Origin: Deltaproteobacteria bacterium
GTDB taxonomy: Bacteria > Desulfobacterota > Desulfobacteria > Desulfobacterales > Desulfosarcinaceae
Length of the DNA: 64,000 nucleotides
NCBI GenBank assembly: GCA_021824175.1
Contig: JAKALP010000014.1
Span: 96,333 to 160,332, forward strand
Direction of reading: 5' to 3'
Numbering within the stretch: position 1 is the first letter of the stretch; each line of letters begins with the position of its first letter. Under the pieces are notes generated by a model, which saw only the letters and a program-made list of their open reading frames with translations, ran no database searches and had not been told where the DNA came from. Both the position numbers and the translations under genes were made by a program. Positions 1 through 64,000 of the stretch are shown here, piece by piece.

Positions 1-1
1 C

Positions 2-613
2 TATGTCTTCATTGTGCAAAATGACACCAAAGATTTTTCAGTGAATTACCTGGAAGAAGTTATTAAAAAATTTGAAAGCGATACAACCATCGGCATGGTG
101 GGGTCCATCATTTACAATGGTGCAGGCGAGATGAACTGGGCCGAAACCAAAACCAAATTCGGCTTTCCACTGGATATATCCGAGGGGCTGGTCATTAAAG
201 CCGAAGTCTTCAAAACCATAGGGTTATTGAATGAAAAGTTGAAGGTCTATTTTGAGGACCTCGACTTTATCATCAGGATGCGGGCCGCTGGATACCGGAC
301 AGCCAAAGTGACCCATATCAGTTTTGTGCATTATGGCCAAAGAACCTTTTCAAAACAGCGATTTCTTCCGCATTTCATTCGAGTGCGCAATGTCCCCTTA
401 TTTATGCGCCGATACTGTAAACAACAATCGTTCGCCTGGAAATTGCGGCACTATCAACGTTATATGAGAGTGCATATCCAATCGTTACTCAAGGCATTAA
501 AACGATGGGATTTGGTATCCGCGTGCGCGCTGTTCAATGCTGTGCTGATCGGAACGCTGGTCGGCCTTTTTACGCCTTGGTCCGATGAATTGGAACATGG
601 ATATCACAATTGA
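2..613 (+). CDS. GT2 family glycosyltransferase, C-terminal part (cut by window start)
   Basis: The frame is already open at base 2, ahead of the first possible start (GTG at 14), so the true start lies outside the window and about 203 C-terminal residues are visible. They contain a 'QNDT' segment like the metal-binding loop of GT-A enzymes and an 'FEDLDF..RMRAAGY' block, the acidic motif plus Arg/Gly-Tyr typical of WbbL-like rhamnosyltransferases. A hydrophobic stretch near the end may anchor it to the membrane. It should add a sugar to a lipid-linked repeat unit on the cytoplasmic face; donor and acceptor cannot be read from sequence. It overlaps or abuts the next gene, consistent with one operon. 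Confidence 0.8.
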   Translation, partial: YVFIVQNDTKDFSVNYLEEVIKKFESDTTIGMVGSIIYNGAGEMNWAETKTKFGFPLDISEGLVIKAEVFKTIGLLNEKLKVYFEDLDFIIRMRAAGYRTAKVTHISFVHYGQRTFSKQRFLPHFIRVRNVPLFMRRYCKQQSFAWKLRHYQRYMRVHIQSLLKALKRWDLVSACALFNAVLIGTLVGLFTPWSDELEHGYHN

Positions 614-630
614 AAAGCAGAGATTCGACG

Positions 631-2064
631 ATGCATATCTTGCAAATCATAGTTAAAAATACCAGCACCATGGATTTCACTCTCCCTTTGCTATGGAAAG
701 CCCATGAGTCGCATCCCGATTATCGTCTTTCAATCCTTTACTGTACTTTCGACAAACGCCAAATATTGCGAAGATCCGGCTATTATTCACACCAGTTTGA
801 AGCATGCGGCGTTACCGAATATGATTTTGCCTGCTTCCTTAAAAAGCCATATTGCTATTTTAGGCCCCTGTTGCGTTGGATGTTCAGCCGGTCACCCGCC
901 GATAAGATGCATTTGAGAGAACTTTTTCAGCAATGCAAGGGTTCCACCCATCTATCTCGCTTAGTACGCCTAATATTGCTTTTACTGAAAGGTCAAACCT
1001 TACGCGCTTTTGTTGACAGTTTGGTGAAAAGCGCGCTTGTCTGGCTTGAACGACATACTGCGCCAAAAATGATCCCCGTGGAGACAATTCTGCCGCGCTT
1101 GGCCCCGGATCTTGTTCTCTTCGATAACCGGAGCACCACCACTTTCTACGGCCGTGAGCATTTCTATGCCTATTTTGATGAACACCAGAAACCGGTTGTA
1201 CTTATTCCCCATGGACCTCATTTTCGCGATCCCATTAGTGAATTCACGCCTTTTGATGAGCAAGGTCAGATTCTGCCGACCTACTGCGACTACTGGATGC
1301 CCCTGCGTTTTGGCACCCCATGGATTTGCACCCCAAAGCAAAAAAAGCAGTACGCGGTGGTGGGCTATCCTGGCTTTGATCAGGATTGGCTCACGAATGT
1401 CATGAATAGATCGGCGCATGTCGCGTCCGCTTCCGATAAACGCACACGGAAATGTCTTTTTATCGTTCGGCGTTATTTGCCGGCCGGTGTGCAGCGTGAG
1501 GCCGGTCTGGACCCCTTCATCGTGGATTATGAAGACTTCATGGAGCCTTTGAAGGCTTTATCAGAAGCTATTCGTCTATCAGGGGAAGAGATCGAAGTCA
1601 TTGTAAAACCTCATCCGGTCAACAACTACAAAGAATTGGCTCATGATTTCGCCAAGGCAGGCATTCAGCATTGGCGCATTACGCATGAACCGATCTACGC
1701 GGTGTTGCCCGAGGTTGACCTGGTCGTATCTCTTTTTTCCACCATTCTTCTCGTGCCGGCTTTAGCCGGCATCCCCACCCTGGTCATTGAAACTCAGCTG
1801 CAGCGTCATGTGCACCAGGAGTGGGCCTTGCTCAGGGATCTATACACCAAACTCAGTTTTTATGTAGAGCACGCTGAAGCGGTGCCAACCACATTTCAAA
1901 AAATTCTGGTCGGCGGAGAAGTCATCCGCGTTGCGTGCCGCCAGGATATCGAACACCTGCGGTACTATTTCCCGGATAGGGCAATCGCTGCTGGCTTGAA
2001 TCGCATCACTTGGCTGATGACCCGCCAGAAGCAATTACCATCTTTTGCAACTCTGCCGAATTAG
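631..2064 (+). CDS. GT-B-like surface polysaccharide biosynthesis protein
   Basis: This is a 477-residue soluble protein. I prefer ATG 631 (MHILQIIVKN) because it begins a beta strand of Rossmann type; an upstream TTG at 610 would add seven residues and overlap the previous stop. The C-terminal half has 'VIVKPHPVNN' and 'SLFSTILLVPALAGIPTLVIE', which resemble the second nucleotide-binding domain of GT-B enzymes and UDP-GlcNAc 2-epimerase/CDP-glycerol transferase-like proteins (Lys-Pro-His-Pro, then Ser...Ala-Gly-Pro-like loop). It sits between a glycosyltransferase and a flippase, so a transferase role in repeat-unit assembly is inferred. The exact family is not certain. Confidence 0.7.
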   Translation: MHILQIIVKNTSTMDFTLPLLWKAHESHPDYRLSILYCTFDKRQILRRSGYYSHQFEACGVTEYDFACFLKKPYCYFRPLLRWMFSRSPADKMHLRELFQQCKGSTHLSRLVRLILLLLKGQTLRAFVDSLVKSALVWLERHTAPKMIPVETILPRLAPDLVLFDNRSTTTFYGREHFYAYFDEHQKPVVLIPHGPHFRDPISEFTPFDEQGQILPTYCDYWMPLRFGTPWICTPKQKKQYAVVGYPGFDQDWLTNVMNRSAHVASASDKRTRKCLFIVRRYLPAGVQREAGLDPFIVDYEDFMEPLKALSEAIRLSGEEIEVIVKPHPVNNYKELAHDFAKAGIQHWRITHEPIYAVLPEVDLVVSLFSTILLVPALAGIPTLVIETQLQRHVHQEWALLRDLYTKLSFYVEHAEAVPTTFQKILVGGEVIRVACRQDIEHLRYYFPDRAIAAGLNRITWLMTRQKQLPSFATLPN

Positions 2065-2119
2065 CCACCAGTCATCCCACACTCAAAAACAGACGATTTT
2101 TCAATTCAAGAATAAGACC

Positions 2120-3640
2120 ATGAGCCTGAAAAGCAAAGTCATCAAAAACACCTCGATATCGGCAATTTCAAACAGCGTATCCATGCTATTCGGATTCATT
2201 TTGTTGCCGTTTGTTATACACCGCATGGGGGCCGATGCGTATGGCCTGGTTGGATTCGCCAGAACCTTTTCAGTCACGGGCGCGGCTGGCATGTTCGATC
2301 TTGGCGTAAAACAAACGGTGGTGAAATTTGTGGCCCAATACAAAGCGCAAAATAACCAGCGCGATCTCAATGCATTGCTGGCAACGGCCTTTCTCATCAT
2401 GTTGGCGCTGGCGGTCTTATTAAGCGGTATCGGGATTTGGCTGTCGGGTTATCTGTCCCGGCACTTGGCTGTTCCCCAGGATCACCAGTCATGGTTTCAA
2501 CTGGCCTTGATCGTTACCTTCCTTACCTACCTTTTCGAATTCCCCGGTCTGGTGTTTGACGGCGCTCTTCAGGGGTTGCAACGCTTTGACCATTTGAAGT
2601 CGATGGATGTATTGCGCACCGCCGGGCAAACGCTTGCAACCATGGCGTTGGTGGCTTGTGATCGTGGTTTTTTTTCGTTAGTCCTTATTTCCTCAATCTT
2701 CTCGGTTTTTCAAGTTTCGGCCTATGCTTTTTTGACTTACAAGAATCTGCCAGGATTCAAGATCCGAGCAGTCCGGCTTTCAAAATCATCTTTGCAGGAC
2801 ATCCTTAAATTCAATAAGCATTTGATCAGTGCCCAAATCTCCAGTTTCTTGGGCAATCATGCTGAAAAGGTATTGATCACCTTGTTAATGCCGCCAACTT
2901 TCATGACCATGTATGAAGTCTTGATCAAACTGCCGCGCTTTATCCGATCATCACTTTCCTTTATGGGGGCGGCGATTTTACCGGCCGCTTCCGAAGCATC
3001 TGTGTCTGCTGACGGTCAGCGTGAGCGTAAGCTTTTTGAAGTAGGATTACGTTTTAACCTAATGGTACTTGGCCCGGTTTTGGGTTGTGCTATCGTGATG
3101 GCTCCCGAATTCATCCAGTTATGGGTCGGAGATGCATATCTTTCGTTGGTCCCCATGCTGCGAGTCATGCTGGCCATCAACCTAATTAATCCGTATGCGG
3201 GCTATGGATGGACTTTGCTTTTGGGCATGAATCGCAGAGTTCACTATATTCCGATAATGCAATGGATTACTACTTGCTTTAAGATTATTATCGTTGCCTT
3301 TCTAATGCCCAAATTTCAATTTTGGGCCATAGTACTTGCTTATGGCGCCTTTGTCCTGATGTTGCCGGTTTCCTTGACAGTATTTTCATACGAATTCCAT
3401 ATAAAATTACGAACTTTAGCTACAGATTTCCTCAAAATAGCGGGCATTGCCTTTGCGCCTGGTCTGTTAGTTATGACATGTCACGATAGTCTATCACAGC
3501 TCACTATGACACATCTGATTATCGGGGGCATTATCTGGGGAGTATTCTCCTGGGCACTTTACTTTCGGTTTATATTAGATGGATCGGGCCGGAACATATT
3601 AAAGCAAATACTACCCAGGTTCGCGTCTAAAACCACCTAA
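2120..3640 (+). CDS. Wzx-type polysaccharide flippase (oligosaccharide translocase)
   Basis: A polytopic membrane protein of about 506 residues with roughly 12-14 hydrophobic segments. The N terminus 'KNTSISAISNSVSMLFGFILLP' and 'GADAYGLVGFARTFS' match the start of the PST/MOP flippase family (helix 1, then G-x-x-x-Y-G-L). ATG 2120 is chosen over the upstream frame opening at 2045 because the family motif starts there and the upstream stretch is polar and low-quality. It would flip undecaprenyl-diphosphate-linked repeat units to the periplasm. The next genes modify and polymerise such units, which fits a Wzx/Wzy pathway. Confidence 0.85.
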   Translation: MSLKSKVIKNTSISAISNSVSMLFGFILLPFVIHRMGADAYGLVGFARTFSVTGAAGMFDLGVKQTVVKFVAQYKAQNNQRDLNALLATAFLIMLALAVLLSGIGIWLSGYLSRHLAVPQDHQSWFQLALIVTFLTYLFEFPGLVFDGALQGLQRFDHLKSMDVLRTAGQTLATMALVACDRGFFSLVLISSIFSVFQVSAYAFLTYKNLPGFKIRAVRLSKSSLQDILKFNKHLISAQISSFLGNHAEKVLITLLMPPTFMTMYEVLIKLPRFIRSSLSFMGAAILPAASEASVSADGQRERKLFEVGLRFNLMVLGPVLGCAIVMAPEFIQLWVGDAYLSLVPMLRVMLAINLINPYAGYGWTLLLGMNRRVHYIPIMQWITTCFKIIIVAFLMPKFQFWAIVLAYGAFVLMLPVSLTVFSYEFHIKLRTLATDFLKIAGIAFAPGLLVMTCHDSLSQLTMTHLIIGGIIWGVFSWALYFRFILDGSGRNILKQILPRFASKTT

Positions 3641-3655
3641 GTCTAAAATCCAAAA

Positions 3656-5248
3656 ATGCTTTTCAATTCGTACATTTTTATTTTCCTGTTTTTACCGTCT
3701 GTCCTGATATTGTACTACTACCTGACGCAGAAAGGCTGGAGCTCAGCAGCCATTGGATGGCTTGCCCTCAGCTCCCTCCTCTTTTACGCCTATTGGAGGC
3801 CGGTATATGTATTGCTGCTCATCATTTCGATCCTCGGCAACTTTGCGATCGGCCGTGTGATCATTGTTCAAAAATTGTCAGCGAATCATTCTCGAAAAGC
3901 AGACTTGGCTAAAATCTGGCTGATTTTAGGACTACTGCTAAATCTTACGGTGATTGGCTATTTCAAATATGCAATGTTTTTTTGCGAGAATCTCTCAGCC
4001 GTTACAGGCATTCCTTTAAATATTCACTCCATTGTGCTTCCTCTGGGGATATCCTTTTTTACATTTCAGCAAATTGCATATTTAGTCGATGTCTATAAAG
4101 GCCGAATCACCGATACTCGTTTGCTGCACTATTTTGTCTTTATCACCTTCTTCCCCCAGTTAATAGCTGGCCCTATTGTACAGCACCATGAGATTGTTCC
4201 CCAGCTTGAAAAGAAAAAAAACGAAGCTCACTTTTTCAGTACGAATCTACTGGTGGGGTTAACTATTTTCTCAATGGGTCTATTTAAAAAAGTAGTCTTG
4301 GCCGACAGTGTAGCCGCTTTCTCAACGCCTGTGTTCAAGGCGGCTGCCCAGGGTCTGGTTCCCGCTACCGTTGAAGCCTGGGGCGGGGCGCTGGCATATA
4401 CCTTCCAGCTTTACTTCGATTTTTCAGGCTATTCAGATATGGCCATTGGTTTGGGCCGCATGTTCGGCCTGTTTCTGCCTATAAATTTTTACTCACCATA
4501 CAAATCTAAAAGTATCATCGAATTTTGGCGCAGATGGCATATCACCTTATCTCGTTTCCTCCGCGATTACCTCTATATTCCGTTGGGCGGCAATCGTAAG
4601 GGCCCTTTCCGGCGATATATTCATGTTATCGTAACCATGCTGCTGGGTGGCTTATGGCACGGCGCGGGCTGGACTTTTGTGATTTGGGGCGGGCTACACG
4701 GTCTTTATTTGGCTATTAATCATGCTTGGCGATCATTGCGTCGGCGATTAGGCAATGACCGGCAAGACCATTCGGGATTGCTTTCGGGGCTATCCCAGGT
4801 CATTACATTTTTGGTCGTAGTTGTGGCGTGGGTATTCTTCAGGGCTGAAAATATTACTAGTGCCATGCGTATTATCAAATCGATGTTTCTTATTGAGTGT
4901 CCGATTTTGCCGCAAGCATTAAGCGGACGAATCGGGGTTTTGGAAGCATGGTTGAGCGCTCATGGCGTGCTTATGACCGGAACAAGCATCATTCCCCTAT
5001 CCAGATGGGCCATCGGCATGCCATTGATCATCCTGCTGCTATGCATTTCATGGTTTCTTCCGAACCTGTACGAAATTATGGCTGATTATCATCGTTTGGA
5101 TTCTCCGCCTCAGCCAAATACCTCACGGTGGTCACTACCCATCCAATGGCATCCCACTCGTTTGGCCGCGCTGATTACAGCCTTTGCAGCTTTCGTTGCG
5201 CTGATGAGCCTTAATACAGTGAATGAGTTCCTTTACTTCCAGTTTTAG
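3656..5248 (+). CDS. MBOAT family O-acyltransferase (AlgI-like)
   Basis: A 530-residue integral membrane protein that starts at ATG 3656, 15 bp after the flippase stop. It shows the MBOAT signature: 'FDFSGYSDMAIGLGRMFG', 'NFYSPYKSKSIIEFWRRWHITLS', 'RDYLYIPLGGNRKG' and the catalytic-His segment 'GGLWHGAGWTFVIWGGLHG'. AlgI-type members pass an acyl (usually acetyl) group across the inner membrane for transfer to exported polysaccharide. The next gene, directly adjoining, encodes an SGNH protein, the usual partner that places the acyl group in the periplasm. Specificity for acetyl is inferred from the family. Confidence 0.9.
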   Translation: MLFNSYIFIFLFLPSVLILYYYLTQKGWSSAAIGWLALSSLLFYAYWRPVYVLLLIISILGNFAIGRVIIVQKLSANHSRKADLAKIWLILGLLLNLTVIGYFKYAMFFCENLSAVTGIPLNIHSIVLPLGISFFTFQQIAYLVDVYKGRITDTRLLHYFVFITFFPQLIAGPIVQHHEIVPQLEKKKNEAHFFSTNLLVGLTIFSMGLFKKVVLADSVAAFSTPVFKAAAQGLVPATVEAWGGALAYTFQLYFDFSGYSDMAIGLGRMFGLFLPINFYSPYKSKSIIEFWRRWHITLSRFLRDYLYIPLGGNRKGPFRRYIHVIVTMLLGGLWHGAGWTFVIWGGLHGLYLAINHAWRSLRRRLGNDRQDHSGLLSGLSQVITFLVVVVAWVFFRAENITSAMRIIKSMFLIECPILPQALSGRIGVLEAWLSAHGVLMTGTSIIPLSRWAIGMPLIILLLCISWFLPNLYEIMADYHRLDSPPQPNTSRWSLPIQWHPTRLAALITAFAAFVALMSLNTVNEFLYFQF

Positions 5249-6433
5249 ATGAAAATGAGCCAAACCCTAACGCCAAAAACCTATTTGAGGAGCTTTCTGC
5301 TCTTTTGTTGTTTGCTAACGATTCTCTATACGCCCTTTAACTGGTTGGATGCACGCTACGGTTTTCTGGGCACTTACGGGTTGGCTTTTAACCCGTCCCA
5401 GGTTGCCATAATTCAATACTTTGCCTTACTGGTTGTGCTTTTTAATCTATCTTTTCCTTCTTCAGCCAGAATGCCTGTTCCATATAAAGCAGTTCTGGCT
5501 TTCTCCCTCAGTTTATCGATCCTTTTTAGCGCGGAATATGTGGGGTCGAAGTTTGAAATAAGGCAAGATTCATCTGGAAAAATTGCCAAAAGCGATGAGC
5601 TTCTGGGCTGGGTCGGAATCCCTGGGTCTCAGCGCGAAAATTGGATTGATGGCCGCAGAGTAAAAATCCAGCTTAATTCAAAAGGGCTTAGAGGCCCGGA
5701 ACCCACGTTACGGGCTGAATTCATGTTCCTCGGAAATTCTGTAACTTTTGCGCAGCATGTGGCTGAGAAAGAAACCTTTGTAAGCCTTTTGGGTGGCATC
5801 AATGCTGCTTTTGATGGCTACAATACAATGCGAGAACGGGATTTCTTTTTGCGAGACCTCAGCGGCTACCGGCCTCGCAATCTGGTATTGATTGTCACCG
5901 CCGGCGATGTCATGACTGAAGCTGAAAACCTCGCCAATATTCATGAAACACTGTCCAGCGGCATGATGATCCAAAAAACGCAAAATTTCTTGGATAGGTG
6001 GTTAAATTATCTTCGATACTCTTCGAGTATCTACGCACTATTATCGCGCTCACCGGTTCTTAATCAGTCCAGAAAGGATAATCGGTACTTAGAGCTTGTC
6101 CGCAAACCCATCCCGGCTGAGACTTGGCGCCAGTGGACGAAAGCCATTCTCGATATAAAAAAGGGTGCTCCGGATAGCCGGCTTTATATTGTGCTATCTC
6201 CGCCGCGCATGGCTGTCAGGTTGTCTCGCCAAAACATACTTTCCTGCAACCTGAATAATGAGCTGTCTCGTTTTTGTCGGGAAAAGCAAATTCCATTCTT
6301 AGATTTGCTCCCCGTTCTCGCGGGTCATGACGCGGATTTGATCTTTCATGATTTTACCCATTATACCGCCGACGGCCACAAGCTGGTGGCGGATGCCATT
6401 GCGCGATTTTTTAAAAAAATCGATTCAAAGTAA
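5249..6433 (+). CDS. Membrane-anchored SGNH/GDSL-type acyl-transfer protein
   Basis: 394 residues; the ATG follows the MBOAT stop with no gap, so translation is probably coupled. Three N-terminal hydrophobic segments (about residues 10-95) are followed by a periplasmic domain. That domain has block I 'FLGNSVTFAQ' (Ser in a G-N-S context, as in SGNH enzymes) and the C-terminal 'DFTHYTADGHKLVADAI' block carrying the Asp-x-x-His pair. With the preceding MBOAT protein it forms an AlgI/AlgJ-like pair for O-acylating the polysaccharide. It could instead remove acyl groups; family membership alone does not decide this. Confidence 0.8.
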   Translation: MKMSQTLTPKTYLRSFLLFCCLLTILYTPFNWLDARYGFLGTYGLAFNPSQVAIIQYFALLVVLFNLSFPSSARMPVPYKAVLAFSLSLSILFSAEYVGSKFEIRQDSSGKIAKSDELLGWVGIPGSQRENWIDGRRVKIQLNSKGLRGPEPTLRAEFMFLGNSVTFAQHVAEKETFVSLLGGINAAFDGYNTMRERDFFLRDLSGYRPRNLVLIVTAGDVMTEAENLANIHETLSSGMMIQKTQNFLDRWLNYLRYSSSIYALLSRSPVLNQSRKDNRYLELVRKPIPAETWRQWTKAILDIKKGAPDSRLYIVLSPPRMAVRLSRQNILSCNLNNELSRFCREKQIPFLDLLPVLAGHDADLIFHDFTHYTADGHKLVADAIARFFKKIDSK

Positions 6434-6461
6434 CCGAAATTCACTTAATGCTTTGATTGAA

Positions 6462-7835
6462 ATGTTTTCTATATTTTTCATCGGCTTCTATCTCCTTGTA
6501 ATATTTCTTTTGGTAAAGCGCTCGCCATTGTTGGTCTCCATGGTATTTTTATTTTTGTTCACATCGTTGTGGCGATTTACGGGCTCTGTTTATATGGATT
6601 TTGGGGGACCAATAGAATCCTGGGAATTAAGCAGAGCCATTGGCGGGCATCATGGCTGGTTTTCCACGGTTTGCCTATTTTCTTATCTACTGGTTTTGAT
6701 CCCACTGCTGGTTGTGTTTAGTCGAAAGAGAATCGACTTGTTAAACCAATGGCAGCAACGATCCTCCGCCAATGTTACCCATATCAATGGCATCCGAATC
6801 GAAACCTTTATCGCCTGCATCATGGGGTCCATCTTACTGCTGCTTTACATCGAACTGTTCATGATTGGTGATATCCCCTTTTTTTCTGGTACGGAGCGGT
6901 GGCTATATAGTCGGGAAAAAGCGGGCTTGATCTCTAAATTTCTGGGGGTGTATTTAACGGGGCCGCTCTGCTGGCTGACAGGTTATGCATGGTATCTCGC
7001 GATTATCAAAAAAAGAAAGAAATTGGCTGGTATCATTTTGTTTTTGTTATTTGCATGCATTGTTTATTTTCTACTGCTGGGAAACAAATTTTCAACTCCA
7101 TTATATGCGGCCGCCAGCTTTTTACTTTCAGCCGGTACTATTTTTTTAACCAAAACTGAAAAAAAATTGATTCAGAAGAGAATTGTTCAAATCATCGTGC
7201 TGGGCCTGGTACTGTTTGGCATGTTGTTTGGAACCATGTACAAAGTGTATTTCATCGACCGGGGCTACAAGTTAAAATATTTTTATGCATTTTTTGAACA
7301 AAGGGCACTCATCGCGCCTTCTCAACTGGTATGGTCTGCTTATGAACGAATTTTCAGTCAAAGCGATTACCGGCCACTGGAGACCATCGATCTCGCCATT
7401 ATCCATCCCCTTCCTTTGGATTCCAATCCAGCCGTCAATTATCTCATGTACCGGGAGCTGGGGCCGAGCGTTTTTAATATGAAAACCGGTTTCACGGATG
7501 CTTACCCTGGGATTGTTTTCGAACTCTTCGGTCCTTATCTTGCATTTCCCGCGATTTTCCTGTTGGGTTTTGCATTTGCCAGTTCGCTCTACCGGCTGGC
7601 CAAATATACCGTGCAGCAGAAAGTCATGCCCGCCACGCTGTACTTTTTTCTGGTTCAAGCATTTACCATGTTCTTTGCCCAAGGCCAGTTATTATTCCTG
7701 ACTTCGTTACGCTTTTACATTAAAATCGCGGCTGTTTATCTGATCATGCAATTCATTCGACGACGCCTGATCATTGCGTCCGCGAAACCAGCCTTGATGG
7801 TTCACGCTAGCTCATTTGAAGTCTTCAAAAGTTAA
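6462..7835 (+). CDS. Wzy-like polysaccharide polymerase (polytopic membrane protein)
   Basis: About 457 residues when started at ATG 6462 (MFSIFFIGFYLL); the same frame opens upstream inside the SGNH gene, but those residues are polar and overlap coding sequence. It has about ten hydrophobic helices and a large loop between about residues 270 and 370 containing 'YRPLETIDLAIIHPLP' and 'GFTDAYPGIVFELFG', the layout of O-antigen/EPS polymerases. Primary sequence in this group is poorly conserved, so the Wzy call rests on topology and on its position between the flippase/acylation genes and glycosyltransferases. Confidence 0.65.
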   Translation: MFSIFFIGFYLLVIFLLVKRSPLLVSMVFLFLFTSLWRFTGSVYMDFGGPIESWELSRAIGGHHGWFSTVCLFSYLLVLIPLLVVFSRKRIDLLNQWQQRSSANVTHINGIRIETFIACIMGSILLLLYIELFMIGDIPFFSGTERWLYSREKAGLISKFLGVYLTGPLCWLTGYAWYLAIIKKRKKLAGIILFLLFACIVYFLLLGNKFSTPLYAAASFLLSAGTIFLTKTEKKLIQKRIVQIIVLGLVLFGMLFGTMYKVYFIDRGYKLKYFYAFFEQRALIAPSQLVWSAYERIFSQSDYRPLETIDLAIIHPLPLDSNPAVNYLMYRELGPSVFNMKTGFTDAYPGIVFELFGPYLAFPAIFLLGFAFASSLYRLAKYTVQQKVMPATLYFFLVQAFTMFFAQGQLLFLTSLRFYIKIAAVYLIMQFIRRRLIIASAKPALMVHASSFEVFKS

Positions 7836-7892
7836 TCTTTCAATCAGCCGAAACGTATAAATCTAAAACATAGCTCTTCCGAGGAGGACGCC

Positions 7893-9353
7893 TTGAATCA
7901 ACGCAAACAACTTATTGCTTTTGCTTGCATCGCCAAAAGAGATGTTCATTTCTTTCTTAAAGCAGCGGAACGTATTCGTCAGTCGCGGCCCGACTTTGAA
8001 ATTGTTTTTATCTCTTTTTTTCAAGCCGGCAATTCATTGGTTAAAGAGCTGGGATTTGGCTGCATTGACCTTTACGCTTACAGCAAAAACTTTGATTTTG
8101 ATTTGCAGGAAGTCAGCCGTTTTGAAACCAGCTATCACATCGAAAATATGCAGCAGATGCTGACTCATGAGAGATATACATTCAACTTATCCGAATCCGG
8201 TCCATTACTGAAGAAATTCATGGCATACCTGGCGGGTTTGGATGCCGCCTTTGAACCGTTACGTAAAAAATTTGGCGAAGAAAATATCCACGTGATGCAA
8301 GAGCTCGGCGGCTTTATTGCCCCGCTGTCACTCTATTTCGTAGCCCGTCGACATCGAATCGAACACATCTTCTTTGAGCCCGCTTATTTTAGAGGCCGTT
8401 TGTTTGATGTCATCAATTCCTTGGACCCCATTGCAATATCAGATACCCCGGTTCATGAGGTTACGCCGGAATGCGCTGCTTATATCCAACAAACCATTCA
8501 GGAGAAGAAAATCGTTATCCCCTCCAAGGACAAGCATCATTTTGCCGACATGCAATTGACCAAGATTTGTAATGCTTCAAATTTGTCCAAGCTTTTCTTC
8601 AAGTTGAAATATAAATACATCGACGGCAATCAACAGGAGTATGATCACATTTGGAATCATACCCGTAGATATTTGACCATGTACTATAACCGCAAACGCA
8701 ATGGCTCATTGTATGTGCGATTCGACAAAGATCTCAAGCGCGCTCCTTATGTATATTTTCCTTTCCATGTGCAGCTGGATTATTCATTAACCGTTCGCAG
8801 CCTTCAATATCTCAATCAGCTGGCCTTGCTGGAGTATGTTTGCGCTATTCTACCCGCTGGAGTGATGCTTCTTGCCAAAGAGCATCCCGCGTCCATCGGC
8901 GGTTTCAGTCACCCGCAATTAAAAAGCCTGCTCAAGCGGTTCGATAACTTTCACCTCGTCCATCCCTCGGAAAACTCATACGATATCATGGCCGATGCCA
9001 TGGCCGTTCTGACTATCAACTCCAAGGTGGGCGCCGAGGCGCTGACCGCCGGCAAAGAGGTCATCGCCATGGGAAAATCGTTCTATGCCAACACCGCCCA
9101 AGTGCATTATATCCATGAGCTTCAAAACCTGGGCCCAGTCATCCAAGCCATCCACGGCGGTTATCGCAAAAATAATCCAACGGAAGTCAGGAGGTTCTTT
9201 AGCGGCCTATGGAATTATTCCTATCCCACGGAACTCTATAATATGGATGATGCCAATATCGATCATTTTGCTTCTCATGTTTGTGAACATGTGATGTCGG
9301 GCATGGGCGTCGAGCACGATACTGATCATCAACCCCGCTGTTACGCCATTTAA
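7893..9353 (+). CDS. Capsule-synthesis (KpsS/KpsC-like) glycosyltransferase
   Basis: 486 residues from TTG 7893, supported by a strong GAGGAGG ribosome site at 7881-7887. The C-terminal half has 'VYFPFHVQLDYSL', 'AKEHPAS' and 'INSKVGAEALTAGKEVIAMGKSFY', the ordered motifs of the capsule_synth family (KpsS/KpsC, WbbB-type beta-Kdo transferases). Such enzymes add Kdo or similar acidic sugars to lipid or glycan acceptors. It has no membrane segment. Its presence in a cluster that otherwise looks Wzx/Wzy-dependent suggests a Kdo-like sugar in the repeat unit or on the lipid end; this is inference. The intergenic gap before it is 57 bp. Confidence 0.75.
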   Translation: MNQRKQLIAFACIAKRDVHFFLKAAERIRQSRPDFEIVFISFFQAGNSLVKELGFGCIDLYAYSKNFDFDLQEVSRFETSYHIENMQQMLTHERYTFNLSESGPLLKKFMAYLAGLDAAFEPLRKKFGEENIHVMQELGGFIAPLSLYFVARRHRIEHIFFEPAYFRGRLFDVINSLDPIAISDTPVHEVTPECAAYIQQTIQEKKIVIPSKDKHHFADMQLTKICNASNLSKLFFKLKYKYIDGNQQEYDHIWNHTRRYLTMYYNRKRNGSLYVRFDKDLKRAPYVYFPFHVQLDYSLTVRSLQYLNQLALLEYVCAILPAGVMLLAKEHPASIGGFSHPQLKSLLKRFDNFHLVHPSENSYDIMADAMAVLTINSKVGAEALTAGKEVIAMGKSFYANTAQVHYIHELQNLGPVIQAIHGGYRKNNPTEVRRFFSGLWNYSYPTELYNMDDANIDHFASHVCEHVMSGMGVEHDTDHQPRCYAI

Positions 9354-9453
9354 GTTGGCATGATTGTCGCAGCGTATCACTGACGAATTAGCGAAATGGA
9401 TCAGCCTTGCCGTCGCACGGCATAACGCGTTTACCCATGCCCCAGGAGATTCC

Positions 9454-10929
9454 ATGAAGATCGTCTTGCTAAATACCCCCTTTCTTCCCATGTACTCCCG
9501 AGCTTCACGCAGCCCCGCGGTTACTAAAAGTTCGACCCTGTACTATCCGCTCTGGCTGGCCTACGCCACGGGAGTGCTGGAAAAAGCCGGTCATGAGGTG
9601 CGCCTGATCGATGCGCCCGCCTTTGATTATTCAAAGGAGGAAGTGTGCCGGATTATTGAATCTTTCGAGCCCCGCCTGGTGGTGGTGGATACCACCACGG
9701 GCTCTATTCAGAACGACCTTGAAGTGGCCGCTGCCATCAAGGCGCGCAGCGGTGCTTTTATTGTATTGGTAGGTACTCATGCCACCGCGCTGCCGGAAGA
9801 AGTATTGGAACAATGCCCGGCGGCCGATGCCGTGGCCAGGGGGGAGTACGACTATATCCTCAAATCCCTGGCCGAAGTTCTGGGGCGCGATGGCGGCTTG
9901 GCGGAAGTCTACGGGCTGACCTATAGACAAGGCGGCGAAATCAAAACCAATCCAGTCATGGATAAAATCGAGGACCTGGATGAAATCCCCTTTGTGGCCG
10001 AAGTGTATAAAAGACATCTCGATCCAGTCATCCATCGCTATTTTTACGGCGCCAATCGCCATCCGGTCATGACCATTGTCAGCGGCCGCGGCTGCCCCTA
10101 CAAATGCTGTTACTGCGTCTATCCACAGGTGATGCAGGGCCACAAGTACCGTCTGCGCTCCGTTGAGAAAGTGGTGGCGGAAATGGTTTATATCCGCGAG
10201 ACCTTTCCCCATGTCAAAGAAATATTCATCGAAGACGATACCTTGACGGTGAACAAAGCCCGAGTGGTGGCGCTGTGCAAGGAGATCATCAAAAGAAAGC
10301 TCAAGGTGACCTGGTCAGCCAACTCCCGGGCCCAGGCCGATCTGGAGACCTTGAAAATCATGAAAAAAGCCGGATGCCGCTTGTTGTGCGTGGGATATGA
10401 AAGCGGCGATCAAAAGGTTCTGGATGCGCTTGGAAAGAAGTTAAGAATTGAAGAGATTCATGAATTCACACGCCATGCCAAGAAAGCCGGCATCCTGATT
10501 CACGGTTGCTTCCTGGTGGGCAATCCGGGTGAAACCAAAGACTCTTTGAGGATGACCCTGGATATGGCCAAGAAGCTCAATCCGGATACGGCTCAATTTT
10601 ATCCCATCATGGTCTACCCCGGCACGCGCGCCTATCACTGGGCCAAAAGCAATGGTTTTCTATTAACGGAAGATTTCTCCCAATGGTTGACACCCGAGGG
10701 TTTGCACCACAGTGTGGTTTCCACCCCGGAGGTCAGCCGCGAAGAATTGGTGGCGTGGGCAGACAATGCTCGCCGCGAGTTCTATCTGCGTCCCGCGTTT
10801 GTTGTGGCAAAGATATATCAGGCCCTGCGTTTTCCTGAAGAGATCAGCCGCTTGTCGCGCGGATTCTTATCTTTGATCAAGTTTATTTTCCGTCATGAGA
10901 AGGTCAATGAATGCCCATCCTGCAAATAA
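9454..10929 (+). CDS. B12-binding-domain radical SAM enzyme
   Basis: 491 residues from ATG 9454 (MKIVLLNTPF), which has an AGGAG site at 9443-9447; an upstream frame opening at 9364 adds non-family residues. Residues 1-150 resemble a cobalamin-binding Rossmann domain (strand 'KIVLLNTPF', later 'LVVVDTTTGS', 'IVLVGTHATALPEE'). The SAM-radical iron-sulfur motif is C214-x3-C218-x2-C221 in 'GRGCPYKCCYC', followed by 'FIEDDTLT' and 'WSANSRAQADLETL', typical of the MiaB/B12-radical SAM superfamily. Members often methylate unactivated carbons or rearrange carbon skeletons. Within this locus it may modify a sugar or lipid carrier; the substrate is unknown. It overlaps the next gene by 35 bp. Confidence 0.85.
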   Translation: MKIVLLNTPFLPMYSRASRSPAVTKSSTLYYPLWLAYATGVLEKAGHEVRLIDAPAFDYSKEEVCRIIESFEPRLVVVDTTTGSIQNDLEVAAAIKARSGAFIVLVGTHATALPEEVLEQCPAADAVARGEYDYILKSLAEVLGRDGGLAEVYGLTYRQGGEIKTNPVMDKIEDLDEIPFVAEVYKRHLDPVIHRYFYGANRHPVMTIVSGRGCPYKCCYCVYPQVMQGHKYRLRSVEKVVAEMVYIRETFPHVKEIFIEDDTLTVNKARVVALCKEIIKRKLKVTWSANSRAQADLETLKIMKKAGCRLLCVGYESGDQKVLDALGKKLRIEEIHEFTRHAKKAGILIHGCFLVGNPGETKDSLRMTLDMAKKLNPDTAQFYPIMVYPGTRAYHWAKSNGFLLTEDFSQWLTPEGLHHSVVSTPEVSREELVAWADNARREFYLRPAFVVAKIYQALRFPEEISRLSRGFLSLIKFIFRHEKVNECPSCK

Positions 10930-11968
10930 CCCGATGATTTCGGTCATAATCCCGGCGTATAATGCCGAAAAGACCATTGCGGCCTGTCTGGAGAGCCTGA
11001 TCAGGCAATCCTTGCCTGTCACGGCGTATGAGGTCATCGTGGTCGATGATGGTTCATCGGATGCCACGGCCCAAATCATCCAACGCTTCCCCGTCACCCT
11101 GATACGGCAAAAGAATCAAGGTCCGGCGGCGGCCCGCAATGCCGGGGCTGAAGCAGCGCGGGGGGATATCATTGTTTTTACGGACTCCGATTGCGAGCTG
11201 GAGGAACTTTTTCTTTTCAATATCACCCGCCCATTTGCCGATCCCGCTATCGCCGGGGTGCAAGGACGCTATCAGACTCGACAGAAATCGTTAACCGCCC
11301 GGTTCTGCCAATATGAAATCGAAGAGCGCTATGAAATTTACCAGCGATCGCGCTACATCACCATGATCGGCACCTATGCGGCCGCTTTTCGCCGGCAAAT
11401 CTTCCTGGACAATGGCAAATTCGACACGCGCTTTCCCATTGCCTCGGGAGAAGATTTTGCTTTTTCCGGCCGGTTGGCCGCGCAAGGATATAAACTCGTG
11501 TTTGTTCCAGATGCGGTTTGCTTTCATCGGCATCCTGAAACAGTAAAGAAATATTTCCGGCAGAAGTATTTCAGGGCCTACTGGCGCAATCTGCTCTATA
11601 AATTGAATTCCAAGGCGATTCTCCAGGATCGCTACACGCCGCAGATCCTTAAACTGCAAACCCTGTTTTTGCTGGTCAGCCCCTTGTTCGTCTTTTTCCT
11701 GGTAATCCTTGGATTGCGAAGCGGTTATGAGCTTCCGTCGGCGCTTCTGGCACTGTGGATGCTGTTCTTCACAGCCTCCACCCTGCCCCTGGGTCGGCTT
11801 ACCTGGAAGCATTCTCCGTCCGTGGCCCTGTGGGTGCCGCTGTTTGCTTTGATCCGGGCCGCGGCCCTGTCGTCCGGGCTGGTGCATGGGTTTTGGTCGC
11901 AAAATGTCATTGATCGGATTAAAAACGTGAGGAACCATGTGTTCAGCAAGCCCCGCTACGAAAATTGA
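10895..11968 (+). CDS. GT2 family glycosyltransferase with C-terminal membrane segments
   Basis: 357 residues; ATG 10895 or 10907 are both possible and lie inside the end of the radical SAM gene. The GT-A domain is complete: 'ISVIIPAYNAEKTIAACLESL', 'VIVVDDGSSD', 'GPAAARNAGAEAARGDIIVFTDSDCEL' (DxD as DSD) and 'IASGEDFAFSGRLAAQGYKL' (catalytic ED). About 60-100 C-terminal residues form two or three hydrophobic helices ('LFLLVSPLFVFFLVILGL' and beyond), so the enzyme is membrane-bound. It should extend the lipid-linked repeat. Its 3' end overlaps the following wzz gene by 32 bp. Confidence 0.88.
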   Translation: MRRSMNAHPANNPMISVIIPAYNAEKTIAACLESLIRQSLPVTAYEVIVVDDGSSDATAQIIQRFPVTLIRQKNQGPAAARNAGAEAARGDIIVFTDSDCELEELFLFNITRPFADPAIAGVQGRYQTRQKSLTARFCQYEIEERYEIYQRSRYITMIGTYAAAFRRQIFLDNGKFDTRFPIASGEDFAFSGRLAAQGYKLVFVPDAVCFHRHPETVKKYFRQKYFRAYWRNLLYKLNSKAILQDRYTPQILKLQTLFLLVSPLFVFFLVILGLRSGYELPSALLALWMLFFTASTLPLGRLTWKHSPSVALWVPLFALIRAAALSSGLVHGFWSQNVIDRIKNVRNHVFSKPRYEN

Positions 11969-12974
11969 TTCCCAACCGCTTCCGCCTGGCGCCCCTTATC
12001 CGTACGCGGAAGAAGATGAAATCAATGTGCTTGGATTTCTAGTGATTATTTTGAAATACAAATACATGATCGTCGCGGCGGTATTTTTGGCGGGCTTGCT
12101 GGCCGTCATTCTCAGCCTGATGATGGATAACCAATACCGGTCCGAGGCCACCATCAGTCTGCGGGAGGAGCAGACCAATCCTTCGCCCCTGGGCGCCCTG
12201 GGCGGGCTGGGCGGGCTGGTCGCCAGTCAATTGGGTTTGGGTGGCGCCGGGTCCCTGGACAAGCTCGAGGTGGTCCTAAAGAGCCGCGATCTTTCAACCC
12301 GCATTATTCAAAAATATGAATTACTTCCCATTTTGTTTCCCGAAGCCTGGGATGCCAAGAATAAGCGTTGGCGCGCCGAGGCTCCGCCCTCCATGCAGGA
12401 CGCCCTGATCATTCTTCAGAGTTTGCTTTCCGTCAGCGCCGACTCCAAGAAGAACACCATGATGGTGGGGATCGAGTACAAAGATCCCGAACTGGCCAAA
12501 ACCCTGGTTGGGTATTATCTATCCGAACTGAGCAATTCCATGCGCGAAGAGGTGATCCGGGACGCCTCCGAAAATATGCGCTTTTTCACTGAGCAGCTCC
12601 AAAAGACCGGCGATGCCATGTTGAAGGAAAAAATCTACGTGCTCATGGCCAAAGAGGTTGAAAAGGAGACATTCGCCAAGGCTCAAAAATACTACGGGTT
12701 TCTGGTGGTGGACCCACCCCTGGCGCCTGATCCCGATAAGAAGATCAGTCCCAAGCGCAGCATGATCTGTATTCTATCCGTAATGGCCACCTTCTTTGGT
12801 TCCTGCTCCATGGCATTACTGCTCGAGTTTCTGAGCAACCTCAAAACCAAGACCCCTGAATATTACCAGCAAATTATCGCTGGTCTGAAGGGGTGGCGTA
12901 TACCTAACGGCGCTCTATTTAGTACTTTGAAGTCGCATTTTTTCCCTAATGTTCCGTCGGCAAAGGGTCGATAA
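11937..12974 (+). CDS. Wzz-type chain length determinant protein
   Basis: 345 residues from ATG 11937 with a GAGG site just upstream. Helix 1 lies at about residues 40-62 ('YMIVAAVFLAGLLAVILSL') and helix 2 near residue 270 ('ICILSVMATFFGSCSMALLLEF'), preceded by the Pro-rich 'PPLAPDPDKKISPKR' segment of polysaccharide co-polymerases. The periplasmic part is only about 200 residues, with a Gly/Leu-rich stretch 'GALGGLGGLVASQLGLGG' near residue 85 as in many Wzz proteins. There is no C-terminal tyrosine-kinase domain. It should set the chain length made by the Wzy-like polymerase. Confidence 0.9.
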   Translation: MCSASPATKIDSQPLPPGAPYPYAEEDEINVLGFLVIILKYKYMIVAAVFLAGLLAVILSLMMDNQYRSEATISLREEQTNPSPLGALGGLGGLVASQLGLGGAGSLDKLEVVLKSRDLSTRIIQKYELLPILFPEAWDAKNKRWRAEAPPSMQDALIILQSLLSVSADSKKNTMMVGIEYKDPELAKTLVGYYLSELSNSMREEVIRDASENMRFFTEQLQKTGDAMLKEKIYVLMAKEVEKETFAKAQKYYGFLVVDPPLAPDPDKKISPKRSMICILSVMATFFGSCSMALLLEFLSNLKTKTPEYYQQIIAGLKGWRIPNGALFSTLKSHFFPNVPSAKGR

Positions 12975-13142
12975 CTGGATTGAACCAGAGTCAGGAATTC
13001 CTTCGAAAGTGCTTCCGTATTGATCTCATCGCCCATGCGCTCTACCAGACGACTCTTGGATGACAGGCCGATGGCATGAGTCCAGGCCCAATGGGCCAGA
13101 CCTACGGCCGGATATCCTTTGCCGCGGGGGTCAGTGCAGCTT
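12975..13142 (-). pseudogene. Possible gene remnant on the reverse strand between wzz and the initiating transferase
   Basis: This 168-bp gap has no + strand gene. On the - strand it is open throughout and reads as protein-like sequence (including 'GYPAVGLAHWAWTHAIGL' and 'INTEALSKEFLTLVQSS') with balanced composition. The open frame continues into the antisense of both flanking genes, so it cannot be an intact gene. I do not recognise the family. It may be the leftover of a gene replaced by recombination, or chance. Confidence 0.25.
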
Positions 13143-14786
13143 ATGATGTCTAACCTATTAACAGCGATTATATCTCTTTTTCTCTTAAGCCTGGGGGCTA
13201 CGCTGGTAATTACCCCATTGATTAAGGGGCTGGCCAATCGCTGCCAATGTCTGGATGCCCCCTCAACCCGTAAAGTCCATTGCACGCCCATGCCCCGTCT
13301 CGGCGGCGTGGCCATCTATTTGGGGGTTCTGGTTGCGTTTGGCTACTATCAGATCTTCCCTGACCCAACGGTTTCGATTGTATTCCATAAGCCCTACATC
13401 CTTTGGTTGTTATTGGGTTCATCGCTGATCTTCATGCTCGGCCTCTACGATGATGTCCGGGGTTTGAGCCCTGTGTTCAAATTTGGGATCCAAGTGGTGG
13501 CCGCAATCATCGCTTTTTATGGTGGAATCCGGATCGTCAAGTTCGAGCTGCCCTGGGGCCAGACGATCTACTTCCAAGACTCCTCACTGTTCATCACCAT
13601 TTTCTGGTTTCTGTTGGTCATCAACGCCATCAACCTGATCGACGGTCTCGATGGGCTGGCCGCGGGCGTGGGAATTTTTGCCTCCCTGACCCTGACGGTG
13701 ACCGGCCTGATGAGCGAGCAAACGGCTGTGCCCATGATGTTGGCGGCCCTGGCCGGAGCCTGCATGGGTTTCCTGCGCTACAATTTTAATCCCGCCTCAA
13801 TCTTTATGGGCGATTCCGGCAGTTATTTCTTAGGCTACATGCTGGCGGCCTTGAGCATTCCAGGGACCATGAAAAGCGAAGCAACCGTGGCGATATTGAT
13901 CCCCATCATCGCCTTGGGCGTTCCCTTGATGGATACACTGCTGGCGCCTTTGCGGCGATTCATAGTGGGCAAGAAGCTATTCCAGCCCGATCGCAATCAT
14001 ATCCATCACCGATTGCTCCAATTGGGGTTATCGCACCGCAGTGCAGTTCTGGTGATCTATGCGGCCACCGTAGTGCTGGGCTTGATTGCGATCATCGGCA
14101 TACATACCAAAAAAAGCTACTCGGAGATCTTTTTACTGCTTCTGGGGCTGATCCTTTTTCTGGCCGTGCGCAAGCTAGGCTATTTGGAGTATTTCGCCGT
14201 GGATAAAATCTTTGGCTATTTGCGTGATGTCACCGATGCATTGGGTTTGAAAAAAGACCGCCGTACCTTCTTAGGGCGGCAAATCGCCATTAAAGAGGCC
14301 CAAACCCCTGATGCCATGTGGCAAGCCATTGTGGATGCCATGGCGCTGGTGGATATCGATTGCGCCGAAATTCATTTGAAAGGCAATGGGATCAACATCG
14401 ACTGGTTCAGCTCTTTCAACTGGTGCAAATCCCCTGGCAGCCCGATCGCCGGAGAGACGACCAACTGCGTGCTCTCGTTGACCCTGCCCCTGGTCAACCA
14501 TCAGAATCATGGGATGCTGCACGTAAGGAAAGATCTTGGACGCAGCCCGCTTGGCCAGCACACGCTCAGACGCATCGAGCAACTCCGGCGCAGCGTGGTG
14601 GATCGGTTGTCACAGTTCGAAAAGGATGCCCAGCGCGTGCCCGCTGGCGCCTACCAGCCGTTGCGGAATTTTTCGATACTATCTGCCGCGGATAGTGGTC
14701 AGCCCGTGGGTGCCATGGATGCCGCCCCCGCACACGCTTTCCAAAGGCCCGTGGGCAGGTCCGGACGCGCGGCAGTCTCCCAATAG
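13143..14786 (+). CDS. Undecaprenyl-phosphate glycosyl-1-phosphate transferase (WecA/TagO type) with extra C-terminal domain
   Basis: 547 residues from ATG 13143 (or 13146). The first ~345 residues form the polytopic WecA/MraY fold: 'DAPSTRKVHCTPMPRLGGVAIY', 'LYDDVRGLSP', 'NLIDGLDGLAAGV', 'FMGDSGSYFLGY' and the cytoplasmic 'DRNHIHHRLLQLGLSHR' loop that selects GlcNAc-1-P-like substrates. It should start repeat-unit synthesis on undecaprenyl phosphate. WecA proteins usually end near residue 360; here about 190 more residues follow (from 'FGYLRDVTDALGLKKDRR') that are soluble and of unrecognised fold. The last ~30 residues are Ala/Pro-rich. Confidence 0.88.
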   Translation: MMSNLLTAIISLFLLSLGATLVITPLIKGLANRCQCLDAPSTRKVHCTPMPRLGGVAIYLGVLVAFGYYQIFPDPTVSIVFHKPYILWLLLGSSLIFMLGLYDDVRGLSPVFKFGIQVVAAIIAFYGGIRIVKFELPWGQTIYFQDSSLFITIFWFLLVINAINLIDGLDGLAAGVGIFASLTLTVTGLMSEQTAVPMMLAALAGACMGFLRYNFNPASIFMGDSGSYFLGYMLAALSIPGTMKSEATVAILIPIIALGVPLMDTLLAPLRRFIVGKKLFQPDRNHIHHRLLQLGLSHRSAVLVIYAATVVLGLIAIIGIHTKKSYSEIFLLLLGLILFLAVRKLGYLEYFAVDKIFGYLRDVTDALGLKKDRRTFLGRQIAIKEAQTPDAMWQAIVDAMALVDIDCAEIHLKGNGINIDWFSSFNWCKSPGSPIAGETTNCVLSLTLPLVNHQNHGMLHVRKDLGRSPLGQHTLRRIEQLRRSVVDRLSQFEKDAQRVPAGAYQPLRNFSILSAADSGQPVGAMDAAPAHAFQRPVGRSGRAAVSQ

Positions 14787-15128
14787 ATTCAGATCCGACC
14801 CTTGTCTTAATCCCCCGCCCTTTCTCAACTCAATTTCCATTGGATAAGGAAAACCTTATCCTTTATCGGGAAATTGACGGTTGACGATTCATTGACATTT
14901 CCGGCCGCCGGCCTTCCTCCCTCCAGACGCGATACTTTATCCAACCCATTACGATAAGCCATCCTTAAGCGACATATCGGTTTTTTTCTACTTCCCTTTG
15001 CATTTAGCACAATATCAAAAATCATCTTCCAAATGGCATGGATATTGAAGCTTGCCCATTGATAAAGTTTTTCCTGCGTAGATGAGGGAAAGCGCCATTA
15101 AGATCCATTGTTATCCATGAGGAGTTCC
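14787..15128 (+). other. Non-coding gap before the OPX gene
   Basis: No convincing gene is visible. The gap holds the hairpin at 14842-14861 and an AT-rich stretch (about 14980-15070) that probably carries the promoter for the export gene. I could not find well-spaced -35/-10 or -24/-12 boxes, so no promoter is called. Confidence 0.5.
14842..14861. terminator. Perfect 8-bp hairpin, possible weak terminator or operator
   Basis: GGATAAGG and CCTTATCC are exact inverted copies around an AAAA loop. The following 'TTTAT' is a poor U-tract, so termination is uncertain. A dyad operator for the downstream export genes is equally possible. It lies 55 bp after the transferase stop. Confidence 0.4.
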
Positions 15129-18100
15129 ATGGCCCAACGAATGCAAATCCTGCTCTGTGCGCTGGCGCTGCTCGCAATTGTGTCGGCAGCCGCCCCGCGC
15201 GTGCCCGTCCTATACGCCGCGGACATTACACCCGATATGATCAATCAGGCCAAACAGGCCGTCGATCAGGGATTGATAACGCCGGAGCAGGCTCGTCAGC
15301 TTCAACAGAAAGCGCTTTCCGGCACGCTGACACCGGATGAAATTGAAGCCGGTCGCCGGATGATGAAGGAACGATCCAATGTTACGGGTGAGCCGGCGGA
15401 AGGGCCGCCATCTCCTCCCAATCTCAAGCAATCGTCGGTAATGATCAACACTGGGCCGGGGCCGCGCGCCACGCAGCCTAAGGTCACCCCCCCTCTGCCG
15501 GATACACAACCGGCTGAAGTATCCCCAGACGCACAAAACCAGATGGATTCAGTCCCGGAACCCCCCATGAAGAGGGTTGTGGACGATATGGGTCCGGAAG
15601 CGAGTTTCGAGCAGCAGTATTTTAAAAAAGGCGATGGCCCGGAATATCCTGTCCTACCCCTGTTCGGGCATGATCTGTTCAATTCGGCGCCCAGCACCTT
15701 CGCCCCCATCAAGGATGTCCCTGTCTCCAATGACTACATCATCGGACCGGATGACGAACTCAAAGTACTGACCTGGGGCCTGATGGAGGCCACCTATACT
15801 TTGAGCGTGGATCGGGAAGGGAGCATCAACCTGCCCAAAATCGGGCGCCTGACCGTAGGCGGCATGACCTTCGGCGAAGTCAAAGAATTGATCAAAGCCA
15901 AACTCGAGGCCATGACCGGGGTCCAAGCTGGTGTTTCCATGGGAGCATTGCGCAGCATTCAGGTCATGGTGCTGGGAGAAGTCAAGTCGCCGGGGCTCTA
16001 CACCGTGAGTTCACTCTCAAGGGCAGCCAATGCCCTGCTGGCTTCCGGCGGCCCTACCCCGCTGGGTTCTTTGCGAAAAGTACAACTCAAGCGTGAAGGC
16101 AAAACAGTTGCGGTCCTGGATCTTTATGATTTTCTACTCAAAGGGGACACTTCCGTGGATGGCCGCCTGATGCCGGGTGATGTGATTTTCGTACCCCAGT
16201 GCGGACCACTGATCATGGTGTCGGGCAATGTCAAACGGCCGGCGGCCTATGAACTCAAGGAGTCGCTGACGCTCCAGACCGCCCTGGATCTGGCCGGTGG
16301 ATTCAGCCCGCGCGCCTCCAACCAGCGCATCCAGATCGAGCGTTCCCAGGATAATCGCTCCCAGGTAGTGGTAGACATCTCCCAGTCCCAACTGACGCAG
16401 CAAAAAGATATTCCCGTGCGCGACGGTGACCTGGTCCGGGTTTTCTCAATACTGCCCGATGCTGAAAATGCCGTATTCCTCTATGGTAATGTGCGCCGGC
16501 CGGGACGTTATGCTTTCCGGCCGGGGCTAAGACTGTCTGAATTGCTTCCCAACGTGGAGAGTCTGGAAGTAGATTCCTATTTTGACTACGCCCTCATTAA
16601 GCGCTATCGCTATTCAAATATGAAGGCGGAATTGATTCCTTTTAACCTGGGCGCGCTGGTGGTTAAGAGAGACTCCAGCCAAAATATGACTCTGGCGCCG
16701 CTGGATGAGGTCTATGTTTTTAAGAAAGATATGTTCCAGGATGCCGATTTCGCCGATGTTCAGGGCCAAGTCCGGCGGCCGGGGCGTTTTTATATCCAGG
16801 ACATGAAGGTTCGCGACCTGATCCTGAAAGCCGGCGATCTGAGCCGCGACGCTTATCTCAATAAGGGCGAGATCATCCGCATTGACGCCCAGCGCAATCG
16901 GCACACCCTCTATTTCAACGTAGGCCTGGCCATGAGCGGCGATGAGAAGAACAATCTACCAATGCAAAACGAAGATCGGCTGGTCATCCACTCCGTCTGG
17001 GAAGATCAGTGGAAAGAGATGGTCACCATCCAGGGTGAAGTAAAAGATCCGGGCGAATATCCCCTGACGGCCAACATGCGGCTGACCGACCTGATTTTCA
17101 AGGCCGGCAGCTTCACCCGCAATGCTTACCTGAACATCGGGCACCTTTATCGAACCGATGGGCGCACTCAGCAAAAGACCATTTATACTTTTGACTTGTC
17201 TAAAGCATTGCAGGGCGATGAATCGCAAAATCTGCTGCTCCAGGACCAGGACCAGGTCGTGGTTCACAGCATCAGTGAATATGTGGCTCAGTATACGGTT
17301 TCGGCCCAGGGGCTGGTTAACCTGCCGGGCGAATACCCCTATGCCGCCAACATGACCATCAGGGATCTTTTGATTGTGGCCGGCAATGTCAAGGATGCAG
17401 CCTACAAGGAAGAAGCCGAACTGGTTCGTTTTACCATCGCAGCCGGCAAGTCCGTAGAGACTTCGGTGATAAAGTTCAACATCAACCGCGCCATGGCGGG
17501 CAATCCCGAAGATAACAAGCTGCTCAAACCCATGGATGTGGTCACGGTCAAAGCCATTCCCGACTGGTGGGACAAGAAGAAAACCGTGACCATCTCCGGA
17601 GAGGTCTACTTCCCGGGAACCTATCAGATCCGCAAGGAAGAGCGTCTTAGCGATATTATCGCCCGGGCCGGCGGGTTTACCGAGTATGCTTACTTGTACG
17701 GTGCAGTGTTCACGCGCGAAACCGTCAAATCCGTCCAAAAAGAACGTTTAGTGGACCTCTCCAAACGGTTGGAAACCGAGGTGGCCCGCGCAACCTCCAC
17801 GGAGGTCCAGACCGCGCTGTCGCCGGAAGATGTATCGGCCCAGAATCAGTTTGTATCCAGCCAGAAAATATTGTTGGAGAAGCTCAAGACGGTTGAACCA
17901 ACCGGACGAGTAGTAGTCAAACTGAAGCCTGTATCGGAATTAGCGCAGAGCAGCGAAAATCTGGTCCTCGAAGGCGGCGACTCACTCCATATACCCAGAA
18001 AACCCAGCACCATCAATGTCTTGGGCGCCGTCTACAATCCAACGGCCTTGGCCTTCGATGACCAGCAAAAAGATTTAGGCCATTACCTCTCCATGACGGG

Positions 18101-18341
18101 CGGGCCCACCGAGAATGCCGAGAAGGAATCGATGTATGTGGTGCAGGCCAATGGAACGGTGGTCAGCAGCCAGAAGACGGCCTGGTGGAGTGATTTCGAA
18201 AGTACCGATTTAAGCCCCGGAGATACCATTTTGGTACCGGAACGCATCGTACGGCCCAGTTATATGCGCGACTTTAAGGATATCACCCAGATACTCTACC
18301 AGATCGCCACCACGGCCGGGGTGACGGCGTTGTTGTTCTAG
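15129..18341 (+). CDS. Giant outer-membrane polysaccharide export (OPX, Wza-like) protein with eight SLBB repeats
   Basis: 1070 residues from ATG 15129, which has a GAGGAG site at 15119-15124; an in-frame TTG at 15108 is less likely. A signal peptide (about residues 1-30, ending near 'VLYAAD') leads into a Pro-rich linker. A poly_export domain follows at about 200-270 ('DYIIGPDDELKV'), then eight SLBB beta-grasp units from about 276 to 1000, each with a V-x-G-x-V-x-x-P-G-x-Y pattern and several ending in 'AGxxxxxAY'. The last residues 'ILYQIATTAGVTALLF' resemble the amphipathic outer-membrane helix of Wza. Wza has about 380 residues and far fewer SLBB units, so this protein could span much of the periplasm. 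Confidence 0.9.
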   Translation: MAQRMQILLCALALLAIVSAAAPRVPVLYAADITPDMINQAKQAVDQGLITPEQARQLQQKALSGTLTPDEIEAGRRMMKERSNVTGEPAEGPPSPPNLKQSSVMINTGPGPRATQPKVTPPLPDTQPAEVSPDAQNQMDSVPEPPMKRVVDDMGPEASFEQQYFKKGDGPEYPVLPLFGHDLFNSAPSTFAPIKDVPVSNDYIIGPDDELKVLTWGLMEATYTLSVDREGSINLPKIGRLTVGGMTFGEVKELIKAKLEAMTGVQAGVSMGALRSIQVMVLGEVKSPGLYTVSSLSRAANALLASGGPTPLGSLRKVQLKREGKTVAVLDLYDFLLKGDTSVDGRLMPGDVIFVPQCGPLIMVSGNVKRPAAYELKESLTLQTALDLAGGFSPRASNQRIQIERSQDNRSQVVVDISQSQLTQQKDIPVRDGDLVRVFSILPDAENAVFLYGNVRRPGRYAFRPGLRLSELLPNVESLEVDSYFDYALIKRYRYSNMKAELIPFNLGALVVKRDSSQNMTLAPLDEVYVFKKDMFQDADFADVQGQVRRPGRFYIQDMKVRDLILKAGDLSRDAYLNKGEIIRIDAQRNRHTLYFNVGLAMSGDEKNNLPMQNEDRLVIHSVWEDQWKEMVTIQGEVKDPGEYPLTANMRLTDLIFKAGSFTRNAYLNIGHLYRTDGRTQQKTIYTFDLSKALQGDESQNLLLQDQDQVVVHSISEYVAQYTVSAQGLVNLPGEYPYAANMTIRDLLIVAGNVKDAAYKEEAELVRFTIAAGKSVETSVIKFNINRAMAGNPEDNKLLKPMDVVTVKAIPDWWDKKKTVTISGEVYFPGTYQIRKEERLSDIIARAGGFTEYAYLYGAVFTRETVKSVQKERLVDLSKRLETEVARATSTEVQTALSPEDVSAQNQFVSSQKILLEKLKTVEPTGRVVVKLKPVSELAQSSENLVLEGGDSLHIPRKPSTINVLGAVYNPTALAFDDQQKDLGHYLSMTGGPTENAEKESMYVVQANGTVVSSQKTAWWSDFESTDLSPGDTILVPERIVRPSYMRDFKDITQILYQIATTAGVTALLF

Positions 18342-18357
18342 TTTAAGGTCATGTAAT

Positions 18358-18440
18358 CAGAAGACAGAATTCAGTAGTCAGAAGAAAAATGATTCTAAGG
18401 CTCTTCTGAATTCTGACTTCTGACTCCTGACTTCTGACTG
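18358..18440. repeat. Palindromic intergenic repeat with tandem TCTGACT-like units
   Basis: Bases 18358-18374 (CAGAAGACAGAATTCAG) and 18406-18422 are inverted copies with one mismatch. The right arm continues into tandem 'CTGACTTCTGACTCCTGACT' units to 18440. It fills the gap between the OPX gene and the next outer-membrane protein gene. It has no U-tract and looks like a dispersed repeat rather than a terminator. Confidence 0.7.
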
Positions 18441-18459
18441 CAAAATTCCGGTACATAAT

Positions 18460-19395
18460 ATGAGACCAACCTTCGCCCTATTGAGAAGTATCTCAATTTT
18501 ACTTCTTCTTTGTGCCGCCGCCGGTCCGGCCCTGGCCCAGGATCTGGGCGGCTCCGTGCTCAGGGATTATCCGGTGGCATTAACGCTCCCCAAGGGCCGC
18601 TGGGAGTTCAGCCTGGATTATCTGGCCGTGGGAGAGGTCTCGGAAAATATGGCGGATGCCAAAGGTCTGCGGCTGCTGATCGATTATGGTCTTCAGAGCC
18701 GCACCACCTTGATGTCGAGCTTTGCTTACCAGGACCTGGACTTTGAATCGGACAAATTGACGGTTCTCTCCGCCGATCTATTGCTTCATCGTAATCTGAT
18801 TCAAAACAGCGAGGGGTGGAAGCCCAAACTGGCAATCAGCGCGGGAGCCCGCTTTAATACTACATCTGGTGGAGACAGTCTTACCATGGATACCATGGCG
18901 GGTGGAATCAGTGAGCGCACCACCGTCAGTGATCTCCAAGACATCACCCCCTATGCCCGGCTGACGGCGGGTGAGATTTGGGGATGGCTTTTTCCCAACC
19001 TTTTTCTGGAATACGGCTACTCGGACATTCGCGCCAAGGCTGAATCCTCTTCCGCCGGCTCTTCCCAGGATCTTTCCCGCAATGAAAACTACATAGAGGT
19101 CGGTCTGAACCTGTTGATCAAATTTCCTTACAAGGCGCTGCTGCATTTGGAATATGACTATCTCCATTTTTATCGCGGCGATGCCCTTGACCAGGTGGAT
19201 GACAATCAAATCATCAAAGCAGATTTCAGCTTTCACTTCACTCCCTCGCTGGCCCTCACCCTGGGCGCATGCTACCAAACTCACGCGCTCAACGGCCAGA
19301 TCCCCTTTCTCTACCAGCAGTTTTCCCAGGAGAGCTTCAAGCAGGATTACCGGGGCGTTCAGGTGGGAGTGACCATCTTGTTCGGCGGCAACTAG
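18460..19395 (+). CDS. Hypothetical outer-membrane beta-barrel protein
   Basis: 311 residues with a clear signal peptide (about 1-26, cleavage after 'GPALA'). The mature part alternates polar and hydrophobic residues in strand-sized runs with aromatic residues ('RWEFSLDYLAV', 'LFLEYGYSDIRA', 'ALLHLEYDYLHF') and ends 'GVQVGVTILFGGN', typical of small outer-membrane barrels. I do not recognise a named family. It follows the OPX gene on the same strand, so a role in export or anchoring of the polysaccharide is plausible but not shown. No good ribosome site precedes the ATG. Confidence 0.7.
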   Translation: MRPTFALLRSISILLLLCAAAGPALAQDLGGSVLRDYPVALTLPKGRWEFSLDYLAVGEVSENMADAKGLRLLIDYGLQSRTTLMSSFAYQDLDFESDKLTVLSADLLLHRNLIQNSEGWKPKLAISAGARFNTTSGGDSLTMDTMAGGISERTTVSDLQDITPYARLTAGEIWGWLFPNLFLEYGYSDIRAKAESSSAGSSQDLSRNENYIEVGLNLLIKFPYKALLHLEYDYLHFYRGDALDQVDDNQIIKADFSFHFTPSLALTLGACYQTHALNGQIPFLYQQFSQESFKQDYRGVQVGVTILFGGN

Positions 19396-19426
19396 AGCGC
19401 AAGCAGAAGTAAAAGACGGGATTTTA

Positions 19427-20962
19427 ATGACGTTTCTAAAAACGATGGGAAGCCTGGGGCTGATCCTGGCGGTGCTGTGGGCCGACGCCGCGGGCGCGGT
19501 GGAGACGTTGCCGGATAGTATTCAGGCGGCCCGTGGACGCTTAGGTCTGAGCTACGAAACCGTGAATCTGCCGGCTGGCGAGCAGATGGGAATGGCGGGC
19601 GGTTATCTGCTATTTGATAAAAGCCGCTGGTTCTCCATGGGGCCGGGTTTCTACGGGGCCATGAGCGGCGAGCGCGGGGGATTCATCACCCTGGGGCTCA
19701 ACAACGAGGCCCGCTGGCCGCTGACCGATTGGCTGGCTTTTAACGTCGGCGCGTTCATTGGCGCGGGCGGGGGCCGCGATGGTTTGATGCTCACGGGCGG
19801 TGGATTGATGCTGCGCGGCCAAACCGGATTTCTAGTCAGCGCCGGTCCCTGGGGCGATTTTGGCGCCGGCGCCAGTTACGTAGCCTTTCCCTATGGCAGT
19901 ATTCATAGTGCTCAGCCCTTTATCTTCTACCAATATCCTTTCAAAGTCTGGCTGCAGGACGGCTGGTCGGCGTCGACCCTCCAAGGCAACGAAACTTTCA
20001 ACTTGCCCAGCCGTACCCATGAATTTGCCTTGGTCTACCGTCATTACGCCGTGCCTGCCGGTGTTGAAACCGATGCCGGCCAGCCGCAGCATGAAGCCAT
20101 CGAACTACTAGGCGTCGAATGGTTGATGCATCTGAATGATCTTTTCTTTCTAAAAGTTGAAACCGAAGGAGCGGCGGGCGGTCAAAGCATTGGTTATATG
20201 CAGATTCTGGCTGGTGGCGGGTTGCGTCTGGGACTGACCCGCTCAACTTCCGCCAGGCTCAGCGCCGGCTTGGGGCCGGCCGGTGGCGGCGGCGTGGACA
20301 TGGGCGGTGGGGTAATGCTGGATGCGGACCTCAGCTTGCAGCAGTATATCACGGATCATTTTTACGCCGAGGCCGGGGCCGGGTATGTCACGGCCGTAGA
20401 CGGCAATTTCAAGGCCGCCAGCCTGGCGGCTAAAATCGGCTATCGGTTTGGCCTGCCTTTCACTACCCAGACCAGCCTGCCTTTGGACGCTCTGGGAGAG
20501 TATGAGCGCCTGCCCCTGCGCTGGCGCATTGCCCATCAAACCTATTTCAAAGCCGATGATCGCTGGCGCAGTCGCAACACTGAAACCGATATCGATCTGC
20601 TGGGCTTCCAGGGAGACTGCTTTGTCAGCAAATACTTCTACCTGACCGGCCAAGCCTTTGCCGCTTATCACGGCGAAGCCGGAGCGTACATGGCCGGTTT
20701 GGTGGGCGCGGGCACCCATCTGCCCCTTGGCAAGACACCGCTCTTCGCTGATATCGAAGGTTTGTTAGGTGCAGCCGGCGGTGGCGGCGTGGATGTAGGC
20801 GGCGGCTCGGTCTGGCAGGCCAATGGCGGACTCGGTTATCAGCTCAGCCGCAGTTACAGTCTGATGGCTTCTTACGGCCGCCTGGGATCATTCAACGGCC
20901 ATGTCCAGGCCAATGTTTTGACCCTGGCCCTGGCTCATGAATTGACGCTGTTTGCGCGCTGA
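19427..20962 (+). CDS. Hypothetical Gly-rich outer-membrane protein with internal repeats
   Basis: 511 residues with a signal peptide (about 1-24, 'WADAAGA'). The mature protein is Gly- and aromatic-rich with beta-strand alternation. Two related segments, 'GPAGGGGVDMGGGVM' near residue 285 and 'GAAGGGGVDVGGGSV' near 450, suggest a duplicated module; each is followed by strands like 'FYAEAGAGYVTA' and 'YSLMASYGRLG'. The chain ends in 'ALAHELTLFAR', like a final barrel strand. No known family is recognised. It lies 31 bp after the previous barrel gene and is the last gene before a strong terminator. Confidence 0.7.
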   Translation: MTFLKTMGSLGLILAVLWADAAGAVETLPDSIQAARGRLGLSYETVNLPAGEQMGMAGGYLLFDKSRWFSMGPGFYGAMSGERGGFITLGLNNEARWPLTDWLAFNVGAFIGAGGGRDGLMLTGGGLMLRGQTGFLVSAGPWGDFGAGASYVAFPYGSIHSAQPFIFYQYPFKVWLQDGWSASTLQGNETFNLPSRTHEFALVYRHYAVPAGVETDAGQPQHEAIELLGVEWLMHLNDLFFLKVETEGAAGGQSIGYMQILAGGGLRLGLTRSTSARLSAGLGPAGGGGVDMGGGVMLDADLSLQQYITDHFYAEAGAGYVTAVDGNFKAASLAAKIGYRFGLPFTTQTSLPLDALGEYERLPLRWRIAHQTYFKADDRWRSRNTETDIDLLGFQGDCFVSKYFYLTGQAFAAYHGEAGAYMAGLVGAGTHLPLGKTPLFADIEGLLGAAGGGGVDVGGGSVWQANGGLGYQLSRSYSLMASYGRLGSFNGHVQANVLTLALAHELTLFAR

Positions 20963-20968
20963 CGGTTG

Positions 20969-21040
20969 GTCGAATGGTTGATTCATTGATTCGTTGATTG
21001 GTTGGGCGGTTGGGCGGTTAATCGGTTGATTGGTAAATGA
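20969..21040. repeat. Degenerate tandem GGTTGATTG-type repeat
   Basis: After the stop of the outer-membrane gene the sequence repeats short units such as 'GGTTGATT', 'CGTTGATTGGTTGGGCGG' and 'CGGTTGATTGG'. It is low-complexity and non-coding in appearance; on the reverse strand it reads as Asn-Gln-Pro-rich nonsense. Confidence 0.6.
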
Positions 21041-21053
21041 TGAAAAAAAATTG

Positions 21054-21087
21054 AAAAGGGCCGGTAATTCTACCGGCCCTTTTCTTT
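21054..21087. terminator. Strong bidirectional rho-independent terminator
   Basis: GGGCCGGTA (21058-21066) pairs perfectly with TACCGGCCC (21071-21079) around an ATTC loop. AAAA precedes it and TTTTCTTTT follows, so it can stop transcription from both the polysaccharide locus (+) and the sppA side (-). Confidence 0.9.
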
Positions 21088-21121
21088 TATGACCTTCTGT
21101 TTCATAAAACGACGGGCATAT

Positions 21122-21169
21122 GTAGGGTGCATTTATGCACCACATATTGGTGCGCGAAGCGCACCCTAC
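21122..21169. repeat. REP/BIME-like double hairpin element
   Basis: Outer arms GTAGGGTGC (21122-21130) and GCACCCTAC (21161-21169) are exact inverted copies. Inside lie two smaller hairpins, GGTGC-ATTTAT-GCACC (21126-21141) and GGTGCGC-GAA-GCGCACC (21149-21165). This arrangement resembles small dispersed palindromic elements found between genes in many proteobacteria. Confidence 0.7.
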
Positions 21170-21233
21170 CAAGCCGCCGCAAGGTGTCTGCGATCAAAAA
21201 TCCTAATACCTGCTCAACCAATCAACTAATCAC

Positions 21234-22220
21234 CTAATACCCCATTGCCGCCGGCCAAATGTAGTAAAAACCGGCTTCGGCGGCGGCATTCAATGGCGCC
21301 AGAATGGGCAGCATGCTCTCCAGTTCTCCCCCCTGATGCTGGATGGCCGGATTGTAAATGGTGTCTTCTTCCAATTTGTAGCGACGGTAGCAAATCACTT
21401 TGGCATCGGTCTCCATGCCGGCCAGTTCCTTGGCTTTGGCCACGGCATCATCCAGATAGCCCACCTGGTCCACCAGACCTAAGCTCTTGGCCTGGTCCGC
21501 AAGATAGACCCGCGCCGTGGATATTTGGGCTTTTTGTTCCGGGCTCAACTTGCGATGCTTCATCACCAAATCCATGAAACGGGTGGCCATGGTGTCGGTC
21601 AACTCTTGAAACAAGACCACCTCTTCTTCGGTGGGTGCGCGGTAAGGAGAGCCCATGTCCTTCTGGGCGCCGGATTTATTAACGGCCACGGAGAGACCGG
21701 CTTTTTCCATCAACCCGCTGACGCCCGGCCGCAGGAAGATCACGCCAATGGAGCCGGTGATGGTGGTGGGATGGGCTACGATGTAATCGGCCGGTAAGGA
21801 GATGTAATAGCCGCCCGAAGCCGCCACGCTCATCATGGCCACGATGATCTTAACGCCGGTGCGCTGTTTATAGGCGCTGATTTCATGGTAGAGAATATCG
21901 CTGGCGGTTACAGTCCCGCCGGGTGAATTGACCTTGAGCAGCAGGGCCTTGATATCGGGGTCCTGTTCCGCATGCTTCAGATAGGCTACGATTTGCTGCA
22001 CCATGCTGGGACGGCTTTGCAATACACCTTTCTCGGCACGGGAGGAAATGGTGCCATCCACCGAAAGCACGAGCACTTTGCCTTTGCCGGTGCCCTGCAG
22101 CACATATTCTTTCAAGGGTTCTTGCTTATCGCCGAACAGTGTCACTTTGGGAAGAGAACAACCCGTCATGAAACAAGTGCAAATTGTAAGAATAATCGCC
22201 AGCCATAAGATCTTGCGCAT
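21234..22220 (-). CDS. sppA: Signal peptide peptidase SppA (lipoprotein form)
   Basis: 328 residues; the ATG is preceded by an AAGGAG site. The N terminus has a lipobox ('CFMTGC'), so it is probably a lipoprotein. The S49 peptidase fold is clear: 'LLLKVNSPGGTVTASDIL', 'MMSVAASGGYYISLPAD', the nucleophile Ser in 'PTTITGSIGV' and the general-base Lys in 'NKSGAQKDMGSP' as in the short Bacillus-type enzyme. It degrades signal peptides left in the membrane after secretion. The length fits the single-domain type rather than the 618-residue E. coli enzyme. It lies downstream of polA on the same strand, separated by a palindromic repeat. Confidence 0.93.
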   Translation of the reverse strand: MRKILWLAIILTICTCFMTGCSLPKVTLFGDKQEPLKEYVLQGTGKGKVLVLSVDGTISSRAEKGVLQSRPSMVQQIVAYLKHAEQDPDIKALLLKVNSPGGTVTASDILYHEISAYKQRTGVKIIVAMMSVAASGGYYISLPADYIVAHPTTITGSIGVIFLRPGVSGLMEKAGLSVAVNKSGAQKDMGSPYRAPTEEEVVLFQELTDTMATRFMDLVMKHRKLSPEQKAQISTARVYLADQAKSLGLVDQVGYLDDAVAKAKELAGMETDAKVICYRRYKLEEDTIYNPAIQHQGGELESMLPILAPLNAAAEAGFYYIWPAAMGY

Positions 22221-22274
22221 AAAAAACTCCTTTTTAGTTCAATGAGAAATTTAAGCTGTTATGTTACTCTTTAC

Positions 22275-22407
22275 TTCAACGCAGAGACGCAGAGCTCCCA
22301 GAGGTGCGCAGAGGTTTAAGGCAACATTGAACATATGAACTCTGAAAAGTAGGTATGATATATATCTCCTCTGCGTTCCTCTGCGAGCTCTGCGTCTCTG
22401 CGTTGAA
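22275..22407. repeat. 133-bp palindromic repeat (MITE-like) with 40-bp arms
   Basis: Bases 22275-22314 and 22368-22407 are inverted copies with only three mismatches; the outer 23 bp match exactly. The arms consist of CGCAGAG/CTCTGCG units. The 53-bp centre is AT-rich. It occupies almost all of the gap between polA and sppA and contains no transposase. As RNA it would form a long stem between the two genes. Confidence 0.8.
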
Positions 22408-22423
22408 ATGAAAACATCGCTTT

Positions 22424-25132
22424 CTAGTGCGCTTCGGCCCAATTACTACCCCAGGCCACATTGACCTTGAGGGGCACTTTCAACGCCCAAACATTTTCCA
22501 TGACCTCCGGCACCATACTCCTGATGATCTCCAACTCTTCGGGCGGTACTTCGAAGACAATTTCATCGTGCACCGAAAGCAGCATCAGGGTTTGCAAACG
22601 CCGCTCTTTGAGGGCAGCGGCGGCCCGGATCATGGCCACCTTGATCAGGTCGGCGGCCGTGCCTTGAATAGGGGTGTTGATGGCGGTGCGCTCGGCAAAC
22701 TGGCGGATCGTCGGGTTGCCGCTGTTGATGTCAGGCAACAGACGCAAGCGGCCCAACAGGGTGCTGACCCGCTGGGTCTGGCGCGCCTGGGCGATGGTAT
22801 TCTCCATATAAGTTTTGATGCCGTTGTAGCGCTCGAAATATTGATCAATGTAGGTTTGGGCGATTTTGGCGCTGATCCCCAGTTCCCGCGACAAGCCAAA
22901 GGCGCTCATGCCATACATGATGCCGAAATTGATGGCCTTGGCCTGGCGTCGCAACTCTTCGGGCACGTGATCCAGAGGCACTTGAAATACTTCACTGGCC
23001 GTGCGGGCATGGATATCTTCATTGTGCTCAAAGGATTGAATCAAAATAGGATCATCCGCATAGTGGGCCAGGATGCGCAGTTCGATTTGGGAGTAGTCGG
23101 CCGAGAGCAAATGCCATCCCGGCCGGGCCACGAACGCCTTGCGGATCTCCCGCCCCTCTTCGGTGCGGATGGGAATGTTCTGCAAATTAGGATCGGAGCT
23201 GCTCAGGCGGCCCGTGGCGGCGACGGTCTGATTAAACGATGTGTGGATGCGCCCGGTTTGGGCGTCCACTTGTTCGAGCAAAGCATCCACATAGGTTGAT
23301 TTAAGTTTAGCCAGGGAACGGTGGCGCAGGAGAAAGGCGGGCAGTTCATGCTGTTCGGCCAATCGGGTCAATACTTCCACGTCCGTGGAGTAACCGGTCT
23401 TCTTCTTCGTCTTCTTGAAAGTGGGCAGTTGCAGCTTTTCAAAGAGAATACGCCCCAATTGTTGGGAGGATTGGATATTGAAGCGTTCTCCCGCCAGAGC
23501 GTAGATATCTTCTTCCAGGGCCTGCAGTTGTTGTTGAAAGGATTTGGACAGCTCGTGCAGTTTATCCTGATCGATGCGGATACCGGCCATCTCCATCTCC
23601 ATCAAGACCGGCACCAGGGGCATCTCCACCTGTTCGAGCAAGGGCATCAGCCCCAATTCTTCCAACTGGGGCCGCAATACTTCAAAAGCGCGCAAGGTGA
23701 TATCGGCATCTTCGCAGGAGTAAGGCACGGCCTGCTCCAGCGGCACGCGATCAAAGGTCACGGCGCCCCTGCCTTTGCCGGCCACATCGCTGAAGGTGAT
23801 ATTCTTGTGATTGAGAAAATCCAAGGCGATTTGATCCAGATTGTGGGCCCGCTTGGAGGGATTGAGCAGATAGGACATCAGCATGGTGTCGAAGCGCACG
23901 CCGGCCAGATTCACGCCATGGCGCTTGAACACGGTCCAGTCGTATTTGATGTTCTGGCCCACTTTGGCGATCTGGTCATTTTCAAGCAGGGGTTTGAGAT
24001 GTTTCAGTAGCGTTTGGCGGTCGATCTGCTCCGGCGCCCCGATATAGTTGTGGCCGCAGGGGATATAATAGGCTTCGTTGGCCCGGTCGGAAACGGAAAC
24101 GCCGACCAGTAATGCTTCCATGGGATTTTCGGAAGTGGTTTCGGTATCAATGGCAATACAGGCGCAACCCTGCAGCCGTTTGACCAGGGATTCCAGCTCT
24201 TCAATTTGCAGAACGGCGCCATACCGAACCTCGGTCTGGGGCTGGGATTGCTGGAATTCCTGCTGCAACTGCCGAAACTCCAGCTCTTGAAATAACGCGC
24301 CCAGCGCGATTGGATCAGGGGTTTGGACGGTAAGCGCCTTCATGTCAAAAGTAACCGGTGCCTGATCATTGATGGTCACCAGGCGGCGGCTCAACAGTGC
24401 TTTATCTTTATTGGCCAGCAGCTTTTCCCGCTGTTTGGACGAAGAGACTTCGTCAATACGTTCGTACAGGGCTTGAATGCTGCCAAAAGTTTGAATCAGG
24501 GCCAGGGCTGTCTTGGGACCAATGCCCGGCACGCCAGGCACGTTGTCGGTGCTGTCGCCGGACAAGCCCATCATGTCGATGATCTGGGACGCGCTGAGAC
24601 CGAAATTTTTGGCGATCTCCTCTTTGTCGATGTGATGATCCTTCATAGGGTCCCAAATGACGACATGGTCGGTGACCAGTTGCATGAAGTCCTTGTCGCC
24701 AGTGACCATCACCACATCGAAGCCCTGGGATTGAGCCAGGCGGGCATAGGTGCCGATCAGATCATCGGCCTCGAAACCAGCCATTTCAATGGCGGGCATA
24801 TTGAATCCGGCCGTTATCTTCTTGATGTAGGGCAGTTGGACCACGAGCTCCTCGGGCATGGACGGGCGGTTGGCTTTGTATTCGGCATAGAGTTCATGGC
24901 GGAAGGTTGGCCCTTTGGCATCGAAGAAGACCGCGACATAGCGCGGCGCGCGCTCCTGCATCAGCTTGATCAACATGCGGGTGTAGCCAAATACCGCATT
25001 GGTGGGCATTCCCTTGGAGTTGGTGAGACCCCGCACGGCATGAAAGGCGCGATAGATATAGGCGCTGCCATCGATGAGATATAGGACGGGACGTTTTCGT
25101 TCCTGGGAATGAGGCTCGCTGCCGGTGGTCAT
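22424..25132 (-). CDS. polA: DNA polymerase I
   Basis: 902 residues with all three domains. The 5' nuclease covers about residues 14-300 ('YLIDGSAYIYRAFHAV', 'FEADDLIGTYA', 'VTGDKDFMQLV', 'GIGPKTA'). The proofreading exonuclease at about 320-500 is intact, with 'IAIDTETTS' near 328 and 'YSCEDADITLRA'. The polymerase covers about 530-902: motif A 'DYSQIELRILAH' near 677, motif B 'RRQAKAINFGIMYGMSAFG' near 730 and motif C 'VHDEIVFEV' near 854. It fills gaps in repair and removes Okazaki primers. Several Ala-rich positions aside, nothing is missing. No strong ribosome site precedes the ATG. Confidence 0.97.
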   Translation of the reverse strand: MTTGSEPHSQERKRPVLYLIDGSAYIYRAFHAVRGLTNSKGMPTNAVFGYTRMLIKLMQERAPRYVAVFFDAKGPTFRHELYAEYKANRPSMPEELVVQLPYIKKITAGFNMPAIEMAGFEADDLIGTYARLAQSQGFDVVMVTGDKDFMQLVTDHVVIWDPMKDHHIDKEEIAKNFGLSASQIIDMMGLSGDSTDNVPGVPGIGPKTALALIQTFGSIQALYERIDEVSSSKQREKLLANKDKALLSRRLVTINDQAPVTFDMKALTVQTPDPIALGALFQELEFRQLQQEFQQSQPQTEVRYGAVLQIEELESLVKRLQGCACIAIDTETTSENPMEALLVGVSVSDRANEAYYIPCGHNYIGAPEQIDRQTLLKHLKPLLENDQIAKVGQNIKYDWTVFKRHGVNLAGVRFDTMLMSYLLNPSKRAHNLDQIALDFLNHKNITFSDVAGKGRGAVTFDRVPLEQAVPYSCEDADITLRAFEVLRPQLEELGLMPLLEQVEMPLVPVLMEMEMAGIRIDQDKLHELSKSFQQQLQALEEDIYALAGERFNIQSSQQLGRILFEKLQLPTFKKTKKKTGYSTDVEVLTRLAEQHELPAFLLRHRSLAKLKSTYVDALLEQVDAQTGRIHTSFNQTVAATGRLSSSDPNLQNIPIRTEEGREIRKAFVARPGWHLLSADYSQIELRILAHYADDPILIQSFEHNEDIHARTASEVFQVPLDHVPEELRRQAKAINFGIMYGMSAFGLSRELGISAKIAQTYIDQYFERYNGIKTYMENTIAQARQTQRVSTLLGRLRLLPDINSGNPTIRQFAERTAINTPIQGTAADLIKVAMIRAAAALKERRLQTLMLLSVHDEIVFEVPPEELEIIRSMVPEVMENVWALKVPLKVNVAWGSNWAEAH

Positions 25133-25376
25133 GGAATGCTCGCTTTATGAAAGAGTTGAGGAGATACAGGCGAACCGGGCATTTGGCCTGCCTTGACAGC
25201 CAAACGGGTTTGACTTAAGTTCGGGCCGCTGCTCCGCCAGGAGATCCTGATACCGCCGTTTCCATATTATATTCAAGGTGATAAGCGGTATTGGCGAGAT
25301 AGCTGAACAGAGCGGTAACGCAATGGGACATGCAATACCATGGTTGGCTGGAAACGACAAGAATAGACCTCTCTAA

Positions 25377-25622
25377 ATGCCCTCGGATGCTTTTATGCCT
25401 GAATCCGTTCCCCCAAAGCCACCCCGGCAACGACGCTGGCGCCGACCGGCCCAGCAGCAATGCCACTGCTGCGGACAGCTCCACACCTTTTGCTGGCGCT
25501 GCCGTTGCGGTTTTGAAATCTGTCAGGGGTGCATGCAGGAAAATTTTTGGGGCCTGTCGTGCAACGGCATCACCTGGCAATGCCCCGATTGCGGGCAACT
25601 CAATGGTTTGGGCAATCAATAA
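25377..25622 (+). CDS. Small Cys-rich zinc-ribbon protein
   Basis: 81 residues. After a basic, Pro-rich start, residues 28-77 contain eleven cysteines arranged as C-x-C-C, C-x2-C-x-C, C-x2-C, a lone C and C-x2-C ('CHCCGQ', 'CWRCRCGFEICQGC', 'CPDCGQ'). This is a double treble-clef or zinc-ribbon pattern able to bind two or more zinc ions. It is divergent from polA. No clear ribosome site is visible before ATG 25377, but the Cys pairing is hard to explain by chance. The function is unknown; nucleic-acid or protein binding is a guess. Confidence 0.6.
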   Translation: MPSDAFMPESVPPKPPRQRRWRRPAQQQCHCCGQLHTFCWRCRCGFEICQGCMQENFWGLSCNGITWQCPDCGQLNGLGNQ

Positions 25623-25821
25623 CCGCCAGGGCTCTTCTTCTAATCAAGAAATTTTTGATAACAGCCGATGTTATGACGGAAGTCCTTGAGAAGACGGCTG
25701 AAATATCATATTTATGAATATATGGGGCAAAGAATGAAATGCTCGCGATGGCCGTTGAGGCCAGGGATGATGCTGAACCGGTGCTCAAAGCTGATTCATG
25801 GGCGGTAATGGAGATCAAACC

Positions 25822-26706
25822 ATGGCCTCAATCAAAACAATGAATTTCGATCATCTGATCGGGCAAACGGTCGGCACGGCCCGGTTACTGAATAAGCTCG
25901 ACAGCGGCGCCATGTCCGTTGTTTTCGTGGCCTATCAGCAAACTCTCAAACGTCAAATTGCGGTCAAAATCCTCCCCAAGGCGTTGTTGACGCCGCGTAT
26001 GGCCGATCTGTTTCAGCAAGAGGCCGAGGCAGCCGCGTTTCTTTCCCATCCCTGCATCATTCCCGTTTACGAAATCGGTGAAACAGATGAATTTCTATTT
26101 TTTACCATGCAGTTGATCAAGGGCAAGGCCCTGGCCCACTATATCCGCCTGGCGCGCCACAATGTGGTGCCTTCCAAGCGCATGATGCCGGTGGATACCA
26201 GCATCAAACTCATAATTCAAATACTCGATGCCTTAGACTACGCCAACCGTCTGGGCATCGTGCACCGCGATATCAAACCGCGCAATATTCTCATCGAGGG
26301 CCATTCCAAAAGACCGATCATCACCGATTTCGGCGTGGCCCGCTCCTATGGCGGCGCGGACAAGGACCAACGCATTCTGGTGGGGACCCCGACCTACATG
26401 GCCCCCGAGCAAATAGTATCCGGCATCGTGGATGGACGCGCCGATGTGTACGCCACGGGCGTCGTGTTGCTGGAAATGCTTTGCGGCGGGCTGCCCTATC
26501 CGCCCTATGATTCAGCCGTCAAACTGCTCAAAATCAAATTGCGGTTGCAGGATCGTTTGTTCAGCCAAACCCCCTCCCAGATGAATCCGGCGGTGGACAG
26601 CGAGCTGAATGATATCGTGCTCAAAGCGGTGGCATATAATAAAGATCAGCGCTTTCAGTCCTGCGGAGAATTTGCCCGGGCTCTGGAAGCCTATATGGCC
26701 AAATAA
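25822..26706 (+). CDS. Soluble serine/threonine protein kinase
   Basis: 294 residues from ATG 25822, which has GGAG 8 bp upstream; an in-frame ATG at 25798 would add eight residues. It is a bare kinase domain: Gly-loop 'LDSGAMSVVFVAY', catalytic Lys in 'IAVKILPK' near residue 49, 'HRDIKPRN' (H148, R149, D150), 'TDFGVARSYG' (D169) and 'GTPTYMAPEQIV'. There is no transmembrane helix or PASTA/WD repeat, so it acts in the cytoplasm. The next gene starts 10 bp after its stop and encodes a Gly-rich protein with a degenerate GGDEF domain, a likely partner or substrate. Confidence 0.92.
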   Translation: MASIKTMNFDHLIGQTVGTARLLNKLDSGAMSVVFVAYQQTLKRQIAVKILPKALLTPRMADLFQQEAEAAAFLSHPCIIPVYEIGETDEFLFFTMQLIKGKALAHYIRLARHNVVPSKRMMPVDTSIKLIIQILDALDYANRLGIVHRDIKPRNILIEGHSKRPIITDFGVARSYGGADKDQRILVGTPTYMAPEQIVSGIVDGRADVYATGVVLLEMLCGGLPYPPYDSAVKLLKIKLRLQDRLFSQTPSQMNPAVDSELNDIVLKAVAYNKDQRFQSCGEFARALEAYMAK

Positions 26707-26716
26707 CGGAAGCAAT

Positions 26717-29470
26717 ATGGAGAAAAAACCCCTCAAAGAACAGCTGGCCTACTTCGGCCGCACCATGGCTCTCCTGCTCAACCGGACCCTGATGTACCAG
26801 CCCAGCCATCCGGTCATCAAGCAGTCGATCACCGATGTTTTGACCGCCGCCACGGGAGTGATGGAATCGGTCTCGCCACTGGTGTTCATTCTTAACCGCG
26901 GCCTGTTTTACATCGACGAGGAAGCGCTCGATCCGCGCATCAACATCAGCCGTGTCGCAACCCTATTCAAGAACAATGATATTCAATCGATCTCTTTTGA
27001 AAAAGGAGTACTGGAGAGCGAAATCCAAATTTTCGCGGAGCTCTTTTCGGGATTGCTTCTGACCTCTTCAACGGAAAGCATTAAAGATAAACTGCACAAA
27101 CGCGGTGTCTTCAACATAAAGATCAACCATGTCACTTTCAAGAAGGTTACCGAGGATGACCAGGTCGTATCCCGCGATGCATTAAAAAAAGTCACACCCA
27201 TGATGGATACGGACGATCAGGAGAGCCGCAAAAAGTTCATAGAGACCGTGCTTGAAAGCGTGATGTCCGAGGAGTTATCCAAAACACTCAACATCACCAA
27301 CCTGATGGCCAACCCCCAGTCCTTTTCACAGAAGATGATTGAAGCCGATTTGGCCGGCGCGCTTCAACCCAGAGCAGGCGGCGGGGCGGGCCCGGATGGG
27401 TCGCCCGGTGGGGCCGAAGGCGCTGCGGGCGGAGATGGCGCGGGTGGCGGTCCGGGTATGGGCGGCGGCGCCGGCATGGGAGACGGCACGGGTAGCGGCA
27501 CTGGACCAGGTGCCGGAGGCGGCACCGGGCTGGGCGCGGGTGGCGGCGCGGGGGCGGGTACCGTTGGCGGTGCTGGGTCTGGCACGGGTGGGGGCTTTGG
27601 AGCTGGGACTGGGCCAGGCATGGGTGGCGGTGGTGACGCGGGCCCTTCGGGAGATACCACGCAGATGCGGCGCACGGCCACCGGCACGGTGATCGATGAC
27701 AAGCTATCCGCCGCCATGGAAGAAGAACCGGCCGACACCAAAGGCGGCCTGGGCGGCCGCAGAGGCGCATCCGGCGCAGCAGCCGGGACATCGTCAGATG
27801 GAGGGGGTGGCCCGGCTCCAGGCGGAGCAGACGGTACCCAAGGTCAGGGAGGCGGCGGTCTTTCCGCGGGACCCGGCGGGGCAGTCTCCGCCGCGCCCCA
27901 AGGGACTGCGGAGGTTGTCACCGAGGGCACGGGCGCCGGCGGGGCCAGAAGCCACGGTTCATTGCTGATCCAGCAGCTGGAACAAATGCACCTTGAAGTC
28001 GATAAGCATTTGCAGGGCCAAGGAGAAGTAAGCATTTCCGACCTGGCCCAAGCTATCTTCGACATGAAGAAGCAATTATTGGAAGGTATCCAGGCCCAAA
28101 AAGCGTTGGGCATCGCCTACGCCAATGAAAATGCCATCCTGGATGCCGCCAACAAGATGACCGATCAAGTCCTGATGGAACTCATCAAGGAGGAGTACCG
28201 GGCCGGCACCATCACCACGCCCCGCCTCGCTTATATTATCCGCCGGCTAATCCCCGAAGCAGCCGAGCTCAAGCGCTTGCTGCCCATGATTAAAAAAACG
28301 CTGGTGGCCGCGGGGATGCCGGTATCCGAATTCTTGAACCTCATCCATGAATTGCGCAATGAACTTCAGAGCGAAGAACTGACGCGCGTGTTACAGGAAA
28401 GCGCCGAAAGCATTGGCATGGAAGGCGGAGAGTTGATCGAAGAAATCCGGCGCAATCCCACCCAGGCCGCGGAGTTGATTTATCTATCCTCCGAGATCCG
28501 CAAGGGCGGCGGCGATGAGTCGGCCTTATCGGATATTTTGATCGAATACGTGGATCGCCTCGGTGCCCAGATGGCCAAGGATGCGGCTGAAGGCAGTAAT
28601 CCCGACGGCGCGGCCCACGTCAAAAAAGTGATGGGGGAAGTAGAGTCCACGCTGCTCAAAAAGCTCGGCGAAATGAACGTCCACACCGACATGCTCACCC
28701 GCATGGAGCAGCGCATCAATGAGCGCATGGAGTCGATCCTGGATAAAATGCGCGTTGAATGGCTTCATGCCAAAACCGGCCAACAGGAGCCGGAAAAGCC
28801 CAAATTGTTCAGCGTATTGCAAACCTTGGAACACAATCCCGGCGATGATGAAGAACTCAGAGCCATCTTGAAGACGATCCGTAGCAAGGCCGATTCCGGT
28901 GAGATCGCTGAAAATGATTTCAGCCAGATCCAAAAAGAGATCGAACACCAGAAACGGCTGATAAAGGGAAGCACAACCGGCGGCGGCATGCAAGATGGCA
29001 TTTTGTCTTCCGATGACTTGCTATTCATCATGGAAAAAGAGATCGCCCGAGCCAAACGCTTTGGCGTTCCTTTTTCCACCATGGCCCTGGCTTTCGTCAC
29101 GGCCACGCCCAGAATGAAAGCAGAAGAAAATCCGATAACCGCCGAAGCCATACTCAATGCGGCGCTTGAGAAGCTATCCAATACCTTCCGGTCCACGGAC
29201 TACCTGGGACGCATCGGCAAAAACCGTATCCTAGCGGTACTGCCCATGTGCAAGGAAAGAGAAGCAAAGAATGCTTTGGCCCGAATTCTGAGAGTACTTC
29301 ACTCCGCCCCTCTGAATGTGGATGGAGTTCAGGTGCAATTGCGCGTGGCCGGCGTGACCGCCAACTACGATATTGAGCGCGCCATGGAGGCCAGGGTTTT
29401 TGCGAAAGATCTCTCCAACAAACTGGCGGACATGGTATCACGCATCAAAAATGTTCAAGTGCTTTTTTGA
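26717..29470 (+). CDS. Large Gly-rich linker protein with a degenerate C-terminal GGDEF domain
   Basis: 917 residues from ATG 26717 (GGAAG upstream); the same frame opens earlier inside the kinase gene, but that part is antisense-like. Residues 1-215 are helical ('LKEQLAYFGRTMALLLNRTLMYQPSHP'). Residues about 220-410 are an extreme Gly/Ala-rich, low-complexity stretch. Residues 415-760 are helical and charged. From about 770 the chain resembles a diguanylate cyclase ('FIMEKEIARAKRFGVPFS', 'FRSTDYLGRIGKNRILAVLP'), but the GGDEF signature is replaced by GKNRI and the metal Asp is lost, so catalysis is not expected. It is co-transcribed with the kinase and may be its target or a scaffold. Confidence 0.75.
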   Translation: MEKKPLKEQLAYFGRTMALLLNRTLMYQPSHPVIKQSITDVLTAATGVMESVSPLVFILNRGLFYIDEEALDPRINISRVATLFKNNDIQSISFEKGVLESEIQIFAELFSGLLLTSSTESIKDKLHKRGVFNIKINHVTFKKVTEDDQVVSRDALKKVTPMMDTDDQESRKKFIETVLESVMSEELSKTLNITNLMANPQSFSQKMIEADLAGALQPRAGGGAGPDGSPGGAEGAAGGDGAGGGPGMGGGAGMGDGTGSGTGPGAGGGTGLGAGGGAGAGTVGGAGSGTGGGFGAGTGPGMGGGGDAGPSGDTTQMRRTATGTVIDDKLSAAMEEEPADTKGGLGGRRGASGAAAGTSSDGGGGPAPGGADGTQGQGGGGLSAGPGGAVSAAPQGTAEVVTEGTGAGGARSHGSLLIQQLEQMHLEVDKHLQGQGEVSISDLAQAIFDMKKQLLEGIQAQKALGIAYANENAILDAANKMTDQVLMELIKEEYRAGTITTPRLAYIIRRLIPEAAELKRLLPMIKKTLVAAGMPVSEFLNLIHELRNELQSEELTRVLQESAESIGMEGGELIEEIRRNPTQAAELIYLSSEIRKGGGDESALSDILIEYVDRLGAQMAKDAAEGSNPDGAAHVKKVMGEVESTLLKKLGEMNVHTDMLTRMEQRINERMESILDKMRVEWLHAKTGQQEPEKPKLFSVLQTLEHNPGDDEELRAILKTIRSKADSGEIAENDFSQIQKEIEHQKRLIKGSTTGGGMQDGILSSDDLLFIMEKEIARAKRFGVPFSTMALAFVTATPRMKAEENPITAEAILNAALEKLSNTFRSTDYLGRIGKNRILAVLPMCKEREAKNALARILRVLHSAPLNVDGVQVQLRVAGVTANYDIERAMEARVFAKDLSNKLADMVSRIKNVQVLF

Positions 29471-29609
29471 TGACCTCGCCCCGATTTTACTTTATTTTTC
29501 CTGAATGTGCACCGCTATTTCGCCAGCCGGCCAACTGGGGCTGAAGAAGAATTTTAAGACTTTATTCAAAGCCTATAGCGGTCGCAGTGCTGTAACAATG
29601 TAATGGGGT

Positions 29610-30734
29610 CTACTTCTTCGCCGGCAATATCTTCTCCATGGCGGCCGATGGCATGCGCACCACGGCGTGGGTCCCGTTGACCGTGTTGATCAGTCCTCTT
29701 TGAATCAAAATGCGCATGGAACGCTCTTTCTTGGCGGCCGCGGCGTTGGCGAGATGAGTCGTATTGACTTCGGGCATGGGTTCGACAATCACAAACGCCT
29801 CTTTGACCGCATCTTCCACCAGTCGGGCACCGGTTTCGGAGCGGACGATCAGCGTGTTCCACTTCTCCCGGCCTTCGTACATGCCTACCGAGAGATCGGC
29901 CAACTCGGAGGTCATATCCAAGCAGGTAAAGCAGGTATGAGGGATCAGGGGTTTGACCTCTGAGAGCGAAATCTCCATTTTGCCCTGATCGGTGTCTAAA
30001 ACCAAAACATTGGCGGGCGGCGGCGGAATATCCATGGCGCGGATGGAATCCAGCGCCACCCTGCCCTCCAGCAAATCGTTGAGTTGACGGGTATCCAAAG
30101 ACCAGTTGCAGAACAGCCCAATGGTTAAAGCCACGGGCACGCGATGTTCAACCTTGTTCAGGGGATTGGCCCGCATTTGGGCCACGGCGGTCATCTGGCA
30201 AGGCGTGCCCACCACGCCTATCTTCTGATACCCCTGGCGCACGGCACTGTTGACCCCGGCCAGGGTGGGCGCAGCCATGAATTTGGAACCGCCGGCCTTG
30301 GCCACCTGAGACCAATCCGTCACCAGCAACGGCGCCGCGATCAACCCATCGCGTTGGGTCAGGGTCGCGACATCCAGTAGCCCTTTCTTCAAGGCAAAGG
30401 CCATAAGGGCCGAAACGGTGCCACCGCCCTGGAAGGCGCCCGGCTCCATCCCTGGGCCAGCCGCGGCGGCCAATATCTGACGGATAGGTCCTAAAGCCGT
30501 GCCAGCATAGGATTGGCGCCACGTCAGCTGGTAAAGCTCCTCCAGGTCCACCTCTACCTTGGGGCAATAGGCAAAACAGCGACCTTGGGGCAATGTGCAG
30601 GCAAATAGCTGAGCGGTCTTGCCCCGGAAATTCTTAAAATAGGGGCATATCTCCACGCAGGCCCCGCATCCGATGCATAGATCTCTCTCATGGACCGCCG
30701 CCAGCAACTCCTTGGACCCCAACACCTGTGACAT
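29610..30734 (-). CDS. FrhB-like iron-sulfur flavoprotein (coenzyme F420 hydrogenase/dehydrogenase beta subunit family)
   Basis: 374 residues; GGAGG precedes the ATG. The N terminus has a ferredoxin motif 'CIGCGACVEICPYF' plus further cysteines ('FACTLPQGRCFAYCP') that could ligate a second cluster. The body has 'FQGGGTVSALMAFALKKGLLD', 'AGGSKFMAAPT' and 'KIGVVGTPCQMTAVAQM', the signature of the FrhB/FdhB N- and C-domains, which bind FAD and 4Fe-4S. It should pass electrons between ferredoxin-like carriers and a partner. No partner subunit is adjacent, so it may act alone or with a remote complex. F420 use cannot be assumed in this organism. Confidence 0.85.
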   Translation of the reverse strand: MSQVLGSKELLAAVHERDLCIGCGACVEICPYFKNFRGKTAQLFACTLPQGRCFAYCPKVEVDLEELYQLTWRQSYAGTALGPIRQILAAAAGPGMEPGAFQGGGTVSALMAFALKKGLLDVATLTQRDGLIAAPLLVTDWSQVAKAGGSKFMAAPTLAGVNSAVRQGYQKIGVVGTPCQMTAVAQMRANPLNKVEHRVPVALTIGLFCNWSLDTRQLNDLLEGRVALDSIRAMDIPPPPANVLVLDTDQGKMEISLSEVKPLIPHTCFTCLDMTSELADLSVGMYEGREKWNTLIVRSETGARLVEDAVKEAFVIVEPMPEVNTTHLANAAAAKKERSMRILIQRGLINTVNGTHAVVRMPSAAMEKILPAKK

Positions 30735-30909
30735 AGAACCTCCAATGGGTGATCACGAATACTTACGCTTCAGCAATATGCCGCCCGCCTGCCAAATGCA
30801 ATCATTTTCAAATAGCTCTGAATCGCTGCTAACCCACCTTGAATGTTGATTATTCCGGAAAACGATGGTACCCACTCAATGGGAGATCATTAAAGGAGGA
30901 GAGGGCACC

Positions 30910-31713
30910 ATGCCGACCATTCAAGTCAATCAACATCACCTATACTACGAAACCTACGGCCAAGGAACTCCACTTATCTTCATTGCCGGATTGGGCACCT
31001 CCTGCCTGATGTGGTGGAAGCAGATTGAACCATTCTCCAAAAAATACCAGGTTGTTATTCTTGATAATCGCGGTATTGGCGACAGCTCGCGCGTCTCCCA
31101 AGCATTTACTGTCGCCGATATGGCGGCGGACGTGGCCGCGCTGATCCGCGCGATAGGCCTGCCGCCAAGCCATGTGCTTGGTGTTTCCATGGGCGGATTT
31201 GTGGCTTTGACCTTTGCCGGACTCTATCCGCAACTGATCAAGAAACTCATTGCCGTGTCAACCTCCGCCGGCGGGCCGGGCCATGTGCAGACCGGAAATG
31301 AGATGCTCGAAATCATCATGAGCAGTAGCCAGGGCGATGTTGAAGCCTACTGCCGTCGGGTCTATCCGGCGTTGGCGGGTCCCGGACACATGCAGGCCCA
31401 TCCAGAAGATTTGGACCATATCGTGGCCAATGCTTTAAAAAAACCCTTGCCTCCTGAAACCTATCTCTACCAGCTGAATGCCATTATGAAATACACCTCT
31501 GATCTGGAAACCGGTGCGGATCTTCGATCCATTACCGCCCCCACCTTAGTTCTGCACGGCGATGCCGATGCACTGGTCCCCTACCCCAACGGCCGTTACT
31601 TGGCAGATCATATCAAGGGTGCCAAACTGCATACGTATCCTGGGTGCGGCCACCTGCTGCCCATTGAAGCCGCCGATCGTTTCAACAAGGATGTCATGGC
31701 CTTTTTGGAATAG
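30910..31713 (+). CDS. Alpha/beta hydrolase
   Basis: 267 residues from ATG 30910, chosen for the AAGGAGG site at 30893-30899; a frame opening at 30865 lacks one. The catalytic triad is readable: nucleophile Ser93 in 'GVSMGG', acid Asp218 in 'LHGDADALVP' and His248 in 'GCGHLLP'. The oxyanion strand is 'LIFIAGLGTSCLMW'. It resembles the 3-oxoadipate enol-lactonase/BioH branch, but the substrate is unknown. It is followed 9 bp later by a NUDIX gene, so the two are probably co-transcribed. Confidence 0.9.
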   Translation: MPTIQVNQHHLYYETYGQGTPLIFIAGLGTSCLMWWKQIEPFSKKYQVVILDNRGIGDSSRVSQAFTVADMAADVAALIRAIGLPPSHVLGVSMGGFVALTFAGLYPQLIKKLIAVSTSAGGPGHVQTGNEMLEIIMSSSQGDVEAYCRRVYPALAGPGHMQAHPEDLDHIVANALKKPLPPETYLYQLNAIMKYTSDLETGADLRSITAPTLVLHGDADALVPYPNGRYLADHIKGAKLHTYPGCGHLLPIEAADRFNKDVMAFLE

Positions 31714-31722
31714 GAGTTTCCT

Positions 31723-32121
31723 TTGGCGCAACCAACCCATTCTGGAGCCGTGGTGTTCGAGTCAAAGGATGGGCAAACCCAATTTCTAGTCATTGCTTCT
31801 TCCAACGGCCTGCATTGGGTGTTGCCCAAAGGGCATATCGAACCCGGCGAAACCGCTGAAGCAGCCGCTTTGAGGGAGTTACAGGAAGAAGCCGGCATTG
31901 ACGGGGAGATTGTGGCACCGCTCGGGGTGCGGCAGTTTAAGAAGTATGAAGAAAATGCCGCGGCCCAATACTTCCTGGTGAAGGCCACGGGAACCGTAGC
32001 CGCCCAGGAGTGCCGCGCCCTCCGCTGGGAAGATCTCTCCACCGCTATGGAGCTTCTTTCCTTTGCTGAAGCAAAGGAAGCATTGCAAGAAGGTGCCGCA
32101 GTTCTGAGAGCAAAACCATAA
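31723..32121 (+). CDS. NUDIX hydrolase
   Basis: 132 residues starting at TTG 31723 with AGGAG 6 bp upstream (it overlaps the preceding stop codon). The Nudix box is complete: 'GHIEPGETAEAAALRELQEE' followed by AGI. The N terminus 'SGAVVFES' and 'WVLPKGHIEPGE' fit the diadenosine-polyphosphate/ADP-ribose branch, which cleaves nucleoside diphosphates linked to another group. The exact substrate is unknown. Confidence 0.92.
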   Translation: MAQPTHSGAVVFESKDGQTQFLVIASSNGLHWVLPKGHIEPGETAEAAALRELQEEAGIDGEIVAPLGVRQFKKYEENAAAQYFLVKATGTVAAQECRALRWEDLSTAMELLSFAEAKEALQEGAAVLRAKP

Positions 32122-32210
32122 TCGTCGAGCGCCGCTCATTCCAGGCCCCGCCGGGCGGTCCAGTAATACCGACGCCAATAGGGTTCATTGAGACTTGAAA
32201 GCATTGCCCC

Positions 32211-33584
32211 ATGCCAGACCAAGCCCCCCAAACCGCTACGATCGTCGACCCGATCAGCGCTCAAATGCGCACTGATGCCGGAGCGATTTTTCACGCCGGG
32301 CTAAAGGCGGCCGACCCGGAATCCGCAATCCAGCGGTTGTGCCATCGCAATGGCAATCAATTACAACTGGGAGAGCATCGTTTCGATCTATCCGCCATTG
32401 GTCGCGTCCTGGTGGTCGGCGCGGGCAAAGCCACGGCCTATATGGCCCGGGCCATCGAAGGGCTGCTTGGAGATAGTATTTCGGACGGTGTGATAAGCGT
32501 TAAATACGGACATACGACCCCGCTGCGGCGTATCAAGATCGTGGAAGCCGGACATCCCCTGCCCGATGCCAAGGGCGTGGAGGCTGCCCGGCGGATCATG
32601 GCCCTGGTCAGCACCGCCATTGCCGGGGATCTTGTCCTCGTGCTTCTATCCGGTGGCGGTTCGGCGCTGCTGCCGTTGCCCTTGCCCGGCATCCGGCTGG
32701 CGGACAAACAGATCACCACCGATCTTTTGCTGGCATGCGGCGCCACCATTCATGAGATCAATGCCATCCGCAAGCACTTATCGGCCATCAAGGGCGGGCG
32801 TTTGGCCCAGGCTGCATCCCAGGCGGCTTTGATCACCTTGATCCTTTCCGATGTCGTGGGAGATGATCTGGATGTCATTGCATCCGGCCCGACCGTGCCG
32901 GATAAAAGCACCTTCGGCGATTGTCTAGAAATTATCAACCGCTATGGCATTTCCGAAAAACTGCCGGAGAGTGTGCGCCGCCAGCTCACTGCTGGCGCTG
33001 CCGGCATTGAGCCGGAAACGCCGAAATCATCGACCCACCCATGGGATTTCACCCGCAATCTGCTTATCGGGAGTAATCGCCAAGCCCTGGAGGCCTCCGC
33101 GCTCGAAGCTCAAAAGCGGGGCTATAACACCCTAATTCTCTCCTCGCGCATCGAAGGCGAGACTCACTGCGTGGCGCAGGTGCATACAGCCATTGCCCGG
33201 GAAGTCGCGGCCGCCGGCCACCCCGTGGCGCAGCCGGCATGCATCTTGTCCGGCGGTGAAACCACGGTGGTGGTGCGGGGCGCGGGACAGGGGGGGCGCA
33301 ACCAGGAGTTCGCGCTGCATGCAGCCCTGGTCATTGATGCGTGTCCGGCTATCGTCATACTCAGCGCGGGTACGGACGGATCAGATGGTCCCACCGATGC
33401 CGCCGGCGCCTTCGCCGACCACACCACCATACAGCGCGCCAAACAGGCGGGGCTGGACATTCATCGCCATTTGACCAATAATGATGCCTATCCTTTTTTC
33501 AAGTCTCTGGGGGATCTGCTAATCACCGGTCCGACCGGAACCAATGTCATGGATTTGAATATAATACTGGTCCGGCAACCATAG
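32211..33584 (+). CDS. Glycerate 2-kinase (DUF4147/MOFRL family)
   Basis: 457 residues. Residues about 20-250 match the DUF4147 domain ('VLVVGAGKATAYMARAIE', 'EAGHPLPDAKG', 'VLLSGGGSALLPLP', 'INAIRKHLSAIKGGRLAQ', 'LSDVVGDDLDVIASGPTVPD'). Residues about 335-450 form the MOFRL domain ('ILSGGETTVVVRG', 'GRNQEFALHAAL', 'AGTDGSDGPTDAAGA'). It phosphorylates glycerate to 2-phosphoglycerate, feeding lower glycolysis from glyoxylate or serine breakdown. No other gene of that route is adjacent. The ATG at 32211 has no strong ribosome site. Confidence 0.93.
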   Translation: MPDQAPQTATIVDPISAQMRTDAGAIFHAGLKAADPESAIQRLCHRNGNQLQLGEHRFDLSAIGRVLVVGAGKATAYMARAIEGLLGDSISDGVISVKYGHTTPLRRIKIVEAGHPLPDAKGVEAARRIMALVSTAIAGDLVLVLLSGGGSALLPLPLPGIRLADKQITTDLLLACGATIHEINAIRKHLSAIKGGRLAQAASQAALITLILSDVVGDDLDVIASGPTVPDKSTFGDCLEIINRYGISEKLPESVRRQLTAGAAGIEPETPKSSTHPWDFTRNLLIGSNRQALEASALEAQKRGYNTLILSSRIEGETHCVAQVHTAIAREVAAAGHPVAQPACILSGGETTVVVRGAGQGGRNQEFALHAALVIDACPAIVILSAGTDGSDGPTDAAGAFADHTTIQRAKQAGLDIHRHLTNNDAYPFFKSLGDLLITGPTGTNVMDLNIILVRQP

Positions 33585-33622
33585 TCCTGGATTCAAAAAT
33601 TCTTTAATAACAAGGCCAACCC

Positions 33623-34495
33623 ATGGATTTCCAACCGATTCAACTGGAACGACAAGACGCCTATCGCGAAAAGCTGGCCCAATGCGGTCAGATCGCATCC
33701 GACTACAGCTTTATCAACATCTGGGGCTGGGGGCCGGAGTATGAGCTCTCATGGGCCTGGGAGAAAAACCTGGTCTGGATCAGACAAAGCAAACCCGAAC
33801 CAGCCCTATGGGCGCCCGTGGGGGATTGGTCCGCGGTGGATTGGCGCGCGGCCCTGAGCGCAGCAACATCCGTGACCGATCAACTCATCCGCGTGCCCGA
33901 AAAACTCCTCCATCACATTGAGCAATCGTTCAGCCCCCCTGCCCCGCCCATCGAAACCAGGGATCATTGGGACTATCTTTACAGCGTTCCGGAATTGGTG
34001 GACCTTAAAGGTAACCGCTTCCATAAAAAGAAGAATCTGCTCAAACAGTTCCAAAGCAGCTATGACTATGAATACATGGATTTCGGCCCCGAAATGATTG
34101 ATCAGGCCCTGGCCATGCAGGAAGATTGGTGCTCGTGGCGCGATTGCGAGAGCGTCGAGACCCTGGCCTCCGAAAACAAGGCCATTTCCCGGGTACTCAA
34201 TGATTGGAACCAGCTCAAGGCCATCACCGGCGGCGCCATTCAGGTCAAAGGGGTGATGGCGGCCTACACCATCGCCGAGACCATGGCGGACCACAGCATA
34301 GTCATCCATTTTGAAAAAGGTTGCCCGGACTTTAAAGGCAGCTACCAGGCCATCAACCAGATGTTTCTGGCCCATGCCCCCCAAGGCTATCCCCAAGTCA
34401 ACCGCGAGCAAGACCTGGGCGACGAAGGCCTGCGCAAAGCCAAACTCTCCTATAACCCGGTTGACTTTATCAAGAAATACAAGGTGAAATTATAG
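33623..34495 (+). CDS. DUF2156 (phosphatidylglycerol lysyltransferase C-terminal-like) protein
   Basis: 290 soluble residues with the tandem GNAT-like pattern of DUF2156 proteins: 'DYSFINIWGWG' near the start, 'LVDLKGNRFHKKKNLLKQF' in the middle (Gly-x-x-x-x-Lys-Arg-like segment), then 'YQAINQMFLAH' and 'VNREQDLGDEGLRKAKLSYNPV' at the end. In MprF the matching domain transfers an aminoacyl group from tRNA to lipid, but stand-alone forms like this lack the membrane part and their acceptor is unknown. A ribosome site is not obvious. The histidine kinase gene begins 15 bp later. Confidence 0.85.
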   Translation: MDFQPIQLERQDAYREKLAQCGQIASDYSFINIWGWGPEYELSWAWEKNLVWIRQSKPEPALWAPVGDWSAVDWRAALSAATSVTDQLIRVPEKLLHHIEQSFSPPAPPIETRDHWDYLYSVPELVDLKGNRFHKKKNLLKQFQSSYDYEYMDFGPEMIDQALAMQEDWCSWRDCESVETLASENKAISRVLNDWNQLKAITGGAIQVKGVMAAYTIAETMADHSIVIHFEKGCPDFKGSYQAINQMFLAHAPQGYPQVNREQDLGDEGLRKAKLSYNPVDFIKKYKVKL

Positions 34496-34510
34496 CAAGG
34501 AGATCCAGCT

Positions 34511-37500
34511 ATGATACGCCCAGAAGACCGGGTGGCACACGGCGCCGACAGCAACACGGACTTGGTACGGCTACGCCAACGGGTCGAAGTATTGGAGGTG
34601 GAAAACGCCGCGTTACGCCGGTCACGCTCGGAACTATCCGCGCTCCAGGAACTGGGCCGTTTGGTCAGTGCGTCTTTATCTTTCGAGGAGGTGGCCACGA
34701 CGGCCTTGCAAGGCATGCAGGCCGCGGTGCAACCGGATATGGCTTTCTTGTTTCTGCGCGACGGCAACCGCCTGGTGCTCCGAAAAGTACTGCCGCCCGA
34801 GGCCGGGCAATGGTTAGAGTCGGCGCCGGAACACCGGGTGGGCGAGTGCATGTGCGGGTTGACGATAAAAGAAGGCCGGCTGCTCTGCTCCAATGACATT
34901 CACAACGATCCTCGTTGCACCTGGCAGGAATGCAAACAGGCCGGGATCAGATCATTCGCCGCATTGCCCATGCGCATCGGAGAGGAGATCATTGGCGTGA
35001 TCGGCTTTGCGTCGCGCTCTTACCGTGATTTCGAATCCCAGACCGAATTCCTTGAAGCCATGGGCAACCAGGTATCCTTGCCCCTGGCCAACGCCCGGCT
35101 CTACGAATCGGTCCAAAAGGAGCTGGTTGAGCGCAAGCGCGCCGAGGAAGCCTTGCGGGAAAGCGAAACCCAGCTGCGCACCCTCAGCGACAATCTGCCT
35201 GGTGGACTTGTCTATCAGTTAGACTTTGGCGAAGATGGGCAACAACGCCGGTTCACTTACCTGAGCGCTGGCATTGAAGCCCTGCACGGAATAACGGTGG
35301 CCGATGCCCTTCATGACGGTATGGCTATCTACAGACAAGTCTTAGAGGAAGACCGGCCTTTGCTGGCCGAGCGCGAATCCATGGCCCTGGCCAGCATGAC
35401 GCCCTTCAATGCTGAAGTGCGCCTTCGTTTGCCTTCCGGTGCAATCCGGTGGCGGCTTTTGAACTCCGCCCCGCACCGGCTGCCAAATAATCACCTGGTC
35501 TGGGATGGAATTGAAATCGACATAACCGAACGAAAACAGGCCGAACAAGCGCTATGGACAAACCAATCCTATCTTCAAAAGGCTCAGGAAATCGGGAAAA
35601 TCGGCCATTTCAGCTTTGATCCAATTTCGAATCTTGTGGAAGGCTCCCCCGAACTGTTGCGTATCTTCGATGTTCAGGGAGCGGGATCGCTATTCGAGGC
35701 GTTTGGGAAGGCCGTCCATCCAGAAGACGGACATTTAATTTTTCCCTTCATTGAAAGAGCGGTGAAAGACTCTATCCCCTATGACGTGGAACATCGGGTC
35801 CGCCACAGGGATGGAACCGTTTTGCATGTGCAAGCCAAAGGTGAAATCATCAACACGCCCCAGGGCCGCAGAATGGTCGGCACGGTCCAGGACATCACCG
35901 AACGCAAGCGGACACAAGAGCAGCTTGAAATCCTGAAGCAATCGATCGACACCGCTCCCGATGGCGCCTACTGGATGGATAAAGAGGGGCGTTTTATCTA
36001 TGTCAATCAGGCGGGGTGTGCGGCGTTGGGGTATCGCCGTGAAGAACTGATGCGTCTGACGATTTTTGACATCAACCCCCTGGCTACTCCCGAAAGATGG
36101 GCTCAAGTTTGGCAAATCCTGAAAACAGGAAACAATTACTTCTCCCAGTCCGTGCATCGCCGCAAGGATGGCACGACCTTTCCAGTAGAGATTACTTCCA
36201 CTTATGGTAGGATGGGCGACCAGGAGTACTGCAATGGCTTTGCCAGGGATATCACTGAACGCAGGCAAGCCGAAGAAGCGCTGCGACAAAGTGAGGAGGC
36301 CCTCCGGACCCTGGTGGCGTGCCTGCCGGATGTCATCATGCGTTTTGACCGCGAGGGGCGCCATCTGTTCGTTTCAGACAATGTCCGTCAGGTCGTGAGC
36401 ATGCGGGCCGAGCAGTTTATCGGCAAAACCCACCGCCAGCTTGGTTTTCCCGAAGCTCACAGCCGCTACTGGGAGCAGGCCATCCAGAACGTGTATGACA
36501 GCGGTCAAGCCTTTGAAACAGAGTTCTCCTTTAGCGGGAGCAAAGGTCCAACCATTTTCAACTGGCGCCTGGTGCCTGAAAGGGACGCCCAGGGCGCCGT
36601 GCGTTCGGTGCTGTCGGTCTGCCGTGATATCACCCTGCACCGCAAGGTGGAAAAAGATTACCAGACCCTGTTCCGGCAAATGGTAGACGGATTTGCCTTG
36701 CACGAAATCATCTGCGACGAAGCAGGCCAACCCATGGATTACCGCTTCTTGGCCGTCAACCAGGCGTTTGAAAAAATGACCGGCTTGAAAGCAAATGAAG
36801 TGATCGGCAACACCGCATTGCAAATCCTGCCGGGGGTCGAGCACGCCTGGATTGAGACCTGCGGACACGTGGCTTTGAGCGGCGAACCCGCGTTTCTGGA
36901 AAACAGTTCGATCGAGCCTGGAAAGTACTTCGAAGTAACGATTTACAGTCCATCGCCCAACCAGTTCGCCTGCATCTTCGCCGATGTCACGGAGCGAAAG
37001 CGGGCCGAAGCGGAGCGGGATCAGCTTCAGGTCCAGTTGGCCCAGACTCAAAAGATGGAATCGGTCGGCCGATTGGCGGGAGGCGTGGCCCACGATTTCA
37101 ACAACATGCTGGGAGTGATTCTGGGACATGTCGAGATGGCGATGATGGAAATGGCGCCCACGCAGCCGCTTTACGCCGAACTTATGGAAGTGCGTCAGGC
37201 CGCCGAGCGTTCCTCGGAGTTGACGCGCCAACTGCTGGCGTTTGCCCGCAAGCAGACCGTAACCCCGCGGGTACTGGACCTCAATGAGACCGTGGAAGGA
37301 ATGCTCAAAATGCTGCGGCGACTGATCGGCGAAGAAATCCTTCTATCCTGGCAGCCGGCAGCAAATTTGGCGCCTGTAAAAGTAGATCCTTCGCAAGTTG
37401 ATCAGATATTGGCCAACTTATGCGTCAATGCCCGCGACGCCATCGCCGGTGTGGGCAAGGTTACGATTGAAACCGGCATGGCGTCTTTTAATGAAGCGGA

Positions 37501-38176
37501 CTGCGCCGAAGACGCCAGTCTTATGCCGGGTGAGTTTGTTCTTTTAACGATCAGCGACACCGGCTGCGGCATGGACAAGAAGACATTGGGCAAACTCTTT
37601 GAACCGTTCTTCACGACCAAGGAAGTCGGCAAGGGTACTGGTCTGGGGCTGGCTACCGTTTATGGCATTGTCAAGCAAAACAACGGATTCATCAATGTGG
37701 AGAGCGAGCCGGGCCAGGGGGCGACATTTAAAATCTATTTGCCGCGACATTTGAGCAAAGTAGAACGGTTACGCGCAGAGATACCGGCTCAAGCTGCGAA
37801 CGGCGGGCCGGAGGTCATTTTACTGGTGGAAGATGAACCGGCCATTTTAAAGATGACGACCGTAATGCTCGAACGCCTGGGATATAAAGTCATTGCCGCC
37901 AATACTCCCGGCGAAAGCATTCACCTGGCCGAAACATTTGCCGGCAAAATCGATCTGCTCATGACCGACGTGGTCATGCCTGAAATGAATGGCCGGGAAT
38001 TGGCCAAAAAGCTTTTGTCTCTTTACCCCGGAATGAAGCGGCTATTTATGTCGGGTTATACGGCGGACATCATCGCCCATAGAGGGGTATTGGACGAAAA
38101 CGTCAGCTTCATACGCAAACCATTTTCCATGCGCGATCTGGCGACCAAGGTGCGCGAAACTCTGGAAGGAAAATAA
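34511..38176 (+). CDS. Hybrid sensor histidine kinase (GAF, multiple PAS, HisKA, HATPase, receiver)
   Basis: 1221 residues from ATG 34511 (AAGGAG upstream). After a coiled coil (10-45) comes a GAF domain (about 45-200, Cys-containing 'GECMCGLTIKEGRLLCSND'). About five PAS units follow between 220 and 840, several ending in 'DITERKRAEE'-type linkers. The dimer/phosphoacceptor helix has H861 in 'GGVAHDFNNMLG', the ATPase has 'NLCVNARDAI', 'DTGCGMD' and 'GTGLGLATVYGIV', and the C-terminal receiver has acceptor D1153 in 'LLMTDVVMPEMNG'. No membrane helix is seen, so it senses cytoplasmic signals. No output regulator is adjacent. Confidence 0.93.
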   Translation: MIRPEDRVAHGADSNTDLVRLRQRVEVLEVENAALRRSRSELSALQELGRLVSASLSFEEVATTALQGMQAAVQPDMAFLFLRDGNRLVLRKVLPPEAGQWLESAPEHRVGECMCGLTIKEGRLLCSNDIHNDPRCTWQECKQAGIRSFAALPMRIGEEIIGVIGFASRSYRDFESQTEFLEAMGNQVSLPLANARLYESVQKELVERKRAEEALRESETQLRTLSDNLPGGLVYQLDFGEDGQQRRFTYLSAGIEALHGITVADALHDGMAIYRQVLEEDRPLLAERESMALASMTPFNAEVRLRLPSGAIRWRLLNSAPHRLPNNHLVWDGIEIDITERKQAEQALWTNQSYLQKAQEIGKIGHFSFDPISNLVEGSPELLRIFDVQGAGSLFEAFGKAVHPEDGHLIFPFIERAVKDSIPYDVEHRVRHRDGTVLHVQAKGEIINTPQGRRMVGTVQDITERKRTQEQLEILKQSIDTAPDGAYWMDKEGRFIYVNQAGCAALGYRREELMRLTIFDINPLATPERWAQVWQILKTGNNYFSQSVHRRKDGTTFPVEITSTYGRMGDQEYCNGFARDITERRQAEEALRQSEEALRTLVACLPDVIMRFDREGRHLFVSDNVRQVVSMRAEQFIGKTHRQLGFPEAHSRYWEQAIQNVYDSGQAFETEFSFSGSKGPTIFNWRLVPERDAQGAVRSVLSVCRDITLHRKVEKDYQTLFRQMVDGFALHEIICDEAGQPMDYRFLAVNQAFEKMTGLKANEVIGNTALQILPGVEHAWIETCGHVALSGEPAFLENSSIEPGKYFEVTIYSPSPNQFACIFADVTERKRAEAERDQLQVQLAQTQKMESVGRLAGGVAHDFNNMLGVILGHVEMAMMEMAPTQPLYAELMEVRQAAERSSELTRQLLAFARKQTVTPRVLDLNETVEGMLKMLRRLIGEEILLSWQPAANLAPVKVDPSQVDQILANLCVNARDAIAGVGKVTIETGMASFNEADCAEDASLMPGEFVLLTISDTGCGMDKKTLGKLFEPFFTTKEVGKGTGLGLATVYGIVKQNNGFINVESEPGQGATFKIYLPRHLSKVERLRAEIPAQAANGGPEVILLVEDEPAILKMTTVMLERLGYKVIAANTPGESIHLAETFAGKIDLLMTDVVMPEMNGRELAKKLLSLYPGMKRLFMSGYTADIIAHRGVLDENVSFIRKPFSMRDLATKVRETLEGK

Positions 38177-38398
38177 AGGGTGTCCAAGAAGAGATTTTGA
38201 AATGGCGTCTACGCCCTCTTCGGATTACATCCTCGCTCCTTGAGCAGGAGTGAAGGAAACCGCAATTCTTCTGGCAATAGGGCAATTCTTCAATCGTGCC
38301 TCCAGGGTTTGCTGCATATCAAGCAGGGATCAAGGTGTTTGGCCTCTTTGATCTTACCTTCCTTATCCGGCTCCACGGAACTATCACTCTTGGAGCGC

Positions 38399-39418
38399 TC
38401 ACCTCGCCGACGATCCCGCAGCCGGTTTCTGCTGCCAGGTTTTGGTCTTGAAATCAAACCCTTTTTCCGTCAGCAGCCGGATGCAGGCATCCACCACCTG
38501 GGCGTCATACATGGTACCCCGGTGGCGGCGCAGCTCTTCGGTAGCTTGTTCCAATCCAAGGGCTGGGCGGTAAGGCCGAAAGGAAGACATCGACTCCACC
38601 ACATCGGCTACCGAGAGAATCCGGGCTTCCAAGAGAATCTGATCGCCTTGCAACTGCCGCGGATAACCGCTGCCGTCCATGCGTTCATGGTGTTGATAAA
38701 TGATTTCGGCCAGCGGCCATGGGAAGTGAATGCCTTTGAGAATATCGAAAGCAGTATGGGGATGCATGCGGATAATGGCCATTTCGTGCTCGGACATGGC
38801 GCCGGGCTTGTTCAGGATGGCGGCCGGCACATGAATTTTGCCCAGATCATGGATGGCGGCGGCCATGCGCAGACCCTGGATGCGTTCCCAGGAAAAATCC
38901 AGTTCCGTGGCAATGGCCCGACACAGTTTGGCGGTACGCCGCTGGTGGCCGGCTGTATAGGGGTCCCGTTTTTCAATGGTCATGGACATGGCCTGGATGA
39001 TGGCGCCCATGGTTTTTCGCATCCGGCCGTGGCTGGCGGCCAGTTCAGCTTTAAACCGGTGTAAAATGACGGCATCGGCGGCCTTTTCCAAAAGTCCGGC
39101 AAATTGCCCCTGTTCATCCATAATCGGGGTTACGGTCACAACCCACGGGGCTTGGTTGTGAATTTTACAATGCTCACCCGCTTCCATCAGCAGGGGTTCC
39201 CGAATTGCCTGGGCGCGGGTCAGCGGGCATTGGTCCGAGTGGCACAGGCTGCCCGGAAACATTTGGTGGCATTTGGCGCCGACCAGTCGGTTTTGCTCCA
39301 GTCCCACTATTTGGGCAAAGGCTTGATTGACGAACTGGATTGTAAAGGAGGGATCGGTGACCATCAATCCGTCTGGGAAATGCTGAAGTATATCTTGCCA
39401 GTCCAAAGAAAATGCCAT
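38399..39418 (-). CDS. PAS-HD-GYP domain protein (probable c-di-GMP phosphodiesterase)
   Basis: 339 residues. Residues 10-120 are a PAS domain ('FPDGLMVTDPSFTIQFVNQAF', with 'CHQMFPGSLCHSDQCP', a Cys-rich insert common in Desulfobacterota PAS domains). The HD-GYP domain spans about 150-325: 'AGHQRRTAKLCRAIA', H190-D191 in 'AIHDLGKIHVP', 'HHERMDGSGYP' near 245-252 and 'ILSVADVVESM'. All metal-binding residues look intact, so hydrolysis of cyclic di-GMP is expected. It converges on the histidine kinase gene, and its start faces the ClpX-like gene across a 249-bp gap. Confidence 0.92.
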   Translation of the reverse strand: MAFSLDWQDILQHFPDGLMVTDPSFTIQFVNQAFAQIVGLEQNRLVGAKCHQMFPGSLCHSDQCPLTRAQAIREPLLMEAGEHCKIHNQAPWVVTVTPIMDEQGQFAGLLEKAADAVILHRFKAELAASHGRMRKTMGAIIQAMSMTIEKRDPYTAGHQRRTAKLCRAIATELDFSWERIQGLRMAAAIHDLGKIHVPAAILNKPGAMSEHEMAIIRMHPHTAFDILKGIHFPWPLAEIIYQHHERMDGSGYPRQLQGDQILLEARILSVADVVESMSSFRPYRPALGLEQATEELRRHRGTMYDAQVVDACIRLLTEKGFDFKTKTWQQKPAAGSSAR

Positions 39419-39667
39419 GGGTGATCCATTAATTAGTGTCGGAGTTCTGCGCGGGGCCGATAACTGAATTTAATAAACGATTCATAGCCGGAATAGATCT
39501 TGAATTCAAGGGCGTGGGAGATCCGGGGTGAACCAAGACCCTTTTTAACCCATTCCCATTGATGGGCTGGAAAAAGCCAGCCCTGCATTTTACTACAAGC
39601 CATCTCCATGGCTTTTTTGCCGGGGCATCAACTTGCATTAAAAAACAGAGGTGATTATAGTCGGCTC

Positions 39668-41455
39668 ATGATGAAACCACTTAATGAAAAATTACCGGAC
39701 CCCAAAGAGTTAGAGAAAGAGTTGGGTGACTTTCTGGCCAAAAAGTTTGGCGGCTCAGTCAAACTGGCCACACCCATCGTCATGCCCCAGACGGAGATGA
39801 ATGACACGGTTGAAAAGCCGGTGGCAAAAACATCCGACATCAGCTTCGATCTCAAACCCGAAGAGCTGGTGGCTTACCTGGACCAGTACATCATTAAACA
39901 AGAGCGCGCTAAGGCGATCCTGGCCACCAAGATCTGCACCCATTTTAACCGCATCCGATACCGCCAGTCGTTTCCGGATGCCGTCAGCGACATGGTGGGC
40001 AGCATTAAAAACAATATTTTGATGCTGGGGCCCACGGGTGTGGGCAAGACCTATATGATCCGCCTGATCGCCCACAAAATCGGCGTGCCGTTTATTAAAG
40101 GCGATGCCACCAAATTCAGTGAGACCGGCTATGTCGGCGGCGATGTGGAAGATCTGGTACGCGATCTGGTGCGCGAGGCCGACGGGGATATCGAGCGTGC
40201 CCAGTATGGCATCATTTACATCGATGAAATCGACAAGATCGCCTCGGCCCAGAATCTGATCGGCGCCGATGTGTCGCGAACCGGTGTGCAAAGAGCTTTG
40301 CTCAAGCCCATGGAAGAAACCGAGGTGGATCTGAAAGTCCCCCACGATCCTATCTCCATGCTCCAGGAAATCGAACGATTCCGAAAAACAGGTCAGCGCG
40401 ACCGCACGGCGGTCAACACCAAGAATATTCTTTTCATCATGAGCGGCGCCTTTTCCGGATTGGACAAAATCATTAAAAAGCGCCTCTCGGAGCAAGCCAT
40501 CGGTTTTGGCGCCAGTTTTACCAAAACCCACGAAGAGGCGGATATTCTTTCGCGCGTGCGCTCCGAGGATCTGATCACCTTTGGCTTTGAATCCGAATTC
40601 GTGGGGCGTTTGCCGGTGCGGGCGGTTTTCGAGCATCTGACCGAGGAAGATCTCTACACCATCCTGGAGAATCCCAATAATCCCATCATTCTGGGTAAAA
40701 AGCTTGACTTTGCGGCATACGGCATCACCATCAAATTCGATAAGGAAACGCTGCGCTTGTTGGCGCGACGAGCATACGAAGAGAATACTGGCGCCCGTGG
40801 ACTCGTAAGCTCGGTGGAAAAGGCTATGCTGAGTTTTGAAAAGCGGATGCCTTCCATCAACGTAAAAAAGCTGGCCGTCACCAGCGAGGTCATCGAGCAT
40901 GCCCAGGATTGGCTGGCCAAACTCGAACAAGATCCGGAGCTGCCGGAGATGCGCGCCGCTTTTGAAAAAGTCAGCATCGTGGAGAAGGAAGCAATTATTT
41001 CCTACGTCACTAAAAGCAAAACCCATTTGAGTCAGAAGTTCGGGCTGCCTTTGACATCGGAACGCATCGAGCTGATGGCCGACTATTACATCGCCCACAC
41101 CACGGACATTAATGGCGTATTCGATAAGTTCACCCATTTTTATGAAGAAGTAAAAAATATCGAACTGCAGTTTTTGAAAAAACATGGCGTCAATATCGTT
41201 TTTGAAGAAGAAGCCATTGATGCCATGATCATCCAATGGCGCAACGCCAAAGCCGATCTGGATGCCATTTACAAGCAGCTCAGCAACAACCTGGAGTATG
41301 GTTTGAAACTGGTTCGTGAAAAGACGGGGCGAAATCGTTTCTTTCTCAACCGCCAGGCGTTGGATGAGCCGGAAAAGTTTATTGGGCAGTTGCTCAAGGA
41401 GGCCAAGGCTCGTACGGCTGAAACAGCTTCTCTGACCAGCACGAAAAATCAATAA
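39668..41455 (+). CDS. ClpX-like AAA+ unfoldase without zinc domain, with C-terminal extension
   Basis: 595 residues from ATG 39668 or 39671. Residues 60-430 match ClpX: 'LDQYIIKQERAKAILATKI', Walker A 'GPTGVGKT' near 121, 'GDATKFSETGYVGGDVED', Walker B 'IIYIDEIDK' near 181, 'GVQRALLKPMEE' and sensor 2 'NTGARGLVSSVEKAM'. The ClpP-docking loop I278-G279-F280 is present. The N-terminal four-Cys zinc domain of ClpX is absent, replaced by a charged stretch. About 160 extra residues follow position 430, predicted helical ('TTDINGVFDKFTHFYEEVKNIELQFLK' region). The gap to ahbC is 17 bp, so the two are probably one transcript. Confidence 0.88.
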   Translation: MMKPLNEKLPDPKELEKELGDFLAKKFGGSVKLATPIVMPQTEMNDTVEKPVAKTSDISFDLKPEELVAYLDQYIIKQERAKAILATKICTHFNRIRYRQSFPDAVSDMVGSIKNNILMLGPTGVGKTYMIRLIAHKIGVPFIKGDATKFSETGYVGGDVEDLVRDLVREADGDIERAQYGIIYIDEIDKIASAQNLIGADVSRTGVQRALLKPMEETEVDLKVPHDPISMLQEIERFRKTGQRDRTAVNTKNILFIMSGAFSGLDKIIKKRLSEQAIGFGASFTKTHEEADILSRVRSEDLITFGFESEFVGRLPVRAVFEHLTEEDLYTILENPNNPIILGKKLDFAAYGITIKFDKETLRLLARRAYEENTGARGLVSSVEKAMLSFEKRMPSINVKKLAVTSEVIEHAQDWLAKLEQDPELPEMRAAFEKVSIVEKEAIISYVTKSKTHLSQKFGLPLTSERIELMADYYIAHTTDINGVFDKFTHFYEEVKNIELQFLKKHGVNIVFEEEAIDAMIIQWRNAKADLDAIYKQLSNNLEYGLKLVREKTGRNRFFLNRQALDEPEKFIGQLLKEAKARTAETASLTSTKNQ

Positions 41456-41472
41456 GAAAGGATCGCTTTAAC

Positions 41473-42660
41473 ATGATCGGCATTTCCAAACTCTACTGCG
41501 GCACAGTGGAGCCCTCTGATGCATTGCGTTATGGCCGTCACTCTTCTAAACTGCCCAGTCACCTGTTGCAGTTTTCGGAAGACAAACATCCCGTGGTGGT
41601 CTGGAATGTCACCCGGGCCTGTAATTTGAAGTGCGTACACTGTTACGCCCACGCCACGGAAGGCGCTACCAGCAGCGAACTCAGCACCGCGGAAGGCAAG
41701 CTGCTGATTGATGATCTGGCGGCCTTTGGTTCACCGGTCATGCTGTTTTCCGGCGGTGAACCCTTGGTACGCAAGGATCTGCCGGACCTGGCGGCTTATG
41801 CCGTGGAAAAAGGCATGCGGGCCGTCATCTCCACCAACGGCACCCTCATTGACCGCAATACCGCCAAAACCTTGAAACAAATTGGGCTTTCCTATGTGGG
41901 TATCAGTCTAGATGGCTTGGAACCAGTCAATGATCACTTCCGTGGGGTCAAAGGCTCTTTCAAGAAAGCCATGCAGGGGATCCACAACTGCCAGGAGGCT
42001 GGGATTAAGGTCGGCCTGCGTTTTACCATGAACAAGCGCAATGTCCAGGAGATCGGTGGAATATTTGATCTTCTGGAGGAGATGGAAATTCCACGGGTAT
42101 GTTTCTACCACTTGGTCTACGCGGGCCGCGGCTCGGCTTTGCTGAAAGATGATCTGAGCCATGAGGAGACCCGGGCCGCCGTGGATTTGATCATCGAGCG
42201 CACCCGGCAATTGCACGCCATGGGCAAACCCAAAGAGGTTCTGACCGTGGACAACCATGCCGACGGCCCCTACTTGTACTTACGAATGCTCCAGGAGAAC
42301 TCCCAACGCGCACCCGAGGTGCTTAAGCTGTTGCAGATGAATGAAGGCAACAGCTCGGGACGGGGCATTGGATGTGTGAGCTGGGATGGTGAAGTGCATG
42401 CCGATCAATTCTGGCGTCACCACAGTTTTGGCAATGTGCGCAAGCGCCCCTTCTCCAAAATCTGGACCGAACCCGAAGACCCATTGCTATTGCAATTGAA
42501 AGAAAAGAAGAAATTCGTGCAAGGCCGCTGCGCCACCTGCCGCTGGCTGGATGTCTGCGGAGGTAATTTCCGGGTGCGGGCCGAAGCGGTCACCGGCGAT
42601 GTCTGGGCTCCGGACCCGGCATGTTATTTAACTGATGAGGAGATCTCGCAGACGGTTTAA
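41473..42660 (+). CDS. ahbC: Radical SAM 12,18-didecarboxysiroheme deacetylase AhbC
   Basis: 395 residues. The N terminus 'MIGISKLYCGT...DALRYGRHS' is characteristic of AhbC. The radical SAM cluster is C50-x3-C54-x2-C57 ('CNLKCVHCYA'), with 'FSGGEPLVRKDLPDL' and 'GISLDGLEPVNDHFRGVKGSF'. The C-terminal SPASM-type cysteines ('GRCATCRWLDVCGGNFRVRA') hold a second cluster. It converts 12,18-didecarboxysiroheme to iron-coproporphyrin III in the siroheme-based haem route. Genes ahbA/ahbB and the siroheme genes are not in the window. hemB starts 12 bp later. Confidence 0.93.
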   Translation: MIGISKLYCGTVEPSDALRYGRHSSKLPSHLLQFSEDKHPVVVWNVTRACNLKCVHCYAHATEGATSSELSTAEGKLLIDDLAAFGSPVMLFSGGEPLVRKDLPDLAAYAVEKGMRAVISTNGTLIDRNTAKTLKQIGLSYVGISLDGLEPVNDHFRGVKGSFKKAMQGIHNCQEAGIKVGLRFTMNKRNVQEIGGIFDLLEEMEIPRVCFYHLVYAGRGSALLKDDLSHEETRAAVDLIIERTRQLHAMGKPKEVLTVDNHADGPYLYLRMLQENSQRAPEVLKLLQMNEGNSSGRGIGCVSWDGEVHADQFWRHHSFGNVRKRPFSKIWTEPEDPLLLQLKEKKKFVQGRCATCRWLDVCGGNFRVRAEAVTGDVWAPDPACYLTDEEISQTV

Positions 42661-42672
42661 AAGGAGTAAACC

Positions 42673-43650
42673 ATGTTATTCCCCGACTACCGCCCCCGCC
42701 GCATGCGTCAGAACGAAGCGTTCCGCCGCATGGTGCGCGAAACCCAGCTCAACGTCGATGATCTGATTCTGCCGCTATTTGTTGTGGGCGGTAAAGACAT
42801 AAAAAATCCCATCCCCTCCATGCCGGGACATTATCAATTTTCCACTGATCATCTCGTAAAAGCGGCTCAACAGGCGCGTGATTTGGGCATTCCGGCGGTC
42901 ATTCTCTTTGGCCTGCCATCCAAAAAAGATCCACTGGCCACCCAGGCCTATGCTAAAGACGGGGTAGTCCAGAAAGCGATCAAGGCCATCAAAGATAAAA
43001 TCCCGGATCTGGCGGTCATTACCGATGTCTGCTTGTGTGCTTACACAGACCATGGCCATTGCGGCGTGGTAGAGGGGCACACCATTGACAATGACGCCTC
43101 GTTGGACCTGCTGGCGCGCACCGCGCTCTCCCATGCCAAGGCCGGTGCCGACATGGTGGCGCCTTCGGATATGATGGATGGTCGGGTGGCTGAGATCCGC
43201 AATGCGCTTGATGAGGCTGAAATGAGCCACATCCCCATTATGTCTTACGCGGCCAAGTACTGCTCAGCTTATTACGGCCCTTTCCGGGAAGCAGCCGAAT
43301 CAGCGCCCAAGTTCGGCGACCGGCGCACCTATCAAATGGACCCGGCCAATGCTCGTGAAGCACTGCGGGAAGTCAACATGGACGTGGAAGAAGGGGCCGA
43401 TATCATCATGGTGAAGCCGGCCCTGGCCTATTTAGACATTATATGCCGGGTCAAGGATGAGTTCGACCTGCCGGTGGCGGCTTACAATGTGAGCGGTGAA
43501 TACTCCATGATCAAAGCCGCGGCGGAGCGCGGTTGGCTGGACGGCCGGTTGGTGATGATGGAGACATTAACAGCCATCAAACGGGCCGGCGCGGATATGA
43601 TTTTGACCTATTTCGCCATGGAGGCGGCCCAAGTATTAAACAAGCGTTAA
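42673..43650 (+). CDS. hemB: Porphobilinogen synthase (delta-aminolevulinic acid dehydratase)
   Basis: 325 residues with AAAGGAG before the ATG. Zinc-site cysteines are in '[14 protein letters not shown]'. The two active-site lysines are in '[17 protein letters not shown]' and '[11 protein letters not shown]', and '[14 protein letters not shown]' and '[11 protein letters not shown]' complete the family pattern. It condenses two 5-aminolevulinate molecules to porphobilinogen, the common step for siroheme, haem and cobalamin. Its place between ahbC and ahbD ties early tetrapyrrole supply to haem output. Confidence 0.97.
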
Positions 43651-43695
43651 TGCACCGAGCGCGCATTATTCCAAAAAGAACCAAGGGAAATAACC

Positions 43696-44802
43696 ATGTC
43701 GCACCCTGCCACTCATCCTCATCATGGACACCCGCATGCATCCGGCCATCATCCTGATTCGTCCACCCTGCGCCTCGTAGCCTGGGAGACAACGCGCAAT
43801 TGCAATTTATCGTGTGTCCATTGCCGAGCTTCGGCGACCAGCGGTCCTTATACCGGTGAACTGGATACACCAGCCGCTTTTCGGTTGCTCGATCAAATTG
43901 CCGAAGTGGCCAAGCCAATCATTATCCTTACCGGTGGCGAACCCCTTTTACGCGAGGATATTTTTGACATTGCGTCCTACGGCACCGCCAAAGGGTTGCG
44001 CATGGTTATGGCCCCTAATGGTACGCTTGTCACCAGAGAGACCGCTCAGAAGCTGGCCAAAGCCGGAATTCAACGCATCAGTGTGAGCATCGATGGCGCT
44101 ACAGCGCAGAGTCATGACACTTTCCGAGGTGTGCCCGGCGCATTCGAAGGCGCATTGAAGGGTATTGAAAACGCTAAATCAGCGGGCGTCGAATTTCAAA
44201 TCAACACCACCATCACCAAAACCAATCTCAACCAGATCCCCAGCATTCTGCGGCTGGCCGAACAGCTTGGGGCTGTGGCCCACCACATATTCCTCCTGGT
44301 GCCCACCGGGCGCGGCAAGTATATTGTGGACCAAGCCATAGACGCTAAGGAGTATGAAGATACCCTCAACTGGTTTTACGATCAGCGCAGCAAAACCAAA
44401 CTGCAGCTCAAGGCGACCTGCGCGCCCCACTATTATCGCATCCTGCGGCAACGGGCCAAGCAAGATGGTCAGAGCGTCACCTTTCAGACCCATGGCCTGG
44501 ACGCAGTAACCCGCGGATGCCTGGCCGGAACCGGTTTTTGTTTTATCTCCCACCGGGGCATCGTGCAGCCGTGCGGTTTTCTGGATTTGAACTGCGGCGA
44601 TGTCACCAAGCAATCCTTCGTTGAGATTTGGAACCATTCATCCCATTTCAAAACCCTCCGCGACACCAACCAGCTCAAAGACAAATGTGGTGTTTGTGAA
44701 TACCGTAAAGTCTGCGGCGGTTGCCGTGCCCGGGCTTACGAAGCTACCGGCGACTACTTAACCGCCGAACCACTCTGTTTATATGATCCAGCCCAAGAAT
44801 AA
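43696..44802 (+). CDS. ahbD: Radical SAM haem synthase AhbD
   Basis: 368 residues. A His-rich start ('HPHHGHPHASGHH') precedes the radical SAM motif C36-x3-C40-x2-C43 ('CNLSCVHCRA'). 'LTGGEPLLREDIFDIA' and 'SVSIDGATAQSHDTFRGVPG' follow, and the C terminus has 'KCGVCEYRKVCGGCRARAYEATGD', the second iron-sulfur site. AhbD oxidatively decarboxylates two propionates of iron-coproporphyrin III to the vinyl groups of haem b. The His-rich tail could bind metal, but it is variable in the family. A GGGAAATAACC ribosome-site region precedes the ATG; the gap to hemB is 45 bp. Confidence 0.92.
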   Translation: MSHPATHPHHGHPHASGHHPDSSTLRLVAWETTRNCNLSCVHCRASATSGPYTGELDTPAAFRLLDQIAEVAKPIIILTGGEPLLREDIFDIASYGTAKGLRMVMAPNGTLVTRETAQKLAKAGIQRISVSIDGATAQSHDTFRGVPGAFEGALKGIENAKSAGVEFQINTTITKTNLNQIPSILRLAEQLGAVAHHIFLLVPTGRGKYIVDQAIDAKEYEDTLNWFYDQRSKTKLQLKATCAPHYYRILRQRAKQDGQSVTFQTHGLDAVTRGCLAGTGFCFISHRGIVQPCGFLDLNCGDVTKQSFVEIWNHSSHFKTLRDTNQLKDKCGVCEYRKVCGGCRARAYEATGDYLTAEPLCLYDPAQE

Positions 44803-44996
44803 TGTCTTATGGTTCAAAGCGAAAAAAGCTGATACTCGCGCATTAATGGCGAGGATCGCACCGCACCAAACCATGCGCTTCCCGTCCTGCGAAGTAAAAG
44901 CCAACTAATGCATCTTCAAAAAACCTCTTGTTGGCGCATAAATATCAGTGGTATATCCATAATGTAGATAATGCCACCTATCGAAAGGGCTGGGGA

Positions 44997-45602
44997 ATGA
45001 AAATCAAATCCATGATGGTGCCGAATCCTATTACGGTCACCACCAAACAGTCCGTTGAAGAGGCTTTGGAATTGATGAAAGTCAATTCCATTCGACATCT
45101 TCCGGTAGTGGATGCAAAAAGTCGGCTTAAAGGATTATTAACCCTGGCTGACCTGAAACGGGCGCTGTTGCCATCGATGCTGGGTGACTTGACCCTGGCC
45201 GATATGATGATCACAAATCCGATTACAGTGTCTCCCGATGATGATGTCGAAATTGCCGCTCAAATCATCTATAGACACAAGATAAGTGGACTGCCTGTGA
45301 TCAAAGGACAGCGGCTGGTAGGCATTATCACCGAATCGGACTTGCTGCGGGCTTTCATTGATATGATGGGGATATTGGCCAGCAGCGCCAGAATCGATGT
45401 GGTGACCAGTGATGAACCTGGTAGTTTGAATCGAGCCATCCAGATCATTCACGATCAGGGTGGGGACATTATCAACGTCGGAATGACGGCCCAACGAACC
45501 ACCAAACGTACTTACTTTTTCCGCTTGGTGCCTTGTGACATGCTACCAATCAAAGAGGCATTGGAAAGCGGGGGATTTAACGTGCAGGCGGTGATGGAAT
45601 AA
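44997..45602 (+). CDS. AcuB-like protein with two CBS domains and an ACT domain
   Basis: About 201 residues from ATG 44997 (MKIKSMMVPNP); a frame opening at 44928 adds residues unlike the family. CBS1 is about residues 5-60 ('VEEALELMKVNSIRHLPVVD') and CBS2 65-130 ('DDVEIAAQIIYRHKISGLPVIK', 'LVGIITESDLLRAFI'). An ACT-like domain follows at about 135-200 ('PGSLNRAIQIIHDQGGDIINV'). CBS pairs bind adenine nucleotides and ACT domains bind small metabolites, so this is probably a ligand sensor. It lies 16 bp (or 46 bp) upstream of a membrane protein gene. The target is unknown. Confidence 0.85.
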   Translation: MKIKSMMVPNPITVTTKQSVEEALELMKVNSIRHLPVVDAKSRLKGLLTLADLKRALLPSMLGDLTLADMMITNPITVSPDDDVEIAAQIIYRHKISGLPVIKGQRLVGIITESDLLRAFIDMMGILASSARIDVVTSDEPGSLNRAIQIIHDQGGDIINVGMTAQRTTKRTYFFRLVPCDMLPIKEALESGGFNVQAVME

Positions 45603-45648
45603 CAAGCAATATATCTTTTTGGCGGCTATTTTGAAATTCAAACCACGG

Positions 45649-46578
45649 ATGATCCAAAAGCTATTACTACTCCTTATCTACCTGTCATTTGGGGTTGGCG
45701 CAGCTAGCGCCGCAGTCCTGAAAGATATCAGGATCGGGGAACGCGAAAATTCCACTCGGATTGTCTTTGAGCTGGATGCGAGTGTGGCTGCGGTCTTGGC
45801 TGCGCCGCCGGATTCGGAACATATACGAGTAGATTTCCCGAACACTCGACCTGACCTGATCAAAAAAATTGCCGTGGATCAAACCCGCCGAATCCAAGAG
45901 ATTCAAATTTGGAATAATGCCGGCCTTCTTTCCACTGTAATCAAGCTCGGCGCGCCCCAGCATCGGGTGGAATCCTTCACCTTGAAAAATCCAAACCGCT
46001 TTGCCGTGGATATTTATTGGGAAAAAAGACTGGGGCAAAAAGAAGAAGCTATTGCTGCGCCACTAACTTCCGGCCACAGCGATGCCATGACTTCCATGCC
46101 TGTCGAGCCGCAGAAGGTGCCGTCTGAGATAGCTGCCCCTATTCAGGTTCAGGAGCCTTCAACGACATCACCAGTTTCCCATCAACCACCAGATGAAACG
46201 GCCGTTTTACCAACGACTGAGAATACACCGGCAGCCAACGCAACCGATACAGGCCCAGCCAAAGTTGCTCCCCTCGCTTCTACAAACGTAACCGCCCCCC
46301 CATCGGCGAAAAACATGGCTAATTCAGCGGCGACCTCGGAAACAGGATCTGATTCCCCCCAGCGATCCAATTGGCTCCAATACTACTTGGTGATTACTCT
46401 TATTGCCATTACCATCACCATCCTCATCTTACTCATTTTGATGCTTTTGGCCCATTATCGTGGCATCGGAGAAAGGATCCCAACGAGCTCAAAGGATTTT
46501 CTCCTGAAACAGAACAGCCGGATTGCCGAGCTGGATGAGCGCATCAAGGAGCAACTTAAACGTTATGATGAGGCCTGA
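45649..46578 (+). CDS. AMIN-domain protein with signal peptide and transmembrane helix
   Basis: About 309 residues from ATG 45649; a TTG at 45619 would lengthen the N-region by ten residues and neither has a clear ribosome site. A signal peptide/anchor ('IQKLLLLLIYLSFGVGAASA') precedes an AMIN domain (about 20-115: 'KDIRIGERENSTRIVFELDA', 'VESFTLKNPNRFAVDIYW'), a fold that binds cell-wall or pilus components. A Pro/Thr-rich linker follows (120-245), then one transmembrane helix near 255-282 and a ~35-residue charged cytoplasmic tail. It could link the periplasm to the PilZ/MinD proteins encoded next, but this is inference. Confidence 0.75.
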   Translation: MIQKLLLLLIYLSFGVGAASAAVLKDIRIGERENSTRIVFELDASVAAVLAAPPDSEHIRVDFPNTRPDLIKKIAVDQTRRIQEIQIWNNAGLLSTVIKLGAPQHRVESFTLKNPNRFAVDIYWEKRLGQKEEAIAAPLTSGHSDAMTSMPVEPQKVPSEIAAPIQVQEPSTTSPVSHQPPDETAVLPTTENTPAANATDTGPAKVAPLASTNVTAPPSAKNMANSAATSETGSDSPQRSNWLQYYLVITLIAITITILILLILMLLAHYRGIGERIPTSSKDFLLKQNSRIAELDERIKEQLKRYDEA

Positions 46579-46580
46579 CC

Positions 46581-46883
46581 ATGCGCGAGCCTGAGCTTCC
46601 GATAACCACGAATATCTCGGACGACGAGCGAAATGATCTGGAGCAGATGATGGGGGAGTTCCAGCAGGCTCAGAAACCCGCATCTTCAAATCCAGTCACC
46701 ATGCGCCAAGAGATCGATATGTTAAAAGACCGTATGACATATCTAACCAATATGTGTGTTTCCCTCGAACGCAGTATCAAACCGTTGCATGAAGTGATTC
46801 GATTGAATATAGAAAAATGCGAAATATTGAACCAGCGCATTAACACCATTATTGAATCGTTGCGTGCAGGAGAATCGCTGTGA
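46581..46883 (+). CDS. Hypothetical 100-residue coiled-coil protein
   Basis: Starts two bases after the AMIN gene stop and overlaps the next gene by 4 bp, so it is embedded in the operon. Residues 15-35 are acidic and residues 40-97 form a heptad-like helix ('MRQEIDMLKDRMTYLTNMCV', 'LHEVIRLNIEKCEILNQRI'). There is no signal peptide or membrane segment. I do not recognise a family. The tight packing suggests a structural partner of the adjacent AMIN or PilZ protein. Confidence 0.7.
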   Translation: MREPELPITTNISDDERNDLEQMMGEFQQAQKPASSNPVTMRQEIDMLKDRMTYLTNMCVSLERSIKPLHEVIRLNIEKCEILNQRINTIIESLRAGESL

Positions 46884-48076
46884 CATTGAAGTTTGCATTT
46901 ACCTCCGCCGGAGATCCAAAGAGCAGTATTATGCAGCGCATCCTCGATGGAACACTGGCTGTGCGTTCTCCCGAAGAACTCAAGGAAGTATTGGACATTT
47001 ATCCGGAAGATCCCTTTTTGCATCGCAAATATGCCGATCTGCTTCAACAGGCGAAGCGCGCTGATGAAGCTGCGGCGGCCTATAATGAAGCTGCAAAGCT
47101 TTTCATACTCAATGGCATGAATTTGCAGGCCGTCGTGGCCAAAATTCTCCAATGGCGTATTCAGAATACCAATCACGATCAGGGCCGCGCTTTTCATCGT
47201 TTACTCCGCAAAGAAGGCCACACCCAAACACCTTTGCAGCACTTTTGGGCCAATATGACCTACCCCGAATTGGTGGCGGTCATGCGGCGAATGGTGCGAA
47301 TGCAACTGCCAGCGAGTAGAACGATAACACGCGCGGATGAACCGGCGGAGAATCTCTTTTTCGTGGTCTTCGGCACGCTGTACGAAATGCCATCCCCCGA
47401 GTGTGTGAGCGAGGCAAAACTGGCCGGTCTGGAAATAGAGCCCGCACTACTAGGCCCCAATGATATCTTCGGGGATATTTTCCCTTTGAACAAAAATACG
47501 GTCAATGATGCGGAAATCCGCACCGCTACGGATGTGGAGTTGATCCGAATTACGAAACCCGTTCTGATTGAGTTATGCCAAAAATATCCTGGCATCGAAA
47601 AGATACTATCGGAGATCAGAAAGCCGGAAAATCGTGAAAACTGCGACCGCCCCTGGCAGACCGTAAGACGCGCCATGCGTTTTGGCCTGCCGACCAAAAC
47701 GGAAATCACCTGTCCAGCAGCTGACAGCAGTCAAAAACATTGGCACCACTCAGGTATTGCGTTGGATCTTTCACTGGGCGGCATGTGCGTGGATTTGGCC
47801 GATGCGCCTCTGCCAAGCATTAAAAAGGGACTCAAGGGCCGGCCAGTGAAAATCAAGCTTGACTTGCTCAATGATGTGGCGGTTTTGAACCTGACAGGTA
47901 AAGTAGTCTGGGAAAAACGCCAGAAAAAAGCGGAAGGGCCTTTCACGCTCATCGGTATCCGATTCGATACCCTCAACGCCATGGACCGCGATATGCTCAA
48001 CGAGTATTGTTCCGGTAGCGTAGGTGAACAAAACCTATTGTGGGGCCTATGGGACATGATGGTGAAACCCGATTGA
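46880..48076 (+). CDS. TPR / cyclic-nucleotide-binding-like / PilZ three-domain protein
   Basis: 398 residues from GTG 46880 (AGGAG upstream). Residues 30-85 form a TPR-like helical pair ('FLHRKYADLLQQAKRADEAAAAYNEAA'). Residues about 120-250 resemble a CNB domain ('PASRTITRADEPAENLFFVVFGTL', 'LGPNDIFGDIFPL'), but the phosphate-binding Arg-x-Ala signature is replaced by N-D-A-E, so cNMP binding is doubtful. Residues about 265-390 are a PilZ domain with an R-R-A-M-R segment and 'ALDLSLGGMCVDL' (D-x-S-x-x-G), able to bind c-di-GMP. It overlaps both neighbours and probably relays c-di-GMP levels to the MinD-type ATPase. Confidence 0.8.
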   Translation: MTLKFAFTSAGDPKSSIMQRILDGTLAVRSPEELKEVLDIYPEDPFLHRKYADLLQQAKRADEAAAAYNEAAKLFILNGMNLQAVVAKILQWRIQNTNHDQGRAFHRLLRKEGHTQTPLQHFWANMTYPELVAVMRRMVRMQLPASRTITRADEPAENLFFVVFGTLYEMPSPECVSEAKLAGLEIEPALLGPNDIFGDIFPLNKNTVNDAEIRTATDVELIRITKPVLIELCQKYPGIEKILSEIRKPENRENCDRPWQTVRRAMRFGLPTKTEITCPAADSSQKHWHHSGIALDLSLGGMCVDLADAPLPSIKKGLKGRPVKIKLDLLNDVAVLNLTGKVVWEKRQKKAEGPFTLIGIRFDTLNAMDRDMLNEYCSGSVGEQNLLWGLWDMMVKPD

Positions 48077-49041
48077 ACCAAAACCTCGAACTGAATCATC
48101 ATCCTAAAAACATGCAAACGGATCAATTTCCCAAACATCATCCTGGAATATGGGCGGTCGGCGGCGGCAAAGGCGGCGTAGGTAAAAGCGTTATCAGTTT
48201 GCTGCTATCTCTGGCCCTATCCCGCTGTGGCCAAAGAACCGTATTGGTGGATGCCGATTTAGGCGGCGCCAATCTACATACCCTGATGGGCATTAAAACC
48301 CCGGCAAGAACCCTTAACGATTATTTGACCCGCAAATATGAAACATTGGAAGAGGTTTGCATTCGTACGGATATAAAGAACCTCGAATTGATTTGCGGCG
48401 CCAGTGAAATCCTATCCTTTGCCAACCCCCTATTTGCTCAAAAAACCAAAATGGCCCAAAGCATTCTGAATTTGGCCGTGGATCATGTGGTTCTAGATCT
48501 GGGGGCTGGCGCAAGCTACAATGTCTTGGATTTTTACCTCATTGCCAAATACCCCGTGGTTGTGCTCACGCCCCAGCCCACTTCCATTCACAATGCCTAT
48601 GGGTTTGTGCGGAACACCGTCTACCGCAGACTAAGTCGGTATGTCAGCCAGAAGCCTTCACTGCAAGAGATAGTTCAAAAGGCCATGGACCCCAAAAATA
48701 ATAATCAGATGCGAACCATCTCCGATTTATTTGCTACCGTACGTAAATCCCATGGCGAAAAAGTTGCATTCTACCTCACCAAAACCATCGCCAAATTCAG
48801 ACCGTTACTGATTACCAATATGGCCCGCAACCCTAAGGATGGGAATGCCAGCCGGATCGTTCAAATGGTGGCGGAGAAATATCTAACGTTGGAAGCCCAG
48901 GAATTGGGAGCAATGGAGTATGATCCCCTGCTCGAAGAGATGATTAATAAGATGATCCCTCTGTCCGAGCTGCCCAAATACAGCAGGTCCAATCTCACCG
49001 CGGACCGCATCGTTCAAAAGCTGATTGGTTGCACCCCGTGA
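48049..49041 (+). CDS. MinD/ParA-type (FlhG-like) P-loop ATPase
   Basis: About 330 residues. The start is uncertain (GTG 48040, ATG 48049 or ATG 48112); an upstream start overlaps the PilZ gene by about 28 bp. The deviant Walker A 'GGGKGGVGKSVIS' carries both Lys residues of the MinD/ParA superfamily. 'RTVLVDADLGGANLHTLMG' is the switch strand and 'HVVLDLGAGASYNVLDFYLI' the Walker B region (with 'DLGAG' as in FlhG/FleN). No DNA-binding domain is present, so a role in placing a surface machine is more likely than plasmid partition. No amphipathic C-terminal helix like MinD is evident. Confidence 0.88.
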   Translation: MGHDGETRLNQNLELNHHPKNMQTDQFPKHHPGIWAVGGGKGGVGKSVISLLLSLALSRCGQRTVLVDADLGGANLHTLMGIKTPARTLNDYLTRKYETLEEVCIRTDIKNLELICGASEILSFANPLFAQKTKMAQSILNLAVDHVVLDLGAGASYNVLDFYLIAKYPVVVLTPQPTSIHNAYGFVRNTVYRRLSRYVSQKPSLQEIVQKAMDPKNNNQMRTISDLFATVRKSHGEKVAFYLTKTIAKFRPLLITNMARNPKDGNASRIVQMVAEKYLTLEAQELGAMEYDPLLEEMINKMIPLSELPKYSRSNLTADRIVQKLIGCTP

Positions 49042-49057
49042 CCATGAGCCCCATTAT

Positions 49058-49651
49058 CTAAAATATCTTAGCAATCAGGGTATTGATGATTTCGCGCTGG
49101 TAGTGGGTGATATTTTCATATTGCACCCCTATGCCATCAGGGTAGATTTGGGTAACACGGCCCTTGACTTTGAATGGCATTAACTCAGTGGCTTCCCCCA
49201 GGGTAAAACATAGGGCCACCTCCTGATTTTGTTCAAAGCCATCAGCGGTTTCGATAAAAACGCCATCAGCACTGATATCACGAATGCAACTGCGGTAGGC
49301 CTTACCTTTAGCAGCAAAATCTACGAGCAAAAAGCAATCCAGGCGAGGATATTCTCGTACCCATTTCAAACCCGGCTTATCTAGAAATGCCAGACGATCG
49401 AGAAGCGTATTTCGGTTCAACTGGTTGATTAATACAAATATGCGAGCGATAATCATTTGCCGTCTTATCGCTTCGTTCTTTTCACTGGGCAATCGGGAAA
49501 GAATGTCATCCTGCCGTTCAATGGCGTTGGCTGTTTTTTCTTCCAATGCTTCCAGAATCGAATGCAGCTCCGGCTCCATCATTTTGTAAATGGATACGGC
49601 CAGACGTAGAACGATGGTATGCTTCTCGATCTGCTCCATTGTATAAGCCAT
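49058..49651 (-). CDS. PilZ domain protein with helical N-terminal region
   Basis: 197 residues; AAGGAG precedes the ATG. Residues 1-90 are helical and charged ('EQIEKHTIVLRLAVSIYKMM', 'NAIERQDDILSRLP'). Residues 95-195 form a PilZ domain with R-E-Y-P-R, the c-di-GMP-binding arginine motif, and 'IRDISADGVFIET' (D-x-S-x-x-G). It faces the MinD-type ATPase gene tail to tail with a 16-bp gap. Together with the TPR-PilZ protein, this puts two likely c-di-GMP effectors on either side of one ATPase. Confidence 0.88.
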   Translation of the reverse strand: MAYTMEQIEKHTIVLRLAVSIYKMMEPELHSILEALEEKTANAIERQDDILSRLPSEKNEAIRRQMIIARIFVLINQLNRNTLLDRLAFLDKPGLKWVREYPRLDCFLLVDFAAKGKAYRSCIRDISADGVFIETADGFEQNQEVALCFTLGEATELMPFKVKGRVTQIYPDGIGVQYENITHYQREIINTLIAKIF

Positions 49652-50213
49652 AGCACGGGCTCCTTTTCCTATCGAATGCGGTTGGAAAGTTAGCTGTGAG
49701 GCACGATCCTAAGTGGAGGTCATTCGAACTTTTTATCCTCCATCACCATCTTCGATTCAATAACAAGTGAACGCCGTAGTTTAACAAAATATTCATCAGA
49801 TTGTAGATTCAATCGCGACAGATGGCAAAAACCAAATTGTTCCAATGATTTTCAACAGCAAAAACTTTTAAGTCTATCCATATCGCACAGTTGCACATAA
49901 AATCAAGCTCCCACTCAGGCAAGATATGCCACCGAGGCAACACAGTCGGCACTCTTTTTATTTGACACTAATGCCTGAATTTTTTATAGTTCTTTGAACT
50001 AATAGGTTATTCTGGGTGTAATGCGAAGTGGATTTGTTTAGGGCCGGTATATATCCCATGCGCAAATTATGACATCGGGTTGGGAAGAGGCGCAACACCC
50101 CTTCTGAAGCGAGTTCATGAAGAGAATAACCGCGGGCTACAGAAGGAGTCCAATTCCCCGGCATTCCGGCGCGTCCAAAAAATCGCCAACTCATTCCTAA
50201 AGGAGGAAGATCT
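49652..50213 (+). other. 562-bp regulatory gap between the divergent PilZ and Roadblock genes
   Basis: No gene is convincing here. The AT-rich part (49740-50000) contains the promoter at 49962-49990. The remaining ~215 bp would be a 5' leader of the Roadblock/MglA transcript. It holds some short inverted repeats, but I recognise no riboswitch (no GEMM-type c-di-GMP aptamer core was seen). The - strand frame at 49958-50194 is composition-poor and has no ribosome site. Confidence 0.5.
49962..49990 (+). promoter_or_regulatory. Sigma70-type promoter for the Roadblock/MglA operon
   Basis: TTGACA at 49962-49967 and TATAGT at 49985-49990 are separated by exactly 17 bp. This is a near-consensus match (12 positions, one mismatch). 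Transcription would start near 49997, giving a leader of about 215 nt before TTG 50214. Confidence 0.75.
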
Positions 50214-50618
50214 TTGTCCTATATACTCGATCAAGAACAGTTGGATGGAATTGAAGAGGTCTTGCAAAAGGACTTGATGGACCTAGGGCTCAAATGTGTC
50301 ATCCTTATCGATATGGCGGGAAACATTATCGCCAATCTTGATAACGGCCAAGTCGGGCATGACGTTTATTCCCTGGCCGCCCTAGCGGCGGGCAACTTCG
50401 GAGCGGTGTGCGCCATGGCCGCAATCATCGGCGAAGACGATTTCGCGCTGCTCTTTCACAAAGGCAAGAACGAAAACATCCATTTCAGCAAAGTCCTGGA
50501 TGATTTCTTGCTCGTGACCATCTTCGGCAACGATGTCTCTCTTGGGTATCTGCGTTTAAAGGTCGACGAATCTATCAGCAAGATCAGTAAGATTTTCGAA
50601 ACGACCAAAAAGGTCTGA
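50214..50618 (+). CDS. Roadblock/LC7 (MglB-like) protein
   Basis: 134 residues from TTG 50214, set by AAAGGAGGAAGAT immediately upstream. The Roadblock fold is visible: 'LDGIEEVLQKDLMDLGLKCVIL', 'IDMAGNIIANLDNG', 'YSLAALAAGNFGAVCAMAAIIG' and 'LLVTIFGNDVSLGYLRLKVDE'. MglB-like proteins act as GTPase-activating proteins or effectors for MglA, the product of the next gene 65 bp downstream. Acting with the GTPase it would set cell poles or control type IV pili or gliding-like machines. Confidence 0.88.
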   Translation: MSYILDQEQLDGIEEVLQKDLMDLGLKCVILIDMAGNIIANLDNGQVGHDVYSLAALAAGNFGAVCAMAAIIGEDDFALLFHKGKNENIHFSKVLDDFLLVTIFGNDVSLGYLRLKVDESISKISKIFETTKKV

Positions 50619-50683
50619 CGGTTTGTGTTCGTTCCGTAACAGTCACCTGCTGATTGAGACAACCCTTAAACGAGGATGCCCGC

Positions 50684-51292
50684 GTGGCGGTTATTAATAT
50701 TCGCAAAAAGGAAGTCCAGGTCAAGATTGTGTACGTCGGGCCAGGGCGTGGTGGTAAAACCACCAATCTGGAATACCTTTTCGGAGCGGTGCGACACCGT
50801 ATTCAGTCGGATATGGTGAGCATCAAGACCCATGGAGACCGCACTCTTTTTTTCGATTTTCTTCCCTTTGATTTGGGCCAGATTCAAGGGTACATGGTCA
50901 AGACTCAGCTTTACACCGTGCCGGGACAGGTCAAATATAATGCCACCCGCAAACTGGTGCTCAAAGGAGTTGACGGGGTCGTGTTCGTGGCCGACTCTAT
51001 GGAAGTAATGCGCGATAAAAACATTGCTTCCCTGGAAAACCTGAAAGAGAATCTGGCATTTTACGATCTTGATCTCTACAACAAATTTCCCATTGTCATG
51101 CAGTATAACAAGCGGGATTTGGCCGAACAGGGTGTCCCGATTTTGACCATAGAAACTCTAGAACAAGATTTAAATTCAAAGTTGAAAGCGCCCTATTTCG
51201 AAGCCAGCGCACTCAGCGGCCACAATGTGATTGCCACGGTAAAGAAAGCCATAACCATGACAGTCGTCTCTCTGCAAGATCACTTCACATAG
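50684..51292 (+). CDS. mglA: MglA-like small GTPase
   Basis: 202 residues from GTG 50684 (GAGG 8 bp upstream); a TTG-start frame at 50654 is less likely. The P-loop is G19-P-G-R-G-G-K25-T in 'GPGRGGKTTN', the hallmark of MglA. The switch 2 segment is 'YTVPGQVKYNATRKLVLKGVD', the G4 motif is 'NKRDL' and G5 'EASAL'. Bacterial MglA switches between GTP and GDP forms to mark the leading pole. The position of the MglB-like gene just upstream matches the mglBA order of Myxococcus and relatives. Confidence 0.93.
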   Translation: MAVINIRKKEVQVKIVYVGPGRGGKTTNLEYLFGAVRHRIQSDMVSIKTHGDRTLFFDFLPFDLGQIQGYMVKTQLYTVPGQVKYNATRKLVLKGVDGVVFVADSMEVMRDKNIASLENLKENLAFYDLDLYNKFPIVMQYNKRDLAEQGVPILTIETLEQDLNSKLKAPYFEASALSGHNVIATVKKAITMTVVSLQDHFT

Positions 51293-51302
51293 GAGGTCGG
51301 TA

Positions 51303-51926
51303 TTGGATAAATCAGCCAAATCAAAAATGGTCAACGATCTTGAGAATCGATTGGATGATTTTTTTGGAGGCGAGGCCAAAGCACCAGCTGCACCTCCAAC
51401 CGCCCAATACTCCATTGAAAAGCTCAAATCCGCGGTATTGTCCATTGATTGGGAAATTACAGATCAATGCCTGACCGAGTTAATCACCGAAACGGAGGCG
51501 CTGCTGCCCCATTTCGAAGAAGATCCGATCACGCATGCTTTGTTGCGCATGCTGCGAGCGTTGGCGCGCTATATCCGCAAGCGCAAAGCGCAATCCCATC
51601 AAGATGCCATCAAGCGCGTGATGTCAGTCTTTACTAGTTTTGAAACCCTGGCCAATGATAAGCAAATGGATGAACAGCAGAAGAAAAAAATCGTGGCGAG
51701 GGAAATTCAAGCATTTAAAAAACTTAAAGAACAAGTCGAAGGCCAAGGCGCTGCCGCTGCGGGCCGAGGCGGCAAACCAACAACGGACTTGTCGGCTCTT
51801 TTGGAACATCAGCAGTTCAAGCAAGTCATGAACGCCGTCGAAGAACGGATCAACGCCGAAGTTAAAGCGCTAAAAGTGCAAGTGCAGACCCTTCAGAAGG
51901 AACTGGATTCCTTACGCAAAGCTTAA
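51303..51926 (+). CDS. Hypothetical coiled-coil protein of the mglBA operon
   Basis: 207 residues from TTG 51303 with AGGAGGT upstream, just 10 bp after mglA. The start 'DKSAKSKMVNDLENRLDDFFG' is followed by a Pro/Ala linker, a helical middle ('ITDQCLTELITETEALLPHF', 'LLRMLRALARYIRKRKAQS') and a C-terminal coiled coil ('MNAVEERINAEVKALKVQVQ'). No membrane part. I do not recognise a family. It probably works with the GTPase, perhaps as an effector or scaffold. Confidence 0.75.
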   Translation: MDKSAKSKMVNDLENRLDDFFGGEAKAPAAPPTAQYSIEKLKSAVLSIDWEITDQCLTELITETEALLPHFEEDPITHALLRMLRALARYIRKRKAQSHQDAIKRVMSVFTSFETLANDKQMDEQQKKKIVAREIQAFKKLKEQVEGQGAAAAGRGGKPTTDLSALLEHQQFKQVMNAVEERINAEVKALKVQVQTLQKELDSLRKA

Positions 51927-51994
51927 TTTCAATTCTTGAGCCGCTGCCGGATTTGGCGGGCCTCACGAATTGTAGTCCTTATTTGTTCGACCAT

Positions 51995-52018
51995 AGCCGC
52001 CCATTGGGGCGGCTTTTT
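51995..52018. terminator. Rho-independent terminator of the mglBA operon
   Basis: AGCCGCCC (51995-52002) and GGGCGGCT (52007-52014) pair exactly around ATTG, followed by TTTT and GTTTATT. It stops the + strand operon; the - strand gene ade ends at 52021. Confidence 0.88.
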
Positions 52019-52020
52019 GT

Positions 52021-53745
52021 TTATTCAAGGAATAACTGCACGATCGCGAATTTCTCCACATCCACCAATCCCCTGTCTGTGATCTTTAAGGCTGGGATAA
52101 CCGGCAGAGCCATGAAACTCAGGGTCATAAAAGGATCGGGCAACCGACATCCCAGCCGGCGAGCGGCTTGCAGAACATCTTCCAACTCGCGCTGGACCGC
52201 TGCCATGGGCTGATCGGACATCAAACCGGCTAGGGGCAAGGGCAAACGGGCGCTGAGGATGCCGTTTTCTACCACCACCAATCCGCCTCCCATGGTTGCT
52301 AATTCCGAAACAGCCGCCTGCATATCCTGGTCGCTGCATCCCACCACGATGATATTATGGGAATCATGGGCCACCGAGGAAGCCAGAGCACCGCGTTGTA
52401 GGCCAAACCCGCGGATAAACCCGAGCCCGGCACGCCCTGTGCCATGATGCCTCTCGATCACGGCGATCTTTAAAAGATCGCGCCGTGGGTCTGATTCGGC
52501 ATTTCCCTCGATCACGAAAGGCTCATCAATACTGCTGCCAGTGATGATTTGATGGGCCCGTGATTCAATGACCCTCACCCGAGGCCCTTGCGCTGGGATA
52601 CGCAAATTGAGGCGTTCCAATGGCACCCTCATCGCCGATGGAACAGTCACTGCCTTTTCTGGGAAGTTCTCATTTAGTAGTTGACCGTCCTGAGCCACCA
52701 AGCGGCCTCGACAATAAACTTGACGAACTACCGGATCGCTCAGGTCATCCAATATGGCAAAGTCCGCCCATCGGCCAGGGGCAACAGCCCCAACATCATT
52801 TACTCGGAAATATTCGGCGGGATTTAAAGTGGCTATCTGGATTGCGATAAGGGGATCGACTCCGGCGCGCACGGCGCGGCGCAGCATTTGATCGATATGT
52901 CCATGGCCGAGAAGGTCTTGTGGGTGGCGATCATCGGTGCACCACATCATACGGCGTGCGGTTTGGGGCGTGATGATTGGCAGTAATTGATCGAGATTGC
53001 GGGCCCCCGTGCCCTCGCGAATCATGATGTGCATGCCCATGGACAATTTTTCTTCTGCTTCCTGGGTCGAAGTACATTCGTGGTCGCTGGCAATGCCGGG
53101 AAGCAAATAGGCACTCAATCCGCGTCCCGAAAGACCAGGGGCATGACCATCGAGAGGTTTACCGGCCCTTTTCATGAGGGCGATTTTGGCCAAAACCCGC
53201 TCATCGGAGAAGATCACGCCGGGGAAGTTCATCATCTCCGCCAGGGCCACGATGCGGGGGTGCTGCACATAGGCCGATAGCGCGGATGCATCCAAGTTCG
53301 CGCCGGAGGTTTCCATATGCGTAGCCGGAACGCACGAGGGCAAGGTGAAGAAAAAGTGGACCGGCAGTTGTTCACTGGCCTCGAGCATATAATCGATTCC
53401 TGTTGTCCCCAACACATTGGCGATTTCGTGGGGGTCCGCCACCACCGCGGTAGTGCCGTGGGTCACTACTGCCTTGGCAAACTGGGCCGGCGCGACCATG
53501 GCGCTTTCGATGTGCACGTGCGCGTCGATAAAACCAGGGGCCAGAAAGCGGTTTTCCAAATCCACCTGAGTCAGGGCTTCGTAAGGACCAACCCCCACCA
53601 CGCGACCATCGGCCACCGCCACGTCGGTTTTTACTATCGTAGCGTTGAAGACATTAATCAGTCGCGCGTTGCGAAGCAGCAGATCGGCTGGTTGTTCCCC
53701 CCGGGCCACACTGCTCAACCTGGGAAACGTTGAGGCGGCTGTCAT
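52021..53745 (-). CDS. ade: Adenine deaminase
   Basis: 574 residues with GAGGAAG before the ATG. Metal-site blocks are intact: 'PGFIDAHVHIES', 'VVADPHEIANVLG', 'LDGHAPGLSG', 'SDHECTSTQEAEEKL' and 'MMWCTDDRHPQDLLGHGHID'. The C-terminal part has 'FIRGFGLQRGALASSVAHDSHNI', as in Bacillus AdeC. It hydrolyses adenine to hypoxanthine and ammonia. The purine genes at 54518-58094 lie on the same strand but are separated by the HAD gene, so this one may have its own promoter. Confidence 0.96.
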   Translation of the reverse strand: MTAASTFPRLSSVARGEQPADLLLRNARLINVFNATIVKTDVAVADGRVVGVGPYEALTQVDLENRFLAPGFIDAHVHIESAMVAPAQFAKAVVTHGTTAVVADPHEIANVLGTTGIDYMLEASEQLPVHFFFTLPSCVPATHMETSGANLDASALSAYVQHPRIVALAEMMNFPGVIFSDERVLAKIALMKRAGKPLDGHAPGLSGRGLSAYLLPGIASDHECTSTQEAEEKLSMGMHIMIREGTGARNLDQLLPIITPQTARRMMWCTDDRHPQDLLGHGHIDQMLRRAVRAGVDPLIAIQIATLNPAEYFRVNDVGAVAPGRWADFAILDDLSDPVVRQVYCRGRLVAQDGQLLNENFPEKAVTVPSAMRVPLERLNLRIPAQGPRVRVIESRAHQIITGSSIDEPFVIEGNAESDPRRDLLKIAVIERHHGTGRAGLGFIRGFGLQRGALASSVAHDSHNIIVVGCSDQDMQAAVSELATMGGGLVVVENGILSARLPLPLAGLMSDQPMAAVQRELEDVLQAARRLGCRLPDPFMTLSFMALPVIPALKITDRGLVDVEKFAIVQLFLE

Positions 53746-53878
53746 GACACTTCCTCTTTAAGATTGGATGGTTGACGATTAAGCTTGAGGGATCTATAAA
53801 CTGCTGATCATCGACACTCAAGACACTGAAATTGAATTCTATTTTTATAATTTTATCCTAATAACACATAGAGCGAAT

Positions 53879-54535
53879 ATGGTCCGAGCATTATTATGGG
53901 ACAACGACGGTGTGCTGGTGGATTCGGAAACACTCTTTTTCGAAACCACTCAGTCGGTATTTTTCTCCTTTGGCTTGAAGCTCGATGATAGCCTTTGGCG
54001 CGACCGCTATCTTGGGCGGGGTGCACACAGCGTGGATATTGCCCAAATGTTGGGGGCCACGGCTCAAAAAGCCCATGAAGTAGTGGCGCATCGCAACATG
54101 GTTTTTTGGCAACGGCTGGAACAACCCGTGGCCCTTCGGCCCTCCATTGCCCAAACCCTTGCCAAACTTCACTCTCTTTTCCGTATGGGAGTAGTCACCA
54201 GCGCCCCCAGGCGGCAGTTCGATCTGCTCCATGCCCATACCGGTCTCCGGGATTACTTCGAGTGCATTATCACGGCCGATGATTGTTCCAAGATCAAACC
54301 CGATCCGGAACCCTATTTCACCGCTTTGCAATGTATGGGATTACCCCCTGAAGAGTGCTTGGCCATTGAGGATTCTCCGCGGGGGTTGGCATCGGCGGCC
54401 GCAGCCGGTATCCGCTGTGTGGTCATCCAAACCGCGCTGACCGATTTATCTGCCTGCGACCGAGCTTTTGCGATTATTGAAAACGCCCATGAGCTCGATA
54501 CGGTGCTCCAAACAATTTCACCGTCGGCCAATTGA
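53879..54535 (+). CDS. HAD-IA family phosphatase/phosphoglucomutase-like hydrolase
   Basis: 218 residues. Motif I is 'WDNDGVLVDSE' with nucleophile Asp and the N-D-G spacing of the beta-phosphoglucomutase subfamily. Motif II is 'GVVTSAPRRQFD' (Thr-Ser), the Lys of motif III is in 'CSKIKPDPEPY' and motif IV is 'AIEDSPRGLASAAAAGI'. The cap is helical (about residues 18-85). It may dephosphorylate a sugar or nucleotide phosphate, but specificity is unknown. It overlaps the opposite-strand mtaD gene by 18 bp at its 3' end. Confidence 0.88.
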   Translation: MVRALLWDNDGVLVDSETLFFETTQSVFFSFGLKLDDSLWRDRYLGRGAHSVDIAQMLGATAQKAHEVVAHRNMVFWQRLEQPVALRPSIAQTLAKLHSLFRMGVVTSAPRRQFDLLHAHTGLRDYFECIITADDCSKIKPDPEPYFTALQCMGLPPEECLAIEDSPRGLASAAAAGIRCVVIQTALTDLSACDRAFAIIENAHELDTVLQTISPSAN

Positions 54536-55834
54536 GCCGGTAATAAAGGCGTTGATCTCTTCCCGTAGTTTAGCCATATCCAATATCTGAAGCTGGCCGT
54601 TTTGCACTACCCATTGGCCATCGATCATCACGTGCCGAACATCGGCGGGACCAGCCGCATACACCAAATGGGACGATGGGTGGTACATAGGAATCAAATG
54701 GGGCTGATCCATGTTAAGGACAATAAAGTCAGCGCGCTTGCCAGGTTCTAGAGACCCGATTTGGTGATCCAAGCCCAATGCGCGCGCGCCTTGAATCGTG
54801 GCCATATGCAGGACAGTGTCAGCGGCCATAAGAGTGGGGTCCAGACGATGCACTTTATGCAGCTTGGCGGCACTGTCCATCTCAGCCCAGAGGTCGAGAT
54901 CGTTGTTGCTGGCGCTCCCATCCGTGCCCAACCCGACGCAGATGCCGGCAGCGAGCATGTCGGGCACTGGCGCAACTCCCGATGCCAATTTCATATTACT
55001 TTGCGGGCAATGAATAACCCGGGCTTTGCTGCGAGCGACAATGTCGATATCCCGAGCATCCAGCCATACTGCATGGATGAGCAGCGTCTGGGGGTCCAAA
55101 ATCCCCAAACGGTCCAGATATTGGACCGGCGTGCTGCCCTGCCTGGCCAGCATCTGATCCCGCTCTGCCTCGGTTTCGGCCACATGGATTTGGAACACGG
55201 CACCCAGATCAGTGGCTGCTTTTTTGGCCGCGGTCAAAGTTTGGGCCGAACAGGTATAGGGGGAATGGCAAAAAATGGATGGCTGCACACGGCCTGAAAG
55301 CGAGCGCCACTTCTCGGCAAAGTTGCGGGCCACCGTGACATTTAGGGCCGGATCAGGCACTCCCGGCGCTGGGTAGTCAATGACACCTTGTCCCAATATG
55401 GCGCGGATGCCCGTGTTTGCCACCTCTTCAATAAAATGCGCCACCAGGAAGTAACCATCACAGCAGGTAGTAATGCCCCCTAAAAGCATTTCGGCACAAG
55501 CCAGCCGCGCTCCCAGAACCACGGACTTGGGATTGACATGCTGGGCTTCAGCCGGAAAAATGTGATCGTTCAACCACTGTGACAGGGGAAGATCGTCGGC
55601 CAGTCCGCGAAACAGTGTCATGGGCAGATGGGTATGGCCATTGACCAGTCCTGGCATAATGATACCGCCCTGGGCATCGATATGCTCTTTGGCTTCTGGC
55701 AGTACTGATTTCCCGGAGTACTCCCAAACCTGCTTTATCTCTCCCTGATGGACCGCCATTGCGCCCTTCGTGATCGTTGAAAAGCGCTGGTCCATCGTCA
55801 GAATGGTACCGTTATAAACAATGGTATCGAACAT
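54518..55834 (-). CDS. mtaD: MTA/SAH/adenosine deaminase (amidohydrolase), copy 1
   Basis: 438 residues of the MtaD/SsnA-type amidohydrolase family. Metal ligands are H-x-H in 'NGHTHLPMTLFRGLADD', His in 'FQIHVAETEAE', His in 'LLIHAVWLD' and Asp in 'GLGTDGSASNN'. It should deaminate 5'-methylthioadenosine, S-adenosylhomocysteine or adenosine to the inosine form. It lies 53 bp downstream of a close paralog. Compared with copy 2, the cysteine-rich 'GGITTCCDGYFL' replaces 'SGTTCFCDMYLF', so substrate preference may differ. Confidence 0.92.
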   Translation of the reverse strand: MFDTIVYNGTILTMDQRFSTITKGAMAVHQGEIKQVWEYSGKSVLPEAKEHIDAQGGIIMPGLVNGHTHLPMTLFRGLADDLPLSQWLNDHIFPAEAQHVNPKSVVLGARLACAEMLLGGITTCCDGYFLVAHFIEEVANTGIRAILGQGVIDYPAPGVPDPALNVTVARNFAEKWRSLSGRVQPSIFCHSPYTCSAQTLTAAKKAATDLGAVFQIHVAETEAERDQMLARQGSTPVQYLDRLGILDPQTLLIHAVWLDARDIDIVARSKARVIHCPQSNMKLASGVAPVPDMLAAGICVGLGTDGSASNNDLDLWAEMDSAAKLHKVHRLDPTLMAADTVLHMATIQGARALGLDHQIGSLEPGKRADFIVLNMDQPHLIPMYHPSSHLVYAAGPADVRHVMIDGQWVVQNGQLQILDMAKLREEINAFITGSIGRR

Positions 55835-55887
55835 GGCTGACCTTGAAGAATTCTCTTGATGAGAAGATAAGATTTCTGGGAACCAGC

Positions 55888-57225
55888 TTATGCCAACCCC
55901 CGGAACATCTCCGCCTGCTGCCTGGCATCCGCCATCACTTGGGCTGCATCCATGGTCAAAAGATCGCGATCTTTCATTACCAAACGGCCATTAATTACGG
56001 TATGCACCACATCGCTGCCATGCACGGCATAAACCAGATGGGATATAGGATCATACATGGGAGTCAAATGCGGTTTGGCGGTATCCACCACAATTATGTC
56101 GGCCTGTTTGCCCTTTTCAATGGATCCGATCATGCGATCCATTCCAAGCACGCGGGCGGCATCTATGGTGGTCATGCGCAGCACGGCATTGGCCTTCATG
56201 AGCGTTGGGTTCAGGCGATGCACTTTGTGAAGTTTGGCCGCCGTATCCATTTCGGCGAACAGATCCAGATTGTTGTTGCTGGCGCAGCCGTCCGTGCCCA
56301 GCCCCACACAAATCCCGGCAGCCAGTAAATCAGGCACCGGCGCCACTCCGGAAGCTAACTTCATGTTGCTCTCTGGATTATGGGACACTTTGACATCATT
56401 TTTCTTGAGCCGTTCAATATCTTCCATGGTCAGAACCACGGCATGGCAGGCCACCACATTTGGGCCCAATATGCCCAGTTGATCCAGGTGGCCCACGGGC
56501 GTGGCCTGGTACGTTTCCATGATCTGGACCACTTCATTCTGGGTTTCAGACAGATGAATCACCATGGGAGCCTGGTACTCTCCGGCCAGGCGCGCGGCTC
56601 GCTGGAGTAAATCCGGTTTGCACAGATAGGGGGAGTGAGGTTCCACGGCAACTTTGATCAAGGGATCTCCGGCCCAGCGCTCCATCATGCGGCGGGTATA
56701 CTCGAAACCATTGTCCAAAACGCCATAGTTCGGCGATGGGAAGTCATACAATACTTCGCCCACCACGGCCCGCATACCGCATTCGCCGGCCGCTTCAGCC
56801 ACGGCCTCTTCAAAGAGGTACATATCGCAAAAGCAGGTGGTGCCGGATCGAATCATTTCAGCGCAAGCCAGCCGTGATCCGATTTTCACCATGTCAGCGT
56901 CCAATTTAGACTCGGCCGGGAAGATGTGATCATTGAGCCAACTCATTAAGGGCAGGTCGTCCGCAAGACCACGAAACAATGCCATGGCCGCGTGGGTATG
57001 TGTATTGATCAAACCGGGTAGAATGAGGCCGCCCCGGGCGTTCAAGATTTGAGCAATTTGCCACTGGACAAATTGTCCGGTTGGTCCCAAAGCTTTGATC
57101 CGACCCGCTTCAACCGCAACGGCACCACCTGGTATGATGCGATTCCCGGCGTCCATGGTGACAATAGTTCCATTCTCGATCAACAGATCCGCGCGATCGA
57201 TATGCAATGGGTTAGAAATAGTCAT
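55888..57225 (-). CDS. mtaD: MTA/SAH/adenosine deaminase (amidohydrolase), copy 2
   Basis: 445 residues, paralogous to the preceding (downstream) gene: both share 'KLASGVAPVPD', 'GICVGLGTDG' and 'AAKLHKVHRL'. Ligands are in 'NTHTHAAMALFRGLADD', 'MVIHLSETQNE', 'VACHAVVL' and 'GLGTDGCASNN'. It overlaps the phosphorylase gene by ATGA (stop and start share bases), so the two are translated together and probably act in sequence: deaminate, then cleave to hypoxanthine and sugar phosphate. Whether it prefers MTA, SAH or adenosine is not decided by sequence. Confidence 0.93.
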   Translation of the reverse strand: MTISNPLHIDRADLLIENGTIVTMDAGNRIIPGGAVAVEAGRIKALGPTGQFVQWQIAQILNARGGLILPGLINTHTHAAMALFRGLADDLPLMSWLNDHIFPAESKLDADMVKIGSRLACAEMIRSGTTCFCDMYLFEEAVAEAAGECGMRAVVGEVLYDFPSPNYGVLDNGFEYTRRMMERWAGDPLIKVAVEPHSPYLCKPDLLQRAARLAGEYQAPMVIHLSETQNEVVQIMETYQATPVGHLDQLGILGPNVVACHAVVLTMEDIERLKKNDVKVSHNPESNMKLASGVAPVPDLLAAGICVGLGTDGCASNNNLDLFAEMDTAAKLHKVHRLNPTLMKANAVLRMTTIDAARVLGMDRMIGSIEKGKQADIIVVDTAKPHLTPMYDPISHLVYAVHGSDVVHTVINGRLVMKDRDLLTMDAAQVMADARQQAEMFRGLA

Positions 57226-58094
57226 GGTTGTTTTCCCTGGCGTTGCTCATTTTCGACCTTCAATACCTGGGCAATCAACGCAGCCAACTTAGGTGAAGCT
57301 GCTTCCGCCACCGCGATGATCTCATCCACACTGGAAGGCGATAAACGTTCCGGCAAACACATATTGGTGATGGTGGATAGCCCTAAAACCCGCATGCCGC
57401 CATGGACCGCGGCGATGGTCTCCATCACGGTGGAAAATCCAACCGCATCGGCCCCAAAGGTTCGAAGGAAGCGCATCTCGGCGGGTGTCTCCAAGGAGGG
57501 CCCCTTTAGGCCCACATAGACGCCTTGGCGAATCTGGATGCCCAAGGTCGGGGCTGCCGAAAAAGCTATGTTGCGCAATCCCAAATCATAGGCTGCTGTC
57601 ATATCAGGAAACCGTGGCCCCCATTGGGTCTCATTTAAGCCAACTAAAGGATTGGCGCCGGTGAGGTTGATGTGATCACTGATAACCATCAGATCGCCAG
57701 AGCTGAAATTTGGATTAAGTCCTCCGGCCGCGTTGGTGAGAATAAGCGTGCTCACGCCCAGACTCTGGAGAACCCTGATGGGGAAGGTCACCGCCGCTGG
57801 GGAGTAGCCTTCATAGAGATGAAAACGTCCTTGCAACACGACCACTGGGATATCCGAAAGCCAGCCGTTGACCAGCTGCCCGGCATGTGATTGCACCGTG
57901 GACAAAGGGAAATGAGGGATCTCTCCGTAGGCTACCGCTGTGTGATTATGGAGAGCAGCAGTCAGATTCCCCAATCCCGTACCAGCAAAAATGGCGGCGG
58001 TGGGCGTTTGCTCCCATCGGTTTCGCAAAAATGCGGCTGCTTCAACAGCGGCGTTAATATCAAATTTTTCAAAAATCTCTTGCATTTGATTCAT
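57222..58094 (-). CDS. Purine nucleoside phosphorylase, trimeric type (possible methylthioinosine phosphorylase)
   Basis: 290 residues. Family blocks: 'AIFAGTGLGNLTAAL', 'VQSHAGQLVNG', 'LQGRFHLYEGY', 'LTNAAGGLNP', 'GPSLETPAEMRFLRTFGADAVGFSTV' and 'STITNMCLP'. Glu of 'SLETPAE' and Asn of 'TITN', which bind the purine, are kept. The usual 'GMSTVPE' is 'GFSTVME', an active-site change near the ribose/base pocket. It splits inosine-type nucleosides with phosphate. Position just upstream of mtaD copy 2 suggests that its substrate is the deaminase product, possibly methylthioinosine. Confidence 0.92.
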   Translation of the reverse strand: MNQMQEIFEKFDINAAVEAAAFLRNRWEQTPTAAIFAGTGLGNLTAALHNHTAVAYGEIPHFPLSTVQSHAGQLVNGWLSDIPVVVLQGRFHLYEGYSPAAVTFPIRVLQSLGVSTLILTNAAGGLNPNFSSGDLMVISDHINLTGANPLVGLNETQWGPRFPDMTAAYDLGLRNIAFSAAPTLGIQIRQGVYVGLKGPSLETPAEMRFLRTFGADAVGFSTVMETIAAVHGGMRVLGLSTITNMCLPERLSPSSVDEIIAVAEAASPKLAALIAQVLKVENEQRQGKQP

Positions 58095-58462
58095 CCAATG
58101 TGAATGACGGGCTTAACAAATGTTGCTCGGAGTTTATAATTCAGGCCAAAATCGCCGTCAACCAGTCGAGTGGAGACAGAGCGGGAACAATGGAAGAGCA
58201 CCTTCGCGCGCCTCTAAGTTCCCATCTGCTATTGTCGCCGATATCCGTGCTAACGCCCTTGATTTATGATTGCTTTGAGTTCTCTAACAGACCTCGTTTC
58301 ATGATGCCGTTCTCATTGACTTCACATAGGCCTTATGCCATGGTGCCGATTTGTTAAATTTGTAATCAATTGCCCTGTACCATTTTCCTCTAAACTATAT
58401 CTAACCAAAGGGAAAAACGAGAGGAATATTGGAGACAACGAGTGATACTGTAAGAATATCCA
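58095..58462. other. Divergent regulatory gap
   Basis: 368 bp between the - strand phosphorylase gene and the + strand DRTGG gene. No gene is visible. It is AT-rich from about 58230 to 58460 and should hold both promoters; the candidate boxes I could see ('TTGCCC' and 'TAAACT', 15-bp spacing) are too weak to call. Confidence 0.4.
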
Positions 58463-58816
58463 ATGAAGATCCAAGAGCTCAAAGACATACTCAAGGCGAA
58501 AGTACTGGTCGGACATGATCAAATGGATAAGGTGATCACCGCGGGTGGCGCGGCGGATCTAATGGATGATGTACTGACAGCGATTGCCAAGGATTGTGTC
58601 CTGTTAACGGGGGTCACCACTTCCCAGGTTATTCAAACTGCCAAGATCGCCCAAGTGGCCGCAGTAGTGATCGCCCGCAAGAAAAACCCGCCCGAAGAGG
58701 TGGTGGAGCTGGCGCGCAGGCTTGAGATCCCGCTGTTATCGACCAATTACTCTTTATTTGTTGCCTGTGGCCGTCTCTATATGAATGGCATCAGGGGATT
58801 GGATGGCTCTTGGTAA
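58463..58816 (+). CDS. DRTGG domain protein
   Basis: 117 residues from ATG 58463. The whole chain matches the DRTGG domain: 'MKIQELKDILKAKVLVGHDQ', 'TAGGAADLMDDVLTAI', 'LLTGVTTSQVIQTAKIAQVAAVVIARKK' and 'PLLSTNYSLFVACGRLY'. Stand-alone members occur near hydrogenase and electron-transfer genes, and are thought to bind small ligands or nucleotides. It lies 152 bp upstream of the RnfB fusion gene on the same strand, which fits a redox-related regulatory role. Confidence 0.85.
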   Translation: MKIQELKDILKAKVLVGHDQMDKVITAGGAADLMDDVLTAIAKDCVLLTGVTTSQVIQTAKIAQVAAVVIARKKNPPEEVVELARRLEIPLLSTNYSLFVACGRLYMNGIRGLDGSW

Positions 58817-58968
58817 CGACTGATGTGCTCGTGACCGGCGCCAACGTAGAAAAAATTATCAAAAGCTTGACCAGCTATGATAAAAGTAATTTCGTTTATG
58901 CTTTATTGATTTGTAGCAGCCAATTATTGTGGCGGACGTGATACTATGCGTGAGGGAGAACCGAAAAA

Positions 58969-61026
58969 ATGCAAGACGCAATCCTGATGATGGGTGGCTT
59001 GGGCTTGGTAGTGGGTATCGGTTTAGCCATAGCCTCCAAGGTGTTCTATGTCTATGTAGACCCCAAAATTCTGGATGTTGAGGCAGCTTTGCCCGGTGCC
59101 AATTGCGGTGGATGTGGTATGCCCGGGTGTTCAGCCAATGCCGAAGCAATCGTGGCCGGGAAGACATCTCCCAGCTCATGCGTGGCCGCCGGACCAGAAG
59201 TAGCCCAAGCCATTGCGGCCATCCTGGGTGTCAGTTTCGAGGCCAAGGAACCTGACATTGCCCTACCCGGCTGCGCATATGGAACCTCGGATGCGGAGAC
59301 TAAATATGCATATGATGGGCTCAATGATTGCCGGGCCATGGCCGTTTTGCATGGTGGTATGAAGGTATGCACCATCGGCTGCCTGGGATTAGGCACGTGT
59401 GCCAAGGCATGCCCTTTCGGTGCGATCACTATGGGGCCTGATGGATTGCCGAAGGTCCAGGAAAACCGTTGTACGGGATGTGGTACCTGTGAGCGGGTCT
59501 GCCCGAAAAACATTATTACGCTCTCCTCGGTGACTCGCCGTATTCTCAAAGAGTATACGACGGAAGATTGCACCACGCCCTGCCAGAGAGCTTGTCCGGC
59601 CGGTATCGACATCAGCGCTTACATCGGTGCCATTGCCGATGGTGATAATAATCGTGCAGTTCAAATCATTAAAGAACGCAATCCTTTCCCGACCGTCATC
59701 GGACGTATCTGCCCGCGCCCTTGTGAAAGCGAATGCCGTCGCCATTATGTGGACGAACCAGTGGCCATCAATTTTTTGAAACGATATGCGGCCGATGAAG
59801 AGATGGCCCGCGGACAACACATTCAACCATACAAAGCACCGGAAACCGGGCGCAGAGTCGCGGTAATCGGTGGTGGCGTCGAAGGACTCTCGGCTGCATT
59901 TTTTACCGCGCGGCTGGGGCATGCGACCACGGTGTTCGAGGCTCAAAATAAAATGGGCGGGTTATTGCGCAGCGCCATTGCCCGTAATCGCCTTCCAGCC
60001 AATGTGCTGGACTGGGATATCGAGGGTATCCTTGCAATGGGGGTAGCATCCGAGACAGACAAATCTCTTGGCAAGGATATCACCATACCGGAACTGTTGA
60101 CCCAGGGGTATCAAGCCGTGTTTCTCGCCGTTGGCGGCTGGGACAGCCGATTGGCCCGCACGGGTGGGCAAAGCGACCCAAGCCCTGTCCCCGGATGCCA
60201 CCTGCTGATCGATGTGGCCAAATCCGGCAGCCAGGGGTATCCGAACCTTAAACTGGATGGCCATGTGATCATCGTGGGCAATCCCAATCTGAATAAGCAA
60301 TTGATCCAACGCTGCAAGGCCCTTGGGGCAGACAAAGTCACCTTGCTGGTCAGAGAAACACCTCTGGCGGAAATCGAGCCCAACCAGGCAGAAGTTCGCG
60401 CGGATATGGCCATAGGCCGCCTCCATGGTCAGGGTGATGCCCTGCAGGCGGTTGACCTGATTCATTTGACCCATGGCGGCATCGAAAAAGTAGAAGCGCA
60501 ACATTTAATTTTCACGGCCGGGCGCATTCCAGAACTTATGTTTCTACCGGCCTCCACCGAAGATACTCCGAGCGATTCGGCGCAGAATGCCGCGCCGGCC
60601 ACGACCGGCGCCTGGCAAGCCATCCCACCTTATAAACCAGCCGCATTACGGGACGAAATCGGACTAATGGCCAAAGGCGATGAACTGACCGATTTTTCAG
60701 CCGCCATTAAATCCATTGCCGCCGGCCGGCGTGCCGCTGCTACTATTCACAAATCACTATATGGGCTCGCGTTGGATTTACCGAGCCATGTCGTGGCCCC
60801 CGCTACACCGGTCCAAAACGTGAACAGTGTTCAGGGCGTAGCCGTTCAATTGCGCCAAATCATGCCTTTGGCTGATGCAAACCAAACAGCACCGGATGCA
60901 GAGTTGGAAAAAGGATTTAGCGTCACGGAAGCACATCAGGAAGCCAAGCGGTGCCTGCAGTGCGGTCTCATTTGCTATCTGAGAGATAAAGAGTGCCATG
61001 CTTCCCAGCCTGGTGCTAAGGTCTAG
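58969..61026 (+). CDS. rnfB: RnfB-type ferredoxin subunit fused to a GltD-like NAD(P)-oxidoreductase domain
   Basis: 685 residues. An N-terminal membrane helix ('GLGLVVGIGLAIASKVF') leads to the Fe-S domain 'ANCGGCGMPGCSANAEAI' and two ferredoxin motifs ('CLGLGTCAKACP', 'CTGCGTCERVCP'). From about residue 200 it resembles GltD/NfnB: 'CQRACPAGIDISAYI', 'GRICPRPCESECRR' and 'VAVIGGGVEGLSAAF'. The second nucleotide fold reads 'VIIVGNPNLNKQL' where G-G-G-N-x-A-x-D is usual, so NAD(P)H binding there is doubtful. It ends in another Cys pair ('RCLQCGLICYLRDKEC'). No other rnf gene is present in the window. Confidence 0.88.
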   Translation: MQDAILMMGGLGLVVGIGLAIASKVFYVYVDPKILDVEAALPGANCGGCGMPGCSANAEAIVAGKTSPSSCVAAGPEVAQAIAAILGVSFEAKEPDIALPGCAYGTSDAETKYAYDGLNDCRAMAVLHGGMKVCTIGCLGLGTCAKACPFGAITMGPDGLPKVQENRCTGCGTCERVCPKNIITLSSVTRRILKEYTTEDCTTPCQRACPAGIDISAYIGAIADGDNNRAVQIIKERNPFPTVIGRICPRPCESECRRHYVDEPVAINFLKRYAADEEMARGQHIQPYKAPETGRRVAVIGGGVEGLSAAFFTARLGHATTVFEAQNKMGGLLRSAIARNRLPANVLDWDIEGILAMGVASETDKSLGKDITIPELLTQGYQAVFLAVGGWDSRLARTGGQSDPSPVPGCHLLIDVAKSGSQGYPNLKLDGHVIIVGNPNLNKQLIQRCKALGADKVTLLVRETPLAEIEPNQAEVRADMAIGRLHGQGDALQAVDLIHLTHGGIEKVEAQHLIFTAGRIPELMFLPASTEDTPSDSAQNAAPATTGAWQAIPPYKPAALRDEIGLMAKGDELTDFSAAIKSIAAGRRAAATIHKSLYGLALDLPSHVVAPATPVQNVNSVQGVAVQLRQIMPLADANQTAPDAELEKGFSVTEAHQEAKRCLQCGLICYLRDKECHASQPGAKV

Positions 61027-61045
61027 ATGCCGGGGAATCGATCCA

Positions 61046-61534
61046 ATGGCCATTGAACAAGGAATAGTGATTCGAATGGACGCGCGAGCCTTAACGGCGT
61101 GGGTTCAAACCACCCGCAGCAGTGTATGCGAGTCTTGTGCGTCCAGGGAAAGCTGTAATCCTGGTGGCAATGGCAAAAACCACGAAGTCGAGGCTATCAA
61201 TTCCATTGGCGCCAAAGTGGGAGACCATATCCAGATAGCCATCAGTAGTAGCTCTCTGCTTAAAGCTATGTTTATGCTCTATATTTTTCCTATCTTGGGC
61301 ATGCTCGGGGGGGGTATCGCCGGTAACGCCTTGGCGCCAGGGTTCCAGATGAACCCCTCGGTTCTTGCGGCCATTATGGCCTTGGTCTGTTTTGCCATTG
61401 CAATGATCATCATGCGCTTCATCGGACAACGTCTTGGCCAAAGGGAAGCCTATCGCCCAAAAATTATTCGTATATTGGGACGTCAGGAGCAATTATTCCC
61501 CAATGAATGTGGTCAGGCAAACTACCATCGATAA
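61046..61534 (+). CDS. rseC: RseC/MucC-type SoxR-reducing system protein
   Basis: 162 residues from ATG 61046 (a frame opening at 60998 overlaps the previous gene). The N-terminal part holds the conserved Cys cluster 'CESCASRESC' and a small beta domain ('VGDHIQIAISSSSLLKA'). Two helices follow ('MFMLYIFPILGMLGGGIAGNAL', 'AAIMALVCFAIAMIIM'). RseC proteins are encoded with Rnf genes and help keep redox-sensing proteins reduced. Its place right after the RnfB fusion agrees with that. Confidence 0.88.
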   Translation: MAIEQGIVIRMDARALTAWVQTTRSSVCESCASRESCNPGGNGKNHEVEAINSIGAKVGDHIQIAISSSSLLKAMFMLYIFPILGMLGGGIAGNALAPGFQMNPSVLAAIMALVCFAIAMIIMRFIGQRLGQREAYRPKIIRILGRQEQLFPNECGQANYHR

Positions 61535-61546
61535 GGAATCTTTAGG

Positions 61547-62023
61547 ATGATTGAAAAGGTCTTTATCACCAGCAACAATACCGCGACCTTTGTTTGTCCC
61601 CAATGTGGCAACGTGACAACAGCCAATGTGGCCAAATATGCCGCCATTGATAAAAGAGTGACCGTCAAATGCAACTGCACTTGTGGTCACCGGTTCAGTG
61701 TATCCCTGGAAAAGCGCCGCCAATACCGGAAAGCGACCGACTTGGCCGGCATGTATTACTATCGTATGCCCAATGGCGATGAGGATAAGGGAATCATGAG
61801 GGTGGTTGACATTTCCTCCACGGGCATCAAACTCAAGCTCAACGTGGAACGTAATTTCAATCTCGGCGAAATGTTGAGGGTGGAATTTCATCTCGACGAC
61901 AAGCGCCGCACTTTTATTGAAAAGCGTGTCATTATCCGCAATGTCTACAAAAACCTCGTTGGAACCTCATTTGCCGCCAATGAGGGGGACGATCCTAATC
62001 TGGGTTTTTACTTGATGTCTTAA
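61547..62023 (+). CDS. Zinc-ribbon PilZ domain protein
   Basis: 158 residues from ATG 61547 with an AAGGA site. Residues 15-50 form a zinc ribbon ('FVCPQCGNVTTANV', 'VKCNCTCGHRF'). Residues 55-155 form PilZ: R-R-Q-Y-R-K (arginine motif) and 'VVDISSTGIKLKLN' (D-x-S-x-x-G), so c-di-GMP binding is expected. It lies 12 bp after rseC and 26 bp before the LUD gene, forming part of the same run of genes. Confidence 0.88.
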   Translation: MIEKVFITSNNTATFVCPQCGNVTTANVAKYAAIDKRVTVKCNCTCGHRFSVSLEKRRQYRKATDLAGMYYYRMPNGDEDKGIMRVVDISSTGIKLKLNVERNFNLGEMLRVEFHLDDKRRTFIEKRVIIRNVYKNLVGTSFAANEGDDPNLGFYLMS

Positions 62024-62049
62024 ATTTCTCCTACGAAATTGGAGCATGA

Positions 62050-62694
62050 ATGCCCCACTCGATTCGTCAATGGCTATGGGAACAAAGAGGACGTCAATGC
62101 CTGGCCAACCTGCAGAAGAATGGTTTTGATGCCCATTGGGTGCCCGATACCGAGGCGGCGCGTACCCTGATTCTGAACATGACGGCCCAGTGCAACACCA
62201 TTGGGTTCGGGGGGTCTGAAACTGTTAGACAGTTGGGTGTTGTGGAAGCACTAACCGCCAAAGGCAAGACCATCTACGACCATTGGCAAGCCAATCTTTC
62301 GCCCCAAGAAAGTCTTGCCATTCGGAAAGAACAGCTGCGCTGCGACTGTTTTTTTTGCAGCGCCAATGCCATTGCCATGACCGGTGAGATTGTTAACGTG
62401 GACGGCGCGGGAAATCGAACCAGCGCAATGGGATTTGGCCCGGGTAAAGTGGTTATCGTGGCCGGCATGAATAAAGTCACCAGCGATCTAGACAGCGCGC
62501 TGCGCCGCATCCGTGAAGAGGCCGGCCCCATGCGTGCCAAGAGCCTTGGAATGAAAACGCCGTGCGCTGAAACTGGCATATGCAGCGACTGCCATGCTCC
62601 CCAGCGGATCTGCCGAATTACCACCATTTTGCATCGTCAACCGATGCTCACTCCGACCAGTGTGATACTCATCAACCAGGCCATGGGATACTAA
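62050..62694 (+). CDS. LUD domain (lactate utilization) protein
   Basis: 214 residues from ATG 62050 with GGAG 5 bp upstream. LUD blocks: 'IGFGGSETVRQLGVVEAL', 'CDCFFCSANAIAMTGEIVNVDGAGNRTSAMGFGP' region (Cys-x-Cys pair, then Glu...Asp-Gly-Asn-Arg) and 'ICSDCHAPQRICRI' near the end. Short LUD proteins of this kind occur in anaerobes and in lactate/aldehyde oxidation systems, but the biochemical role of the single-domain form is unsettled. The stop codon TAA at 62692-62694 lies inside the left end of an insertion sequence. Confidence 0.88.
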   Translation: MPHSIRQWLWEQRGRQCLANLQKNGFDAHWVPDTEAARTLILNMTAQCNTIGFGGSETVRQLGVVEALTAKGKTIYDHWQANLSPQESLAIRKEQLRCDCFFCSANAIAMTGEIVNVDGAGNRTSAMGFGPGKVVIVAGMNKVTSDLDSALRRIREEAGPMRAKSLGMKTPCAETGICSDCHAPQRICRITTILHRQPMLTPTSVILINQAMGY

Positions 62695-62720
62695 GCAATT
62701 GTCACAAAATAATCTTTACA
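62692..62720. repeat. Left terminal inverted repeat of the IS
   Basis: Bases TAAGCAATTGTCACAAAATA and onward; 24 of 29 positions match the reverse complement of 63972-64000. The outermost few bases are less sure. Confidence 0.75.
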
Positions 62721-62748
62721 ATTTTTCTTGCCATGATATAAATCTGTC

Positions 62749-63969
62749 ATGGAGAAAGAGTTGATAAAAAAGCGATTCGAACTTATGGCGCCACTGCTCA
62801 ACGAAAGGCAACTGCGGCTCTTCGTTGCTGCCGAGGCGCTGGCCCTTGGCCGTGGGGGCATCTCCTTGGCATCCCAAGCAACAGGAGTTTCGCGGCCGAC
62901 GATCACAATGGGGTGCAAAGAACTTCTTGACCAAGAGGCAAATGAGTCCGCTAAAAATTCCCTCGCAGTGCGTGTGCGCAAGAAAGGCGCGGGCAGAAAG
63001 CGTACCGTCGAGGTTGACGAAACACTTCGAAGCGACCTGGAGGGACTTATTGAGCCCGTTACCAGAGGAGATCCGGAATCGCCATTGCGTTGGACGGCCA
63101 AAAGTGTGCGCAATCTCTCGGACGAATTGAAGAAAATGGGACACAATGCCAGTCACCGCATGGTGGCTGATCTGCTTCACGAGATGGATTATAGTCTGCA
63201 GGCAAACCGAAAAACAACCGAGGGAAGCTCGCATCCTGACCGCAATGCCCAGTTTGAGTACATTCACGGCAAGGTCAAGCAGTTTCAGTCTTGCAGTCAG
63301 CCGGTGATTTCCGTGGATACAAAAAAGAAGGAACGCGTGGGCGACTTTAAAAATAGCGGACGAGAGCTCAGGCCGAAGGGCAACCCTGAAAAAGTCCGAA
63401 TCTACGACTTTGAGATTCCGGAGCTTGGAAAAGTGGCCCCCTACGGGGTCTACGACCAGACCCGTAATGCAGGATGGGTCAATGTCGGGACTGACCACGA
63501 TACAGCGACATTTGCAGTGGAGAGCATCCGCAAATGGTGGAATACCATGGGGCTGCAAGCTTATCCTAAGGCGGGTCGTCTTCTGATTACGGCTGACGGT
63601 GGGGGCAGCAATGGGACGAGAGTTCGACTCTGGAAGATCGAGCTGCAGAGGTTTGTCAACGAAAGTGGTCTCATCGTATCGGTTTGTCATTTTCCACCAG
63701 GCACCAGCAAATGGAACAAGATCGAGCATCGCCTTTTTTCCTATATCAGTCAGAATTGGAGAGGAAAACCTCTTGTGAGTCATGAAGTAATCGTTAATTT
63801 AATCGCTTCAACGAAAACCCGCACCGGCCTGACAGTTAAATGTGAGCTCGATACCAAGAAGTATCCAAAAGGAATCAAAGTTTCGGATGAGCAGTTGCGC
63901 CAGCTCAACATCATCCGTGATGAATTCCATGGAGAGTGGAACTATTCGATGCATCCACAACCTGCATGA
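62749..63969 (+). CDS. ISAzo13 family transposase
   Basis: 406 residues. A helix-turn-helix region is near residues 40-60 ('ISLASQATGVSRPTITMGC'). The catalytic triad is readable as D190 in 'ISVDTKKKE', D283 in 'ITADGGGSNGT' and E326 in 'NKIEHRLFSYI', with 'HFPPGTSKWNKIEH' as the family signature. The frame is intact, so the element may be active. It is the only transposase in the window. The C-terminal 'LDTKKYPKGIKVSDEQLRQL' is typical of the family. Confidence 0.95.
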   Translation: MEKELIKKRFELMAPLLNERQLRLFVAAEALALGRGGISLASQATGVSRPTITMGCKELLDQEANESAKNSLAVRVRKKGAGRKRTVEVDETLRSDLEGLIEPVTRGDPESPLRWTAKSVRNLSDELKKMGHNASHRMVADLLHEMDYSLQANRKTTEGSSHPDRNAQFEYIHGKVKQFQSCSQPVISVDTKKKERVGDFKNSGRELRPKGNPEKVRIYDFEIPELGKVAPYGVYDQTRNAGWVNVGTDHDTATFAVESIRKWWNTMGLQAYPKAGRLLITADGGGSNGTRVRLWKIELQRFVNESGLIVSVCHFPPGTSKWNKIEHRLFSYISQNWRGKPLVSHEVIVNLIASTKTRTGLTVKCELDTKKYPKGIKVSDEQLRQLNIIRDEFHGEWNYSMHPQPA

Positions 63970-63971
63970 AA

Positions 63972-64000
63972 TGTAAAATTTATTTTGTGACGATTACTAA
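63972..64000. repeat. Right terminal inverted repeat of the IS
   Basis: Ends exactly at the last base of the window. It matches the left end at 24 of 29 positions. Confidence 0.7.

Follow-up and report, generated by a model that had tools for sequence, protein, structure and literature searches.

In enterobacteria, glutamyl-tRNA reductase is under proteolytic control. In mitochondria, ClpX activates ALA synthase through partial unfolding of this enzyme (PMC7077987). A role has been described for the RKH loop of ClpX (PMC7112951), and in Caulobacter the single-domain receiver CpdR serves as an adaptor of ClpXP which binds the N-terminal part of ClpX (PMC8973945). Among the papers listed in searches of an open-licence library, no title or opening of an abstract concerned a ClpX-type protein of the kind described here in association with hemB or ahbC.

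The window, which is the whole stretch of 64,000 nucleotides that was analysed, contains a gene for a ClpX-like protein followed on the same strand by ahbC, hemB and ahbD (Table 1). The ClpX-like gene starts with an ATG at 39668 and ends with a TAA at 41453-41455, and ahbC starts with an ATG at 41473, leaving a gap of 17 nt, while 12 nt separate ahbC from hemB and 45 nt separate hemB from ahbD. The preliminary description of this DNA had already noted the 17-nt spacing and the close packing of the four genes, and both were confirmed by the coordinates; the identities of ahbC, hemB and ahbD were confirmed by NCBIfam scores above the cut-offs. A scan of the locus detected no more promoter-like and terminator-like sites than were found in shuffled sequence. 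The named close relatives of the organism are Desulfatitalea and Desulfosarcina, from which its group is taken to be Desulfobacterota.

Table 1. Genes and protein features of the locus, with coordinates in the window
Feature	Position	Strand	Score or basis
ClpX-like AAA+ unfoldase paralog, 595 aa	39668..41455	+	
Walker A GPTGVGKT, residues 121-128	40028..40051	+	alignment
Pore-1 loop GYVG, residues 154-157	40127..40138	+	145/145 family frames
Pore-2/RKH segment, 34 residues vs 23 canonical, no RKH motif	40313..40414	+	
IGF loop predicted to dock ClpP, residues 278-280	40499..40507	+	
Small AAA+ domain with sensor-2 GARGL	40637..40918	+	
C-terminal extension, residues 404-595	40877..41452	+	AF2 pLDDT 92.4
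Probable duplicated small AAA+ domain in extension, residues 480-577	41105..41398	+	
ahbC (12,18-didecarboxysirohaem deacetylase)	41473..42660	+	TIGR04546 763.6 bits (cut-off 650)
hemB (porphobilinogen synthase)	42673..43650	+	NF006762 526.8 bits (cut-off 297)
ahbD (haem b synthase)	43696..44802	+	TIGR04545 568.4 bits (cut-off 500)

The protein from the window contains Walker A, Walker B, GYVG, IGF, the Arg finger and GARGL, and its full-length AlphaFold model (mean pLDDT 81.5) matches ClpX chains, with a best Foldseek E of 8.3e-27. By its motor motifs and by Foldseek it is therefore a ClpX-type AAA+ unfoldase in a broad sense. On both ClpX equivalog models (NF003745 and TIGR00382) it falls below the line for a true ClpX, the two scores being 327.3 (cut-off 359) and 300.3 (cut-off 370.75). 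The next best equivalog after ClpX was HslU (TIGR00390), for which the score of 177.7 bits is far under the cut-off of 362.45, and the same genome contains a distinct hslU gene next to a frame that resembles hslV, as judged by eye. The apparent in-frame TGA of this hslU sits upstream of the gene.

Motifs were counted in 146 of 158 family frames with the window included, or in 145 of 157 with the window excluded, the omitted frames being short or containing runs of N, and were compared with two reference sets of canonical ClpX (n=59 and n=17). In the aligned family, including the window, Walker A and GYVG are present in all 146 members, the Walker B pattern in 138 and GAR in 143; GYVG is found in all 59 canonical frames as well. 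At the IGF position, 127 of the 146 members have IGF, 12 MGF, six LGF and one VGF, and the 17 canonical proteins vary likewise. The zinc-binding Cys pattern is missing from every one of the 145 family frames vs its presence in 59/59 canonical ClpX frames, and the window protein gave no match to zf-C4_ClpX (PF06689), so that the lack of a zinc domain together with an intact Walker A/B and IGF loop, as originally reported, still holds. The RKH motif, absent from the window protein, was found in one of 145 family frames vs 58 of 59 canonical frames, and the pore-2/RKH segment is 34 residues long in all but one of the 146 family members vs 23 residues in all 17 canonical proteins. Furthermore, a tail of at least 90 residues follows GAR in the 142 family frames (of 145) in which GAR is readable vs none of the 59 canonical frames. 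This C-terminal extension had been put at about 160 residues, but it is longer, covering approximately residues 404-595; it is helical up to about residue 480 and then forms a core from about 480 to 577. The extension resembles the small domain of ClpX both in sequence profile and in fold, and it is probable that it represents a duplicated small AAA+ domain.

The gene is not the only clpX of the organism. A canonical ClpX with a zinc domain, with clpP just upstream, is encoded elsewhere in the genome (G000:C34), where the preliminary description had suggested looking for it, and a zinc-domain ClpX was also found in 40 of 40 further genomes carrying the ClpX-like gene that were tested. The ClpX-like gene is therefore a paralog. 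Only one strong match to ClpP (295 bits) was obtained in the genome, beside the canonical clpX, the five others having 33 bits or less. In a tree of 93 rows, made by a quick method without bootstrap and after seven of 100 rows had been left out as short trimmed fragments, the proteins with the extension form a clade separate from 15 canonical ClpX proteins with an SH-aLRT of 100, which answers the question, raised in the preliminary description, of whether this is a separate ClpX clade. The label for a haem-gene neighbour changes three times on this tree vs a mean of 28.3 after shuffling. Members from Verrucomicrobiota and Latescibacterota branch outside most of the Desulfobacterota rows, within which members linked to hemB (L008, L010 and L262 among them) are early branches with moderate support. 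This pattern suggests that the gene joined the haem block a single time, close to the base of the branch, and that switches to other neighbours came later, with both the root and the direction of change being our reading of the tree.

The association with haem genes was found to be conserved within the order of the window. A model of the extension matches 277 of the 298 genomes of a class search, of which the rows listed are all from this order, and we read 116 neighbourhoods, in which each of the 114 genera with a match is represented, with two extra loci. In 108 of them tblastn placed AhbC downstream and on the strand of the ClpX-like gene, in most cases within 0.3 kb and never more than 2.6 kb from it, and at one further locus (L143) the start of ahbC is followed by a run of N, which brings the count to 109 of 116. 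HemB comes first in six others, and in the remaining one (L216) the contig breaks off 2 nt beyond the ClpX-like gene. The order of the ClpX-like gene and ahbC is thus conserved beyond chance. The median gap between the two genes, measured at 124 loci (of 133 with a placed first gene), is 39 nt, a few of the values being inflated by broken ClpX frames. HemB was also seen in 92 of the 108 loci with AhbC downstream; of the 16 others, eight have less than 5 kb of downstream sequence, two (L151 and L172) are interrupted by runs of N, and six (L116, L119, L184, L187, L206 and L226) lack HemB downstream of the gene and ahbC although at least 9.5 kb without a run of N could be read. General synteny does not explain the linkage, because the next commonest neighbour family after the Ahb proteins and HemB was present in only 31 of the 116 loci. 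Within the order, therefore, the clade is not equally common away from ahb genes, nor is its member the sole clpX, either of which would have spoken against a dedicated function. The ClpX-like gene is not strictly needed, since ten of the 20 order genomes searched for ahbC, among the 21 without a match to the extension, keep a full-score ahbC; one more has an ahbC fragment, and hemB lies close behind ahbC in nine of these ten.

Outside the order the neighbourhoods are more varied. In an even draw of 394 genomes from the phylum, 186 carry the clade and 212 have an AhbC match (E 1e-150). Among the 374 genomes outside the order, 168 carry the clade, 194 carry ahbC and 112 carry both, which gives an odds ratio of 3.0 (p 3e-7, uncorrected for relatedness), and 82 of the 194 genomes with ahbC do not have the clade gene. 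For the 80 genomes outside the order in which both places were listed, the two genes are adjacent in 59 and not in 21. When 30 loci outside the order were read, the next gene was ahbC in ten and DnaJ in six, while hemB was next, or followed a small receiver gene, in seven; none of these three was next in six loci, and the contig ended in one. Two of those six have a Lon-like gene near and one a PpiD-like gene near, as judged by eye. At four of the ten loci with ahbC (L246, L248, L255 and L261), at least 6 kb of downstream sequence showed no HemB. In five loci of the phylum a receiver-like protein is encoded between the gene and hemB or ahbC; the one that was tested matched Response_reg with 47.5 bits, and the position of the phospho-Asp, read by eye, is Arg in four and Glu in one. 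Beyond the phylum, no haem gene was near the clade gene within the stretches read at 12 loci of Verrucomicrobiota and Latescibacterota, and ten of these 12 genomes have no AhbC match at E 1e-100, while two have a match below the cut-off. The ClpX-like family thus extends beyond the link to haem genes.

A general second ClpX-type unfoldase, engaged in protein quality control and having in the haem operon of these bacteria only its place of expression, is a serious contender, about as likely as an unfoldase acting on HemB; the neighbouring genes for DnaJ and Lon-like proteins and the relatives in Verrucomicrobiota speak for it. The PpiD-like neighbour and the ten genomes of the order that keep ahbC without the clade gene point in the same direction. 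On the other hand, the gene is retained by hemB where no AhbC was detected and by ahbC where there is no hemB near, while the other neighbours vary, which would be unexpected if the gene had merely borrowed a promoter.

Genomes that apparently lack the Ahb route help to distinguish between the haem genes as the partner. Five genomes of the order, belonging to five families (G209, G228, G249, G267 and G286), combine HemE (431-452 bits) with the absence of an AhbC match at E 1e-100, which suggests a different late haem route, and in each of them hemB is the first gene after the ClpX-like gene, at 41-312 nt. A sixth such HemE-positive genome without an AhbC match (G017, 87% complete) shows no such ClpX-like gene, so that five of six keep it. 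Two other genomes have only a sub-cut-off AhbC match and no HemE; in one (G250) hemB follows the gene and in the other (G254) the contig is cut off after it. No HemE match was obtained in eight ahbC-positive genomes of the order (G000, G159, G162, G088, G004, G028, G211 and G236), and none above the cut-off in six genomes with ahbC from outside the order (G401, G314, G331, G365, G528 and G626). Outside the order, where 56 clade carriers are without ahbC, 12 AhbC-less genomes with HemE were read (in one more the contig ends): hemB is next, or follows one small receiver gene, in seven (G384, G660, G419, G459, G506, G668 and G525), and DnaJ or a Lon-like gene is near instead in five (G301, G304, G533, G437 and G371). 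The early-branching loci L008 and L010 are likewise from genomes without an AhbC match and have hemB next to the clade gene. It appears that in genomes lacking ahbC the gene tends to remain next to hemB, and that in genomes with ahbC it remains with ahbC, whether or not hemB is there.

These results bear directly on the proposal, made in the preliminary description, that the protein is an unfoldase dedicated to tetrapyrrole enzymes, with the Ahb radical-SAM proteins as possible targets. The first part gains from the paralogy, the clade of its own and the conserved link to tetrapyrrole genes, and we infer a role in tetrapyrrole control. The second part, in which the Ahb enzymes are the dedicated target, does not agree with the retention of the gene by hemB in the five order genomes and in seven of the 12 other genomes that have HemE and no AhbC. 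An activator or inserter for AhbC and AhbD would account for the frequency of ahbC as the downstream gene within the order and for its adjacency in most of the genomes outside it, as well as for ten loci that keep the gene with ahbC and have no hemB near; the presence of the gene next to hemB in genomes with no AhbC match, and the 82 genomes outside the order and ten within it that have ahbC and not the gene, make it very unlikely. As sole clients the Ahb enzymes were rejected on the same grounds. HemB as an always-linked partner was also rejected, because at ten loci the gene accompanies ahbC and HemB is not in the vicinity.

The linkage by itself does not decide whether HemB or AhbC is the client. 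In lineages without Ahb, only HemB of the two, and not the Ahb enzymes, can be the client, and HemB is preferred over AhbC and AhbD on account of the genomes that have no AhbC match and still carry the gene next to hemB. Our confidence in HemB is lowered by the ten loci where it is not near. We therefore tentatively suggest, with a probability of roughly 0.36, that this separate-clade ClpX-type unfoldase, located by haem genes in most of the phylum genomes read, acts on an enzyme of the pathway, for which HemB is the likeliest candidate. The termini of HemB revealed no tag special to carriers when 110 HemB proteins encoded beside the gene were compared with ten truly without it, some of the latter being cut at the end of the stretch; 17 had been sorted as without the gene, of which L271-L275 and L280 are in fact beside it and L232 is from a carrier genome.

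The clade unfoldase may unfold, remodel or turn over an enzyme of haem synthesis, HemB being the first to consider. It would presumably work as a hexamer, and the conservation of the motor motifs leads us to expect ATP-driven unfolding. Loss of the zinc domain and of the RKH motif could mean that the usual ClpX tags are not taken and that the choice of clients has changed; clients might instead be selected by the extension, at the changed entrance of the pore or through a small partner protein. That the receiver-like neighbour might be such an adaptor is an idea suggested by the role described for CpdR in Caulobacter. The IGF position, as judged from sequence, probably allows docking on ClpP, presumably the one clear ClpP of the genome. 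With ClpP, misassembled or surplus HemB would be degraded, which would serve quality control or dosage of the enzyme, and without ClpP, HemB could be remodelled instead. A bolder version, in which a dedicated, tag-independent ClpX-type machine that has duplicated its small AAA+ domain and shed its zinc finger and RKH loop sets the amount or the assembly state of HemB, strikes us as doubtful. The IGF position, kept in all 146 members, would also suit a ClpP-docking unfoldase whose clients are different enzymes from the early part of tetrapyrrole synthesis, for example glutamyl-tRNA reductase (HemA), with ahbC and hemB being merely co-regulated neighbours. The proteolytic control of that reductase in enterobacteria and the linkage to either ahbC or hemB fit such a client; hemA was not recognised among the frequent neighbour families listed, and we consider it quite unlikely.

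The lineages in which the HemE route has apparently replaced the sirohaem route represent a natural experiment in which the Ahb enzymes have been removed as possible clients, and they make the question of the client directly testable. In addition, the added small-domain module is a new architecture in which the working of the ClpX ring and of its contact with ClpP can be studied.

Compared with canonical ClpX, the clade protein shares the AAA+ core, Walker A/B, the GYVG pore-1 loop, the sensor-2 GAR and the IGF position, and its nearest solved relatives are ClpX chains. In contrast, it is without the zinc domain and RKH, has a longer pore-2/RKH segment and an added C-terminal module resembling a small domain, and its gene is not beside clpP. 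The ClpXP-CpdR system is similar in that a gene for a small receiver-like protein adjoins the unfoldase gene in five loci of the phylum. However, the clade lacks the N-terminal part of ClpX that CpdR binds, the phospho-Asp position is occupied by Arg or Glu (by eye), and there is no receiver gene at that place in the locus of the window. The nearest functional parallel is mitochondrial ClpX activating ALA synthase. In both cases a ClpX-type unfoldase is tied to an early tetrapyrrole enzyme; the link in mitochondria is biochemical, whereas here it is genomic and the neighbours are AhbC and HemB. If the unfoldase were dedicated to an enzyme of haem synthesis, the two would form a bacterial parallel to the mitochondrial pair, and if it were a tag-independent HemB machine, it would be the bacterial counterpart of mitochondrial ClpX on ALA synthase, acting one step further down the pathway.

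In six loci of the phylum beyond the window's order (L249, L252, L253, L254, L277, and L278), the next gene after that for the ClpX-like protein is of the DnaJ type, and the two genes overlap or are separated by at most approximately 32 nt. The one DnaJ-type neighbour tested contains a J domain and DnaJ_C. The two genes form an unfoldase/J-protein pair. In five other loci of the phylum (L255, L262, L274, L275, and L280), the ClpX-like gene is separated from hemB or ahbC by a gene for a small receiver-like protein; by eye, Arg or Glu occupies the expected phospho-Asp position in all five, and this protein is possibly an adaptor.

In the window, a His-rich stretch of approximately 25 residues precedes the radical-SAM core of AhbD. 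Behind ahbD a two-CBS-domain protein is encoded; a CBS-type neighbour family was present in 31 of the 116 neighbourhoods from the window's order. Further downstream in the window lie two PilZ proteins, one with a cyclic-nucleotide-binding part, and a ParA/MinD-type ATPase. In another genome of this order (G196; loci L143 and L232), the start of ahbC follows the ClpX-like gene and is interrupted by a run of N, and a full ahbC with hemB is found at another place; the two occurrences could reflect either an additional copy or a join introduced during assembly.

Positions of features near the ClpX-like and haem genes
Feature	Sequence	Position	Remark
His-rich start of AhbD	window	43696-43774	
Two-CBS-domain protein	window	44928-45602	next after ahbD
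Cyclic-nucleotide-binding + PilZ protein, ParA/MinD-type ATPase, second PilZ protein	window	46880-49651	
Small receiver-like protein	L255	10132-10494
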